Positions 1-46,968 are shown, counted from the stretch's first letter. The stretch: 46,968 nt of DNA from an uncultured Thermomicrobiaceae bacterium (GCA_938082375.1 CALKCJ010000006.1:1-46968); one strand, 5' to 3'. Notes: a model not told the origin generated them from the letters alone. Translations and numbers: made by a program.

Positions 1-1
1 C

Positions 2-355
2 CAGGAGCAGCTCGATGCCAGCGTCGAGCTTGTCATGACCACGCTCGACCTGACTGCCTGGCAACTCCGGGCGGCGCTCATGCAGGGGGTGCTGACGCAG
101 CATCCAGACATGAGCCTCGTCCAGCGCTGGATCGTCAGGACGACGCCCCAGCGGGCGCGCGAGTTCAAGCAGCGGCTCCAGGAACTTATCGACCTGTTCC
201 AGTCGCTCGGGCAGGAGGATGGGGAGGTCACGCTCGAGTTCACTCCAGTCCTCTTTCCGCACGCGACGCGAGCGGCTTACTCGCAACGGCGTAAACGCCA
301 GGCCAAGCGCTCGCGCGGCAAGACCGATAGCGAGGGAGAGAGATCACACCCATAG
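2..355 (+). CDS. C-terminal part of a possible ArsR-like transcriptional regulator (5' partial)
   Basis: The reading frame is already open at base 2, so the gene probably begins before the window; the first ATG inside it is at 35. What is visible is a helical segment ('REFKQRLQELIDLF', residues about 45-60 from that ATG) followed by a short beta-like stretch and a basic tail (SQRRKRQAKRSRGK). This arrangement resembles the effector half of winged-helix regulators, where the DNA-binding half comes first, but the diagnostic helix-turn-helix lies outside the window. The family call is therefore weak. The following transporter gene begins 64 bases downstream on the same strand. Confidence 0.35.
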   Translation, partial: QEQLDASVELVMTTLDLTAWQLRAALMQGVLTQHPDMSLVQRWIVRTTPQRAREFKQRLQELIDLFQSLGQEDGEVTLEFTPVLFPHATRAAYSQRRKRQAKRSRGKTDSEGERSHP

Positions 356-418
356 CGGCACCGTGGGCGTTAGTTCTGCCTGTGGATGGATAACCGGACA
401 GAGAAGGGGGAGGAGACC

Positions 419-2179
419 ATGACTGAGCTCAACTCTGGTCTTAAGCGCGACGCTCGGGGTACCGGGCTCACGCTGCGACTGAATCGCCGTCGCGTCCTCG
501 CGTCTGGCCTGGCCGCTGCCGGAACGCTGGGCCTGGGCAGTCTCCTGGCGGCATGCAGGGGAGGCCCGCAGGGGACAGAAGAGACGGCTGGGGGGACACC
601 GGTGGCGACACCTGCAGCGCCAGCGGCCGCCACGCCCACGGAGACACCGCGGCAGGCAGCCGGGCGCATCGTCGTCGGGCGGACCGGGGATGCGGACAGC
701 CTTGACCCGCACCACACCATCGCCTCTATCTCTTGGCAGGTGTTCACCAACATCTACGATCCGCTGGTCTCCTGGGATGCCAACCTGCACATCGAGGGCA
801 TCCTGGCCAAGGAATGGGAGATCTCCGACGATGGCCTGGAGTACACCTTCTCACTCCGCGACGGCATCACGTTCCACGATGGTACCGAGTTCAACGCCGA
901 CGCGGTGAAGTTCACCTTCGACCGGATCCTCGACCCGCAGACCGGCGCCCCGGCGGCAGCCTGGATCACCAGCCTGGAGTCGACCGAAGTCGTTGGCCCC
1001 TTTACCATTCGGATGCGGCTGAAGGAGCCGTTCGCGCCGTTCCTCGGCAACCTCTGTGTGGGATACTTTGGGATCGTCTCGCCGGCTGCTGTCCAGAAGT
1101 ATGGCGACGAGTTCGGGAAGAACCCGGTTGGCACCGGGCCGTGGAAGTTCAAGGAGTGGCGCACCGGCGAGGAGATCGTCCTCGAGCGCAAGCCGGACTA
1201 CAAGAACTTCCACTCCTACGTGGAGAACAAGGGGGCGCCGCTGGTCAGCCAGCTGGTCTTCCGCAACATCCCGGATGAGCAGACACAGATCGCCGCCTTC
1301 GAAACTGGAGAGATCAACGTGCTGGCGGTGCCGCCGCGTGCGGTGGCGGCCTTCGAGCGCAATCCCAATGTCCAGCTCTTCCGGGTGGAACAGAGCATCG
1401 GGATCAGTTTTCTCGAGTTCCATATGGATCCCCCGCAGGGCGAATACGGGGCAATCTTCCGCCCGCCGTTCGATGACATCCGAGTACGCCAGGCCGTCGC
1501 CTACGGCGTGAATGCCGACGAGATCATCGCCACTGTGCTCGAGGGCCTGGCTGTGCGGAACTACGGCCCGCTGCCGACGGGTGTTGCGTGCTATGACCCC
1601 GCCATCGAACAGTTCGGCTACCACTACGATCCTCAGCGTGCCGCCCAGCTCCTGGAGGAAGCCGGGTGGATCCTGCCGCCCGGCAACTCCGTCCGCCGGA
1701 AGGACGGCCAGCCGTTGCAGGTGACGCTCTGGACGTGGAGCGCGACGACGCAGGAGAAGGTCGCACAGGTAATTCAGAACCAGCTCAACCAGATCGGCTT
1801 CGACGTCAAGCTGGAGACGATGGAGCCGGGGAGCTTGTTGGCGCGCCTGGGGACGGCGGACGACACCTCGCACTTCGATCTGATGGGCTGGGGCTGGACG
1901 GAGCCGCACATGCTCTTCATGATGACCCAGACGAGGGCCGGTATCGGCCTGTACCGCCCCGAGGAGTACCAGAAGCTGGTCGTCGAGGCGAGCCGGGTGG
2001 TCGACCTCGAGGAGCGCTGCCGGCTGTACTTCGAGGCGATGAAGATCATGCTGCGCGATGCCGCCATGGTGCCGCTGTGGTCACCGGTCTCGGCCGTCGG
2101 GGCGCGCAAGGAAGTGAAGGGCTTCAAGATCGGGCCGCAGGGGATCTACGTCTACGAGGACGCGACGATCGAGAGTTAA
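419..2179 (+). CDS. Peptide ABC transporter substrate-binding lipoprotein (SBP family 5)
   Basis: This 586-residue protein is an extracytoplasmic solute-binding protein of the DppA/OppA type. The ATG at 419 is preferred over the one at 386 because GGGGGAGGAG lies just before it. The N-terminus has an RRR motif (residues 23-25), a hydrophobic stretch and a lipobox LLAAC with the lipidated Cys at 46, so export by Tat and lipid anchoring are likely. A threonine/proline-rich linker follows, then the family-5 fold, with the typical 'GITFHDGTEFNADAVKF' segment. The two permease genes follow directly, making this the binding component of a peptide or oligopeptide importer. The ligand cannot be read from sequence. 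Confidence 0.93.
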   Translation: MTELNSGLKRDARGTGLTLRLNRRRVLASGLAAAGTLGLGSLLAACRGGPQGTEETAGGTPVATPAAPAAATPTETPRQAAGRIVVGRTGDADSLDPHHTIASISWQVFTNIYDPLVSWDANLHIEGILAKEWEISDDGLEYTFSLRDGITFHDGTEFNADAVKFTFDRILDPQTGAPAAAWITSLESTEVVGPFTIRMRLKEPFAPFLGNLCVGYFGIVSPAAVQKYGDEFGKNPVGTGPWKFKEWRTGEEIVLERKPDYKNFHSYVENKGAPLVSQLVFRNIPDEQTQIAAFETGEINVLAVPPRAVAAFERNPNVQLFRVEQSIGISFLEFHMDPPQGEYGAIFRPPFDDIRVRQAVAYGVNADEIIATVLEGLAVRNYGPLPTGVACYDPAIEQFGYHYDPQRAAQLLEEAGWILPPGNSVRRKDGQPLQVTLWTWSATTQEKVAQVIQNQLNQIGFDVKLETMEPGSLLARLGTADDTSHFDLMGWGWTEPHMLFMMTQTRAGIGLYRPEEYQKLVVEASRVVDLEERCRLYFEAMKIMLRDAAMVPLWSPVSAVGARKEVKGFKIGPQGIYVYEDATIES

Positions 2180-2236
2180 GTGTCCTGTTCCGGTCGCGGC
2201 CAGTCGCGGCTGGCACCCGTTTCGAAGGCTGGACGG

Positions 2237-3163
2237 ATGCTGCAGTACCTTCTGAAACGACTCGTCTCAGCCATCCTGGTGATCTTCGGGGTTACCTTGC
2301 TGGTCTTCACCATGGTGCGACTCGTCCCCGGAGACCCGGTCGACATCATGTTCGCCAACCAGCCGCGACCGACGCCCGAGCAGCGGGCGGCGCTCCGCCG
2401 CCAGCTCGGGCTCGACCTGCCGATTCACCACCAGTACCTCCAGTTTCTGGGGAGGGCTCTCCAGGGCGACCTCGGGCGGTCGTTCCGCACCAAGCAGCCG
2501 GTCACCAGCGAGATCGTGGCTCGCCTGCCGAACACGGTTAAGCTGACCGTGGCCAGCCTCTCCGTCGCAGTGCTGTTCGGGGTCGGCGCTGGCATGCTGG
2601 CAGCGGCGTTCAAGGGATCGTGGATCGATGCAGCGACGATGGCGATCGCGATCCTCGGGGTGTCACTCCCCGGGTTCTGGCTCGGGCTAATGCTGATCCT
2701 CCTGTTCGCCGTGCAGTTCGGCTGGTTCCCCGTGTCCGGGGCTGCCACCTGGCGGCACCTGGTCTTGCCCGCGGTCACGCTCGGCGTCCTCACCTCGGGC
2801 ATCCTGGCCCGCATGACCCGATCGAGCCTGCTGGAAGAGCTCTCCCACGACTACGTGCGCACCGCGCGGGCCAAAGGCTTGCGGGAATCAGCAGTGATCG
2901 CGCGGCACGCGCTGCGCAATGCGCTGATCCCGGTGGTGACGATCGTGGGTCTGCAACTGGGGCAACTCCTGTCCGGCGCGTTCATTATCGAAGCAGTGTT
3001 CGCGTACCCCGGTATCGGCCTCCTCGCAGTCAATGCTTTGCAGGCCCGCGATTTCCCGCTGATCCAGGGGATCGTGCTGTTCGTCGCCGTCATCTACGTC
3101 GTGGTGAACCTCGTGGTCGATCTGCTCTACTGCCTGATCGATCCACGGGTGAGTTACGCGTGA
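2237..3163 (+). CDS. Peptide ABC transporter permease, DppB type
   Basis: The 308-residue inner-membrane permease starts 'MLQYLLKRLVSAILVIFG', the standard DppB opening; the in-frame GTG at 2180 would add 19 atypical residues, so ATG 2237 is preferred. It has the family's long first periplasmic loop, about six membrane segments, and a cytoplasmic EAA-like loop ('DYVRTARAKGLRESAVI') that docks with the ATPase. It pairs with the DppC-like protein encoded 35 bases downstream. No ATPase gene follows, so the ATP-binding subunits must be encoded elsewhere or shared. Confidence 0.93.
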   Translation: MLQYLLKRLVSAILVIFGVTLLVFTMVRLVPGDPVDIMFANQPRPTPEQRAALRRQLGLDLPIHHQYLQFLGRALQGDLGRSFRTKQPVTSEIVARLPNTVKLTVASLSVAVLFGVGAGMLAAAFKGSWIDAATMAIAILGVSLPGFWLGLMLILLFAVQFGWFPVSGAATWRHLVLPAVTLGVLTSGILARMTRSSLLEELSHDYVRTARAKGLRESAVIARHALRNALIPVVTIVGLQLGQLLSGAFIIEAVFAYPGIGLLAVNALQARDFPLIQGIVLFVAVIYVVVNLVVDLLYCLIDPRVSYA

Positions 3164-3198
3164 GGAGCGCGTGCCGATGATCGGGCGAGCCTGCGACG

Positions 3199-4101
3199 AT
3201 GGCTGAGCTGGCAGCAGTTGGACACCGGCAGCAGCTCCGGAGGCTGCAGGGCCGTCCCCCCTCACTCTGGCGGCGGCTATCCGGGCACCGGAGCGCGCTG
3301 CTCGGCGGGAGCATTGTCGCGACGCTCCTGGTCGTTGCGCTCGTGGGCCCGCTGCTGACACCACATGATCCGGTTGCAATGAGCCTGAAGAACCGCTTCC
3401 TGCCGCCCAGCCTAGCCCACCCGTTCGGCACCGACGACTTCGGCCGGGACGTGTTCACGCGGGTGATCTACGGAGCGCGCATCTCCCTGCAGGTCGGCAT
3501 CATCGCGGTCGGCATCGCCGGCACGCTCGGCTCGCTCGTGGGGCTGCTGACCGGCTACGTAGGTGGGTGGGTCGATGCTGCCGGGCAGTGGCTGGTCGAT
3601 GTGTTGCTGGCGTTCCCTGGCCTGCTCCTGGCGCTCGCGATCATCGCGGTGCTCGGCCCGGGGCTACCGAACGTGATGGTGGCCGTGGGCATCGGCTCGA
3701 TGCCGGCGTATGCCCGGCTGATGCGGGGGCAAGTGCTCTCCCTCAAGCACGACGAGTTTGTCGAGGCGGCACGGGTGATCGGGTGCTCCTCGAGCCGGAT
3801 CCTCTTCGTGCACATGCTGCCGAATACCCTCTCACCGATTATCGTGCTTGCTTCGCTCGGCTTCGCTGGCGCAGTACTCTCGGCCGCCGCGCTCAGCTTC
3901 ATCGGGATGGGGGCGCAGCCGCCGACGCCGGAGTGGGGTGCCATGCTCGCGACCGGCCGTGAATCCCTTCGCCAGGAGTGGTGGATCGCAACCTTCCCCG
4001 GCATCGCGATCGCACTCACCGTGCTCGGGTTCAACCTACTCGGTGATGGGCTGCGCGACGCCCTCGACCCACAGGGACATACAGTCCGCATTGGACGTTA
4101 G
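3199..4101 (+). CDS. Peptide ABC transporter permease, DppC type
   Basis: This 300-residue permease is the second membrane subunit of the importer. It carries the DppC N-terminal extension ('HPFGTDDFGRDVFTRVIYG', residues about 74-92), conserved in peptide and nickel permeases, and an EAA loop ('FVEAARVIGCSSSRILFVH') near residue 190. The ribosome binding site before ATG 3199 is weak (GGGCGAG), consistent with translation following that of the upstream permease gene. The next gene, a serine hydrolase, begins 41 bases downstream and is probably in the same transcript. Confidence 0.93.
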   Translation: MAELAAVGHRQQLRRLQGRPPSLWRRLSGHRSALLGGSIVATLLVVALVGPLLTPHDPVAMSLKNRFLPPSLAHPFGTDDFGRDVFTRVIYGARISLQVGIIAVGIAGTLGSLVGLLTGYVGGWVDAAGQWLVDVLLAFPGLLLALAIIAVLGPGLPNVMVAVGIGSMPAYARLMRGQVLSLKHDEFVEAARVIGCSSSRILFVHMLPNTLSPIIVLASLGFAGAVLSAAALSFIGMGAQPPTPEWGAMLATGRESLRQEWWIATFPGIAIALTVLGFNLLGDGLRDALDPQGHTVRIGR

Positions 4102-4142
4102 GAGAGTGCCTATGGCGACGGTAGTAGGAAAGGTGGTATGCA

Positions 4143-5528
4143 GTGAGTGAACGCGCAGTCTTCGAAGAACTCGGGGACTTCGTTCGGGAACGCCTGGATG
4201 ACTGGAAGGTGCCGGGACTGGCAGTCGCCGTCTTGCACGAGGGCTCGACCGAGGAGCAGGCGTTCGGCGTCGCGCACGTCGAGACCGGTTGCCTGGCTCG
4301 CCCGGACACACTGTTCCAGATCGGCTCGATCACGAAGGTCTTCACCGCGACTGTCGTTATGCAGCTCGTTGAAGAAGGGAAGGTCGGCCTCGATACACCG
4401 GTCATCCGGTACCTTCCCGATCTCCAGCTCACCGACAGCGAGGCCCAGCGCGCGATCACGCTACGCCACCTGCTCTCGCACACATCGGGAATCGAAGGGG
4501 ACTACTTCGCCGACTTCGGCTGGGGTGACGACGCGTTGGCGAAGTATGTCGCCAACCTTTATACGCTGCGGCAGTGGACGCGGCCAGGCCAGCTCTGGAG
4601 CTACTGCAACAGCGGTTTCAGCCTGGCGGGCCGCGTGATCGAGGTGCTAATGGAAAAATCGTACGAGCAGGTAGTGAAGGAGCGTATCTTCGACCCGCTG
4701 GGGATGTCCCGCTCCACGTTCTTCGCCCACGAGGCGATCACCTTCCCCGTCTCGGTAGGCCACAACTACGACCCGGTCTCGGGTGTAGGCCCGACGATTG
4801 CCCGACCCTATCCGATCCCACGGAGCAGCAACCCGGCCGGCGGGATCATTTCCACCGTCGGCGAGCTCCTGCGCTTCGCGGCGCTTCACCTCGACGGCGG
4901 GCGCGTCGGGGAAACCCAACTCCTGAGCCCGGCCTCGGTCGAGACGATGCAGCAGCCGCAGGTGGTGGCGGCCAACTTCGCCGATGCCTACGGCATCGGG
5001 TGGGCGATCCGTACCCCAGGTGGCATCCGGATCGTCGAGCACGGCGGCTCGACTAACGGCTTCCAGGCGCAGCTCCTCCTGGTACCCGAGCAGCGGTTTG
5101 CGATCGCGATCCTGACCAACTCCAGCCGCGGCACGGCGGCGATCCGCCAGATCGAGGAGTGGGCGCTCGACCGCTACTGCGGGATCGCCCTTCAGCAACC
5201 GGCGGTCGTGTCGATCGCGCCAGAGCAGCTCGAGCGTGTGGCGGGCCGCTACCGGCGGCCGGGTGTCGAGCAGGTCGTGCGAATCGAGAACGATGCTATC
5301 GCGATCGAGTCGACGATGCAACACCCGCTGACCGGCGAACAGGTCAAGCTCCCGCCCATCGTGGCGAAGCCCATCGGCCCGAACGAGTTCATCGTGATGG
5401 AGGGGGACTACCGGGGCTTGCGGCTCGATTTCATCGACGGCGAGGCGGGGCCCCCAGTGTTCATGCGCTTCGGCGGCCGCCTCGCCGAGCGAGTCGAGAG
5501 CGGCAAGCAGGGTGAGACACAAGGGTGA
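4143..5528 (+). CDS. Serine hydrolase, beta-lactamase class C / PBP-like fold
   Basis: A 461-residue protein of the beta-lactamase-related family (PF00144). The catalytic S-x-x-K is S62-I-T-K65, the second motif is Y154-C-N156, and the third is HGGS in 'RIVEHGGSTNGFQ', replacing the KTG of true penicillin-binding proteins. The fold covers about residues 1-345, and a smaller C-terminal beta domain follows, as in D-aminopeptidase or esterase relatives. GTG 4143 is preceded by GGAAAGGTGG. There is no signal peptide, so it should be cytoplasmic. Its position after a peptide importer suggests it hydrolyses imported peptides or D-amino-acid-containing peptides, but esterase activity is equally possible. 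Confidence 0.85.
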   Translation: MSERAVFEELGDFVRERLDDWKVPGLAVAVLHEGSTEEQAFGVAHVETGCLARPDTLFQIGSITKVFTATVVMQLVEEGKVGLDTPVIRYLPDLQLTDSEAQRAITLRHLLSHTSGIEGDYFADFGWGDDALAKYVANLYTLRQWTRPGQLWSYCNSGFSLAGRVIEVLMEKSYEQVVKERIFDPLGMSRSTFFAHEAITFPVSVGHNYDPVSGVGPTIARPYPIPRSSNPAGGIISTVGELLRFAALHLDGGRVGETQLLSPASVETMQQPQVVAANFADAYGIGWAIRTPGGIRIVEHGGSTNGFQAQLLLVPEQRFAIAILTNSSRGTAAIRQIEEWALDRYCGIALQQPAVVSIAPEQLERVAGRYRRPGVEQVVRIENDAIAIESTMQHPLTGEQVKLPPIVAKPIGPNEFIVMEGDYRGLRLDFIDGEAGPPVFMRFGGRLAERVESGKQGETQG

Positions 5529-5600
5529 GCCTGTCTAGCCTTGGCGTGCGGTATGCTGCCGCTGGTGGCAGCACGACTCGACGCTGACAGGAGAAGAGCA

Positions 5601-7535
5601 ATGGGGCAGCCGTTGACACCCGAGGTGCTGGTCTCTGCCTGGAAGCAGCCGGGCGATCCGCAGATCTCCCCTGACGGCAGCCGGATCGTCTATACGCTGG
5701 CCGAGGTCGACCCGAAGACGAAGAAGGCAAGCTCGCACCTGTGGCTGTGCCGGGTCGACGGCAGCGAGCCGCGTCGGCTGACCTGGAACGGCCAGCGCAA
5801 TGGCGGCGCCCGCTGGTCGTCGGACGGCCGCTCCATCGCGTTCGTCTCCGATCGGGTCGAGAAGAGCGGCGTCTTCGTCCTGCCGCTGGACGAGGGCGGC
5901 GAGGCGCGGGAGGTCACCCGCCACCGCCAATCGATCAGCGGCCTGGCCTGGTCGCCGGACGGCCAGCAGCTCGCCTACGTGACCACGTTCGACCCGGAGA
6001 ACCCGAACGAGGACGAGTTGCCGAAGGACGCGCCGCCGCGGGTGCGGGTCACTCGACGGATCGACTACAAGCAGGACGGCCGCGGTTACCTGGGCGATGC
6101 CCGGCAGCAGGTCTTCGTGGTGGACGTCGAGAGCGGCGAGCGGCGGCGGCTCACCGACGTGCCGCTGGATCACGAGCTACCGCAGTGGTCGCCGGACGGC
6201 CGCTGGATCGCGGTGCGGCGGCTCCGGCTCAACGGGATGTTCTCCCAGCTCGTCCTGATCCCGGTTGAGGGCGGCGAGCCGCGGGTGGTTGGCCCGGAGA
6301 CAGGCGTGATCGGCGCCTGGGCCTGGTCGCCCGGCGGTGACCGGATCCTCTACGCCGGTGACCTCGAGAAGTCCTGGCACCACGACCTCTTCCTGTACGA
6401 CCTCGCGAGCGACACCTCCCTCCGGCTGACCGACGACCTCCCCTCTCTCGTCGAGGTCTACACGTCCTCGCAGCCGGTCTGGCTCGACGACAAACGCGTG
6501 CTGTTCCACGCCTTCCGTGCCGGGGCGAGCGGCTTCTACCAGATCGACGTGACCACCCGGGCGGTCGAGCAGATCGAGTACGGGCCGTCCCTGCGCAGCG
6601 GCCTGAGTGCAGATCGCACGGTTCGATACGTCGTCCAGTCCTTCAGCAGCCTGGAAGCCGGCGACGAGGTCTCGGTCTTCGACCGGGCGACTGGAGAGCT
6701 GCGCCTCGTCACGAGCTGGAACCGCGCGCTGCTCGAGGAGCGCCCACCGGCGCGTTGGGAGCGCTTCGAGACGCGCCGCGACGAGTTCACGATCGAGGCC
6801 TGGCTCCTATTCCCTCCAGACTTCGACCCGGCGAAGCGCTACCCGCTTGTGCTAGCGATCCACGGCGGGCCGAATTCGTTCTATGGGTATGGCTTCGATC
6901 CGACACGCGAACTGCTGGCGACCAACGGCTTCCTGGTGGTCTATGCCAACCCGCGCGGCTCGACCAGCTACGGGCGACGCTTTACCCAACAAGTGACGCG
7001 GGACTGGGGCGGCCAGGACTATCTCGACCTGATGGCCGTCGTCGACCGGGTGCTCGAACGGCCCTACGTCGACCGCGAGCGGCTCGGCGTGTGGGGCTAC
7101 AGCTACGGCGGCTACATGACCGCCTGGATCATCGGGCAAACCGACCGCTTCAAAGCGGCCGTCTGCGGGGCGCCGGCATTCGATCTCGAGTCGATGTACG
7201 GCACCAGCGATATTAGCCATGTGTTCGGCGAGCTCCAGTGGGGTGGGCCACCTCACGCCGAGCGCGAGTGGTACGAGGCGCACTCGCCTTCCACCTTCGC
7301 CCACCGGGCCAGGACGCCGACCCTGATCGTGCACGGCGAGGCCGACGAGCGCTGCCCGATCGGCCAGGGCGAGCAGATGTTCGTAGCGCTGGTGAAGGCA
7401 GGCTGCGAGGCCGAGTTCGTGCGCTACCCCGGGGCCTCCCACGGGATGCTCCGCGAAGGACTGCCCGAGCACCGGCAGGATTTCCTCGCCCGGATCCTCG
7501 AGTGGTTCAAGAGCCATCTGGGCGAGCCGGTGTAG
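5601..7535 (+). CDS. S9 family peptidase (prolyl oligopeptidase / acylaminoacyl peptidase type)
   Basis: The 644-residue enzyme has an N-terminal beta-propeller built of WD40-like repeats ('WSPDGQQLAY', 'WSPDGRWIAV', 'WSPGGDRILY') and a C-terminal alpha/beta-hydrolase domain. The triad can be placed: S501 in GYSYGG, D582 in EADERC, and H614 in GASHGM. ATG 5601 follows ACAGGAGAAGAGCA and gives a normal start; the in-frame ATG at 5541 lacks a good site. No signal peptide is seen, so it should degrade short peptides in the cytoplasm. It lies 72 bases after the serine hydrolase and plausibly belongs to the peptide-uptake operon. Confidence 0.93.
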   Translation: MGQPLTPEVLVSAWKQPGDPQISPDGSRIVYTLAEVDPKTKKASSHLWLCRVDGSEPRRLTWNGQRNGGARWSSDGRSIAFVSDRVEKSGVFVLPLDEGGEAREVTRHRQSISGLAWSPDGQQLAYVTTFDPENPNEDELPKDAPPRVRVTRRIDYKQDGRGYLGDARQQVFVVDVESGERRRLTDVPLDHELPQWSPDGRWIAVRRLRLNGMFSQLVLIPVEGGEPRVVGPETGVIGAWAWSPGGDRILYAGDLEKSWHHDLFLYDLASDTSLRLTDDLPSLVEVYTSSQPVWLDDKRVLFHAFRAGASGFYQIDVTTRAVEQIEYGPSLRSGLSADRTVRYVVQSFSSLEAGDEVSVFDRATGELRLVTSWNRALLEERPPARWERFETRRDEFTIEAWLLFPPDFDPAKRYPLVLAIHGGPNSFYGYGFDPTRELLATNGFLVVYANPRGSTSYGRRFTQQVTRDWGGQDYLDLMAVVDRVLERPYVDRERLGVWGYSYGGYMTAWIIGQTDRFKAAVCGAPAFDLESMYGTSDISHVFGELQWGGPPHAEREWYEAHSPSTFAHRARTPTLIVHGEADERCPIGQGEQMFVALVKAGCEAEFVRYPGASHGMLREGLPEHRQDFLARILEWFKSHLGEPV

Positions 7536-7577
7536 CGCCGCGCCCCGCTCGTGCTGGCCGATGCCCGATGGCGGACT

Positions 7578-7608
7578 GCCGGCTGGCGACGCTCAGCGTG
7601 ACGCCGGC
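7578..7608 (+). terminator. Possible terminator hairpin after the S9 peptidase gene
   Basis: GCCGGC at 7578-7583 pairs with GCCGGC at 7603-7608, and an inner ACGC-TCA-GCGT hairpin fills the loop. It lies about 40 bases after the peptidase stop codon. There is no T-tract, so it is only a candidate. Confidence 0.35.
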
Positions 7609-7657
7609 CACGCGGCGGCTGGACGAGCGGCTGGGCCTCGGCGCTGCTGCAACGCTC

Positions 7658-7732
7658 CGTCACGATGTCGCTGGCTGAGGCCGCGGGCCCAGGCGACGTC
7701 ACATCGTGACGCAAGACATGGCGTGGTAGACT
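7658..7732 (+). promoter_or_regulatory. Operator-like palindromes and extended -10 promoter of the ferredoxin gene
   Basis: CGTCAC-ATC-GTGACG at 7697-7711 is a perfect 6-3-6 palindrome. An 11-bp arm (CGTCACGATGT, 7658-7668) is exactly the reverse complement of 7701-7711, so a related half-site lies about 40 bases upstream. An extended -10 (TGGTAGACT, 7724-7732) follows, which puts the perfect palindrome over the expected -35 region. A dimeric repressor or activator site is inferred; the regulator is unknown. Confidence 0.5.
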
Positions 7733-7776
7733 GGGCTGGTGGGCGCGAGGATCGAGCGCGTGAGGGTGGGGATAGC

Positions 7777-8091
7777 GTGGTCAGGGTCGTCGACACGATC
7801 AAGGATCGGGCCGGGCTGGAGCGGAAGCTGGCTGCCACCAGCTACAACGTCGATGCCAGCCGGGCCCACATCCGGATCATCGACCCCGACGTCTGCCTCC
7901 AGTGCGAGCGGCAGCAGTGCATCAACTGCTGCCCGGCGGCCTGCTACGCGCCCCAACCGGACGGGCGGGTGCTCTTTTCGTACGAAGGCTGTGTGGAGTG
8001 CGGCACCTGCCGGATCGTCTGCTTTGAGTTCCACAACATCGCGTGGACGTATCCGCGCGGCGGCTTCGGCGTCCAGTACCGCTACGGCTAG
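7777..8091 (+). CDS. FixX-like ferredoxin, two iron-sulfur cluster motifs
   Basis: GTG 7777 preceded by GAGGGTGGGG gives a 104-residue protein of normal FixX length. Cysteines fall in two groups: C40-x2-C43-x4-C48-x2-C51-C52 with C56, and the classic C72-x2-C75-x2-C78-x3-C82. The tail 'WTYPRGGFGVQYRYG' matches the FixX C-terminus. In known systems FixX carries electrons from the FixABC flavoprotein complex into ETF-quinone-oxidoreductase-type chemistry. Here no fixA, fixB or fixC lies within the window, and the gene stands alone with its own promoter and terminator. Function as an electron carrier is secure; its partner is not known from this sequence. Confidence 0.85.
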   Translation: MVRVVDTIKDRAGLERKLAATSYNVDASRAHIRIIDPDVCLQCERQQCINCCPAACYAPQPDGRVLFSYEGCVECGTCRIVCFEFHNIAWTYPRGGFGVQYRYG

Positions 8092-8128
8092 CCCGTTCAC
8101 ACGACGGTGAATTGGCCACTCCTGATCA

Positions 8129-8161
8129 GCGAGCCGGGCAACCGTGAGCCGCCCGGCTCGC
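8129..8161. terminator. Bidirectional terminator between ferredoxin and aminotransferase genes
   Basis: GCGAGCCGGGC (8129-8139) and GCCCGGCTCGC (8151-8161) form a perfect 11-bp stem with an 11-base loop. It sits between two convergent genes, 38 bases after one stop codon and 26 bases from the other. Confidence 0.6.
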
Positions 8162-8186
8162 TCGGCTTGCCATTGCTGGCGGAACG

Positions 8187-9404
8187 CTAGCTGTGGGCTG
8201 CGGCGACGCCAGCCAGTGCGCGGCGTACCACCTGCGCCAACCGGGCGATCCCCTCGTCGATCTGCTCCAGGGTCACCGCGCTGTAGGAGAGCCGCAGGTG
8301 CCGCTCGCCACTGCCGTCGCCGTAGAAGGCTGGCCCGGGGATAAAGTCTACGCCGGACTCGCGGCACTCCGGTAGGATCGCCGGGGCGCTGACGCCCTCC
8401 GGCAGCGTTAGCCAGATGAAAAAGCCGCCGTTGGGCTTCGTCCAGCTCACGCCCTCCGGCATCTCCCGCTCCAGCGCCCGCAGCATGTGGTCGCACTTCT
8501 GCTGGTAGATACGACGTAGCTCGTCCAGGTGCGCGCGGTACTTGCCGGTGCGCAGATACCAGTCGGCCAGCGCGGCACTGAAGCTATTGCGCAGGCTGTC
8601 GACCCGCGCTCGGGAGAGCGCCGCCACCACCGGCTCGGGGCCGACGATGTAGCCGAGCCGCAAGCCCGCAGCAATCGTCTTGGAGAGGGTGCCACAGTAG
8701 AGGACGTTGCCTGGCCGGGCCAGGCTGTAGATCGTCGGCGGGTAATCGCCACGGAAGCGGAGCTCGTAGTAGGCGTCGTCCTCGACAATCAGCAGCCCGC
8801 GCTCGTCAGCCAGCCGGGCCAGCGCCTGTCGCCGTTCGACGCTCTGCTCGACGCCGGCTGGGTTCTGGAAGGTCGGCAGCGTGTAGAGGAACTTCGGGCG
8901 TCGACCCTCGCGCTCCAGTCGGTCGAGGGCAGCTGCCACCCCGTCGGGATCGACGCCGTGCTCGTCGATCGGGATCCCGACCATCTCGGCTCCGGCCAGG
9001 CGGAAGATCATGGTCGCACCCATCCAGGCGGGGGCATCGAGCAGCACGGTGTCTCCCGGGTCGATCAGCGCGTCGCAGATCGTGCCGAGCCCGCTGCTGG
9101 AGCCAGCAGTGACCAGGATCTGCTCGGGGCGCGCCTCGATCCCCTGGTCGCGCACCAGTTTCTCGGCCAGCGCGCTGTTGAGCTCGTCGCTGCGGATCGG
9201 GTTCTGGTAGCCGAGAGCGTCGCGCCGCTCGTGCTCAGCGAGGAACTCCGCTGCCTGCGCCATCTCGTTGAGTGGCAGGCTTGGCCAGTCCGGATCACCG
9301 TAGACGAAGGAGATCATTCCCTCCGGCGGCGTCCGGGATGGGCGATCAGCAGACGCAGCCAGCCGACCACGCCGAGACCACCGCTCGGCCCAACGCTCGT
9401 CCAT
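8187..9404 (-). CDS. PLP-dependent aminotransferase, 2-aminoadipate/MocR-like class I
   Basis: This 405-residue fold-type I aminotransferase starts at ATG 9404 with GGAAAGGAG six bases ahead. It shows the family's landmarks: 'LPTFQNPAG' (about 176-184) for substrate and cofactor contacts, 'VEDDAYYELRF' with Asp210 near the PLP pyridine nitrogen, the Schiff-base lysine K242 in 'GTLSKTIAAG', and a C-terminal 'LRLSYSA' arginine motif that binds the substrate carboxylate. It lacks the GntR DNA-binding domain of MocR regulators, so it is an enzyme, related to LysN and PatA-type proteins acting on bulky or branched amino acids. A paralogue lies at 23029-24240. The exact substrate is unknown. Confidence 0.9.
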   Translation of the reverse strand: MDERWAERWSRRGRLAASADRPSRTPPEGMISFVYGDPDWPSLPLNEMAQAAEFLAEHERRDALGYQNPIRSDELNSALAEKLVRDQGIEARPEQILVTAGSSSGLGTICDALIDPGDTVLLDAPAWMGATMIFRLAGAEMVGIPIDEHGVDPDGVAAALDRLEREGRRPKFLYTLPTFQNPAGVEQSVERRQALARLADERGLLIVEDDAYYELRFRGDYPPTIYSLARPGNVLYCGTLSKTIAAGLRLGYIVGPEPVVAALSRARVDSLRNSFSAALADWYLRTGKYRAHLDELRRIYQQKCDHMLRALEREMPEGVSWTKPNGGFFIWLTLPEGVSAPAILPECRESGVDFIPGPAFYGDGSGERHLRLSYSAVTLEQIDEGIARLAQVVRRALAGVAAAHS

Positions 9405-9538
9405 TCGCTGCTCCTTTCCGCGCGCGTGGTATCCTGCCGTATGGGCAGCCTCAGCCCTGTCGCCTCAGTATAGCGGATGGCGTGGCGTTGAGGGCGCAAT
9501 GGTCTGAGCGGCGGCGAGACAGGAACACGAGGAGGAGC

Positions 9539-10426
9539 ATGAGCGCGAGCGTCGTAGTCGAGCAGCACTTTGTCGAGCAGATCCAGCGCGCTTTCGAGCA
9601 CTACCAAGACCTGGAGCCGCAGCATATCCCGGTCGACGACCCGGAGACCCCAGAGTTGGCGATGCCCAACCGGCTGGCCTACGCGCTCGGTTGGGTGCTG
9701 GCCAGCGCCGTTATCGGCAGCCGCTTCCAGGTCGCGGCGATCGACGTGCTGCCGGTCTACCACCCGGAGCACGGCTGGGATCGCTTCCTGGTCACCCGTC
9801 GCGTGAGCTGCGCACTCCATGCCGACGAGCCGGCCGACAGCCGCGGCGTGCTCTGGCTGGGTGAAGAGGACGCCCCAGTGCTCACCATCGGCGAGAGCGT
9901 GCGGCTGGCTCTGGGCAGGCTCTGCCGAACCGAGCCGGCCGAGGCGATCCGCCGGCTGCTGTACGCAGTGCCTGCTCCCCGGTTGCGGCAGGGTAACCAC
10001 GCTGGCTGCCTCCACACGCGCGCGACGGCCTACCCGACGATCCACCGGGTCGTCACCGACCTGATTGTCGATTATCCTGGCTTGGTCGCCGCGCGCGAGC
10101 TGTTCATCGACGACCAGCAGGTCGACGGAGCCTACCACCCGCTCTACCTCGCTACTGGCGCTAAGCTCACCGGCTGGACATACGAGTACTTCCAGCTCGT
10201 CTATGGCGACCAGATCGCCTTCCTGCGCACGGACGGCAAGCTCCTGACGTACGAGCGGGAACCGGGCACCTGGCGCACCGTCGGCGAGCTGCCGCTTACC
10301 GACCCGGCAGCGCTGCGTGCCCGCTTGGCCGAGGTGCTGCGGCTGGACGAGGCGGCGAACCCAGCGGACGCCACGACGGGTGAGGGCGTGCTGGAAGAGC
10401 GTAAGGCGACGGAAGAGACGTCCTAG
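9539..10426 (+). CDS. Conserved-looking protein of unknown function
   Basis: ATG 9539, preceded by GAGGAGGAGC, gives 295 residues. I do not recognise the family. It has no signal peptide or membrane segment beyond a mildly hydrophobic stretch (LAYALGWVLASAVIG, residues about 47-61). Its composition is that of a soluble globular protein, with aromatic-rich sections such as 'LTGWTYEYFQLVYGD', and the acidic C-terminal tail looks disordered. It is divergent from the aminotransferase gene with a 134-base gap. Its stop codon overlaps the stop of the convergent MFS gene (CTAG at 10423-10426), so the two transcripts run into each other. Confidence 0.8.
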   Translation: MSASVVVEQHFVEQIQRAFEHYQDLEPQHIPVDDPETPELAMPNRLAYALGWVLASAVIGSRFQVAAIDVLPVYHPEHGWDRFLVTRRVSCALHADEPADSRGVLWLGEEDAPVLTIGESVRLALGRLCRTEPAEAIRRLLYAVPAPRLRQGNHAGCLHTRATAYPTIHRVVTDLIVDYPGLVAARELFIDDQQVDGAYHPLYLATGAKLTGWTYEYFQLVYGDQIAFLRTDGKLLTYEREPGTWRTVGELPLTDPAALRARLAEVLRLDEAANPADATTGEGVLEERKATEETS

Positions 10427-11688
10427 CGGAGCGCGCGCAGGGCGGGGATGCGTGCGGCCACGGCCAGGGTCGCGAGCGACGAGAGCACGGCACCAAGCGC
10501 GACCGCGTGCGGCACGCCGATCCGATCCCCCACAAAGCCCATCGGCAGCGCGCCGAGCGGCATGAAGCCCCAGCTCATCATATAGATGCCCATCACCCGC
10601 CCGCGCACCTCGTCGCGCACGTTGAGGTGGAGCAGCGTGTTAGTGATCGACATGTAGGACGAGCCCAAGAGGCCACCACAAAGGAGCATCAGCAGCGACA
10701 GCGGCAGCCAGGTCGAGTAGGCAAAGACGATGATGACCAGTCCGTAGACGAAGGTGGTCGCTAGGATGAAGCGGCCCTTGCGTTCGATCCGCTGGAAACC
10801 CGCGACGAACAGCGAGCCGGTCAAGGCGCCGAGGCCGCCCGCGGTGTAGAGCAGCCCCAGGCCACTGGCTCCCACCGTGAGGATGTCGCGGGCGTAGACC
10901 GGCAGGAGCTGGATGTAGGGGAAGACAAGGATCGTCGGGACGGCCGCCAGTAGCATCAGCCCCACCAGCGTCTCACTACGCCGCACGTAGTCGATGCCCT
11001 CGGCCAGGTTGCGGAGGAAGGGGATCCCCGCCCGCGTCGATGACCTCGCCGCGGGGAGCTGTAGCGTGTTCACGAGCGCGATCGCCAGGCAACCGACCTG
11101 GACGAAGAGCGCGCCGCCGGAGCCGAGCGCGGCGATCAGCGGGCCAGCGAGTGACGGGCCGACGACGCGGGTGACGTTCATCCCCGCCGAAAGCAGGGCG
11201 ATCGCGTTCTGGAGCCCCTCGCGAGGCACGAAGGTCGGAACCAGCGTCTGCCGAGTCGCGTTGTTGACCGCGAGCGCCGCACCGTTGAGGAAGGCTCCGA
11301 GCAGGAGGTGCCAGGGCTGCGCCAGGCCGAGTGTCGCGAGGATAGCCAGCGCAAGCCCGATCGCGAGCGCACTCGCTTGGCAGGCGACTAGCAGGGTACG
11401 GCGGTCGAGCCGGTCGATCAGCGCGCCGGCCGGGATCGAGATGACCAGGAAGGGGATGCCGCTGGCGAAGCCGTTGAGGCCGACCCAGAAGGGAGAGTCG
11501 GTTAGCTCCAGCATCAGCCAGCCGAGCGAGACCTGAAGCATCCACTGGGCGATCTGGGTCAGCACGCTTGAGGCCCAGAGGAGCCGGTAATCTCGATAGC
11601 GGACGAGTGCGGCAAAGAGCCGGCCCGCCCCGGGTCGAGCAGTCGTCGATACCACCGGGTCGGGTGTGGCCAGTCCACGTTTCGCCAT
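10423..11688 (-). CDS. MFS transporter, probable drug or metabolite exporter
   Basis: A 421-residue, roughly 12-helix major facilitator protein. The start is placed at the ATG giving 'MAKRGLATPD', which has GGAGG ahead of it; the frame stays open further upstream but without recognisable sequence. The loop after helix 2 reads 'GALIDRLDRRTLLVAC', the MFS signature region, and the 'ATRQTLVPTFV' segment is typical of the MFS_3 (enterobactin exporter-like) group. It shares a four-base overlap of stop codons with the convergent gene of unknown function. The substrate cannot be predicted. Confidence 0.87.
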   Translation of the reverse strand: MAKRGLATPDPVVSTTARPGAGRLFAALVRYRDYRLLWASSVLTQIAQWMLQVSLGWLMLELTDSPFWVGLNGFASGIPFLVISIPAGALIDRLDRRTLLVACQASALAIGLALAILATLGLAQPWHLLLGAFLNGAALAVNNATRQTLVPTFVPREGLQNAIALLSAGMNVTRVVGPSLAGPLIAALGSGGALFVQVGCLAIALVNTLQLPAARSSTRAGIPFLRNLAEGIDYVRRSETLVGLMLLAAVPTILVFPYIQLLPVYARDILTVGASGLGLLYTAGGLGALTGSLFVAGFQRIERKGRFILATTFVYGLVIIVFAYSTWLPLSLLMLLCGGLLGSSYMSITNTLLHLNVRDEVRGRVMGIYMMSWGFMPLGALPMGFVGDRIGVPHAVALGAVLSSLATLAVAARIPALRALR

Positions 11689-11882
11689 CGAGATCGCCTC
11701 CAGGCACCCGCGCACCGCTGCGCGGCAGCCAGGTACCGTAGCAGACAGGGCCGGGCCGGCGCAAGGAGAGTCGGGGAGCAGGATCGGTGAGCGCGGGCAG
11801 AGCGGCGGTGTACACTCAGCAGGGCTCCGGCAACGAGCCATCGCGAGCTGTGGCGAGGGCATGGCAGTCGAAGGCGGGTAGT

Positions 11883-12500
11883 GTGGCGACGATCCCGGGG
11901 GAAGGACAACAGCCAGCGCCGGGCACACCGGAGTTTCTCCACGCCGTCCGCCGGGCTGCTGGCTGGCGCGTCTCTCCACGGGAGATCGAGCCAGTCGTCG
12001 AGGCACTCCGGCGTACCCGTGCTCCAGTGACTCCCGAGCGGGTCGCCGAAGTGGTCTCCGCTCTCCGCGGAGAGCGATCGGCCCGGCAGCGTCGCCACCC
12101 GGAGCTGTGGCGCCTGCTGGGCGCGTACCTCGCGCTTCAGGGCAAGCCCGCTCACCCAGAGGCCCAGCGCGCCTTCATCGGTCGCTGCCGCCGGCTCCTC
12201 GGCGACCAGGTGAGTGACTTGGTGCTGCTCAGCGTGGCGACCGAGGTCGGCGCGACTGGCAAGCCACTGGACGCCCGCTTCGTCGCCCGGGCCACACGGT
12301 GGCTCCTCGAGCAGGGCGTCACTGGGGCGGAGGCTGAGCGGCTCGAGGAACTGCTCCCCCAGGCCATCGAGTTCGCGTCGCGCGCTATAGCGTCAGCGCG
12401 GCGTCCCCCGCCGGGCCGGCAGGGAGGAGATCGGCTGTCCTCGCGGCGGCCCCGGCCACCCGGCCAAGGCCCGACACCGCCTCGCCGCCAGCGCTGGTGA
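11883..12500 (+). CDS. Protein of unknown function, charged and helical with a disordered tail
   Basis: GTG 11883 with AAGGCGGG ahead gives 205 residues; other starts are possible since the frame is open to 11787. The first 160 residues are predicted helical by composition, with leucine/arginine-rich segments (LWRLLGAYLALQG, 'RATRWLLEQGV'). The last 40 are arginine/proline-rich and probably disordered. I do not recognise the family. It ends about 150 bases before the LexA-box promoter of the mutasome operon, on the same strand but outside the LexA-controlled unit. A possible -10 (TACACT, 11811-11816) lies upstream. Confidence 0.55.
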   Translation: MATIPGEGQQPAPGTPEFLHAVRRAAGWRVSPREIEPVVEALRRTRAPVTPERVAEVVSALRGERSARQRRHPELWRLLGAYLALQGKPAHPEAQRAFIGRCRRLLGDQVSDLVLLSVATEVGATGKPLDARFVARATRWLLEQGVTGAEAERLEELLPQAIEFASRAIASARRPPPGRQGGDRLSSRRPRPPGQGPTPPRRQRW

Positions 12501-12650
12501 GCCCGCTTCCCAGGTAGAGCGACCACGCCGAGCCAGTCGCCAGGTCGGATCTCGCACGGCAACTCGGAGGGACGGCGCCGATCCCGAGCTCTTGTCGCCT
12601 CAGGATCGGCGCAGCTTTCCTCTGTATTTCCTGTGCCCACGGGGCAACTC

Positions 12651-12679
12651 TTGATTACGAACATATGTTCTACTATGCT
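12651..12679 (+). promoter_or_regulatory. LexA (SOS) box inside the promoter of imuA-imuB-dnaE2
   Basis: CGAACATATGTTC at 12658-12670 fits the Gram-positive DinR/LexA consensus CGAAC-RNRY-GTTY through the second arm; the core GAACATATGTTC is a perfect palindrome. It lies inside the 17-base spacer between a -35 (TTGATT, 12651-12656) and a -10 (TATGCT, 12674-12679), so bound LexA would block RNA polymerase. The strong site AAAGGAGGT and the imuA start follow within 30 bases. Induction by DNA damage is therefore the expected control of the three genes downstream. Confidence 0.87.
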
Positions 12680-12707
12680 GGGCGTAGGAGCGAAAGGAGG
12701 TCGCCCC

Positions 12708-13661
12708 ATGCGCCCGCGGAGCCCTGAGGAGCGCCAGGCCCTGCTCGAGGATCTGCGTCGCCAGCTCGCCGCCCGCTTCGGTGAGCACGTCCTCCTGCGC
12801 TGGGAGACAGCCCGCCCCCCGCGTGGCGCCCGCGCCCTCCCCACTGGCTCGCTCGTCCTCGACGTGCTCACGGGGATCGGTGGCCTCCCCCGCGGTCGCC
12901 TCAGCGAGCTGACCGGGCCGCCCTATTCCGGCAAGCGGACGCTCGCTGCCCACGTGGTGGCCCGGGCCCAGCGCGAGCAAGGCTGGGCTGCCTACCTCGA
13001 CGGAGCCGCCAGCCTCGATCCCGACCGCTGGCGCGCCCTGGGGGTCGACGTCGGTGACCTGCTGTGGGCGCTGCCCCGCTCGCTCGCCGAGGCGCTGGAG
13101 ATAGCCCAGCTCCTGGTGCGGACGCGGGCGCTGGATCTCGTGGTGCTCGATGTCCGGCCGGGCTGGCCGGAGCGACTACTGGCGCGCGGGGCGCGCCGCC
13201 TGCGGCCGTTGCTGCGCCGGGCGCCGACCGCGCTGCTGGTGGTGCGCGACCTTCTGCCCCCCGAGCGGGATCCGGGGCTCGGCGGGGCGGCGCTCCGGCT
13301 GCGGCTGGTTCCGGAGGGGGAGCTCTGGCTGGGCGACGGGGTGCGCACTGGACTGCGCGTCCGCCCGCGCGTGCTCCGCAGCGTCTTCACCCCGCCGGTG
13401 GACAGCCCAGTGGCGCTGGAGCTGGACGAGCGGGCTGGGCTGCGGCGGGGGGCCGAGCTGCTCGACCTGGCCTGCTGGCTGGGCGTGGTGACACGGCACC
13501 CGCTGGGCTTCCTGGGGGCAGGCACGGTGCTGGGACGGTCACGGGGCGCGGCGCTCGCCCGCCTGGAGGCGGAACCGGCACTGTGGACGCGAGTAGAGGA
13601 GGAAGTCCGTGCGCGTGGGCTATCTCCGGTTGAGCGACTCGCTGCCGGTGCCGGCCGCTGA
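12708..13661 (+). CDS. imuA: ImuA-like RecA-fold protein of the SOS mutasome
   Basis: The 317-residue protein is RecA-like, starting at ATG 12708 behind a near-perfect AAAGGAGGT site. The core begins 'TGSLVLDVLTGIGGLPRGRLSELTG', and the Walker-A position reads GPPYSGKRT, where GK is followed by Arg rather than Ser/Thr, so strong ATP hydrolysis is doubtful. A Walker-B-like strand 'LDLVVLDV' comes near residue 145. In Caulobacter and Mycobacterium the equivalents (ImuA or ImuA') work with ImuB and DnaE2 in damage-induced mutagenesis. It overlaps imuB by 53 bases and is the first gene after the LexA box, which supports the call more than sequence similarity alone. Confidence 0.82.
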   Translation: MRPRSPEERQALLEDLRRQLAARFGEHVLLRWETARPPRGARALPTGSLVLDVLTGIGGLPRGRLSELTGPPYSGKRTLAAHVVARAQREQGWAAYLDGAASLDPDRWRALGVDVGDLLWALPRSLAEALEIAQLLVRTRALDLVVLDVRPGWPERLLARGARRLRPLLRRAPTALLVVRDLLPPERDPGLGGAALRLRLVPEGELWLGDGVRTGLRVRPRVLRSVFTPPVDSPVALELDERAGLRRGAELLDLACWLGVVTRHPLGFLGAGTVLGRSRGAALARLEAEPALWTRVEEEVRARGLSPVERLAAGAGR

Positions 13662-14844
13662 GCTGCTGGTCGCCCACAGTCCGGTCGTGGAACCGGACGG
13701 GCCGCTCGCCGCCTGGTTCGACGCGACAGGGGTGCGGCTCACCCTCGGCTCGGAGGCAGCCTACGGGGCGGCGGTGCTGGCGGCAGTGGCGGCAGCCGGC
13801 GGACAGGCCCGGCTGGGCATCGGCCTGAACAAGTGGGTGGCCGCGGTGGCCGCCCGGCTCGGCGAGCCCGGCGAGGTCACCGTCGTCTCCGACGCGGAGA
13901 CGCGCGCCTTCCTACGCCCGCTGCCGCTGGAGTGGCTGCCGCTGCCGCGGGCAGCGCGCACGACGCTCCGGCTGCTGGGAGTCGAGACGATGGGGCAGTT
14001 CGCCGACCTGCCGCGAGCGGAGGTGGGACGGCGCTTCGGCCGCCAGGCGGTGGCGGCGCACCGGCTGGCCTGCGGGGAGGACCCTCGCCCCCTCGTCGGG
14101 GCAACGCTCGAACCGGCGGTGCTGATGTACGCGGCGCCGGAGCCGCCCTTGGTCGAACGGGGACAGCTCCGAGGCACGCTCGCCCGGCTGGCCGCGGGTG
14201 GCCTGGCGGAGCTGCGCCAGCGCGGGCAGGCCGCCCGCACGGTGATGCTGGGACTGGCGAGCGCCGGGGGACGGCGCGGCGAGCAGGCGCGCCACCTGCC
14301 CGCCCCGGCGAGCGAGGTGGCCGAGCTCCTGCCGCACCTCGAGGCCCTGGTCGAGGGGATGCTCGGCGCCGGGCTGGGGCCGAGCGCGGCGGTCGAGGGG
14401 ATCGGCGAGGTCTGGCTCCGGCTGTCCGGGATCGCGCCGCCGGCCGTGGCCCAGGCACACCTGCCAGGGCTGGAGGAACCCGAAACTGGCCGGGCGGAGC
14501 GGGAGCGGGTGTGGGCAGAGCTGCGCCGCCGCTACCCGGGCCAGGTGCCGCGGCTGCGAGAGGTCGTCCCGGCGGCGCCGCTGGCCGAGGAGCGCTGGCG
14601 CTTCGACGTCGCGGTGCCGCGCCAGCCGGCCCGGCTGTGGCGACGGGGCCAGGTGCGCGAGCTGGAGCTCGAGGGGCGGCGCTTCCGGGTGGTAGCTGGG
14701 GGGCTGCTCGAGCGGGTCGACCTCTGGTGGCCACGCGAGCGGCACCGCCGGGTGGTCTGGGTGGAGCTGGCCGACGGCCAGCGGCTGCTCCTGGGCTGGG
14801 ACAGCCCGCCCGGCGGCTGGGCGCTGCTGGGCCGGCTGGACTGA
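13609..14844 (+). CDS. imuB: ImuB-like Y-family polymerase homologue, N-terminally shortened
   Basis: GTG 13609 has GAGGAGGA seven bases ahead and an in-frame stop at 13594-13596, so the 411-residue start is firm. The recognisable part begins at 'AWFDATGVRLTLG' (about residues 35-47), which aligns with the second palm segment of Y-family polymerases; fingers, thumb and a long C-terminal domain follow. The usual first 60-80 residues, including the strand with the first catalytic aspartate, are missing. ImuB proteins are known to be catalytically inactive adaptors that tether DnaE2 to the sliding clamp, so this would be an extreme version. It is followed 16 bases later by dnaE2. Confidence 0.8.
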   Translation: MRVGYLRLSDSLPVPAAELLVAHSPVVEPDGPLAAWFDATGVRLTLGSEAAYGAAVLAAVAAAGGQARLGIGLNKWVAAVAARLGEPGEVTVVSDAETRAFLRPLPLEWLPLPRAARTTLRLLGVETMGQFADLPRAEVGRRFGRQAVAAHRLACGEDPRPLVGATLEPAVLMYAAPEPPLVERGQLRGTLARLAAGGLAELRQRGQAARTVMLGLASAGGRRGEQARHLPAPASEVAELLPHLEALVEGMLGAGLGPSAAVEGIGEVWLRLSGIAPPAVAQAHLPGLEEPETGRAERERVWAELRRRYPGQVPRLREVVPAAPLAEERWRFDVAVPRQPARLWRRGQVRELELEGRRFRVVAGGLLERVDLWWPRERHRRVVWVELADGQRLLLGWDSPPGGWALLGRLD

Positions 14845-14860
14845 GCGCGGAGGCAGGGCG

Positions 14861-17800
14861 ATGGCGGCCCCCTACGCCGAGCTGCACACCCACTCCTGCT
14901 TCTCACTGCTCGATGCCCCCTGCCAGCCGGCGGCGCTCGCGCGGCGGGCGGCCGAGCTGGGGTACGAGCACCTGGCGCTGACCGACCACCAGGGGCTGCA
15001 CGGGGTAGTCCGGTTCGCCCGCGCCTGCGCTGAGGCCGGGCTGCACCCCGTCATCGGGGCCGAGGTCACGCTGGACGACGGGAGCCACCTGACGCTTCTG
15101 GCCGAGAACGATGTGGGCTATGCCACGCTGGCCCGGCTGCTGTCGGCGGCGCACCTGGGCTGGGGGAGCCCGCGCCAGCCGGTCGCCCGCGCCGGTGCTG
15201 AGGCTGCGACTGGGGCGGCGGCCATGCGCCGGGTCATTCACATCCCTTGGGCATGGCTGCTCAAGGAGCACGAGGGGTTGGTCGTGCTGACCGGCTGCCG
15301 CCAGGGGCCGCTGGCGCGGACACTCGCGGCCGGACGGCGGGCGGAGGCGCTGGCGCTGGCCCGGCGGCTGCGCCAGGCCTTCGGCCCCGAGCACTGCTTC
15401 GTCGAGCTCCAGGAGCACGGGCTGCCGGGCGACCGGCGCCGCTGCGCCGAGCTGGCCGCGCTGGCCAGCACGGTGGGCCTGCCACTGGTGGCGACCAACA
15501 ACGTCCACTACCTCGACGCCGAGAGCTGGCGGCTGCAGGACGTCCTGGTTTGCATCCGCGAGCAGTGCACGCTCGACACCCCACACCCGGCGCGCAAGCG
15601 CTCGAGCGCCTACGCCCTGCAGCCGCCAGCAGCGATGGCTCGGCGGTTCGCGCGCTACCCGGAGGCGGTGGCCAACACGCTGCGGCTGGCCGAGCGCTGC
15701 CAGGTCGCACTCGACTTCCGGACCGTCCGCTTCCCGCCGCTGCCTCACCTGGTGCCGCCCGGGGAGACGGCCGACCAGACCCTGCGCCGGCTGGCCTACG
15801 AAGGGGCACAGCGCCGCTACCGGGAGCTCAGCGCGCCGGTGGTGCGCCAGCTCGAGCACGAGCTGGGGGTGATCGCCCGGCTAGGGGTGGCCCCGTTCTT
15901 CCTGATCTGCGCCGACCTCGCCAATCGCTTCCGGGGGCGGGGGCGCGGCTCAGCGGCCGACTCGCTGGTCGCCTACTGTCTAGGGATCACTCAGGTCGAC
16001 CCGCTGCGCCACCGGCTGCTCTTCGAGCGCTTCCTCAACGAGGAGCGCCCGTCGATGCCGGACATCGACATCGACTTCGGGGTCGAAGACCGCGAGCGGG
16101 CCATCGCCTATGTCTACCAGATCTACGGCGCTGAGCACGCGGCCATGGTCTGCAACTACGTGACCTTCCAGGTGCGCAGTGCGGTGCGCGACCTGGGCCG
16201 GGTGCTCGGCCTGCCGGCGGAACTGGTCGCCGAGTTGGCCGCCTCCCAGGGGGGACTGGGAGAGGAGCTAGACGCGGCGGCTCGGCGGCTGGCGGCCGGG
16301 CTGGATGCCGAGGGGCGACGCCGCGTGAGTTGGCTGGTACGGCTGGCGCCCCAGCTCGAGGACATCCCGCGGCACCTCTCGATCCACGTCGGGGGTATGG
16401 TCATCACGGGCCGGCCGCTGGTGGAGCTGGTGCCGCTCGAGCCAGCGCGGCTGCCCGGGCGGGTGGTGGTCGGCTGGGACAAGCGGGACGTAGAGGACGC
16501 CGGGCTGATCAAGACCGACCTCTTGTGCATCCGGGCACTCTCGCTGGTGCACCAGGCGGTGGAGCTCGTCGAGCGGTACAGCGGCGTGCGGCTGGAGCTG
16601 GAGAAGCTGCCGCGCGACGACCCGGCGGTCTACCGCCAGCTCCAGACGGCCGACACGCTCGGCGCCTACCAGGTGGAGAGCCGGGCACAGCAGCAGAGCT
16701 TGCCCCGGAGCGCGCCGACCTGCTTCGACGACCTGATCGCCCAGGTGGCGATCATCCGGCCGGGGCCGATCCAGGGTGGGATGGTGCACCCCTACCTGCG
16801 GCGGCGGCAGGGGCGGGAGCCGGTGCGCTACCTCCACCCGAAGCTGGAGCCGATCCTGGCTGAGACGCTAGGGGTGATCCTCTATCAGGAGCAGGTGCTG
16901 GAGGTCGCGATGGCCATCGCCGGGATGTCGGCCGGCGAAGCCGACGCCTTCCGACGGGCGATGGGGAGCCGCCGCTCGCGGGCGGCAATGGAGGCGCTGC
17001 GGGGGGCATTCCTGGCCGGGGCCGCGCGCCAGGGGGTACCCCGTGCGACAGCCGAGCAGATCTTCGCCCAGATGGCGGCCTTCGCCGAGTTCGGCTTCTG
17101 CAAGAGCCACGCGGCGGCGCTGGCCCAGACCGCCTATGAGACGCTGTGGCTGCGGGCCCACTATCCCGCGGCCTTCTACTGCGCGCTCTTGGACAACCAG
17201 CCGATGGGCTTCTACCCGCCCGAGGTAGTGCTGTGGGACGCGGTACGGCACGGGGTGCGCTTCCTTCCGCCGGACGTGACACGGAGCGCGGCCGGCTACA
17301 CGCTCGAGGGGGACGCAGTACGCGGGCCGATCCGGCTGGGGCTGCGGACGGTCAAGGGGGTAGGGGAGGCAGCCGCCGCACGGCTCGTGGCAGCGCGGGC
17401 GGCGGGGCCATTCCGGGAGCCGGAGGAGGTGGTGCGCCGGGCGAGGCTCGGGCCGGAGGCGGTACGCGCGCTGGTGCTGGTGGGGGCGTTCGCGGCGCTG
17501 GCGCCCGGGGTCGAGCGACGCCAGCTCCTGTGGCGGCTGCTGCCGCTGGCGACGGCGGGCGGGGAGCGGGCCGCGCCGGTCGAGCAGGCGGCGCTGGAGC
17601 TGGGCGCGGAGGAGCCGGCCTCGCTGCCGCCGCTGGAGGCAGGGGAGCAGACGCTCATCGACTACGCGCTGCTGGGGCTGTGCCTAGACCGCCAGCTTCT
17701 GGCGCTCTACGCCCGGCAGCGCCAGGCGCTGAAGGTGACGTCGGCCGGTGAGCTGGGGCAGCGGCCGCACGGGGCACGGGTGCGGGTAGCCGGGCTGGTG

Positions 17801-18067
17801 GTGTGCCGGCAGGCGCCGCCGACGGCCAAGGGGGTGCTGTTCCTGACGCTGGAGGACGAGAGCGGGCTGGCCAACGTGATCGTGCGGCCGGCCGTGCGGG
17901 CGCAGTTCCGGGCGACGCTGCGGGCGCCGGTACTGCTCGTCGACGGGCGAGTGCAGCAGGAGGAAGGCCTGGTGAGCGTGGTGGCGGACGAGGTGCGGAC
18001 GCTAGGCCGGCCGGCGGGCGCTCCGGCTCTGGCCGAGCGCCCGCTTCGCGCCCACGACTTCCATTGA
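14861..18067 (+). CDS. dnaE2: Error-prone DNA polymerase DnaE2 (ImuC)
   Basis: This 1068-residue C-family polymerase opens with a PHP domain ('ELHTHSCFSLLDA', His9 and His11). Catalytic aspartates of the palm are D401 and D403 in PDIDIDF, with the third at D553 in 'LIKTDLL'. Helix-hairpin-helix sequence follows, then an OB-fold near residue 965 ('RVRVAGLVV'). The protein ends in 'RAHDFH', the short tail typical of DnaE2 rather than replicative DnaE1, which is also about 100 residues longer. It is the translesion polymerase of the SOS mutasome, last gene of the LexA-controlled operon. Confidence 0.93.
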   Translation: MAAPYAELHTHSCFSLLDAPCQPAALARRAAELGYEHLALTDHQGLHGVVRFARACAEAGLHPVIGAEVTLDDGSHLTLLAENDVGYATLARLLSAAHLGWGSPRQPVARAGAEAATGAAAMRRVIHIPWAWLLKEHEGLVVLTGCRQGPLARTLAAGRRAEALALARRLRQAFGPEHCFVELQEHGLPGDRRRCAELAALASTVGLPLVATNNVHYLDAESWRLQDVLVCIREQCTLDTPHPARKRSSAYALQPPAAMARRFARYPEAVANTLRLAERCQVALDFRTVRFPPLPHLVPPGETADQTLRRLAYEGAQRRYRELSAPVVRQLEHELGVIARLGVAPFFLICADLANRFRGRGRGSAADSLVAYCLGITQVDPLRHRLLFERFLNEERPSMPDIDIDFGVEDRERAIAYVYQIYGAEHAAMVCNYVTFQVRSAVRDLGRVLGLPAELVAELAASQGGLGEELDAAARRLAAGLDAEGRRRVSWLVRLAPQLEDIPRHLSIHVGGMVITGRPLVELVPLEPARLPGRVVVGWDKRDVEDAGLIKTDLLCIRALSLVHQAVELVERYSGVRLELEKLPRDDPAVYRQLQTADTLGAYQVESRAQQQSLPRSAPTCFDDLIAQVAIIRPGPIQGGMVHPYLRRRQGREPVRYLHPKLEPILAETLGVILYQEQVLEVAMAIAGMSAGEADAFRRAMGSRRSRAAMEALRGAFLAGAARQGVPRATAEQIFAQMAAFAEFGFCKSHAAALAQTAYETLWLRAHYPAAFYCALLDNQPMGFYPPEVVLWDAVRHGVRFLPPDVTRSAAGYTLEGDAVRGPIRLGLRTVKGVGEAAAARLVAARAAGPFREPEEVVRRARLGPEAVRALVLVGAFAALAPGVERRQLLWRLLPLATAGGERAAPVEQAALELGAEEPASLPPLEAGEQTLIDYALLGLCLDRQLLALYARQRQALKVTSAGELGQRPHGARVRVAGLVVCRQAPPTAKGVLFLTLEDESGLANVIVRPAVRAQFRATLRAPVLLVDGRVQQEEGLVSVVADEVRTLGRPAGAPALAERPLRAHDFH

Positions 18068-18167
18068 AGCGGCTCGGGTTCCACCCAGTGCGCGGGGGAT
18101 GGTTCGTGAGAGGTATCGCAAACCAGGGCGCGATCTGGTAGGCTTAGCACCAGCACTTTGGTGGCGA

Positions 18168-18181
18168 CCTGGCATGCCAGG
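18168..18181. promoter_or_regulatory. 14-bp perfect palindrome ahead of a small membrane protein gene
   Basis: CCTGGCATGCCAGG is fully self-complementary and ends directly before the AAGGAG ribosome binding site at 18183-18188. A possible extended -10 (TGGTAGGCT, 18136-18144) lies upstream, so a repressor bound here would sit just after the start of transcription. This is inference from symmetry alone. Confidence 0.35.
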
Positions 18182-18199
18182 GAAGGAGCGCGATCGGAA

Positions 18200-18379
18200 G
18201 TGGCGGACGGACAGAATGCACGGGTCTTGGTCGCCGAGCGCGTCGAGCGCGTACCGCGTGCGGGATTGCTCGACCACGAGTATCGCTACGGTTTCGGCTT
18301 TCTCACCTTCGTCGCGCTGGTCGGCGTGAGCGTACTGGCATTCATCGTCGGCATGATTCTCGGCATCATTTACCTGTAG
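18200..18379 (+). CDS. Small single-helix membrane protein, unknown function
   Basis: GTG 18200, 11 bases after AAGGAG, encodes 59 residues. The first 32 are polar and charged ('VADGQNARVLVAERVERV'), and the last 27 form one strongly hydrophobic helix ('LTFVALVGVSVLAFIVGMI') that ends the protein. It looks like a tail-anchored protein with its N-terminus in the cytoplasm. A frame open to 18158 would allow a longer form without a better site. I recognise no family. A strong hairpin follows it. Confidence 0.5.
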   Translation: MADGQNARVLVAERVERVPRAGLLDHEYRYGFGFLTFVALVGVSVLAFIVGMILGIIYL

Positions 18380-18456
18380 ACTGCCGGGCCGTCTCAGGGC
18401 ACGCGGAGCGGCCACGCCCGGTTCTGGAATATGCCGTCGAGCTGGCAAAGATGCGA

Positions 18457-18485
18457 GCGGGCCGGGGGCTGCTATCCCGGCCCGC
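18457..18485. terminator. Bidirectional terminator between the small membrane gene and argG
   Basis: GCGGGCCGGG (18457-18466) and CCCGGCCCGC (18476-18485) form a perfect 10-bp GC stem with a nine-base loop; flanking CGAG and CTCG can add pairs across a bulge. It lies between convergent genes, 19 bases past the argG stop. No clear T-tract is present. Confidence 0.6.
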
Positions 18486-18503
18486 CTCGTGCTCTCGCCT
18501 AGG

Positions 18504-19730
<1,227 letters not shown>

Positions 19731-20061
19731 GTGTACCATGCTCCTCTTTTCCCATCGCAGCTCCAGCCCTCTTGCCTGGAGCCGAACCGGTTCCCAGCGG
19801 CTGCCAGGATAGCGCGAACGTGCAGCCAGCCTGGCTGCCATCACCTGTACCTGGCGCGTCCGGGCATCCGGTAGAGCATGGTGTTGCCTGTCCTCCTCCG
19901 GCGGCCTCTGGTGCCGCATCGGCGCTAGCCTAACAAGCCGGAACGGCGGCGTCAAGGAGCTGCCGAGACCGAGCACGGTGTCGGGTCAATTCCCTGCTGG
20001 GGTATCATCCTCTGCCGGGCCATAGCCCTCTGGGAACGTGGCAAGGTCGAGGGAAGGGATC
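19731..20061. promoter_or_regulatory. Divergent control region between argG and a secreted propeller gene
   Basis: This 331-base gap holds no convincing gene. GCAGCCAG-C-CTGGCTGC at 19822-19838 is a perfect 8-1-8 palindrome on the argG side. It does not resemble the AT-rich ArgR box, so its binding factor is unknown. On the other side, a -10-like TATCAT occurs just after 20001, upstream of GTG 20062 and its GGGAAGGGA site. Confidence 0.35.
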
Positions 20062-21981
20062 GTGGTCAGCGCACAGCGACAACCGCGGTGGATACCGCTG
20101 CTCGTGCTGGCACTCGCGCTCGCGCCATTCCCGAGCCCGAAGGCGACCGCCGCTCCGGCCGAGCCGGGGCGACTGCTCGCTTTCATCGATCGCGACCGCA
20201 CGCTCTGGATCGGTGACGACCGCGGAGGCTGGCGACAACAGCTCACCAGCGGGGTCGCCGTCACCAGCGTGGTCTGGTCGGGCGACGGTGACCGGCTCGC
20301 CTACACCTTCCTACGTGACGGGCGTCACGTCGTCGCTCTCGCCCGGTTTCTCCCCGAGCCGGTGACCCGCGAGCTCGGCCCGGGCGATCACCCTGTCTGG
20401 TCGTGGGACGGACGCTGGCTCGCCTACCTGAACCAAGAGAGTGTCGTGGTCGTCGAGCGCGAGGGTGAGCTAGCCGGTCACTATCAGGTGGGCGCGACGA
20501 GCCTGCTCTGGTCTCCCGACGGGCGCTACCTCGGTTTCACCCGCCCCGCTGGCGTAGCGGACTTCAGCGACTGCCCGGTGCTCGAGCTCGGCTGGGTCGA
20601 CCTAGCCAGCGGTGAGACCAGGATCGTCGGGCGTTCCTTTGGAGACTTCGCCTGGGCCGGCGACGGTGTGCGGCTCCTCTATGCCGCGGCCGCGGACGCG
20701 ACCGTCTGGAGCTACCACGTGCGCAGCGGCACGACACGGCGGATCGCCAATCGCTTCCCGAACCCGTGCCGCGGCCCGTTCCGGGTCACCCCGGACGGGC
20801 GCCGTCTGTTGTTTCTCGACTTCCGCAGCGGCGGCGACGATCTCGTGGTGCTCGACCTCGATACCCTGCAGGAGCGTGTCTATGCCGATCTGCCGATCGG
20901 TTATCCCTCGAAGACGCTGCCCCGGAGCTACCTGTGGGTCGACCCGCTCGGACGCTTCGCCTATGTGGCCCGTAGCTACCCGACGATGGTGACCCGGGTC
21001 GACCTCGGCAGCGGCGAGCGGACGGTGCTCGTACCAGACGACTACCGGATGCTGCTGGCTGTCTCGCCCGATGGGAACCGGCTCGCCTTCCTCGACACAC
21101 CTCATGGCAAGCCACCGGAGGTCGTGGTTCGTGACCTGCGCAGCGGTGAGACGTCCACCCTCGCGCGGGCCGGCTGGGCCGCCTGGCAACCACCAGCGGT
21201 CAGCCCGGTGGTCGCGCGGGCCTGGACCGCGGTCTGGGATCGGGAAGATCGGCCGGTAGCGGCTGGCGCGGTGGCAAGAACCTGGATTTGGGGCCCGGAG
21301 CCGTTGCTGACGGTCGAAGAGCCATATGCCGATGCCGCCGGAGGACGGCGCGCTGTCCAGTACTGGGACAAGAGCCGGATGGAGGTGAACTGGCCCGCGG
21401 GCGATCGCTCGAGCCGCTGGTTCGTCACCAACGGCTTACTCGTGCGCGAGCTGATCTCCGGCCAGCTCCAGATCGGTGACAGCCAGTTTGTCCAGCGCGA
21501 GCCGGCCGCGATCCCGGTCGCTGGCGACCTCGACGACCAAAGTGGGCCGACCTATGCGACGTTCCGCGCGTTGCTGACCGCGCCGCCCAGGGAGGTCGGC
21601 ACGGAGATCCGCGCCCGCGTCCACCGCGACGGCTCGGTCACCGAAGACGGCCCCGGTGGCGTCTTCGCCGCCTATCACGTACCGGAGACGAACCACACCA
21701 TCGCCGATGTCTTCTGGGCCTACCTCCAGGCGGAGAGCCTGGTCTGGGATGGAGCCGCCTTTGTCCCCGGCCGCCTCTTTGAGCCGACATTCTTTGCGAC
21801 CGGCTTCCCGATAACCGAGGCCTACTGGGCGCGGGTGAAGGTTGGTGGCCAGGAGAAAGACGTGCTCGTCCAGTGCTTCGAACGACGCTGCCTGACCTAT
21901 ACGCCAGATAACCCCGCTGGCTGGAAAGTGGAGATGAGCAATGTCGGCCGCCACTATGTCCTCTGGCGCTATGGAGGGTGA
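20062..21981 (+). CDS. Secreted beta-propeller protein with a Chloroflexota-type C-terminal module
   Basis: GTG 20062 behind GGGAAGGGA is preferred to GTG 20038, giving 639 residues. A signal peptide covers about residues 9-35 ('WIPLLVLALALAPFP', cleavage near ATAAP). Residues 40-380 hold WD40/TolB-like repeats ('WSPDGRYLGF', 'VSPDGNRLAFLD'), a propeller probably used for binding. The last 240 residues form a separate module ending in 'FERRCLTYTPDNPAGWKVE' and 'VGRHYVLWRYGG'. I recall this ending from secreted proteins of Chloroflexota; it is not assigned a function to my knowledge. The gene overlaps the following glycosyltransferase, hinting at an envelope role. Confidence 0.82.
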   Translation: MVSAQRQPRWIPLLVLALALAPFPSPKATAAPAEPGRLLAFIDRDRTLWIGDDRGGWRQQLTSGVAVTSVVWSGDGDRLAYTFLRDGRHVVALARFLPEPVTRELGPGDHPVWSWDGRWLAYLNQESVVVVEREGELAGHYQVGATSLLWSPDGRYLGFTRPAGVADFSDCPVLELGWVDLASGETRIVGRSFGDFAWAGDGVRLLYAAAADATVWSYHVRSGTTRRIANRFPNPCRGPFRVTPDGRRLLFLDFRSGGDDLVVLDLDTLQERVYADLPIGYPSKTLPRSYLWVDPLGRFAYVARSYPTMVTRVDLGSGERTVLVPDDYRMLLAVSPDGNRLAFLDTPHGKPPEVVVRDLRSGETSTLARAGWAAWQPPAVSPVVARAWTAVWDREDRPVAAGAVARTWIWGPEPLLTVEEPYADAAGGRRAVQYWDKSRMEVNWPAGDRSSRWFVTNGLLVRELISGQLQIGDSQFVQREPAAIPVAGDLDDQSGPTYATFRALLTAPPREVGTEIRARVHRDGSVTEDGPGGVFAAYHVPETNHTIADVFWAYLQAESLVWDGAAFVPGRLFEPTFFATGFPITEAYWARVKVGGQEKDVLVQCFERRCLTYTPDNPAGWKVEMSNVGRHYVLWRYGG

Positions 21982-22960
21982 ACCGGCAGGCGGCGTGCGT
22001 CCGCGCACGGCTGTGGCTGGATCCGCCGCGACAGGCCGGATCTGGGCCGTCGTGGTGAACTACAACACGGCCGATCTCCTCGACCGCTGCCTGCAGCACC
22101 TGCTGGCCAGCGAGACCGACCGGCCGCTCGAGGTCTACGTCGTCGATAACGGCTCGACCGACGGCAGCCCGGAGCTGCTCCGCGCCCGGTACCAGCAGGT
22201 GCGCCTGATCGAAGCAGGTGCCAACCTCGGCTTCGCCCGCGCCAACAACCTGGCGCTGCGCGCGATCCTGGCCCAGGCTGCCAAGGAGGGCCGACTGGGT
22301 CACGACTACGTGCTCTTACTCAACACCGACTGCTTCGTCCAGGCAGACACGCTCTGGCTCCTGGCTCGCTTCCTCGATACGCACCCGGACGCAGGGATCG
22401 TCGGCCCCAAGGTACTGCTGCCGGATGGGCAGCTCGACCTCGCCTGCCGCCGCTCGTTCCCGACTCCGACGAGCGCGCTCTGGAAGCTGACCGGCCTGGC
22501 TCGCTGGTTTCCGAACCACCACCGGTTTGCTCGGTACAACCTCACCTACCTCGATCCAGATCAGACACTGGCCGTGGACGCGGTCACCGGCGCATGCATG
22601 CTGGTTCGGCTGGAGGCTGTGGCGCGGGCGGGCCTGCTGGACGAGGACTACTTCATGTACGGAGAGGATCTCGACTGGGCCTACCGGATCAAGTCGCATG
22701 GCTGGCAGGTGTACTACTATCCCGCGGCGCGAGCGACCCACATCAAAGGCGGATCGGGTGGCCGCCGCAAGGCGCGCATTATCATCGAGTTCTACCGCGC
22801 CATGTACCTCTTCTACCGCAAGCACTACGCGCGGCGGTCACCACTCCTCCTCAACCTGCTGGTCTACGCCGGCATCGCGCTGCGCTGCGGTGTCGCGCTG
22901 GCTGCGGCGCCCCTGCGCCGTGAGCGTGCGCGGAAGGGGAAGAGGCCCATCAGCAATTGA
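21941..22960 (+). CDS. Family 2 glycosyltransferase, rhamnosyltransferase-like
   Basis: A 339-residue GT-A enzyme. The nucleotide-sugar fold starts with 'WAVVVNYNTADLLDRCL', then 'VVDNGSTDGS' and 'LLLNTDCFV', where the NTD replaces the canonical DxD metal site. 'DYFMYGEDLDWAYRIK' carries the ED pair expected for catalysis. The C-terminal 60 residues include a hydrophobic stretch that could attach it to the membrane. ATG 21941 overlaps the propeller gene by 41 bases; ATG 21956 or 21971 are alternatives, since the first 30 residues are low in information. It probably builds a cell-surface polysaccharide or glycolipid; donor and acceptor are not known. Confidence 0.87.
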   Translation: MSAATMSSGAMEGEPAGGVRPRTAVAGSAATGRIWAVVVNYNTADLLDRCLQHLLASETDRPLEVYVVDNGSTDGSPELLRARYQQVRLIEAGANLGFARANNLALRAILAQAAKEGRLGHDYVLLLNTDCFVQADTLWLLARFLDTHPDAGIVGPKVLLPDGQLDLACRRSFPTPTSALWKLTGLARWFPNHHRFARYNLTYLDPDQTLAVDAVTGACMLVRLEAVARAGLLDEDYFMYGEDLDWAYRIKSHGWQVYYYPAARATHIKGGSGGRRKARIIIEFYRAMYLFYRKHYARRSPLLLNLLVYAGIALRCGVALAAAPLRRERARKGKRPISN

Positions 22961-22985
22961 GCCTCTAGGAGGGCTGCTCTATACT
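22957..22985 (+). promoter_or_regulatory. Promoter of the second aminotransferase gene
   Basis: TTGAGC (22957-22962), a 17-base spacer and TATACT (22980-22985) make a good sigma-70-type promoter; AGGAGGG and the start codon follow at 23029. The -35 overlaps the end of the glycosyltransferase gene, whose stop codon lies at 22958-22960. Confidence 0.65.
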
Positions 22986-23028
22986 GCCGCTGCCTGAGTG
23001 GAGCGCCAGATACGCCTAGGAGGGCAAG

Positions 23029-24240
23029 ATGACGGGCACAACTGGCCTCGAGGTAGGGAGCCTGCTGAGTAGCAAGGCTCGGCGTGCTGGCCCTGGCTGG
23101 TTTGGGGCACCGCGCTCGGCCGAGGGGCGGCTCTCTCTCCTCGGCGGCTTCCCCGATCCGCTCAGCCTGCCTCGCGAGGACATCCTCGAGAGCGCCCGGC
23201 TGGCCCTGGAGCAAGACGGAGTCTGGGCCCTCGAGTACGGGGCCACCCGCGGGTACGAGCTCTTGGTGGAGCAACTCCTGATCAAGCTTCGGCGCGACCA
23301 CGGGATCACGGCGCAGCCGGAGCAAGTTCTGGTCACCGCTGGTGCTTCTCAGGCACTCGGGCTTTTAGTCGATGCTCTCTGCGACCCCGGCGACGTGGTC
23401 CTAAGCGAGCAGCCCACCTGGATGGGCGCAGTGCGGATCTTCCGCGCTGCCGGCGTCGAGGTGCGGCCGGTGCCGGTCGGTGCCGAGGGGATCGAGCTGG
23501 ACGCCTTGGTGGAGACGCTTGAGGGGCTCACCGCCGAAGGTCGCCGTCCCAAGTTCCTGTACCTCATCCCGACGTTCCAGAACCCGATGGGGGTGACTAT
23601 GCCGCTGGCGGCACGCCGCCGGCTCCTCGACCTCGCCTACGAGCACCGGCTCCTCGTCATCGAGGACGACGCCTACTTCGATCTGCGCTACGAGGGGGAG
23701 CGAGTGCCGCCCTTGCGGGCGCTGGACGGACGGGAGCACGTCGCCTATCTGGGCACGTTCTCCAAGATCATGGCGGCCGGTATGCGGGTGGGGTGGATCG
23801 TCGCCGAGCCGTCGCTCATCGCAGCGGCTGCCGGCGTGAAGCCGGAAGGTGGCACCAGTCCGTTCGCCGCCGCGGTGGTGGCCCAGTTCTGCGCCAGCGG
23901 CGCGCTACTCGAGCACGTGGCCGAGCTGCGCGAGATCTACCGCGAGCGGCGCGACGCGATGCTGCGAGCCCTCTCCGAGACGATGCCCGAGGGTGCCGCG
24001 TGGACGCGTCCTGCGGGCGGCTTCTTCGTCTGGCTGACCCTGCCACCAGGGGTGAGCGCGGCCAGGGTCGCCGAGCGGGCGCGCGAGCGTGGCGTCGACG
24101 TCATGCCCGGTTCGGCCTGTTTCTTCCACTCCTCCGGCGACGACACGATCCGGCTCTGCTATTCGTTCGTGACGACTGAGCAGATCAGCGAGGGGATCGC
24201 ACGGCTGGCAGGCGTCATTCGCGAGGAGACGGCCGACTGA
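23029..24240 (+). CDS. PLP-dependent aminotransferase, 2-aminoadipate/MocR-like class I (paralogue)
   Basis: The 403-residue enzyme starts at ATG 23029 behind TAGGAGGG. Landmarks are 'IPTFQNPMG' (about 180-188), 'IEDDAYFDLRY' with its PLP-binding Asp214, the Schiff-base lysine K246 in 'GTFSKIMAAG', and 'IRLCYSF' with the carboxylate-binding arginine near the C-terminus. It is a clear paralogue of 8187-9404, sharing the motif order and many identical segments ('EGRRPKFLY', 'PTFQNP'). The two differ at the start and in the substrate-facing loops, so they may act on different amino acids. No GntR domain is present. Confidence 0.9.
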   Translation: MTGTTGLEVGSLLSSKARRAGPGWFGAPRSAEGRLSLLGGFPDPLSLPREDILESARLALEQDGVWALEYGATRGYELLVEQLLIKLRRDHGITAQPEQVLVTAGASQALGLLVDALCDPGDVVLSEQPTWMGAVRIFRAAGVEVRPVPVGAEGIELDALVETLEGLTAEGRRPKFLYLIPTFQNPMGVTMPLAARRRLLDLAYEHRLLVIEDDAYFDLRYEGERVPPLRALDGREHVAYLGTFSKIMAAGMRVGWIVAEPSLIAAAAGVKPEGGTSPFAAAVVAQFCASGALLEHVAELREIYRERRDAMLRALSETMPEGAAWTRPAGGFFVWLTLPPGVSAARVAERARERGVDVMPGSACFFHSSGDDTIRLCYSFVTTEQISEGIARLAGVIREETAD

Positions 24241-24261
24241 GGCGCCGCTGGCCTCTCTCCT

Positions 24262-24714
24262 TCAGCGAGCCTCTGGCCCGCCGCTCCTCCCTGTATCTCG
24301 TAGCCTGGCGCAGCCTCGCCAGACCGACACGACCCTGAGAGGCACGAGCAACAGAAGCACCCCCCAGAGGTAGCCGCCGAGCACGTCCGAGGGTCAGTGC
24401 GCGCCGACCAGTACCCGGCTGTAGCCGGTCGCCAGGACGAGGCCGAGCGCCAGCGCGCGGGCGGCGTGCTGGGCGATCCGCCGCCTCGCCAGCAACGGCG
24501 CACGCCACCACACGAGGCCGAACAGGAGCACCGCACCAAAGGCGTGGCCGCTGGGAAAGCCCGGATCAGAACGGAATTCGAGCACAGTGAGCAGCTCTGG
24601 AGTGGGTCGGGGGCTGGCGACGAGCTCCTTGACCGCGCTTAGCAAGAGCCGGATCGGCAGTGCTCTGAACGGCCGGCCGCCCCCGCCACCCGGCGGATGA
24701 CACGCGCTTGCGCA
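24262..24714 (-). pseudogene. PAP2-family phosphatase remnant with an in-frame stop
   Basis: The minus strand reads through all three PAP2 motifs: K-x6-RP in 'KELVASPRP', PSGH in 'FPSGHAFG', and SR-x5-H in 'SRVLVGAH'. Directly after that His, TGA (24394-24396) replaces what is normally Trp or Tyr before 'PSDVLGGYLWG', which continues in the same frame to a natural stop at 24262. Upstream, a stop at 24715-24717 cuts the frame before the expected N-terminal helices, so the front is also missing. It once probably dephosphorylated a lipid phosphate or undecaprenyl diphosphate. A sequencing error at the TGG codon would not by itself restore the N-terminus. Confidence 0.78.
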
Positions 24715-24964
24715 TCATGGCTCCCCCTTGGAGCGCGCTCCTCACTGCCGACCGTTATGGCACAGACTCAGCCTGGGGGCGAGGCAGAAGCGAGGCCGCT
24801 CGCGTAGGTCGAACGTTGACAGTTGTCTCATGCCGGCGTACGCTTCAGCCCGGGGCTAACTGCCGTTCCGATCGGCCGTTCGGCAGCGCCGGAAAATCTT
24901 CGATAGCGCGCGAGTCCCATCTTCCTCGAGGAGGGTATGGACTGAGGATCGAGATCGACCACCA

Positions 24965-26413
24965 GTGAGCCAGCCCACTCGTCCGATCCGTCCACCACAG
25001 GTAGTTCGACGGCCTGGCGACCGCGTGGTACGCCGGGCAGTTTTACGTACGGAGACCGTCAAGCTTCGGGCACCGCGCGTGCCTCGCCGTGGGCGCCCGG
25101 TGGCGCTGACGCTCGTCTATGGCTTCATTGGGCTGATTGCACTCGGAACGCTGCTTCTGAGCCTGCCAATCGCGACCGCCTCGGGAGAGCGGGCTCCGCT
25201 GGTCGACGCGCTGTTCACGGCGACTTCGGCTGTCTGCGTTACCGGTCTGGTCGTGCATGATACCGGCACGTACTGGAGCCGTTTTGGGCAGGTGATCATC
25301 CTGCTGCTGATCCAGGCCGGCGGCTTCGGGTTCGCCACCAGCGCCACGCTGCTCCTGGTCACCATCGGCCACCGGCCGACCCTGCGCGAGCGGCTGGCGG
25401 CCGGCTTCAGTCTCGGGGCGGACACGGTTGCCCCCGGCGAGAGCCTGCGCCTCGTCCGCCGGTTCGCTCTCCTGACACTGCTCGTCGAGGTCGCTGGCGC
25501 AATGCTCCTTCTCCCGCGTGCGCTCAGTTACCAGCCGTCGGGGCAGGCTATCTGGTGGAGCGTGTTTCACAGCGTCTCCGCCTTCAATAACGCGGGCTTC
25601 GACATCGTCGGAGGCTACCGCAGCCTGATACCGTACCAGCGAGATCCTTGGATCTTACTGACGATCGGCCTGCTGATCGTGCTCGGTGGGCTCAGCTTCG
25701 TCGTCATCGGCGATCTCGTGGCCGAGCGGCGCTGGCGCCGCCTGACTGTCGATAGCAAGATCGTGCTCACGACCACCGGCTTCTTGCTCGCCTTCGGTAC
25801 CGTGGCGATCCTGTTTCTCGAAAGTGGCAACCCCGCGACGCTGGGTACGCTGGACTGGGGTGCCCGACTGGTCAACGCCCTCTTCCACAGCATTACGCCG
25901 CGCACGGCCGGCTTCAACGCGGTCGATATGGCGGCGCTGCGCGAGGAGACGCTCTTCTTCCTCACGGCGCTGATGTTCATCGGGGGCGCCAGCGGTTCGA
26001 CAGCGGGCGGCATCAAAGTGCAGACCTTCAGTCTGCTCTTCTTCGCGATCCTCGCGAGCGTGCGGGGCCACACCCGGGTCGTCGCGTTCGGACGCGAGCT
26101 GCCACATGTCCAGGTGTATCGGGCACTCGCGCTGGCGCTGCTCGCGATTGCACTCGTCTTCATCGCAGCACTGATATTAGCGCTCACAATCGAGACGCGC
26201 TTCATCGATACCTGGTTCGAGGCGGTCTCGGCGTTCGGCACCGTCGGGCTCAGCACTGGCATCACGCCGGAACTGAGCCCTGCAGGGCGGCTGGTGCTGA
26301 TCGTCACGATGTTCATCGGGCGGCTCGGGCCGCTGACCCTAGCACTGGCGCTGGCCGCGAGAGTCCGGCCTAGCCCAGTTCGTTACGCCCCGGAGACTGT
26401 CCGGCTGGGATAG
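24965..26413 (+). CDS. ktrB: Potassium uptake membrane subunit, KtrB/TrkH family
   Basis: This 482-residue protein is the ion-conducting subunit of a Ktr/Trk system. The four selectivity-filter loops are visible with their glycines: 'TSAVCVTGLVV', 'NNAGFD', 'PRTAGFN' and 'FGTVGLS'. Membrane helices follow the M1-P-M2 fourfold pattern. GTG 24965 has no strong ribosome site, and the first 40 residues are basic and probably cytoplasmic. The RCK subunit is encoded 20 bases downstream, forming a two-gene operon. Coupling to sodium (Ktr) or protons (Trk) cannot be told from this; its size favours KtrB. Confidence 0.93.
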   Translation: MSQPTRPIRPPQVVRRPGDRVVRRAVLRTETVKLRAPRVPRRGRPVALTLVYGFIGLIALGTLLLSLPIATASGERAPLVDALFTATSAVCVTGLVVHDTGTYWSRFGQVIILLLIQAGGFGFATSATLLLVTIGHRPTLRERLAAGFSLGADTVAPGESLRLVRRFALLTLLVEVAGAMLLLPRALSYQPSGQAIWWSVFHSVSAFNNAGFDIVGGYRSLIPYQRDPWILLTIGLLIVLGGLSFVVIGDLVAERRWRRLTVDSKIVLTTTGFLLAFGTVAILFLESGNPATLGTLDWGARLVNALFHSITPRTAGFNAVDMAALREETLFFLTALMFIGGASGSTAGGIKVQTFSLLFFAILASVRGHTRVVAFGRELPHVQVYRALALALLAIALVFIAALILALTIETRFIDTWFEAVSAFGTVGLSTGITPELSPAGRLVLIVTMFIGRLGPLTLALALAARVRPSPVRYAPETVRLG

Positions 26414-26433
26414 AGCGCTGAGAGGGGACCACA

Positions 26434-27087
26434 ATGCGGCGGCAGATCATGGTCATCGGTGTTGGACGTTTCGGCAGCGCGGTGGCAATCGAGCTCGAGC
26501 GGCTCGGCCACGAAGTGCTCGCGATCGACCGCTCGAGCCAGGCGATCGAGGCGGTGGCCGACTACGTGACGCACGCCGTTGCCGCCGATGTGACCGATCA
26601 GACGACGCTCCGCGAGCTGGGCGCCCAGGACTTCGACGCCGCGGTGGTTGCGATCGGCACCGATGAGCGCTCCAGCATCATGGCGACAGTCCTGCTGAAG
26701 AAGCTCGGGGTGAAGTTCGTGCTGGCGAAGGCCCAGAACGCGCTGCACGGCGATATCCTCAGCATGGTCGGCGCTGACCGGGTGGTGTACCCGGAGCGCG
26801 AGACCGGGATCCGGGTCGCTCACAGCTTGACAATGCCGCTGGCGAAGGACTACTTCGATGTGGGGCCTGGCTACGGGCTGGCCAAGGTGCTCGTCGATTC
26901 GCGCTTGGCTGGCAAGACGCTGGAGGAGTTAGATCTGCGGGGACGCTTCGGCGTCACCCCGCTCTTCCTGCGGCGGGGCGAGCAGGTAACGATGAACCCG
27001 CACCGCGAGGAACGCCTGCGCCTCGGCGATGAGCTGACCATCGCCGGGCGGGACGAGCAGCTCGAGCAGGTGCTCCAGATGTCGTGA
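26434..27087 (+). CDS. ktrA: Potassium uptake regulatory subunit, KtrA/TrkA RCK protein
   Basis: A 217-residue cytosolic RCK protein, the usual KtrA length. The N-terminal Rossmann domain opens with 'MVIGVGRFGSAVAIELERLG' (GxGxxG for nucleotide), has Asp32 at the end of strand 2, then 'AVVAIGTDERSSIMATVLLK'. A C-terminal RCK_C domain begins near residue 135. It binds ATP/ADP or NAD(H) as an octameric ring and gates KtrB, encoded immediately upstream. GAGGGG precedes ATG 26434. Confidence 0.94.
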   Translation: MRRQIMVIGVGRFGSAVAIELERLGHEVLAIDRSSQAIEAVADYVTHAVAADVTDQTTLRELGAQDFDAAVVAIGTDERSSIMATVLLKKLGVKFVLAKAQNALHGDILSMVGADRVVYPERETGIRVAHSLTMPLAKDYFDVGPGYGLAKVLVDSRLAGKTLEELDLRGRFGVTPLFLRRGEQVTMNPHREERLRLGDELTIAGRDEQLEQVLQMS

Positions 27088-27323
27088 GGCGCGACACGGG
27101 GACATGCGGGCTCGCCCACAGGGAGCGCACCAGCCGCGCAACGAGCGCCCGCTTGGGTACGATCGGCGCGAAGCACTCGACACCGGTCGCACCCCGGCTT
27201 ACCGGACAGGCCGACCAGTGCGACTCCTGGTATCGTTGCCGGTGTGCTGTTCCAGCGTGTCGCCTGAGCCGTTCGCCCGGTAGGGAACCAAGCCCCGAGT
27301 ATCCCCGAGGAAAGGAGGCCGGT

Positions 27324-27920
27324 ATGGAGCGCGACGTGATATGGGTGCCGTGGGAAGGCCCTGGGCTGGAACACCTCCATCTCCGGCAAGACGCGAACGG
27401 CGTCCTGGTCGACAGCATCATCATCGGACTCGACCGCGGCCGTCCGTTTCGACTCCGCTACCGCATCCGCTGCGACACCGGCTGGCGTGCGCTCGAGGTC
27501 ACGCTGGGCCTGCTCGGCCCGCGGGAAGTCGAGCTAGCACTGGTCTCCGACGGGCAGGGGCGGTGGGGGACGCCGGACGGGCAGGGAGTCTCAGCGATCC
27601 AGGGCACGGTCGATGTCGATATTTCGGCCACACCGTGCACCAACACGCTGCCGATCCGGCGGCTGGGGCTGAAGCCGGGGCAGTCGGCCGAGCTGACCGT
27701 TGCCTACCTCGCCGTCCCCGAGCTGCGGCTGGAGACGGTTCGCCAGCGCTACACCTGCCTCGAAGCGCGGCCGGACGGCGGCCGCTACCGCTACGAATCG
27801 CCAGCGCGCGGCTTCGTGGCTGAGCTGGTGGTCGATCGCGACGGGCTCGTCGTCGACTATCCAGGCCGCTTTCGGCGAGTCTGGCCCGGGCTGGCCCAGC
27901 CATCCCCGACGAGCGAGTGA
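27324..27920 (+). CDS. Putative glycolipid-binding family protein (DUF1089)
   Basis: ATG 27324 with AAAGGAGG gives 198 residues. The hallmark is 'TPCTNTLPIRRL' (about residues 104-115), which I recognise from the putative glycolipid-binding family (PF06475), together with the beta-rich N-terminal half ('RPFRLRYRIRCDTGWRALEV'). These proteins form a single barrel-like domain; their ligand is poorly established. There is no signal peptide, so it should be cytoplasmic. It stands alone between ktrA and a long non-coding stretch; nothing nearby indicates its job. Confidence 0.78.
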   Translation: MERDVIWVPWEGPGLEHLHLRQDANGVLVDSIIIGLDRGRPFRLRYRIRCDTGWRALEVTLGLLGPREVELALVSDGQGRWGTPDGQGVSAIQGTVDVDISATPCTNTLPIRRLGLKPGQSAELTVAYLAVPELRLETVRQRYTCLEARPDGGRYRYESPARGFVAELVVDRDGLVVDYPGRFRRVWPGLAQPSPTSE

Positions 27921-28341
27921 GCCTTTAGGCGGCTACCGCAGCGCGCCCTCCTTCGACGCCAGCGGTCGCTCGAGTCAGCCCTGGTATCGGCTACGGCGCT
28001 GGCGCGACCACCTGGTTACGCCCGAGCGACTGAGAGACCGGAGAGGTAAGTCGCCAGCGCGCGTGGTGATACCGCAGAAGGGCGGCCTGCCTGAGCAGAG
28101 CCGGGACAGGTTGGCCAGTACGAAAGTACTCTTGCTTTACCGAAAACTGGCCACTAGCCTTACCAGTGCTAGGATAGAAGTCCTATCTCCTGTTCCTGTG
28201 CAGCACCTATGGGACTGGAGAGGACGAGCGTCCGCGGTAAGCGAGGCTGCGCCGACGCCGAGCCGCGGCGGCTGGCTTCGAGCGTATCCGGGCCGGAAGC
28301 CCCGTCGCCGCGGGAGCGTCTGAGGAGAGGGAGGTGTCACC
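27921..28341 (+). promoter_or_regulatory. 421-base non-coding leader with nested and overlapping hairpins
   Basis: No gene is supported here. The part at 28112-28185 is more AT-rich than its surroundings and folds in several ways. TGGCCAGT (28112-28119) pairs with ACTGGCCA (28146-28153), competing with AGTAC-GAAA-GTACT (28117-28130), a perfect tetraloop hairpin. CTAGC/GCTAG (28154-28158 with 28168-28172) overlaps TAGGA/TCCTA (28170-28174 with 28181-28185). It precedes the secreted-protein gene by about 150 bases. It matches no riboswitch class I know. Possible -10 sequence TAGGAT at 28170-28175 means it could also be simply a promoter region. Confidence 0.4.
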
Positions 28342-29571
28342 ATGAGGAGACCCAAGCTCAGGGCTAGTGCCCTGCTCGCCGTCTTGATCGTGGCGCTGGC
28401 GATCCCCGCAGGAGTCCTTGGCCAGGGCCAGGCGGGCACCACGCTGAAAGCCTGGAAGACCGCCGAGGGCTACTGGATTCGTGACTACGCCTGGAGCATC
28501 GGGAAGCAAGCAGATGTGGACTCGCTGACGATCCCGAGGGGCGAGAGCCGGACCGTCACCTTCACCATCGAGGCCACCCGCGGCGAGCCGAGCGAGACTT
28601 ATGGTGTCCGCGGCGAGATCTGCGTGACCAACGGCGGTGAGCAGGCCACCGCGAACCTCACGATCGTCGACGTGGTGCAATACAAGCTACCGGGCCCTGG
28701 ACAGTTCCAGGATTTGTTTGAGGCCACGGTGGACACTAGCGCCAAGCCGGTGCTCGCTCCCAAGGAGAGCTACTGCTACCCGTATGACGTCCAGTTCCGC
28801 CCAGTCTCCGGCGCCAGCTACCGCAACGAGGCGCGGGTAACGATCACCAACCACTCTGGCCACCTCGGCAAGCCGTTCGGCCCCGAGCCGAAGGAGGACT
28901 TCAGCCTGCCGTCCATGCCCACCGAGCGCGACGCCACGGCGACACTCACTGACACGCTCGACTGCCCAGCCGGCTTTACCTGCACCCCCGGCGCCGCTGG
29001 GCCGTGGCCGCTGACCGACTCCCACACGGTGAGCATCGCGGTCACGGTGACCAACGACTCGGCCTGTGACACGACCGCGACGTTGGCAAACACGGCGACG
29101 CTGACCGAGGACGACTCGGAGACCGAGCACACCGACAGTGCCGAGGTGACGCTGGTCGCGCCGCGGTGCGTGACCGAGCCGGGCGGCGAGCTGGAAGGCT
29201 GCACGCTGACGCAGGGCTACTGGAAGACCCACCCAGGGGCCTGGCCTAAGGACTACAAGCCCACCGACGACTTCTACTCCAGCGGCAAGAAATGGATAGA
29301 CGTGCTCTGGACGGCGCCGAGCCGCGGCAACGCCTATTACATCCTGGCTCACCAGTACATCGCGGCGAAGCTGAACCTGGCGGCGAGCGGTGACCCAACC
29401 GCTCCGGCTGAGGTGCAGGAGGCGCTCACGTGGGCTGAGGGCTTCTTCACCTCGAAAGATCCCAACGCCCGGCTGCCCTCCGACGAGCGCGCCCAGGCGC
29501 TGGCGTACGCCGCGACGCTCGACCGCTTCAACAAGGGCGAGTTCGACGGCTGGCCGCACTGCGACGACTAG
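28342..29571 (+). CDS. Secreted protein with '[11 protein letters not shown]' C-terminal domain
   Basis: A 409-residue exported protein behind GAGGGAGGTG. The signal peptide ('[18 protein letters not shown]') is cleaved near residue 30. Residues about 40-290 form beta-rich, Ig-like or DUF11-like repeats with '[11 protein letters not shown]' and '[15 protein letters not shown]'. The last 115 residues begin '[17 protein letters not shown]' and contain '[19 protein letters not shown]', a module seen at the end of many secreted bacterial proteins but without known function. No LPXTG, lipobox or C-terminal membrane anchor is present, so it is likely released or bound non-covalently. A strong terminator follows, so it is a single-gene unit. 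Confidence 0.85.
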
Positions 29572-29619
29572 GCCAGGCCCACGCCTGCTCGGGCGATGGG
29601 GTGGAGAGGCCGAAGTCTG

Positions 29620-29655
29620 GATCCGCCGGGTGGTCACCCGGCGGATCTTCTTGTG
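29620..29655 (+). terminator. Rho-independent terminator after the secreted-protein gene
   Basis: GATCCGCCGGGT (29620-29631) and ACCCGGCGGATC (29636-29647) make a perfect 12-bp stem with a four-base loop, followed by TTCTTGTG. It separates the secreted-protein gene from the menaquinone operon. Confidence 0.88.
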
Positions 29656-29719
29656 CTGCCGCCCGCTCGGCCGCGCGGCTATGATTATCGGGACGACAGC
29701 AGTAGCGCGGGGAGGTGCT

Positions 29720-30547
29720 ATGGGCGCGGTCACGTGGGTGCCGATCAAGCAGTACAGCGATATTCTCTACGAGCGGGCCGAGGGCGAAGGCATCGCCAAG
29801 ATCACGATCAACCGGCCGGAGGTGCGCAACGCCTTCCGCCCGCTCACCGTGGCCGAGATGATCGACGCCTTCGCCCACGCCCGCGAGGACGCCTCCATCG
29901 GCGTGGTGCTGCTGACCGGGGCGGGCGACAAGGCCTTCTGCTCCGGCGGCGACCAGCGCGTGCGTGGCGAGGGCGGCTACGTCGACGACCAGGGGATCCC
30001 CCGGCTCAACGTGCTCGACCTCCAGAGGCAGATCCGCTACCTGCCCAAGCCGGTGATCGCGGTCGTCAACGGCTACGCCATCGGTGGCGGGCACGTGCTG
30101 CACGTGGTCTGCGACCTGACGATCGCTGCCGAGCACGCGATCTTCGGCCAGACGGGTCCGCGAGTGGGCAGCTTCGACGCCGGCTACGGTGCGACGCTGC
30201 TCGGCCGGATCGTGGGGCACAAGAAAGCCAAGGAGATCTGGTTCCTCTGCCGCCAGTACACGGCGCAGGAGGCGCTGGAGATGGGCCTGGTGAACGCGGT
30301 GGTGCCCTACGAGCGGCTGGAGGAGGAGGCAGTGCAGTGGGCGCGCGAGATCCTGGAGAAGAGCCCCACCGCCATCCGCTTCCTCAAGGCGGCCTTCAAC
30401 GCTGATACTGATGGCCTCGCCGGTCTGCAGCAGCTCGCCGGCGACGCGACGCTGCTCTACTACCTGACCGACGAGGCCAAGGAGGGGAAGAACGCCTTTC
30501 TGGAGAAGCGCAAGCCGGACTTCTCGAAGTTCCCCCGCTTCCCGTAG
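29720..30547 (+). CDS. menB: 1,4-Dihydroxy-2-naphthoyl-CoA synthase
   Basis: A 275-residue crotonase-fold enzyme that closes the second ring of menaquinone from o-succinylbenzoyl-CoA. GGGGAGGT precedes ATG 29720. MenB features are the '[12 protein letters not shown]' opening, the oxyanion-hole segment '[13 protein letters not shown]', '[18 protein letters not shown]' and '[15 protein letters not shown]', plus the C-terminal '[14 protein letters not shown]', which distinguish it from other enoyl-CoA hydratases. It is the first gene of an operon of five, followed 22 bases later by menA. Confidence 0.96.
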
Positions 30548-30569
30548 GTGATCGGGCGAGGTGACAAAG

Positions 30570-31499
30570 ATGACAGCCCCGGCATCCGGAACGGCGCTGC
30601 CAGAGAGGCACTCCGGGCGCCCAGCGGGCTGGCGCGTCTGGGTGCTCGCCGCGCGGGTGCCGACGCTGGTGGCAGCAGTGGCGCCGGTGCTGGTCGGCAC
30701 CGCAGCCGGCGCGCGCGAGGCAAGCTTCCGGCCGCTGCCGTTCCTGGCTGCGCTGGTGGCCGCACTGCTGATCCAGGTCGGCACCAACTACGCCAACGAC
30801 CTGTTCGACTTTCTCAAGGGCGCCGACACGCCCGAGCGGGCCGGCCCGACTCGGGTCACCGCCCGGGGGCTGGTCACACCAGAGCAGATGCGGCGGGCCG
30901 TCATCATCACCTTCGGGCTGGCAGTGCTGGTCGGGCTCTACCTGGTGTGGGCTGGGGGCTGGCCGATCCTCGCCATCGGCCTCCTCTCGATCGCCTGCGG
31001 CCTGCTCTACACCGCCGGCCCCTGGCCCCTGGCCTACCTGGGGTTAGGCGACCTCTTCGTCTTCGTCTTCTTCGGCGTGGTGGCGGTGACCGGCAGCGCC
31101 TACCTCCAAACCGGTCATTTCAGCGCCCTGGCGCCGGCAGCGTCGGTACCAGTCGGCCTGCTGGTGACCGATATTCTGGTGATCAACAACCTGCGGGACA
31201 TCCCCACTGACCGCGCCGCTGGCAAGCACACGCTGGCGGTGCGGCTGGGCGACCGGGCGACGCGGCTGCAGTACGCGGTCTTCCTCGCCGTGGCCTACGC
31301 CGTGCCGCCGGTGCTCTGGTTGGCCGGGCTGGCCGGGCCGGGAGTCCTCCTAGCCTGGCTCTCGCTGCCGCTGGCCTGGCGACTGGGCCGGGCAGTGCTC
31401 GGCGGCGCCGCTGGGCCGGCGCTAAACCCGGTGCTCAAGCGCACCGGCCAACTCCTCTTACTCTACAGCTCGCTGCTGGCCGGAGGGCTGCTGTGGTGA
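30570..31499 (+). CDS. menA: 1,4-Dihydroxy-2-naphthoate polyprenyltransferase
   Basis: The 309-residue UbiA-family membrane enzyme attaches the polyprenyl chain to dihydroxynaphthoate. The first prenyl-diphosphate binding motif is 'NYANDLFDFLKGAD', and the second is 'INNLRDIPTDRAAGK' near residue 205. About eight to nine membrane helices are visible. ATG 30570 has GAGGTG seven bases ahead, better placed than GTG 30561. The stop codon overlaps the menC start (GTGA, 31496-31499), indicating coupled translation. Confidence 0.94.
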   Translation: MTAPASGTALPERHSGRPAGWRVWVLAARVPTLVAAVAPVLVGTAAGAREASFRPLPFLAALVAALLIQVGTNYANDLFDFLKGADTPERAGPTRVTARGLVTPEQMRRAVIITFGLAVLVGLYLVWAGGWPILAIGLLSIACGLLYTAGPWPLAYLGLGDLFVFVFFGVVAVTGSAYLQTGHFSALAPAASVPVGLLVTDILVINNLRDIPTDRAAGKHTLAVRLGDRATRLQYAVFLAVAYAVPPVLWLAGLAGPGVLLAWLSLPLAWRLGRAVLGGAAGPALNPVLKRTGQLLLLYSSLLAGGLLW

Positions 31500-32605
31500 G
31501 CTTGGCGCTCGGCTGGGTAGCTTACCGGATGCCCTTCGCCCGGCCGGTAGCGACGGCCCACGGCGGGCTGGAGCATCGCGCCGGGGCGATCCTCTGGCTC
31601 GACGGGCCAGACGGCGTGCGCGGCCTGGGCGAGGTGGCACCGCTCCCTCACCTGGCCGAGCGCGAGCTGCCACGGGCGCTCGCGCTGCTGGAAGCGCTCA
31701 GAGGCGAGGTCGAGCGCGGCGAGTGCGCGGTGGAGGCCCTGCTCGCGGGCTGGCGCGATTGGACGCCAGCCGGCCGGGCCCTCCGCGCGGCGCTGGAGAC
31801 GGCGCTGCTCGAGGCGCGGGCGCGGCGCGCCGGGCTGCCGCTGGCGCGCTGGCTCTCGGAGGAGGCGAGGGCAGCGGTACCGGTCAATGCCATCGTGACG
31901 GCTCGATCGGTCGCGGCAGCGGTCGGCGAGGCGCGGGCCGCCATGGCTGCGGGCTTCCGGGCGGTGAAGCTGAAGGTAGGGGGGACAGAGACCGAGGCGG
32001 CGGAGGTCGAGCGGGTGGCGGCGGTGCGAGCGGCGGTCGGCCCGGAGGTGCGGCTCAGATTGGACGCCAACGGCGCCTGGACGGCCGAGCGGGCCATCCG
32101 CCTGCTGCAGCGGCTGGCGAGCGAGGAGATCGAGCTAGTCGAGCAGCCGGTGCCGGCCGACGACCTGGAAGGGCTAGCGAGGGTGCGTCGCCGCGCGCCG
32201 GTTCCGGTTGCGGCGGACGAGGCGGTCACCGGCCCGGAGGCGGCGCGGCGGATCCTGAAGCTGGAAGCAGCCGACGCCCTGGTGCTCAAGCCGCCGGTCA
32301 CTGGCGGGATCGCCCTGGCGCGGGAGATCGCCGAGCTGGCCGCTGAGCGCGGCTGCGCGGTCATCGTGACCAGCGCGTTCGAAGCCGGGGTGGGGCTGGC
32401 AGCGGCGCTGCACCTGGCCGCCTCGCTGCCGGGGCCGCTGCCGGCCTGCGGGCTGGCGACCGCAGGCGTGCTGGCCACGACGCTTGTCGACGAGCCGCTG
32501 CTGCCGAGCAGAGGAGACCTGCACCTACCAGTGAGGCCAGGCTTAGGCGTGACGCTCGATATGGCCGCGCTCGAGTGCTGGTGCCGCGAGAGGGAGGAGC
32601 GATGA
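31496..32605 (+). CDS. menC: o-Succinylbenzoate synthase
   Basis: A 369-residue enolase-superfamily enzyme that dehydrates SHCHC to o-succinylbenzoate. The barrel carries a lysine pair in 'FRAVKLKVGG' (KLK), metal ligands in 'LRLDANGAWT', 'ELVEQPVPADD' and 'PVAADEAVTG', and the opposing lysine in 'LVLKPPVTGG'. GTG 31496 overlaps the menA stop; GTG 31493 is equally in frame, but the GGAGGG site fits 31496 better. The family includes racemases; the men neighbourhood decides the function. Its stop overlaps the next start (ATGA). Confidence 0.93.
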   Translation: MSLALGWVAYRMPFARPVATAHGGLEHRAGAILWLDGPDGVRGLGEVAPLPHLAERELPRALALLEALRGEVERGECAVEALLAGWRDWTPAGRALRAALETALLEARARRAGLPLARWLSEEARAAVPVNAIVTARSVAAAVGEARAAMAAGFRAVKLKVGGTETEAAEVERVAAVRAAVGPEVRLRLDANGAWTAERAIRLLQRLASEEIELVEQPVPADDLEGLARVRRRAPVPVAADEAVTGPEAARRILKLEAADALVLKPPVTGGIALAREIAELAAERGCAVIVTSAFEAGVGLAAALHLAASLPGPLPACGLATAGVLATTLVDEPLLPSRGDLHLPVRPGLGVTLDMAALECWCREREER

Positions 32606-33012
32606 CCGCGCACTGGGGGGGCGTCCCCGATCGACGAGTGCTGGCACTGGCGTTGACGCTGATGGTCACCGGTGTCATGCTCTTCTCGGCGCTGGCGAGG
32701 TGGTCGGCTCGGCAGCTCGGCCTGCTGTTGGGGAGCTTTGCTATCTTCGCTGGCGTCGGGCTCTTCGCGCTCGGCTGGGTACTGGTCGGGGCCGGGCTGC
32801 GGCCACGGGGCAGCGCCCGGCGCGGCGCGCTCTTTGCGGCTAGCTTGTACATCGCCGTCGGGGCCCTGTGGACGACCGGGTTCGTGCTCGTCAACCCCTG
32901 GGGCACCGACTTCAGCCAGACTAACCTCGCCCTGTTCCTCGGCTACTCAATCTTCCTCTGGCCCTTCGTGATGGCATTCGTCTTCGGGCTCTTCGGCCTC
33001 AGCCCGAGCTAG
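32602..33012 (+). CDS. Four-helix membrane protein inside the menaquinone operon
   Basis: ATG 32602 overlaps the menC stop by four bases and has GGGAGGAG ahead. The 136 residues hold four hydrophobic helices ('LALALTLMVTGVMLFSALA', 'GLLLGSFAIFAGVGLFALGW', 'ALFAASLYIAVGALWTTGFV' and a C-terminal one ending 'FVFGLFGLSPS'). I recognise no family and see no catalytic residues. Its tight packing between menC and menE suggests a role connected with quinone synthesis or membrane insertion, but this rests on position only. Confidence 0.82.
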   Translation: MTAHWGGVPDRRVLALALTLMVTGVMLFSALARWSARQLGLLLGSFAIFAGVGLFALGWVLVGAGLRPRGSARRGALFAASLYIAVGALWTTGFVLVNPWGTDFSQTNLALFLGYSIFLWPFVMAFVFGLFGLSPS

Positions 33013-33022
33013 GGACGAAGTG

Positions 33023-34573
33023 ATGGGCGAACTGGCAGGGCAGGCGACGTTACAGGCGGACGCTGAATCGCTCCTCCCAGAGTGGCTGCACTGGCGGGCG
33101 TGTGTCACGCCGAAGCGGCTGGCGCTGCTTGCTGGCGGGCGCCGGCTCTCGTTCGCTGAGCTTGCCGCCGAAGCCGACCGGATGGCCCGCCGGTTCGCCG
33201 TGCTCGGCCTGGCACCGGGCGACCGGCTCGCGACGTTGCTGCCCAACAGGCTGGAGGCAGCGGTCGTGGCGCACGCAGTCAGCCGGCTGGGCCTCGTGCT
33301 GGTGCCGCTCAACGTCCGACTGGCTCCCGGCGAGCTCGCCTGGCAGCTTGCTGACTGCGGCGCCCGCTGGCTGCTCGCTGCCGCGCCGACGCTCGACCTG
33401 GCCCGGCAGGCGGTCGAGCGCGTCGCCGACTGCCGACTGGTCACTACGGAGCCACTCGGCCTCGGTGTGCCGGCACTGGCCGAGCTGCCGGAGGCAGGGG
33501 CGCCGCTGCGGCGCATGATCGATTTGGGCCAGGTGCACACGATCGTCTATACCTCGGGGACGACCGGCTGGCCCAAGGGCGCGCTCTTAACCTACGGAAA
33601 CCACTGGTGGAGCGCGCTCGGCTCGGCCATGAACCTGGGTGCACTCCCCGGCGACTGCTGGCTGGCCTGCCTGCCGCTCTTCCACGTCGGCGGGCTGTCG
33701 ATCCTCTTCCGGAGCGTGATCTCCGGCTTCACCGCGCTGGTGCACGAGCGGTTCGACCCCGTGGCGGTCAACCGGGCCATCGACGAGGAGAGCGTCACGC
33801 TGCTCTCGGTGGTGAGCACGATGCTCTGGCGCATGCTGGAAGCGCGGAGCGAGCGGCCCTACCCGGCGACGCTGCGCTGCGTGCTGCTGGGTGGGGGACC
33901 GGCACCCCGGCCGCTGTTGGAGGCGTGTGCCCGGCTCGGCCTGCGGGTCGCTCAGACGTATGGGCTGACCGAAGCGGCGTCACAGGTGGCGACGCTGGCG
34001 CCGGAGGATGCGCTGCACAAGCTCGGGTCGGCGGGCAAACCGCTCTATCCTAACCAGGTACGGATCATGACACTGAGGGGCGACGAAGCCCGGCCAGGCG
34101 AGGTGGGTGAGATCCACGTGCGCGGGCCGGTGGTGACGCCTGGATACTTGAACCGCCCCGAGGCGACGGCCGCTACCTTGCGCGACGGCTGGCTGCGCAC
34201 CGGCGACCTGGGCTACCTGGACGAGGAGGGCTACCTCTACGTCGTCGACCGGCGCGAGGACCTGATCGTCAGTGGGGGCGAGAACGTCTACCCGGCCGAG
34301 GTGGAGGCAGCGCTGCTGGCGCACCCGGCGGTGGTCGAGGCCGTGGTCGTGGGGGTACCGGACCCTGAGTGGGGCCAGCGAGTGGTCGCCGCGGCGCGAC
34401 TGGCGCCCGGGGCCACCGTGAGCGCGGACGAGCTACAGGCCTGGTGCCGCCAGCGGCTGGCGGGCTACAAGGTACCGAAGGAGATCCGGCTCGTCAGCGA
34501 CCTTCCCCGCAACGCGACCGGCAAGCTCCTCCGGCGCGCCGTGCGGGCGTGGTGGGAGACTCCGGGCGCCTGA
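33023..34573 (+). CDS. menE: o-Succinylbenzoate-CoA ligase
   Basis: A 516-residue ANL-superfamily adenylating enzyme. The P-loop is 'VYTSGTTGWPKGA' (residues about 173-185), the A5 motif 'QTYGLTEAAS', the A7/A8 region 'GWLRTGDLGYLDEEG' and 'DRREDLIVSGGENVYP', and the C-terminal lysine of A10 lies in 'LPRNATGKLLRR'. Start: ATG 33023 with AGGGACGAAG, rather than the adjoining GTG 33020. Sequence alone fits other acyl-CoA ligases, but place in the men operon supports MenE. It is the last gene of the unit; menD, menF and menH are not in the window. Confidence 0.9.
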   Translation: MGELAGQATLQADAESLLPEWLHWRACVTPKRLALLAGGRRLSFAELAAEADRMARRFAVLGLAPGDRLATLLPNRLEAAVVAHAVSRLGLVLVPLNVRLAPGELAWQLADCGARWLLAAAPTLDLARQAVERVADCRLVTTEPLGLGVPALAELPEAGAPLRRMIDLGQVHTIVYTSGTTGWPKGALLTYGNHWWSALGSAMNLGALPGDCWLACLPLFHVGGLSILFRSVISGFTALVHERFDPVAVNRAIDEESVTLLSVVSTMLWRMLEARSERPYPATLRCVLLGGGPAPRPLLEACARLGLRVAQTYGLTEAASQVATLAPEDALHKLGSAGKPLYPNQVRIMTLRGDEARPGEVGEIHVRGPVVTPGYLNRPEATAATLRDGWLRTGDLGYLDEEGYLYVVDRREDLIVSGGENVYPAEVEAALLAHPAVVEAVVVGVPDPEWGQRVVAAARLAPGATVSADELQAWCRQRLAGYKVPKEIRLVSDLPRNATGKLLRRAVRAWWETPGA

Positions 34574-35025
34574 GCTTCCGGTAAGGCCGCGCCGCTGCGG
34601 CTGACGCACGTCAGGTATCGACGGCTCCGCTGCATCCCCATGTGGCCCCCGACGAATGATGCTATAGTGCCGTCGCCGTGGCCGACCGAGCGTTCGGTCG
34701 ACGATGGCGAATCACGCCCTTCTGTATCGTCAACGTGCCGGTGAACACCTGGCCCTATCTGCGCGAGCTGATCGCCAGCACGCTCGGCCGCTTCGGCTGG
34801 CAGCCGTTCGCGCTCCCGACGATGAAGCGCCTCCCGCGCCGCTCGTCGCGACGGCGGTCATCGCGCGCCGCGCTCTCGGATGCACCAGCAGAGTCATCTT
34901 GAGCGCTGAACCCCCGCTGTCCTCCTTTAGCACCGTCCAGCCCGTTCGCGGGTGGCTAAAGGAGAGACAACCTGGTGCGGCCGATAGTGCGTCGGTGCCG
35001 TCCTGAGTGAACTTCGGCGCGGTGG
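34574..35025. other. 452-base non-coding stretch with a long UUCG hairpin
   Basis: Short frames here (34678-34902, 34704-35006) lack ribosome sites and recognisable sequence. The clear structure is at 34918-34969. TGTC-CTCCTTTAGC (34918-34931) pairs with GCTAAAGGAG-A-GACA (34955-34969) across one bulged A, and CCCG-TTCG-CGGG (34941-34952) closes the tip. The stem contains AAAGGAG, so folding would hide a Shine-Dalgarno-like sequence. A TATAGT at 34663-34668 could be a -10 for a transcript running into it. It may be a small RNA, a terminator-like element, or a mobile-repeat end. Confidence 0.45.
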
Positions 35026-35843
35026 CTACGATGAGGGCGACGTGTCGTCGAGTACCAGCGAGCGGACTGGCGAGCCGGTCGCGCTGACTGACCTCAGCGG
35101 CGTGCAGACGACGGTGAAGCGGTCACCGCGCGGCAGCCAGCTCGTCGAGCTGGAGGTTCCCGATGATGGAGATGCCACGTCGGGCCAGCAGGGTCTGTCT
35201 GGGGAGCTCGCAGCCGATGTCTGGATCGAACAGCCAGAGCACCTCTCAGGCCATATTGTCGGCGCCGACTGTCCGCACGCCCTGCTCGGCGAGCCAGGCC
35301 GAGGCAGTCCTTGAGACTCCAGGCCTGGCAAGGGAGCGCTCGGGCTCGTCCCAGTAGCGTAGGTGCCTGTGCGCACGAGCGCGACCTCGTCGGGCCAGAC
35401 GTCGACTCCCTGTGCTGCGCAGCAGGCCTTGAGGTCGGCAACCGTGACCGCGTAGCTTGGCTCGAGCGCCTCCCGCCCGTGCACGCCTTTGCATCCGGCC
35501 ACGCCGAGCAGGACGCCAGGCCCGACGAGCGGCGGGATCTCCTCCACCGCGATCCGGGTGAAGCCGCGGGGCGACTCGACCTCGACCGCCGGGGTCTCCC
35601 CGAGCAGCTTCAGGTCGTCTGCCTGGTGGCAGGTCGCGTCGATGTGCGTGCCGCTTGCTCCATGCAGACAATCACGCCGCCCGCGCCGGAGCGCGGCCCG
35701 CCCGTCTCGGGCTGAGAGGCCTCTTCGTGCCGCCGGTGCCGGAAGGACACGGAGCCGGGACGATGCGAGGGGCGGATCGGCATCGCCGCGGTGCGTGGCT
35801 GCTCCAGATCGACACGAAAACCGGCTATCTGCTCTTCCCTCGA
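35026..35843 (-). pseudogene. Cyclase-family (kynurenine formamidase-like) pseudogene
   Basis: The minus strand between pyrE and 35026 still reads as a cyclase-family metal hydrolase if frames are changed. From the N-terminus: 'DLEQPRTAAMPIRPSHRPG', 'VIVCM', then the metal-binding motif HGASGTHIDATCHQ, 'VEEIPPLVGPGVLLGVAG', 'VRTGT', 'RYWDEPERSLARP', 'SAWLAEQGVRTVGADNMA', 'EVLWLFDPDIGCELPRQTLL', 'GISIIGNLQLDELAAAR' and 'FTVVCTPLRSVSATGSPVRS'. At least four lesions break it: frameshifts near 35663, 35362 and 35128, and an in-frame TGA at 35246-35248. So many changes make sequencing error unlikely. It follows pyrE directly, but its start codon is not clear. Confidence 0.82.
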
Positions 35844-36497
35844 CTACGCACCACCGGAGGAGCGGCGCGGACTGGTTTGCTCGAGGTAGTCCATCACCAG
35901 ACGGTAGCGGGCGGTATCGAGCAAGCCAAACTCGTGGTAGTATGTCAGCATCGTGCGCAGGCGAAGGATCGGCATCACGTGGTAGCCGTGCTCGTGGAGC
36001 CGCTCAGCGCCACCCTGCTCGCGGTCGATCAGCACAATGAAGTCGCGCACCACCAACCCGCTCTCTTCCAGCGCCTTCGCCGTGCGCAGCAGGCTGGTAC
36101 CACCGGTCATTAGGTCGTCGATGACGAGCACGGTCTGCCCCGGGATGATCCGCCCCTCGATGGCCGGCTTCTGCGAGTCGGGGCGGACGTAGAGCAGCGG
36201 CGTATCACTGACGAGCGCGTAGGCCGTCGCCAGGTGCAGGCCGCCCATCGGCACGCCAGCGACCGCCCCGAAACTGGCCAGCCGAGGACGCCGCCGGGCC
36301 TGATCGGCCTGGATCTCGTGGTGGATCAGTACGGCAATGCGTCGCAGGACAGCCGGGTCACTGATCAGTACGCGGGGGTTGAGGTAGATCGGCGAGCGGC
36401 CGGCGGTCGGGCCGAGGTCGAACTCGCCGAACTGTACCCCGCCGAGGTCGTAGAGGGCCTGGGCCAGGTCGAGATTGGATTCGGTACCGAAGAGCAC
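35844..36497 (-). CDS. pyrE: Orotate phosphoribosyltransferase
   Basis: This enzyme makes orotidine monophosphate from orotate and PRPP in pyrimidine synthesis. The PRPP-binding motif is 'VLVIDDLMTGGTSLL', and the opening 'FGTESNLDLAQALYDLGGVQFGEF' is normal for the family. GTG 36497 (217 residues) has GCGAGG ahead; a longer form from TTG 36536 would add 13 residues but has no ribosome site. No other pyrimidine gene is nearby. A -10-like TATACT on the minus strand (about 36583-36588) lies upstream. The cyclase pseudogene lies directly downstream. Confidence 0.92.
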   Translation of the reverse strand: MLFGTESNLDLAQALYDLGGVQFGEFDLGPTAGRSPIYLNPRVLISDPAVLRRIAVLIHHEIQADQARRRPRLASFGAVAGVPMGGLHLATAYALVSDTPLLYVRPDSQKPAIEGRIIPGQTVLVIDDLMTGGTSLLRTAKALEESGLVVRDFIVLIDREQGGAERLHEHGYHVMPILRLRTMLTYYHEFGLLDTARYRLVMDYLEQTSPRRSSGGA

Positions 36498-36760
36498 GTC
36501 TGGCCTCGCTTCTGCCTGTGTCGAGGATCCTTCCAACTGGGCTGGGTAGAGCTGTACGAGAGAGCTGGCAAGACATCGGCAAGTATAGACAGTTCATACC
36601 CGGATAGGGAGTTTAGCATTCTCGGAAAGGAGCCCGCTAGTGAGCCAGTAGCCCCACCCCCCTCATCTCAAGCCTCCGGAAGACGACTGGGCGAAGGCCC
36701 TGCTCGATCCCCTCGCTCGCTGTAGCCGGCTTAGCGTGGAGCTCGGTCAGACAGAGGGTC

Positions 36761-36833
36761 TCAGGGTGGAGCAAGCCGCTCCGTGCGTGGTATCCCTGAT
36801 GGAGCTTGCTCCTACGGCTCGTCGAGGAGGAGA
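36761..36833 (+). promoter_or_regulatory. Switch-like RNA leader ahead of folC, partly resembling a T-box antiterminator
   Basis: TCAGGG (36761-36766) pairs with CCCTGA (36794-36799), and inside it GCCGC/GTGGT can pair, leaving a bulge that starts TGGA, as in T-box antiterminators where UGGN binds the tRNA 3' end. GGAGCAAGC (36768-36776) is a perfect 9-base complement of GCTTGCTCC (36804-36812), which excludes the first fold. CTCCT (36809-36813) can in turn cover AGGAG in the folC ribosome site (36824-36833). The T-box core consensus AGGGTGG-N-ACCGCG is matched only in its first half, and no clear stem I was found upstream. Confidence 0.4.
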
Positions 36834-36842
36834 CGGAACCCG

Positions 36843-38204
36843 GTGAGGATGGACTACCTCGAGGCCCTGCGGTATCTGAGCGAACGCTCGGGCTACGACC
36901 GCGGCTTCGTGGCCAACCCGTTCGAGCGCGAAGGTATCGGGTTAGAGCGTACCGCCTGGATCCTCCGCGCAGTCGGGAACCCTGAGCGTCGCTATCCGTC
37001 CGTGCACATCGCCGGCACGAAAGGGAAGGGGTCGACCGCCGCCTGTCTGGCGTCCGTCCTGGCCGCTGCTGGATACCGGGTTGGGCTCTACACCTCGCCG
37101 CACCTCCATACCTTCCGCGAGCGGATCCAGATCGCTGGCCGGCCGATCGATCCCGAGCTCTTCGCCGACCTCACCGCGGAGCTGGCCACGGCTAACGCTG
37201 CACTGCTCGCCGAGCGACCGGACTGGGGGGAGGCAACCGCCTTCGAGCTGGCGACCGCGCTGGCGCTGCTGGCCTTCGCCCGTGCCGCGGTGGATGTGGC
37301 GGTGGTCGAGGTTGGGCTCGGGGGCCGGCTCGACGCCACTAACGTGCTCTTGCCCGAAGTCGCCGCGATCACCTCTATCAGCTACGACCATACGCAGATC
37401 CTGGGGAACACGCTGGCCGAGATTGCCAGGGAGAAGGCCGGCATCATCAAGCCAGGCCGGCCAGTCGTCTCCGCCCCGCAGCCGTCGGAGGCGGAAGCGG
37501 TCATCGCCCGTCTCGCGGTGGAGCGAGGGGCAGCATTGCTGCGCGGCGGGCGAGACTGGACTGTCGAGGGGATACCAGCGCGGTTCAGTTTTCGTGGCCC
37601 TGGCGGGGGGCTCCGCAATCTCCGGTTGGCCCTCCGCGGGGCCCACCAGGTCGAGAACGCCGGCGTGGCACTGGCGGTGGTGCAGCTCCTGCGCGAGCGC
37701 GGACTGTCGATCCCGGAGGCGGCGGTGCGCAGTGGTCTGGCGGAGGTGTGGTGGCCGGGCCGGCTGGAAGTCCTGCGCGAGCGCCCACTGGTGGTCGTCG
37801 ACGGTGCCCACAACGTCGACTCCGCCGAGCGGCTGGCCCAGGCGCTACGTGCCGAGTTCACCTGGCGGCGGCTGGTGGTGATCCTCGGCATCGCGCGGGA
37901 CAAGGATATCCCCGGCATTGTGCGGGCGCTGGCGCCACTCGCGGACGAGGTCATCGCCGTGGCCTCGCACTCGCCGCGGGCGGCCGCACCGGAGCGGATC
38001 CTGGCCGCTGTGGGAGAGGTCATGCCCAACATTCCAGCGCATGCAACCGGCTCGGTAGCCGCTGCCCTCCACGCCGCCCGAGGACGCGCGCAGCCGGACG
38101 ACCTGATCTTGCTCACTGGCTCGCTCTACGCTGTCGCTGAGGCGCGCGAGACGTTGGGGCTGGCCCTTGCCGATCCCCAGGAGCGGGCCCTCCTATTCGG
38201 CTAA
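36843..38204 (+). CDS. folC: Folylpolyglutamate synthase / dihydrofolate synthase
   Basis: A 453-residue Mur-ligase-family enzyme that adds glutamate to folates. The P-loop is 'HIAGTKGKGSTAACLA', followed by 'GLYTSPHLHTFRERIQI', the Mg-binding 'VEVGLGGRLDATN' and 'SISYDHTQILGNTL', and the C-terminal glutamate-ligase part with 'VVVDGAHNVDSAERLAQAL'. GTG 36843 lies nine bases after GAGGAGGAG; ATG 36849 would be 15 away. The 5' region contains competing RNA pairings that may control translation. In Bacillus folC follows valS under a T-box; here valS is absent. Confidence 0.95.
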   Translation: MRMDYLEALRYLSERSGYDRGFVANPFEREGIGLERTAWILRAVGNPERRYPSVHIAGTKGKGSTAACLASVLAAAGYRVGLYTSPHLHTFRERIQIAGRPIDPELFADLTAELATANAALLAERPDWGEATAFELATALALLAFARAAVDVAVVEVGLGGRLDATNVLLPEVAAITSISYDHTQILGNTLAEIAREKAGIIKPGRPVVSAPQPSEAEAVIARLAVERGAALLRGGRDWTVEGIPARFSFRGPGGGLRNLRLALRGAHQVENAGVALAVVQLLRERGLSIPEAAVRSGLAEVWWPGRLEVLRERPLVVVDGAHNVDSAERLAQALRAEFTWRRLVVILGIARDKDIPGIVRALAPLADEVIAVASHSPRAAAPERILAAVGEVMPNIPAHATGSVAAALHAARGRAQPDDLILLTGSLYAVAEARETLGLALADPQERALLFG

Positions 38205-38227
38205 CCGATGGATGACCTGCCAGAAGC

Positions 38228-38257
38228 TTGTAGGTTGATATTGTCAAGCCGTATACT
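38228..38257 (+). promoter_or_regulatory. Promoter of the LCP-family gene
   Basis: TTGTAG (38228-38233), an 18-base spacer and TATACT (38252-38257) form a reasonable promoter 52 bases before ATG 38309. Confidence 0.5.
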
Positions 38258-38308
38258 GCCGCGCCGTCGTGGGCTGATGGGCGCACGGTTCACTCGAAGG
38301 CGCAGAAC

Positions 38309-39559
38309 ATGGAGGGGACGCCTGGACGCTCTCTACCCGAGCCGGCCCCGTTGCGGCGACTCACGCCGCGCGAGATCCGCCAGGCACGCTGGGCGAGAGG
38401 AGAAGCAGCACCGGGGCCGCAGAGCGGTGCCCGGCCGTCAGCGGCAATCAATGCGTCGCCAGCAGAATCGCCGGTTGAGCCCCAGGCCCCGCGCGGAGAG
38501 CAGCCGGCCGGGCCGGCGGCCTGGCCACAGTTTCGCCGCTTGATCCGCTGGACTCTGGTCGTCGTCTCGCTCCTCCTCGCCGGTGCCTTGCTCGCCTACC
38601 TCATTCCGATCCTGCTGGCAGCACACCGGGCCTATAGCGAAATCTTCGTCACGCCGGTGCCACGGCCGACCGTAGTGATCAATCCCCACGGGACGCCGGA
38701 ACTGGTGCTCGCGACACCGGAGCCCGGGAAACCGACGCCCACCCCGCTCCCGAGCTGGGACGGCACGGAGCGGGTCAATATCCTACTCCTTGGCGTCGAT
38801 ACGACGCCGGAGCGCGTCGCCCTAGGTGATCCGCCGCGCTCGGATACCATCATCCTCGTCTCGATCGATCCGGTGACGAAGCAGGTCGGCATGCTCCCCA
38901 TCCCCCGGGATCTTCTGGTCACGATCCCTGGCTACGGCGACGATAAGATCAACGCCGCCTATGCCTACGGCGCGCAGTCCGAGTTGACCGGCCCAGGACT
39001 GGTTCGGGCGACGATCGAGTACAACTTCGGCATTCCGATCCACTACTTCGCCGAGGTCGACTTCCAGGGCTTCGTGCGGATCGTCGATACCCTTGGCGGC
39101 GTGACCGTCGACGTCCCGGCACCGATCAAGGACGACACGTATCCTGGAGAGGGCTTCAACTACACACGGCTCTACTTCCCGACCGGACTCCAGCACATGG
39201 ACGGGCGCACCGCGTTGCGCTACGTCCGCACTCGGCATGACGACAACGACTTCGCCCGCGGCGCCCGCCAGCAACAGGTACTGGAGGCGCTCCGACGGCA
39301 GGCGATCCAGCTCGAGCTGATCACCAGGGCCGCCGAGTTGATTGACGAACTGGGTGGAGCAGTGCGAACCGACCTGCAACCCCGTGACGTGCTGGCGCTT
39401 GCCCGGCTTGCACTCGAGCTCGACGACGAGGACATCCATTCTTACAGCCTGCGAGATGCTGTCACCGACTACTGGGTGCCCGGCGGGGCCTTCTATCTCA
39501 TCCCCGACTGGCCCGCTGTGCGCCGGATCGTGACCGACCTGACCGCGGCGCCCGGGTAG
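38309..39559 (+). CDS. LytR-CpsA-Psr (LCP) family envelope protein
   Basis: A 416-residue membrane-anchored protein: an 80-residue charged cytoplasmic tail, one membrane helix (about 82-104), a proline/threonine-rich spacer and an extracellular LCP domain. The domain starts 'NILLLGVDTT', with 'RSDTIILVSIDP' and 'MLPIPRDLLVTIPGYGDDKINAAYAYG' (motif positions for pyrophosphate-binding Arg and Asp), and 'TALRYVRTRHDDNDFARGARQQ'. LCP enzymes transfer lipid-linked glycopolymers to peptidoglycan or proteins. A GerMN lipoprotein gene follows, and manC and a glycosyltransferase elsewhere in the window fit surface polysaccharide work, but no operon joins them. Confidence 0.92.
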   Translation: MEGTPGRSLPEPAPLRRLTPREIRQARWARGEAAPGPQSGARPSAAINASPAESPVEPQAPRGEQPAGPAAWPQFRRLIRWTLVVVSLLLAGALLAYLIPILLAAHRAYSEIFVTPVPRPTVVINPHGTPELVLATPEPGKPTPTPLPSWDGTERVNILLLGVDTTPERVALGDPPRSDTIILVSIDPVTKQVGMLPIPRDLLVTIPGYGDDKINAAYAYGAQSELTGPGLVRATIEYNFGIPIHYFAEVDFQGFVRIVDTLGGVTVDVPAPIKDDTYPGEGFNYTRLYFPTGLQHMDGRTALRYVRTRHDDNDFARGARQQQVLEALRRQAIQLELITRAAELIDELGGAVRTDLQPRDVLALARLALELDDEDIHSYSLRDAVTDYWVPGGAFYLIPDWPAVRRIVTDLTAAPG

Positions 39560-39620
39560 GCTCGAGATGGGCGATGGAACCGGTCAGCCCACGCGCCCGT
39601 TAAGAGAGGTGGTGGCCCAG

Positions 39621-39677
39621 CGTTCAGGCACGCCCTCCGTGACCGAGCGGGACGACAGCTCGTGGCCTGCCTGAGCG
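39621..39677 (+). other. Long-range hairpin between the LCP and GerMN genes
   Basis: CGTTCAGGCA (39621-39630) pairs with TGCCTGAGCG (39668-39677) over ten positions with one G-U, and CGAGC/GCTCG forms an inner arm. It may end LCP transcription or act in the leader of the lipoprotein gene. No T-tract follows. Confidence 0.35.
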
Positions 39678-39730
39678 ACTCCCGTGCTCCAGGTGCACGC
39701 GGCCAGATCTGCAGAGAACAGGAGGCACCC

Positions 39731-40669
39731 GTGGCCAGGCGTTCCGCTGGTATGACCGTACTTGTCGTCGGGCTCGTCCTCGCCGGGCTCCTCAGTGCCT
39801 GCCGGAGTCCTGCCGGTTCCGCGACCGGCACAGCCGGCCCGACCGCAACCCCGGCGACGACAACCGAGCCGACGTCACAACCAGGGCCAATTCCGACCGT
39901 GGGCTCGACGCCCACCCCAGCGGCGGTCAGCCCGACGCCGACGACCGGCGCCCAGCAGGCCGATCTCTCGGTCTATTTCCTGCGCGGCGAATACCTGGCA
40001 GCCACGCGCCGCAAGATCCCACGGACACCGCGGGTCGGGACGGCTGCACTGGACGCGTTGCTCGCCGGGCCAACTGCTGACGAGCAGTCGATCGGCTTCA
40101 GCAGCGCGATACCACCGGGTACGCGGCTGCTCGGCCTGACGATCGAGAACGGAGTCGCGACCGTCGACCTCTCGGGGCAGTTTGCCGCAGGGGGCGGAAG
40201 TTTCTCAATGAAGGCCCGTGTCGCTCAGGTCGTCTTCACACTGACCCAGTTCCCGAGCGTCCAAGGCGTGCAGTTCCGGCTCGATGGCCAGCCAGTGGAG
40301 GCGCTTGGCGGCGAAGGGCTGCTACTCGACCGGCCGGTAGGGCGAGATGACTTCGAGGAACTCCTTCCGGCGATTCTCGTCGAGTCACCGGCCCCCTTCG
40401 CCATCGTCTCCAGCCCGCTCCGCCTGTGGGGCAGCGCCAACACGTTCGAGGCCACGTTCATCGTTCGGTTGACCGATGCGAGCGGCACGGTGGTGCTCGA
40501 GCAGCCGGTCATGGCGACCTCGGGCAGCGGCACGCGCGGGAGCTTCGACGTCACCCTCGATCTCGCCGTGGAGCGCGCCGGCCCCGGGACGCTGACCGTC
40601 TACGAAGACTCAGCGCGCGATGGCTCGCCCGTCAATGTTGTGGACATCCCGGTCATCCTGCAGCGCTAG
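39731..40669 (+). CDS. Lipoprotein with GerMN and Gmad2 domains
   Basis: GTG 39731 behind AGGAGG gives 312 residues. The signal is 'MTVLVVGLVLAGLLSACRS' with lipobox LLSAC, followed by a 50-residue Thr/Pro linker. A GerMN domain (about 78-200) includes 'ALDALLAGPTADEQSIGFSS' and 'GVATVDLSGQFAAGGGSFSM'. The last 100 residues match the immunoglobulin-like Gmad2 domain ('SPLRLWGSANTFEATFIVRL'). In sporulating Firmicutes GerMN proteins act in spore germination, yet non-sporulating bacteria also have it in lipoproteins that probably bind cell-wall material. It sits after the LCP gene, which fits an envelope role. Confidence 0.85.
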   Translation: MARRSAGMTVLVVGLVLAGLLSACRSPAGSATGTAGPTATPATTTEPTSQPGPIPTVGSTPTPAAVSPTPTTGAQQADLSVYFLRGEYLAATRRKIPRTPRVGTAALDALLAGPTADEQSIGFSSAIPPGTRLLGLTIENGVATVDLSGQFAAGGGSFSMKARVAQVVFTLTQFPSVQGVQFRLDGQPVEALGGEGLLLDRPVGRDDFEELLPAILVESPAPFAIVSSPLRLWGSANTFEATFIVRLTDASGTVVLEQPVMATSGSGTRGSFDVTLDLAVERAGPGTLTVYEDSARDGSPVNVVDIPVILQR

Positions 40670-40749
40670 TGGCAGGCCAGACGAGAGCGGTGTGAGGGGC
40701 GTCGGTATGATGGCACAGTGGGAGCGAGCTTTCCGAGCAGGAGGCCGAC

Positions 40750-41535
40750 ATGGTACGCGAACGCGCGGTCGAGGTCGATGGAATTCGGATCTGGCTTGCT
40801 GAGGCTGGTGACCGGTCACAGCCGGCTTTGCTCTTGCTCCACGGGCTCTACGACCGGTGGGAGAGTTGGGAGCCGGTGCTGCCGGCGCTGGCCGAGCGCT
40901 TCTGGGTGCTCGCGCCCGACCTGCGCGGGCATGCCCGCAGCGCCAGGCCGGCTGATGGCTATCGGCTGGCTGACTATGCTTCCGACGCCGCGGCGCTGCT
41001 GGACTCGATCGCCCGGAAGCCAGCATGCATCGTCGGATTCTCGCTCGGGGCGCTGGTAGCGGCAGTGCTAGCCGGCACCCAGCCGGAGCTGGTCGAAGCC
41101 CTGGTACTGGAGGATCCCCCGCTCGCGCCGCTCGGCGAGTCGGCACGTGCCTGGCTGACCGCACTCCTCGAAGCGAAGCACGCCGGCGAGGAGGCGGCCT
41201 ACGAGCTGGCGCGGGAGCTCCACCCCGAGCGTGACGAGGCGGAGTGGCACCGGGAAGCCGCCTGGCTGTGCGACACGGCGGACGGCCCCTTCCTGGCGCT
41301 GCTGGAAAGCGAGCACTGGACAGAACTTTGGGCTGTGCTGCCATCGATCACCTGCCCCACGTTGGTGCTCCAGGCTGATCCGCTGGCCGGTGGGACTTTG
41401 GACGACGAGAGCGCGGCGCGAGCGCTGGCGGCGCTGCCGCGCGGTACGCTCGTGCGCTTTCCGGAGACCGGCCACGCGATCCACCGCGAGCGGCCGATCG
41501 AGTTCGTGGCGACCGTGCTCGAGTTCCTCGCATAG
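40750..41535 (+). CDS. Alpha/beta hydrolase
   Basis: The 261-residue protein is a cytoplasmic alpha/beta-hydrolase fold enzyme. The HG oxyanion motif is 'LLLLHGLYDRWESWEPVL', the nucleophile S98 lies in 'IVGFSLGALVA', and the catalytic His242 in 'PETGHAIHRE'. The acid is probably the Asp in 'LQADPLAGG'. AGGAGG precedes ATG 40750. The lid region (about 130-190) is acidic and helical. Substrate is unknown; many such proteins are esterases, and nothing nearby limits the choice. Confidence 0.88.
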   Translation: MVRERAVEVDGIRIWLAEAGDRSQPALLLLHGLYDRWESWEPVLPALAERFWVLAPDLRGHARSARPADGYRLADYASDAAALLDSIARKPACIVGFSLGALVAAVLAGTQPELVEALVLEDPPLAPLGESARAWLTALLEAKHAGEEAAYELARELHPERDEAEWHREAAWLCDTADGPFLALLESEHWTELWAVLPSITCPTLVLQADPLAGGTLDDESAARALAALPRGTLVRFPETGHAIHRERPIEFVATVLEFLA

Positions 41536-41550
41536 TCTCGCCCTGTCCGG

Positions 41551-41579
41551 TTGCTCGGTGCGTGCGCTCCGGATAGACT
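41551..41579 (+). promoter_or_regulatory. Promoter of the purine permease gene
   Basis: TTGCTC (41551-41556), a 17-base spacer and TAGACT (41574-41579) form a sigma-70-type promoter 43 bases before the ATG at 41622. Confidence 0.6.
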
Positions 41580-41621
41580 GCGAGCGTCGGGATAATACTG
41601 CAGGGGAATGGGGGCGTACGA

Positions 41622-43085
41622 ATGAGTGGAGAGGCTGGCAGCTCACCGGTTGGCGGAGCGCGAGCTGTGCAGGCGGAGGGGTTTCTCGATCGCGTCTTCC
41701 AGCTCCGCGCGCTGGGAACTAACGTGCGCACGGAGCTGATAGCTGGACTGACGACCTTCATGGTGATGGCCTACATCATCTTCGTCAACCCGGGGATCTT
41801 GACCACGCCGAGCCCGCCCGACAAATTGCCGATCTCAGCAGTCACGACCTCGACAGCGCTGGTCGCTGGCATCATGACGATTGCCATGGGGCTCGCGACC
41901 AACCGGGCGTACGCAATCGCCCCAGGGATGGGCCTCAATGCGGTGGTCGCTTTCCAGCTCATGGGCGCGATGGGGCTGACAGCCGCCGAGGCGATGGGGG
42001 TGATCGTGGCCGAGGGTCTCATCATCACCGTTCTGGTGCTCCTGGGCATCCGCCGCTACGTCATGACCGCCATCCCGCTGGAGCTCAAGCAGGCCATCTC
42101 GGTCGGGATTGGGCTCTTCATCCTCTTCATTGGCCTGGTGAACGGCGGCCTCGTCGTCCCCGATCCGGCGACGCTCGTCCGGATGGGTGACCTGCGCGGC
42201 GTGCCGGTCTTCGTCACCGTGGTCGGGCTGCTGCTGACCGTGTTCTTGATGGCACGCAACGTGCGCGGGGCGCTGCTCTGGGGCATCCTCGGCGCAACCG
42301 CCGTTGCGATCGTCGCTCGCGCTGTGACCGGTACCGAGGCGTTCCCGCCAGGGGTAGCGCAGCTCCCCTCGCAGTGGGTAGCCGCACCGGACTTCAGCCG
42401 GGTGGGTAACTTCAGCTTCGGCTTCTTCGCCAAGCTCGGCGTGCTGACCGGGATCCTCGTGGTACTCTCGATCATGATGGCGGACTTCTTCGACACGATG
42501 GGCACGCTGATCGGTGTGGGCCGCCAGGCCGGCTACCTGGACGAGCAGGGCGACCTCCCCCAGGCACAGCGCGCACTGCTGGTCGACTCATTGGCGGCGG
42601 TTGCCGGCGGAGCGGCGAGCGCGTCGTCGGCAACAACCTACATCGAGTCGGCTGCCGGCGTGAGCGTCGGTGGACGCAGTGGGCTCGTCTCGGTTGTCGT
42701 CGGGGTCTTGTTCCTGCTCTCGATGCCATTCTGGCCACTGGTGGGGATCGTCCCAGCACAGGCGACCGCTCCGGCATTGATTGTCGTCGGCTGGATGATG
42801 ATGGGTGTCTTGAGCCAGGCGGAGGCAGAAGCAGAGGGCGTGCGGAACGCGGCTCAGCGCGGCATCAACTTCACCGATATCGAGGTGGGCCTACCGGTCG
42901 CTGTGACAATGCTGGTCATGCCGCTGACCTACAATATCACCAATGGCATTGGCGCTGGGTTCATCACCTGGACGCTGGTGAAGCTGTTCCGGGGCAAGAC
43001 GCGCGAGATTCACCCGGTGATGTATGTCATCAGCCTGGCGTTCCTGGTCTATTTCCTGCGTCACAACCTTGGTCTCGCGATCTGA
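41622..43085 (+). CDS. AzgA-type purine permease (NCS2 family)
   Basis: The 487-residue protein has about 12-14 membrane helices and AzgA/PbuG features: the opening 'ELIAGLTTFMVMAYIIFVNP', 'NRAYAIAPGMGLNAVVAFQL', the substrate-site 'MMADFFDTMGTLIGVGRQAG', and 'SSATTYIESAAGVSVGGRSG'. These belong to proton symporters of hypoxanthine, guanine and adenine rather than the UraA/xanthine branch. It has its own promoter and no riboswitch was seen ahead of it. Which purine it prefers is not clear. Confidence 0.93.
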   Translation: MSGEAGSSPVGGARAVQAEGFLDRVFQLRALGTNVRTELIAGLTTFMVMAYIIFVNPGILTTPSPPDKLPISAVTTSTALVAGIMTIAMGLATNRAYAIAPGMGLNAVVAFQLMGAMGLTAAEAMGVIVAEGLIITVLVLLGIRRYVMTAIPLELKQAISVGIGLFILFIGLVNGGLVVPDPATLVRMGDLRGVPVFVTVVGLLLTVFLMARNVRGALLWGILGATAVAIVARAVTGTEAFPPGVAQLPSQWVAAPDFSRVGNFSFGFFAKLGVLTGILVVLSIMMADFFDTMGTLIGVGRQAGYLDEQGDLPQAQRALLVDSLAAVAGGAASASSATTYIESAAGVSVGGRSGLVSVVVGVLFLLSMPFWPLVGIVPAQATAPALIVVGWMMMGVLSQAEAEAEGVRNAAQRGINFTDIEVGLPVAVTMLVMPLTYNITNGIGAGFITWTLVKLFRGKTREIHPVMYVISLAFLVYFLRHNLGLAI

Positions 43086-43089
43086 TCCG

Positions 43090-43111
43090 CGGGCACCGGT
43101 GCGGTTGCCCG
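43090..43111 (+). terminator. Possible terminator hairpin after the purine permease gene
   Basis: CGGGCA (43090-43095) pairs with TGCCCG (43106-43111) across a ten-base loop, directly after the permease stop codon. There is no T-tract. Confidence 0.35.
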
Positions 43112-43191
43112 AAGAAGGGCGTGCTGGATCACGCGAGCAGCGCTCTAGCCGGGTTTGCCGTCGCTCGGGGCCCAGCAAGGAGGGCGAGGGC

Positions 43192-43332
43192 GTGCCACCA
43201 GGAGACGAGTTCGACCGAGCTGTGCGAAGAGCGCTGGTGATCGCCCTTGTGGGGGTCGTGCTCCTCTGTTGCCTGGCGCTCGCGCTCGTCTTGGTGCTCA
43301 CGACTCAGGTGTTCCGCGATCCGCTGGAGTGA
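43192..43332 (+). CDS. 46-residue single-helix membrane protein
   Basis: GTG 43192 has AAGGAGGG seven bases ahead. The protein is a short charged N-terminus (PPGDEFDRAVRR), one membrane helix ('ALVIALVGVVLLCCLALALV') and a brief tail. It follows the purine permease by about 100 bases on the same strand. No family is recognised; the ribosome site and hydrophobic helix argue that it is real. Confidence 0.6.
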   Translation: MPPGDEFDRAVRRALVIALVGVVLLCCLALALVLVLTTQVFRDPLE

Positions 43333-43576
43333 GAAAGAATATGACTCTCTCAATCTGCCCGAACGAATCGTGGTGGCGCCTGCCGAAGGGAGCCTGCTGG
43401 CCAAGTCGTTCGATCGGTCACGACCGGCTGATTGACCGTAACTAAACAGTACACTGAACTGGGCCTGCGCTCGTGCCGAGCGCGCGTTCCGGTGTGCCTA
43501 TCCGCCATTACTCGGGCGAGGTGTTGTCGCTCTCGTCTCCGAGACCGATCGAACGCTTCAGCGAAGGGGAGAGAGG

Positions 43577-44674
43577 ATGGACGAGCTCCACCGTACACGA
43601 GCACTCTACGCGGTCATCCCCGCGGGCGGCAGCGGCACGCGCCTCTGGCCGGCGAGCCGCAAGGGCCAGCCGAAGTTTCTGCTCCCCTTGCCTGGGCCGC
43701 GGTCGATGCTCCAAGCGACGGTCGACCGCCTATCGCCACTGATGCCCTATAGCAACATCTATGTGGTGACCGGCAGTCCTCACGCCGTCGCTGTTGCCCG
43801 ACAGCTCCCTGAGCTACCGGAGGGGAATATTTTGGTCGAGCCCGCGCCACGCGGTACCGGCCCGGCAATCGGTCTCGGCGCGGCCCTGATTGCCCGCCGG
43901 GATCCGCATGCCGTGATGGGATCGTTCGCCGCCGACCACCACGTGGCCGAGCCAGAGCAGTTTCGCGCAGCAGTTCTTGCCGCCGTCCGGGCCGCCGAAC
44001 ATGGGCACCTCGTGACCATCGGGATCAAACCAACCTATCCAGAGACCGGCTATGGCTATATCCGCTGCGGCCGGCCACTGCTGGAGCATGACGGCTTCGT
44101 CATCCACCAGGTCGAGGAGTTCAAGGAAAAGCCGGACCGCGCGACGGCCGAGTCCTACCTTCGCAGCGGTTGCTATTTGTGGAACGCGAGCATGTTCGTC
44201 TGGCGCGCGTCGACCCTGCTGGAGGAGATGCAGCGCTTGCTCCCGGAGGTGTACCACACACTCGAAACGATCGCTGCAATCTGGGGCGAGCCAGGGTACG
44301 AGGAGAAGCTCGCCGAGCTCTGGCCACAGCTCCCGGAGGTCACGATCGACAACGGCATCATGGAGCGGAGTGACCGCGTGGCTGTCGTCCCGGCCGACTT
44401 CGGGTGGACGGATCTCGGTGACTGGCACAGCCTCGGCGAACTCCTCGGCGCCAGCGAGGGCGCGAACATTGCGGTAGGCTGCCCAGTGATCGCAGAGGAC
44501 ACCGAGTCGACCCTCGTCTACGGTCGGGGCCGCACGGTCGTGACGCTGGGCGTCAAGAACCTCGTGATCGTCGATACCGAGGACGTCGTCCTCGTCTGTG
44601 ACCGCTCGCGTGCGCAGGACGTGCGCCGGATCGTCCGGCGTCTCGAAGAGGAAGGCAAACTCCTGCTGATCTGA
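43577..44674 (+). CDS. manC: Mannose-1-phosphate guanylyltransferase
   Basis: A 365-residue nucleotidyltransferase that makes GDP-mannose from mannose-1-phosphate and GTP. The signature 'IPAGGSGTRLWPASRKGQPK' is at residues 14-33, followed by 'AADHHV', 'GYGYIRCG' and 'EEFKEKPDRATAESYLRSG'. The end has the left-handed helix region ('TLVYGRGRTVVTLGVKNLVIV') but no isomerase domain, so it is the monofunctional short type. ATG 43577 follows GGGGAGAGAGG. GDP-mannose would feed surface glycans or mannosylglycerate; no such genes are next to it. Confidence 0.93.
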   Translation: MDELHRTRALYAVIPAGGSGTRLWPASRKGQPKFLLPLPGPRSMLQATVDRLSPLMPYSNIYVVTGSPHAVAVARQLPELPEGNILVEPAPRGTGPAIGLGAALIARRDPHAVMGSFAADHHVAEPEQFRAAVLAAVRAAEHGHLVTIGIKPTYPETGYGYIRCGRPLLEHDGFVIHQVEEFKEKPDRATAESYLRSGCYLWNASMFVWRASTLLEEMQRLLPEVYHTLETIAAIWGEPGYEEKLAELWPQLPEVTIDNGIMERSDRVAVVPADFGWTDLGDWHSLGELLGASEGANIAVGCPVIAEDTESTLVYGRGRTVVTLGVKNLVIVDTEDVVLVCDRSRAQDVRRIVRRLEEEGKLLLI

Positions 44675-45026
44675 GAGGCTGCTTTGGCGTGTGCCCGCCG
44701 TCATCGCTCGCCGTGCCTCGTCGAGGCAGGCTCCGGTGCGACCGGAAGCGAACGCTCGCGGGAGCTGAACTCCGCACACTGGCACGAGTGTAACGTCGGG
44801 ACACATGACCATGTGCCCCAGTATGGGCGGCTCCCGGTGCGATGTAAGGCGTCTCCACGCGTGACGGGTGTCCGCTCGTCGGCATTGTGATATCGGCCTA
44901 CCACCTCGGCGCTGGAGTGGGGCTATGCCCATGGCCGTGTGCCGACGATTGGCGGGCCTGGTTTCCTGATGTGGCCGTAGTGGTAGACTGCGGCCGCGGG
45001 TTCGCCCCGGAGAAAGGGTACCGACT
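44675..45026. promoter_or_regulatory. 352-base intergenic stretch with the promoter of the downstream hydrolase gene
   Basis: No gene or RNA is recognised in most of it. TTTCCT (44962-44967), a 16-base spacer and the extended -10 TGGTAGACT (44981-44989) make a probable promoter 38 bases before GTG 45027. The same nine-base -10 occurs ahead of the ferredoxin gene. Confidence 0.5.
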
Positions 45027-45854
45027 GTGAGCCTGCGCGTCCTCTTGCTCGGCACCGGGTCGCCACGACCGACGCTTGAGCGGGCCAACACCGGCCAGGT
45101 CGTCTTCGCGGGAGAGCGACCGATCCTCGTTGACTGCGGAGCTGGTGTCATGCGCCGGTTGCTGGAGGCCGGTCTCGACCCGGCGCGCCTCACGCTGCTC
45201 TTCTTGACCCATTTGCACTCGGATCACACCCTCGACTATGCCGAGTTCGTCCTGGGAAGCTGGGCGATGGGCCGAGGCGAGTTGGCGGTCTACGGCCCGC
45301 CGGGCACGGAGCGTCTCCACCGGCTACTCCTGCTGGAACCCTACGGAGACGACATCGCGTACCGGGTCTCAGTAGGCCGTTCACCAGCCGGGGTGCTCGA
45401 CGTAGCCATCTACGAGTGCCTGCTCGAACGGGGGGTCGTCTACAACGACGGGAGCCTGCAGGTGCGGGCCGCGCCGGTGATCCACTCGGCGCCGACGCTG
45501 GCTTTCCGGTTCGACTACGCCGGCAAGTCGCTGGTGATCTCCGGCGACACGGCGTACTGCCCAGCACTGGTCGAGCTGGCGCGCGGTGCCGACGTGCTAG
45601 TGCACGACGCCTGCCTGGCTCCGGCGCTGGCGTTAGAGCCGAACCCGCTCTGGGGAAACCTGGCCGAGCGGCTGCGTCACCACCATGCGACCCCGGCAGA
45701 GGCAGCCCGCGTCGCCCGCGAGGCCAACGTCCGCACGCTGGTGCTGACCCACTTCTTGCGTGGTGTCTTCGAGGATGCCACGCTCGACGAGGCCGAGCAC
45801 GAATTCGCTGGCGAGGTGATCGTGGGACGTGACCTTCTGGAGGTCTCCTGTTGA
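45027..45854 (+). CDS. Metallo-beta-lactamase-fold hydrolase, RNase Z-like
   Basis: The 275-residue protein has the binuclear-metal motif THLHSDH (His62, His64, Asp66, His67), preceded by 'ILVDCGAGVMRRLLEAGLDP'. Further ligands are His in 'PVIHSAPTLAFRF', Asp in 'VISGDTAYCP' and His in 'LVLTHFL'. The order and length resemble RNase Z and its arylsulfatase-like relatives. It lacks the long flexible exosite arm of a true tRNase Z as far as can be seen, so a tRNA-processing role is not assured. GTG 45027 follows GAAAGGG. Confidence 0.88.
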   Translation: MSLRVLLLGTGSPRPTLERANTGQVVFAGERPILVDCGAGVMRRLLEAGLDPARLTLLFLTHLHSDHTLDYAEFVLGSWAMGRGELAVYGPPGTERLHRLLLLEPYGDDIAYRVSVGRSPAGVLDVAIYECLLERGVVYNDGSLQVRAAPVIHSAPTLAFRFDYAGKSLVISGDTAYCPALVELARGADVLVHDACLAPALALEPNPLWGNLAERLRHHHATPAEAARVAREANVRTLVLTHFLRGVFEDATLDEAEHEFAGEVIVGRDLLEVSC

Positions 45855-46004
45855 CGATAGACCCGCGCCCTGATGTGTCAGTGTGCGTTGCCTCGAGTGG
45901 TTCCGTATACTCTGGTGTCGTGGCAGACAGTGCGGGCTGTCCTCCTCCGGCCAACGGTGCTCGGAGCGAGGATGCACCATGAGCGGTGCGGAGGCGAAGC
46001 AGCG

Positions 46005-46968
46005 ATGGACGAGCAGGGACTGGAGCAAGAGGTCTACGATGTGACCGTCATTGGCGGTGGGCCGGTGGGGCTGTTCGCCGCCTTCTATGCCGGCATGCGC
46101 GGGCTGAAGACCAAGATCATCGACAGCCTGCCGGAGCTAGGCGGCCAGCTCATCGCAGTCTACCCCGAGAAGTACATCTACGACGTGGCCGGCTTCCCCA
46201 AGATCCTGGCCAAGGACTACGTGGCCGGTGCGGTGGAGCAGGCCCTTTCCACCGGCGCGGTCGCCTGCTTGGAAGAGGCCGTCGTCGGGCTGGAGCGGCG
46301 GGAGCCAGAGGGACTGATCCGACTGACGACGGACAAGCGCGCCCACTGGACGCGCACGGTGATCATCTGTGCCGGGATCGGCTCGTTCGAGCCCAAGCGG
46401 CTGGAGGCGCCCGGCGTGCGGGAGTTCGAGGGCCGCGGCGTCCACTACCTGGTGCGCAGCCTGGAAGTGTTCCGGGGCAAGGACGTGGTGATCGTCGGCG
46501 GCGGCGACTCGGCGGTGGACTGGGCGCTCGCGGTGTCCCCGCTGGCTCGACAAGTGACACTGATCCACCGCAGCAAGTTCCGGGCGCACGAGCGCTCGGT
46601 GCAGCAGTTGCATGAATCGCCGGTGCGGATGTACTACCCCTTCTACGAGGTCAAGGAGGTGCGGGGGGACCACCGGCTGGAGGAAGTCTGCTTCCACCAG
46701 ACCCGCACGGGCGAGGAGCACGTGGTTCCGGCGCAGGAGATGATCGTCGCCATCGGGTTCGCAGCGGATCTGGGACCGATGAAGGCGTGGGGGTTGACGA
46801 TCGAGCGCAACAGCATTCTGGTCGATCCGCAGACGATGGCGACGGGGGTGCCGGGGGTGTTTGCCGCCGGAGACGTGGTGACCTACCCGAGCAAGTTCAA
46901 GCTGATTGCGACGGGGGTGGCGGAGGCGATCATCGCGGTCAACCACGCGGTAGTGTACCTCGACCCGA
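46005..46968 (+). CDS. Ferredoxin-NADP reductase, type 2 (3' partial)
   Basis: The frame is open to the end of the window, giving 321 residues of a family usually 330-350 long. The FAD site is 'VTVIGGGPVGLFAAFYAGMR', and the NADPH site 'VVIVGGGDSAVDWALAV'. 'IVAIGFAADLGPMKAWGL' and 'GVFAAGDVVTYPSKFKLIATG' are typical of the thioredoxin-reductase-like FNR group (YumC). The CxxC redox pair of thioredoxin reductases is missing between the domains, where 'HYLVRSLEVFRGKD' stands. It passes electrons between NADPH and ferredoxin or flavodoxin. ATG 46005 follows GGAGG at ten bases. Confidence 0.92.
   Translation, partial: MDEQGLEQEVYDVTVIGGGPVGLFAAFYAGMRGLKTKIIDSLPELGGQLIAVYPEKYIYDVAGFPKILAKDYVAGAVEQALSTGAVACLEEAVVGLERREPEGLIRLTTDKRAHWTRTVIICAGIGSFEPKRLEAPGVREFEGRGVHYLVRSLEVFRGKDVVIVGGGDSAVDWALAVSPLARQVTLIHRSKFRAHERSVQQLHESPVRMYYPFYEVKEVRGDHRLEEVCFHQTRTGEEHVVPAQEMIVAIGFAADLGPMKAWGLTIERNSILVDPQTMATGVPGVFAAGDVVTYPSKFKLIATGVAEAIIAVNHAVVYLDP

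Follow-up and report, generated by a model that had tools for sequence, protein, structure and literature searches.

Why a mutasome keeps a whole dead polymerase is a live question about the role of ImuB, and the imuA-imuB-dnaE2 cassette described here bears on it. The cassette lies in a stretch of 46,968 nt from an uncultured Thermomicrobiaceae bacterium (GCA_938082375.1 CALKCJ010000006.1:1-46968), the whole of which we call the window. An earlier note had read a three-gene cassette in a probable Chloroflexota genome, and both readings stood. The closest named records by ImuB identity were a Thermomicrobiaceae MAG (92%), Thermalbibacter longus (82%) and Thermomicrobium spp. (44-48%), and the genome is that of a member of the Thermomicrobiaceae, a neighbour of Thermalbibacter longus and Thermomicrobium. 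What had been overlooked was that the ImuB is without fingers and that the ImuA has the length of RecA. The interest of the locus is this fingerless ImuB and the series of operons around it, not the regulation, which is ordinary, known LexA-mutasome logic. The features of the operon are as follows.

12651-12656, + strand: -35 hexamer TTGATT of the operon promoter, read from the sequence
12659-12670: putative LexA box GAACATATGTTC, a perfect palindrome (sequence, relatives and other SOS promoters of the genome)
12674-12679, + strand: -10 hexamer TATGCT, read from the sequence, a weak match to the consensus
12693-12700, + strand: ribosome-binding site AAAGGAGG of imuA, from the sequence
12708-13661, + strand: imuA, 317 aa from an ATG, a RecA paralogue
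13609-14844, + strand: imuB, 411 aa from a GTG, a Y-family protein without the fingers domain and without the catalytic carboxylates
14861-18067, + strand: dnaE2, 1068 aa, an error-prone C-family polymerase

The overlap of imuA and imuB (53 nt) and the gap between imuB and dnaE2 (16 nt) were both exactly as claimed earlier. The three adjacent genes form a predicted single transcription unit, kept in 8 genomes; its promoter has a predicted LexA operator, and the genome encodes a LexA. DnaE2 scored 1015.5 bits against the error-prone DNA polymerase model NF004225 (cut-off, 939); its PDIDIDF catalytic motif was intact at residues 400-406, and PHP, NTPase, finger and HhH domains were present. The occurrence of DnaE2 in Chloroflexota has already been recorded (PMC3919608). 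In its gene order, its LexA box and its intact DnaE2 catalytic motif, the locus resembles the LexA-regulated cassette of Mycobacterium, Caulobacter and Pseudomonas. It likewise has an inactive Y-family ImuB with an ImuB-C domain and a candidate RecA-NT-like motif; however, the ImuB here lacks the fingers.

We observed that the solved Y-family polymerases (Pol IVs) aligned only from residue 62 of ImuB, at chain residue 130 or later, from which it follows that about 72 residues, those of the Y-family fingers, are missing ahead of that point. The AlphaFold model of ImuB was of moderate confidence (pLDDT 70, pTM 0.39), with a strand at residues 3-8 followed directly by the second half of the palm. 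VIA-align placed model residues 1-160 on residues 3-235 of MsDpo4 (153 aligned residues, rmsd 3.0), skipping about 72 residues, and this alignment indicated that the missing block comes after a retained first palm strand, at the position of the fingers. The protein has retained the palm, thumb, little finger and ImuB-C, together with a possible clamp motif and a candidate RecA-NT motif. The parts of ImuB that could be placed on the DNA are listed here.

13615-13632, + strand: ImuB residues 3-8, predicted to be the first strand of the palm (secondary structure of the model, structural alignment)
14119-14433, + strand: ImuB residues 171-275, little finger (IMS_C; Pfam PF11799, model)
14452-14472, + strand: ImuB residues 282-288, QAHLPGL, candidate beta-clamp motif (alignment and position)
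14500-14565, + strand: ImuB residues 298-319, RERVWAELRRRYPGQVPRLREV, RecA-NT-like helix-strand motif (by-eye alignment to the RecA N-terminus)
14623-14841, + strand: ImuB residues 339-411, beta-rich ImuB-C domain, fused (alignment with the ImuB of genome G091 and with stand-alone ImuB-C ORFs)

The ImuB-C assignment was supported by HMM comparison with relatives, and those of the RecA-NT-like and clamp-like motifs are purely alignment-based. QAHLPGL aligned where relatives have QPSLF, QLSLF or QESLPGL, and is divergent from the consensus, and the model predicted a helix at residues 292-308, at the RecA-NT-like motif. The motif I and SIDE positions were not acidic in the alignment. The protein thus has the palm, thumb and little finger of an ImuB together with the absence of catalytic carboxylates. 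The complete Y-family core with fingers, which is usual in ImuB but not universal, was not found; this does not exclude the protein from the ImuBs, since reduced ImuBs are known (PMC12926913).

Our statements on ImuA come from sequence alignment, and its AlphaFold model (pLDDT 39) was not used. ImuA matched Pfam RecA (1.7e-29) and the ImuA model NF033429 (2.4e-9), scoring below the curated ImuA cut-offs. Aligned to the genome's own RecA, it spans the N-terminal helix, the core and the C-terminal domain, and the profile covered residues 5-312 of 317 on solved RecAs; the C-terminal subdomain is thus apparently retained alongside RecA homology and degenerate ATPase motifs. The Walker A motif (GPPYSGKRT) has Arg in place of Thr, Ala stands at the position of RecA Glu96, and the aligned Thermomicrobiaceae ImuAs have shortened L1 and L2 loops. 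These changes make ATP hydrolysis and filament work unlikely, and we predict that ImuA, a RecA paralogue of nearly full length, is ATPase-dead. Typical ImuA lacks the Walker motifs and the C-terminal subdomain (PMC6511836), whereas the ImuA here apparently keeps the RecA-like N- and C-terminal parts.

When other genomes were examined, fingerless ImuBs were also found in family f6 (G024, G025, G026 and G032), in seven f43 genomes, which belong to another class, and in f2 (G098). Full-length inactive Y-family proteins lie 5' of dnaE2 in f5, f3, f9, f12, f14 and others, and the one actinobacterial ImuB compared (L137) has fingers. G098 had been taken for a full-length ImuB, and was counted as fingerless once its upstream 'domain' proved to be the C-terminus of imuA out of frame. 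The candidates from f6 genomes G030 and G034 were set aside as active-looking DinBs.

Turning to the promoter, the 17-nt spacer between the hexamers (12657-12673) contains the box GAACATATGTTC, so that the palindrome described earlier, ahead of the three genes, was correct in every coordinate. The hexamers match the consensus at only 8/12 positions, and the promoter was therefore missed by our promoter scan, whose threshold is 9/12. There is a single copy of GAACN4GTTC in the window, against 0.19 expected from dinucleotide shuffles, which taken alone is not impressive. The -35 region carries CAACTCTTGA, with unchanged spacing to the box, at 8/8 Thermomicrobiaceae loci. Just 5' of the operon, a 237-aa ORF without any match in Pfam, NCBIfam or PHROGs (11787-12497, + strand) overlaps a divergently oriented ORF for an MFS transporter, at the latter's 5' end.

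A single clear LexA is encoded in the genome (TIGR00498 equivalog, 188.6 bits; cut-off, 110.95), and its self-cleavage residues (the A-G bond, Ser and Lys) were intact by eye. The lexA promoter reads TTGACA-CGAACATCTGTTCGCTCG-TATAGT, in the same layout as at imuA, with the box GAACATCTGTTC between the hexamers. Since lexA's own promoter carries this box, the site of LexA would be the same as that at imuA. The recognition region of the protein is ISSTSVVDYNL, as against SPNAAEEHL in the E. coli type, and so is not of that type. The consensus of the Gram-positive LexA/DinR box is CGAACRNRYGTTYG. The boxes here have the same GAAC-N4-GTTC core, and at lexA and imu they lie in the promoter spacer; however, most sites in the genome are GAACANNTGTTC, and those at recA and radA are variants. 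The equivalog match, together with GAACN4GTTC in its own promoter, places this LexA, on sequence grounds, in the Gram-positive specificity group.

The earlier note had proposed that a Bacillus-type box ties the LexA of this lineage to the DinR group, and had suggested a search for further boxes ahead of recA and lexA. A lexA gene is present, the predicted specificity of its product agrees with the proposal, and both promoters have the box. GAACN4GTTC also lies closely 5' of dinB, ruvB and radA; the regulon was assembled from pattern searches alone, and the proteins were identified by curated models. The interpretation of an imuA-imuB-dnaE2 operon regulated by LexA is thus supported by the box, the regulon and the conservation. 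A literature search returned no paper on a Chloroflexota LexA motif, which is no proof that none exists. Sites at contigs C14, C3, C60 and elsewhere adjoin no recognisable SOS gene and were taken as background. A 203-aa ORF (L050 3074-3682; contig C10:45773-46381) is preceded by a promoter-like stretch with TTGACA and by a perfect GAACAGATGTTC box. It matched PHROGs of unknown function (8e-19) and had no match in Pfam or NCBIfam; it is probably a further LexA-regulated gene.

The box was present at the imu promoter in all 8 Thermomicrobiaceae genomes with the cassette, as the exact 12-mer in the window's genus and as GAACNNGTGTTC in Thermomicrobium. Of the 18 other DnaE2 loci in the class with the upstream region read, 15 also had the box, as did 7/7 loci of the distant f43 family; its density in these 25 class and family loci was 0.19 per kb, against 0.014 genome-wide. 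Regulation through this box is not class-wide, since no box was found at the remaining three class loci (f6 G025, f6 G032 and f9 G061). The f6 operons in L102, L187, L188 and L108 keep imuA, a fingerless imuB and dnaE2 behind a promoter without GAACN4GTTC. The imu promoters of Thermomicrobium (L133-L136, L126) have a pair of boxes at a distance of 27 nt, of which the second is weaker or degenerate (GAACNNATGTAC/GTGC), and the Thermalbibacter-like genomes have only the first. The cassette of L091 (G094, f14) is split: imuA and dnaE2 each have their own box (GAACATACGTTC and GAACATATGTTC, at positions 929 and 4650), and dnaE2 stands after an intergenic gap.

Could the ImuB be fingerless in appearance only, through a broken frame or a true upstream start lost by frameshift or assembly error? 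Its 411 aa are indeed short beside the 537-aa frame of the actinobacterial ImuB in L137. However, 8/8 genomes of two genera, with 44-92% identity, share the GTG start, the GGAGG ribosome-binding site and an overlap with imuA of exactly 53 nt, which rules out a local frameshift. In addition, the DNA 5' of imuB is taken up by imuA, with its conserved C-terminal RecA-like domain, and the fingers are also absent at 12 more loci, spread over three other families. Such an artefact is extremely improbable. It is likewise hard to see the palindrome as a chance occurrence or as the site of another dyad-binding regulator, and we give this very little credence. The 3.36-Mb genome does contain GAACN4GTTC 46 times, and the reversed control 29 times, which makes most single sites background. 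Nevertheless, lexA, recA, dinB, ruvB, radA and imuA each have a box near the start, and in a simple Poisson model of 46 sites in 3.36 Mb the probability that six boxes lie no more than 250 bp from a dozen SOS genes is about 6e-12. The position of the imu box and its retention before the same operon in relatives (the Thermomicrobiaceae and f43 promoters alike) therefore make chance very unlikely.

The other alternatives deserve somewhat more weight. An ImuA working as an active RecA-like ATPase of the Myxococcus xanthus ImuA3 type would put the cassette in recombination or filament control and not in scaffolding only. ImuA covers RecA from its N-terminal helix through its C-terminal domain and has kept the Walker A lysine and the Walker B aspartate, and an ATP-hydrolysing ImuA3 group has been reported (PMC12926913); the Arg and Ala substitutions and the shortened loops nevertheless make this activity unlikely. 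The fingerless ImuBs might also have had a single origin followed by horizontal transfer, instead of several losses. In the best tree, built on the common thumb and little-finger region, the fingerless proteins of f1 (the window's family), f2 and f43 do cluster, weakly (70/70). However, the f6 fingerless ImuBs grouped with the full-length G061 of f9 (support 100/98), and a single clade for all fingerless rows was rejected (p = 0.018), in a test that is soft because the group was named after the data were seen. On these two observations, a single origin seems improbable, although it is the strongest of these competitors, and at least two independent losses of the fingers in Chloroflexota are the better reading of the sequences, with some long branches in the tree as a caution.

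The preferred reading of the locus, which we consider very probable from its sequence, is a LexA-repressed mutasome operon with a fingerless ImuB as the hub, an error-prone DnaE2 and an ATPase-dead ImuA. LexA bound in the promoter spacer would keep the three genes off; after damage, RecA filaments would bring about its self-cleavage, and the three proteins would be made together, the translation of ImuB presumably being coupled to that of ImuA. DnaE2 would carry out error-prone lesion bypass, the ImuB hub would contact its partners without fingers, and the operon would raise mutation after damage. The fingers of a Y-family polymerase close on the templating base and the incoming nucleotide. 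A dead polymerase would no longer need them, and in the Thermomicrobiaceae lineage ImuB has lost them. In mycobacteria, ImuB is the hub, and its clamp and RecA-NT motifs are required (PMC10421592, PMC11791113). The thumb and ImuB-C have been modelled as the contacts to DnaE2 and persist in even the most strongly reduced ImuBs (PMC12926913). Lineages that lose the fingers while keeping the thumb, little finger and interaction motifs are natural deletion experiments, and point to a minimal hub that could be crystallised. According to PMC12926913, no multisubunit complex that contains a bacterial Y-family member has had its structure determined experimentally, which makes the small ImuB of a thermophile a practical target.

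A reduced ImuB is not in itself a new kind. The 2026 survey of Timinskas, Venclovas and colleagues reported drastically reduced ImuBs with structural elements deleted and with thumb, little finger and ImuB-C always kept (PMC12926913); its main text does not mention Chloroflexota among them. The additions here are the occurrence in Chloroflexota, the recurrence, and the pairing of a reduced ImuB with a detached ImuB-C. Structural elements are likewise deleted in our proteins, and the thumb and little finger kept, but in f6, f43 and f2 ImuB-C is a separate gene, so that the reduced ImuB itself is without it.

The operons differ in this respect. In f5 members of the same order we observed a Y-family gene, a stand-alone ImuB-C and dnaE2, with imuA absent from the stretch read. 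The iPolY - ImuB-C - DnaE2 - RecA systems (Kyrpidia tusciae, DnaE2X) likewise have a stand-alone ImuB-C between the Y-family gene and dnaE2. Those systems are reported without imuA (PMC6511836), whereas f43, f2, f6 and f12 have imuA, imuB, a stand-alone ImuB-C and dnaE2. The stand-alone ImuB-C genes encode about 85-117 aa (L179-L183 of f43, L100, L102 and L093). Since the 2019 survey did not find imuA together with a stand-alone ImuB-C (PMC6511836), this type fills a gap. ImuB-C is fused to the end of ImuB in the window's family, in f14 G091 and in f52 G342, the last judged from a full-length BLAST match to G091. The DnaE2X systems were proposed in 2026 as ancestors of ImuA-ImuB-DnaE2 (PMC12926913); the operons that combine ImuA with a detached ImuB-C are relevant to such an origin. 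Chloroflexota may thus hold the whole series of mutasome building, from f5 through f12 (with fingers) and f2, f6 and f43 (fingerless) to the fused forms of f14 G091, f52 and the Thermomicrobiaceae, with the fingers removed independently at least twice, and we put the chances of this at about even. If true, the stepwise series with its repeated loss of the fingers would provide direct evidence that ImuB's polymerase core serves as nothing more than a scaffold.
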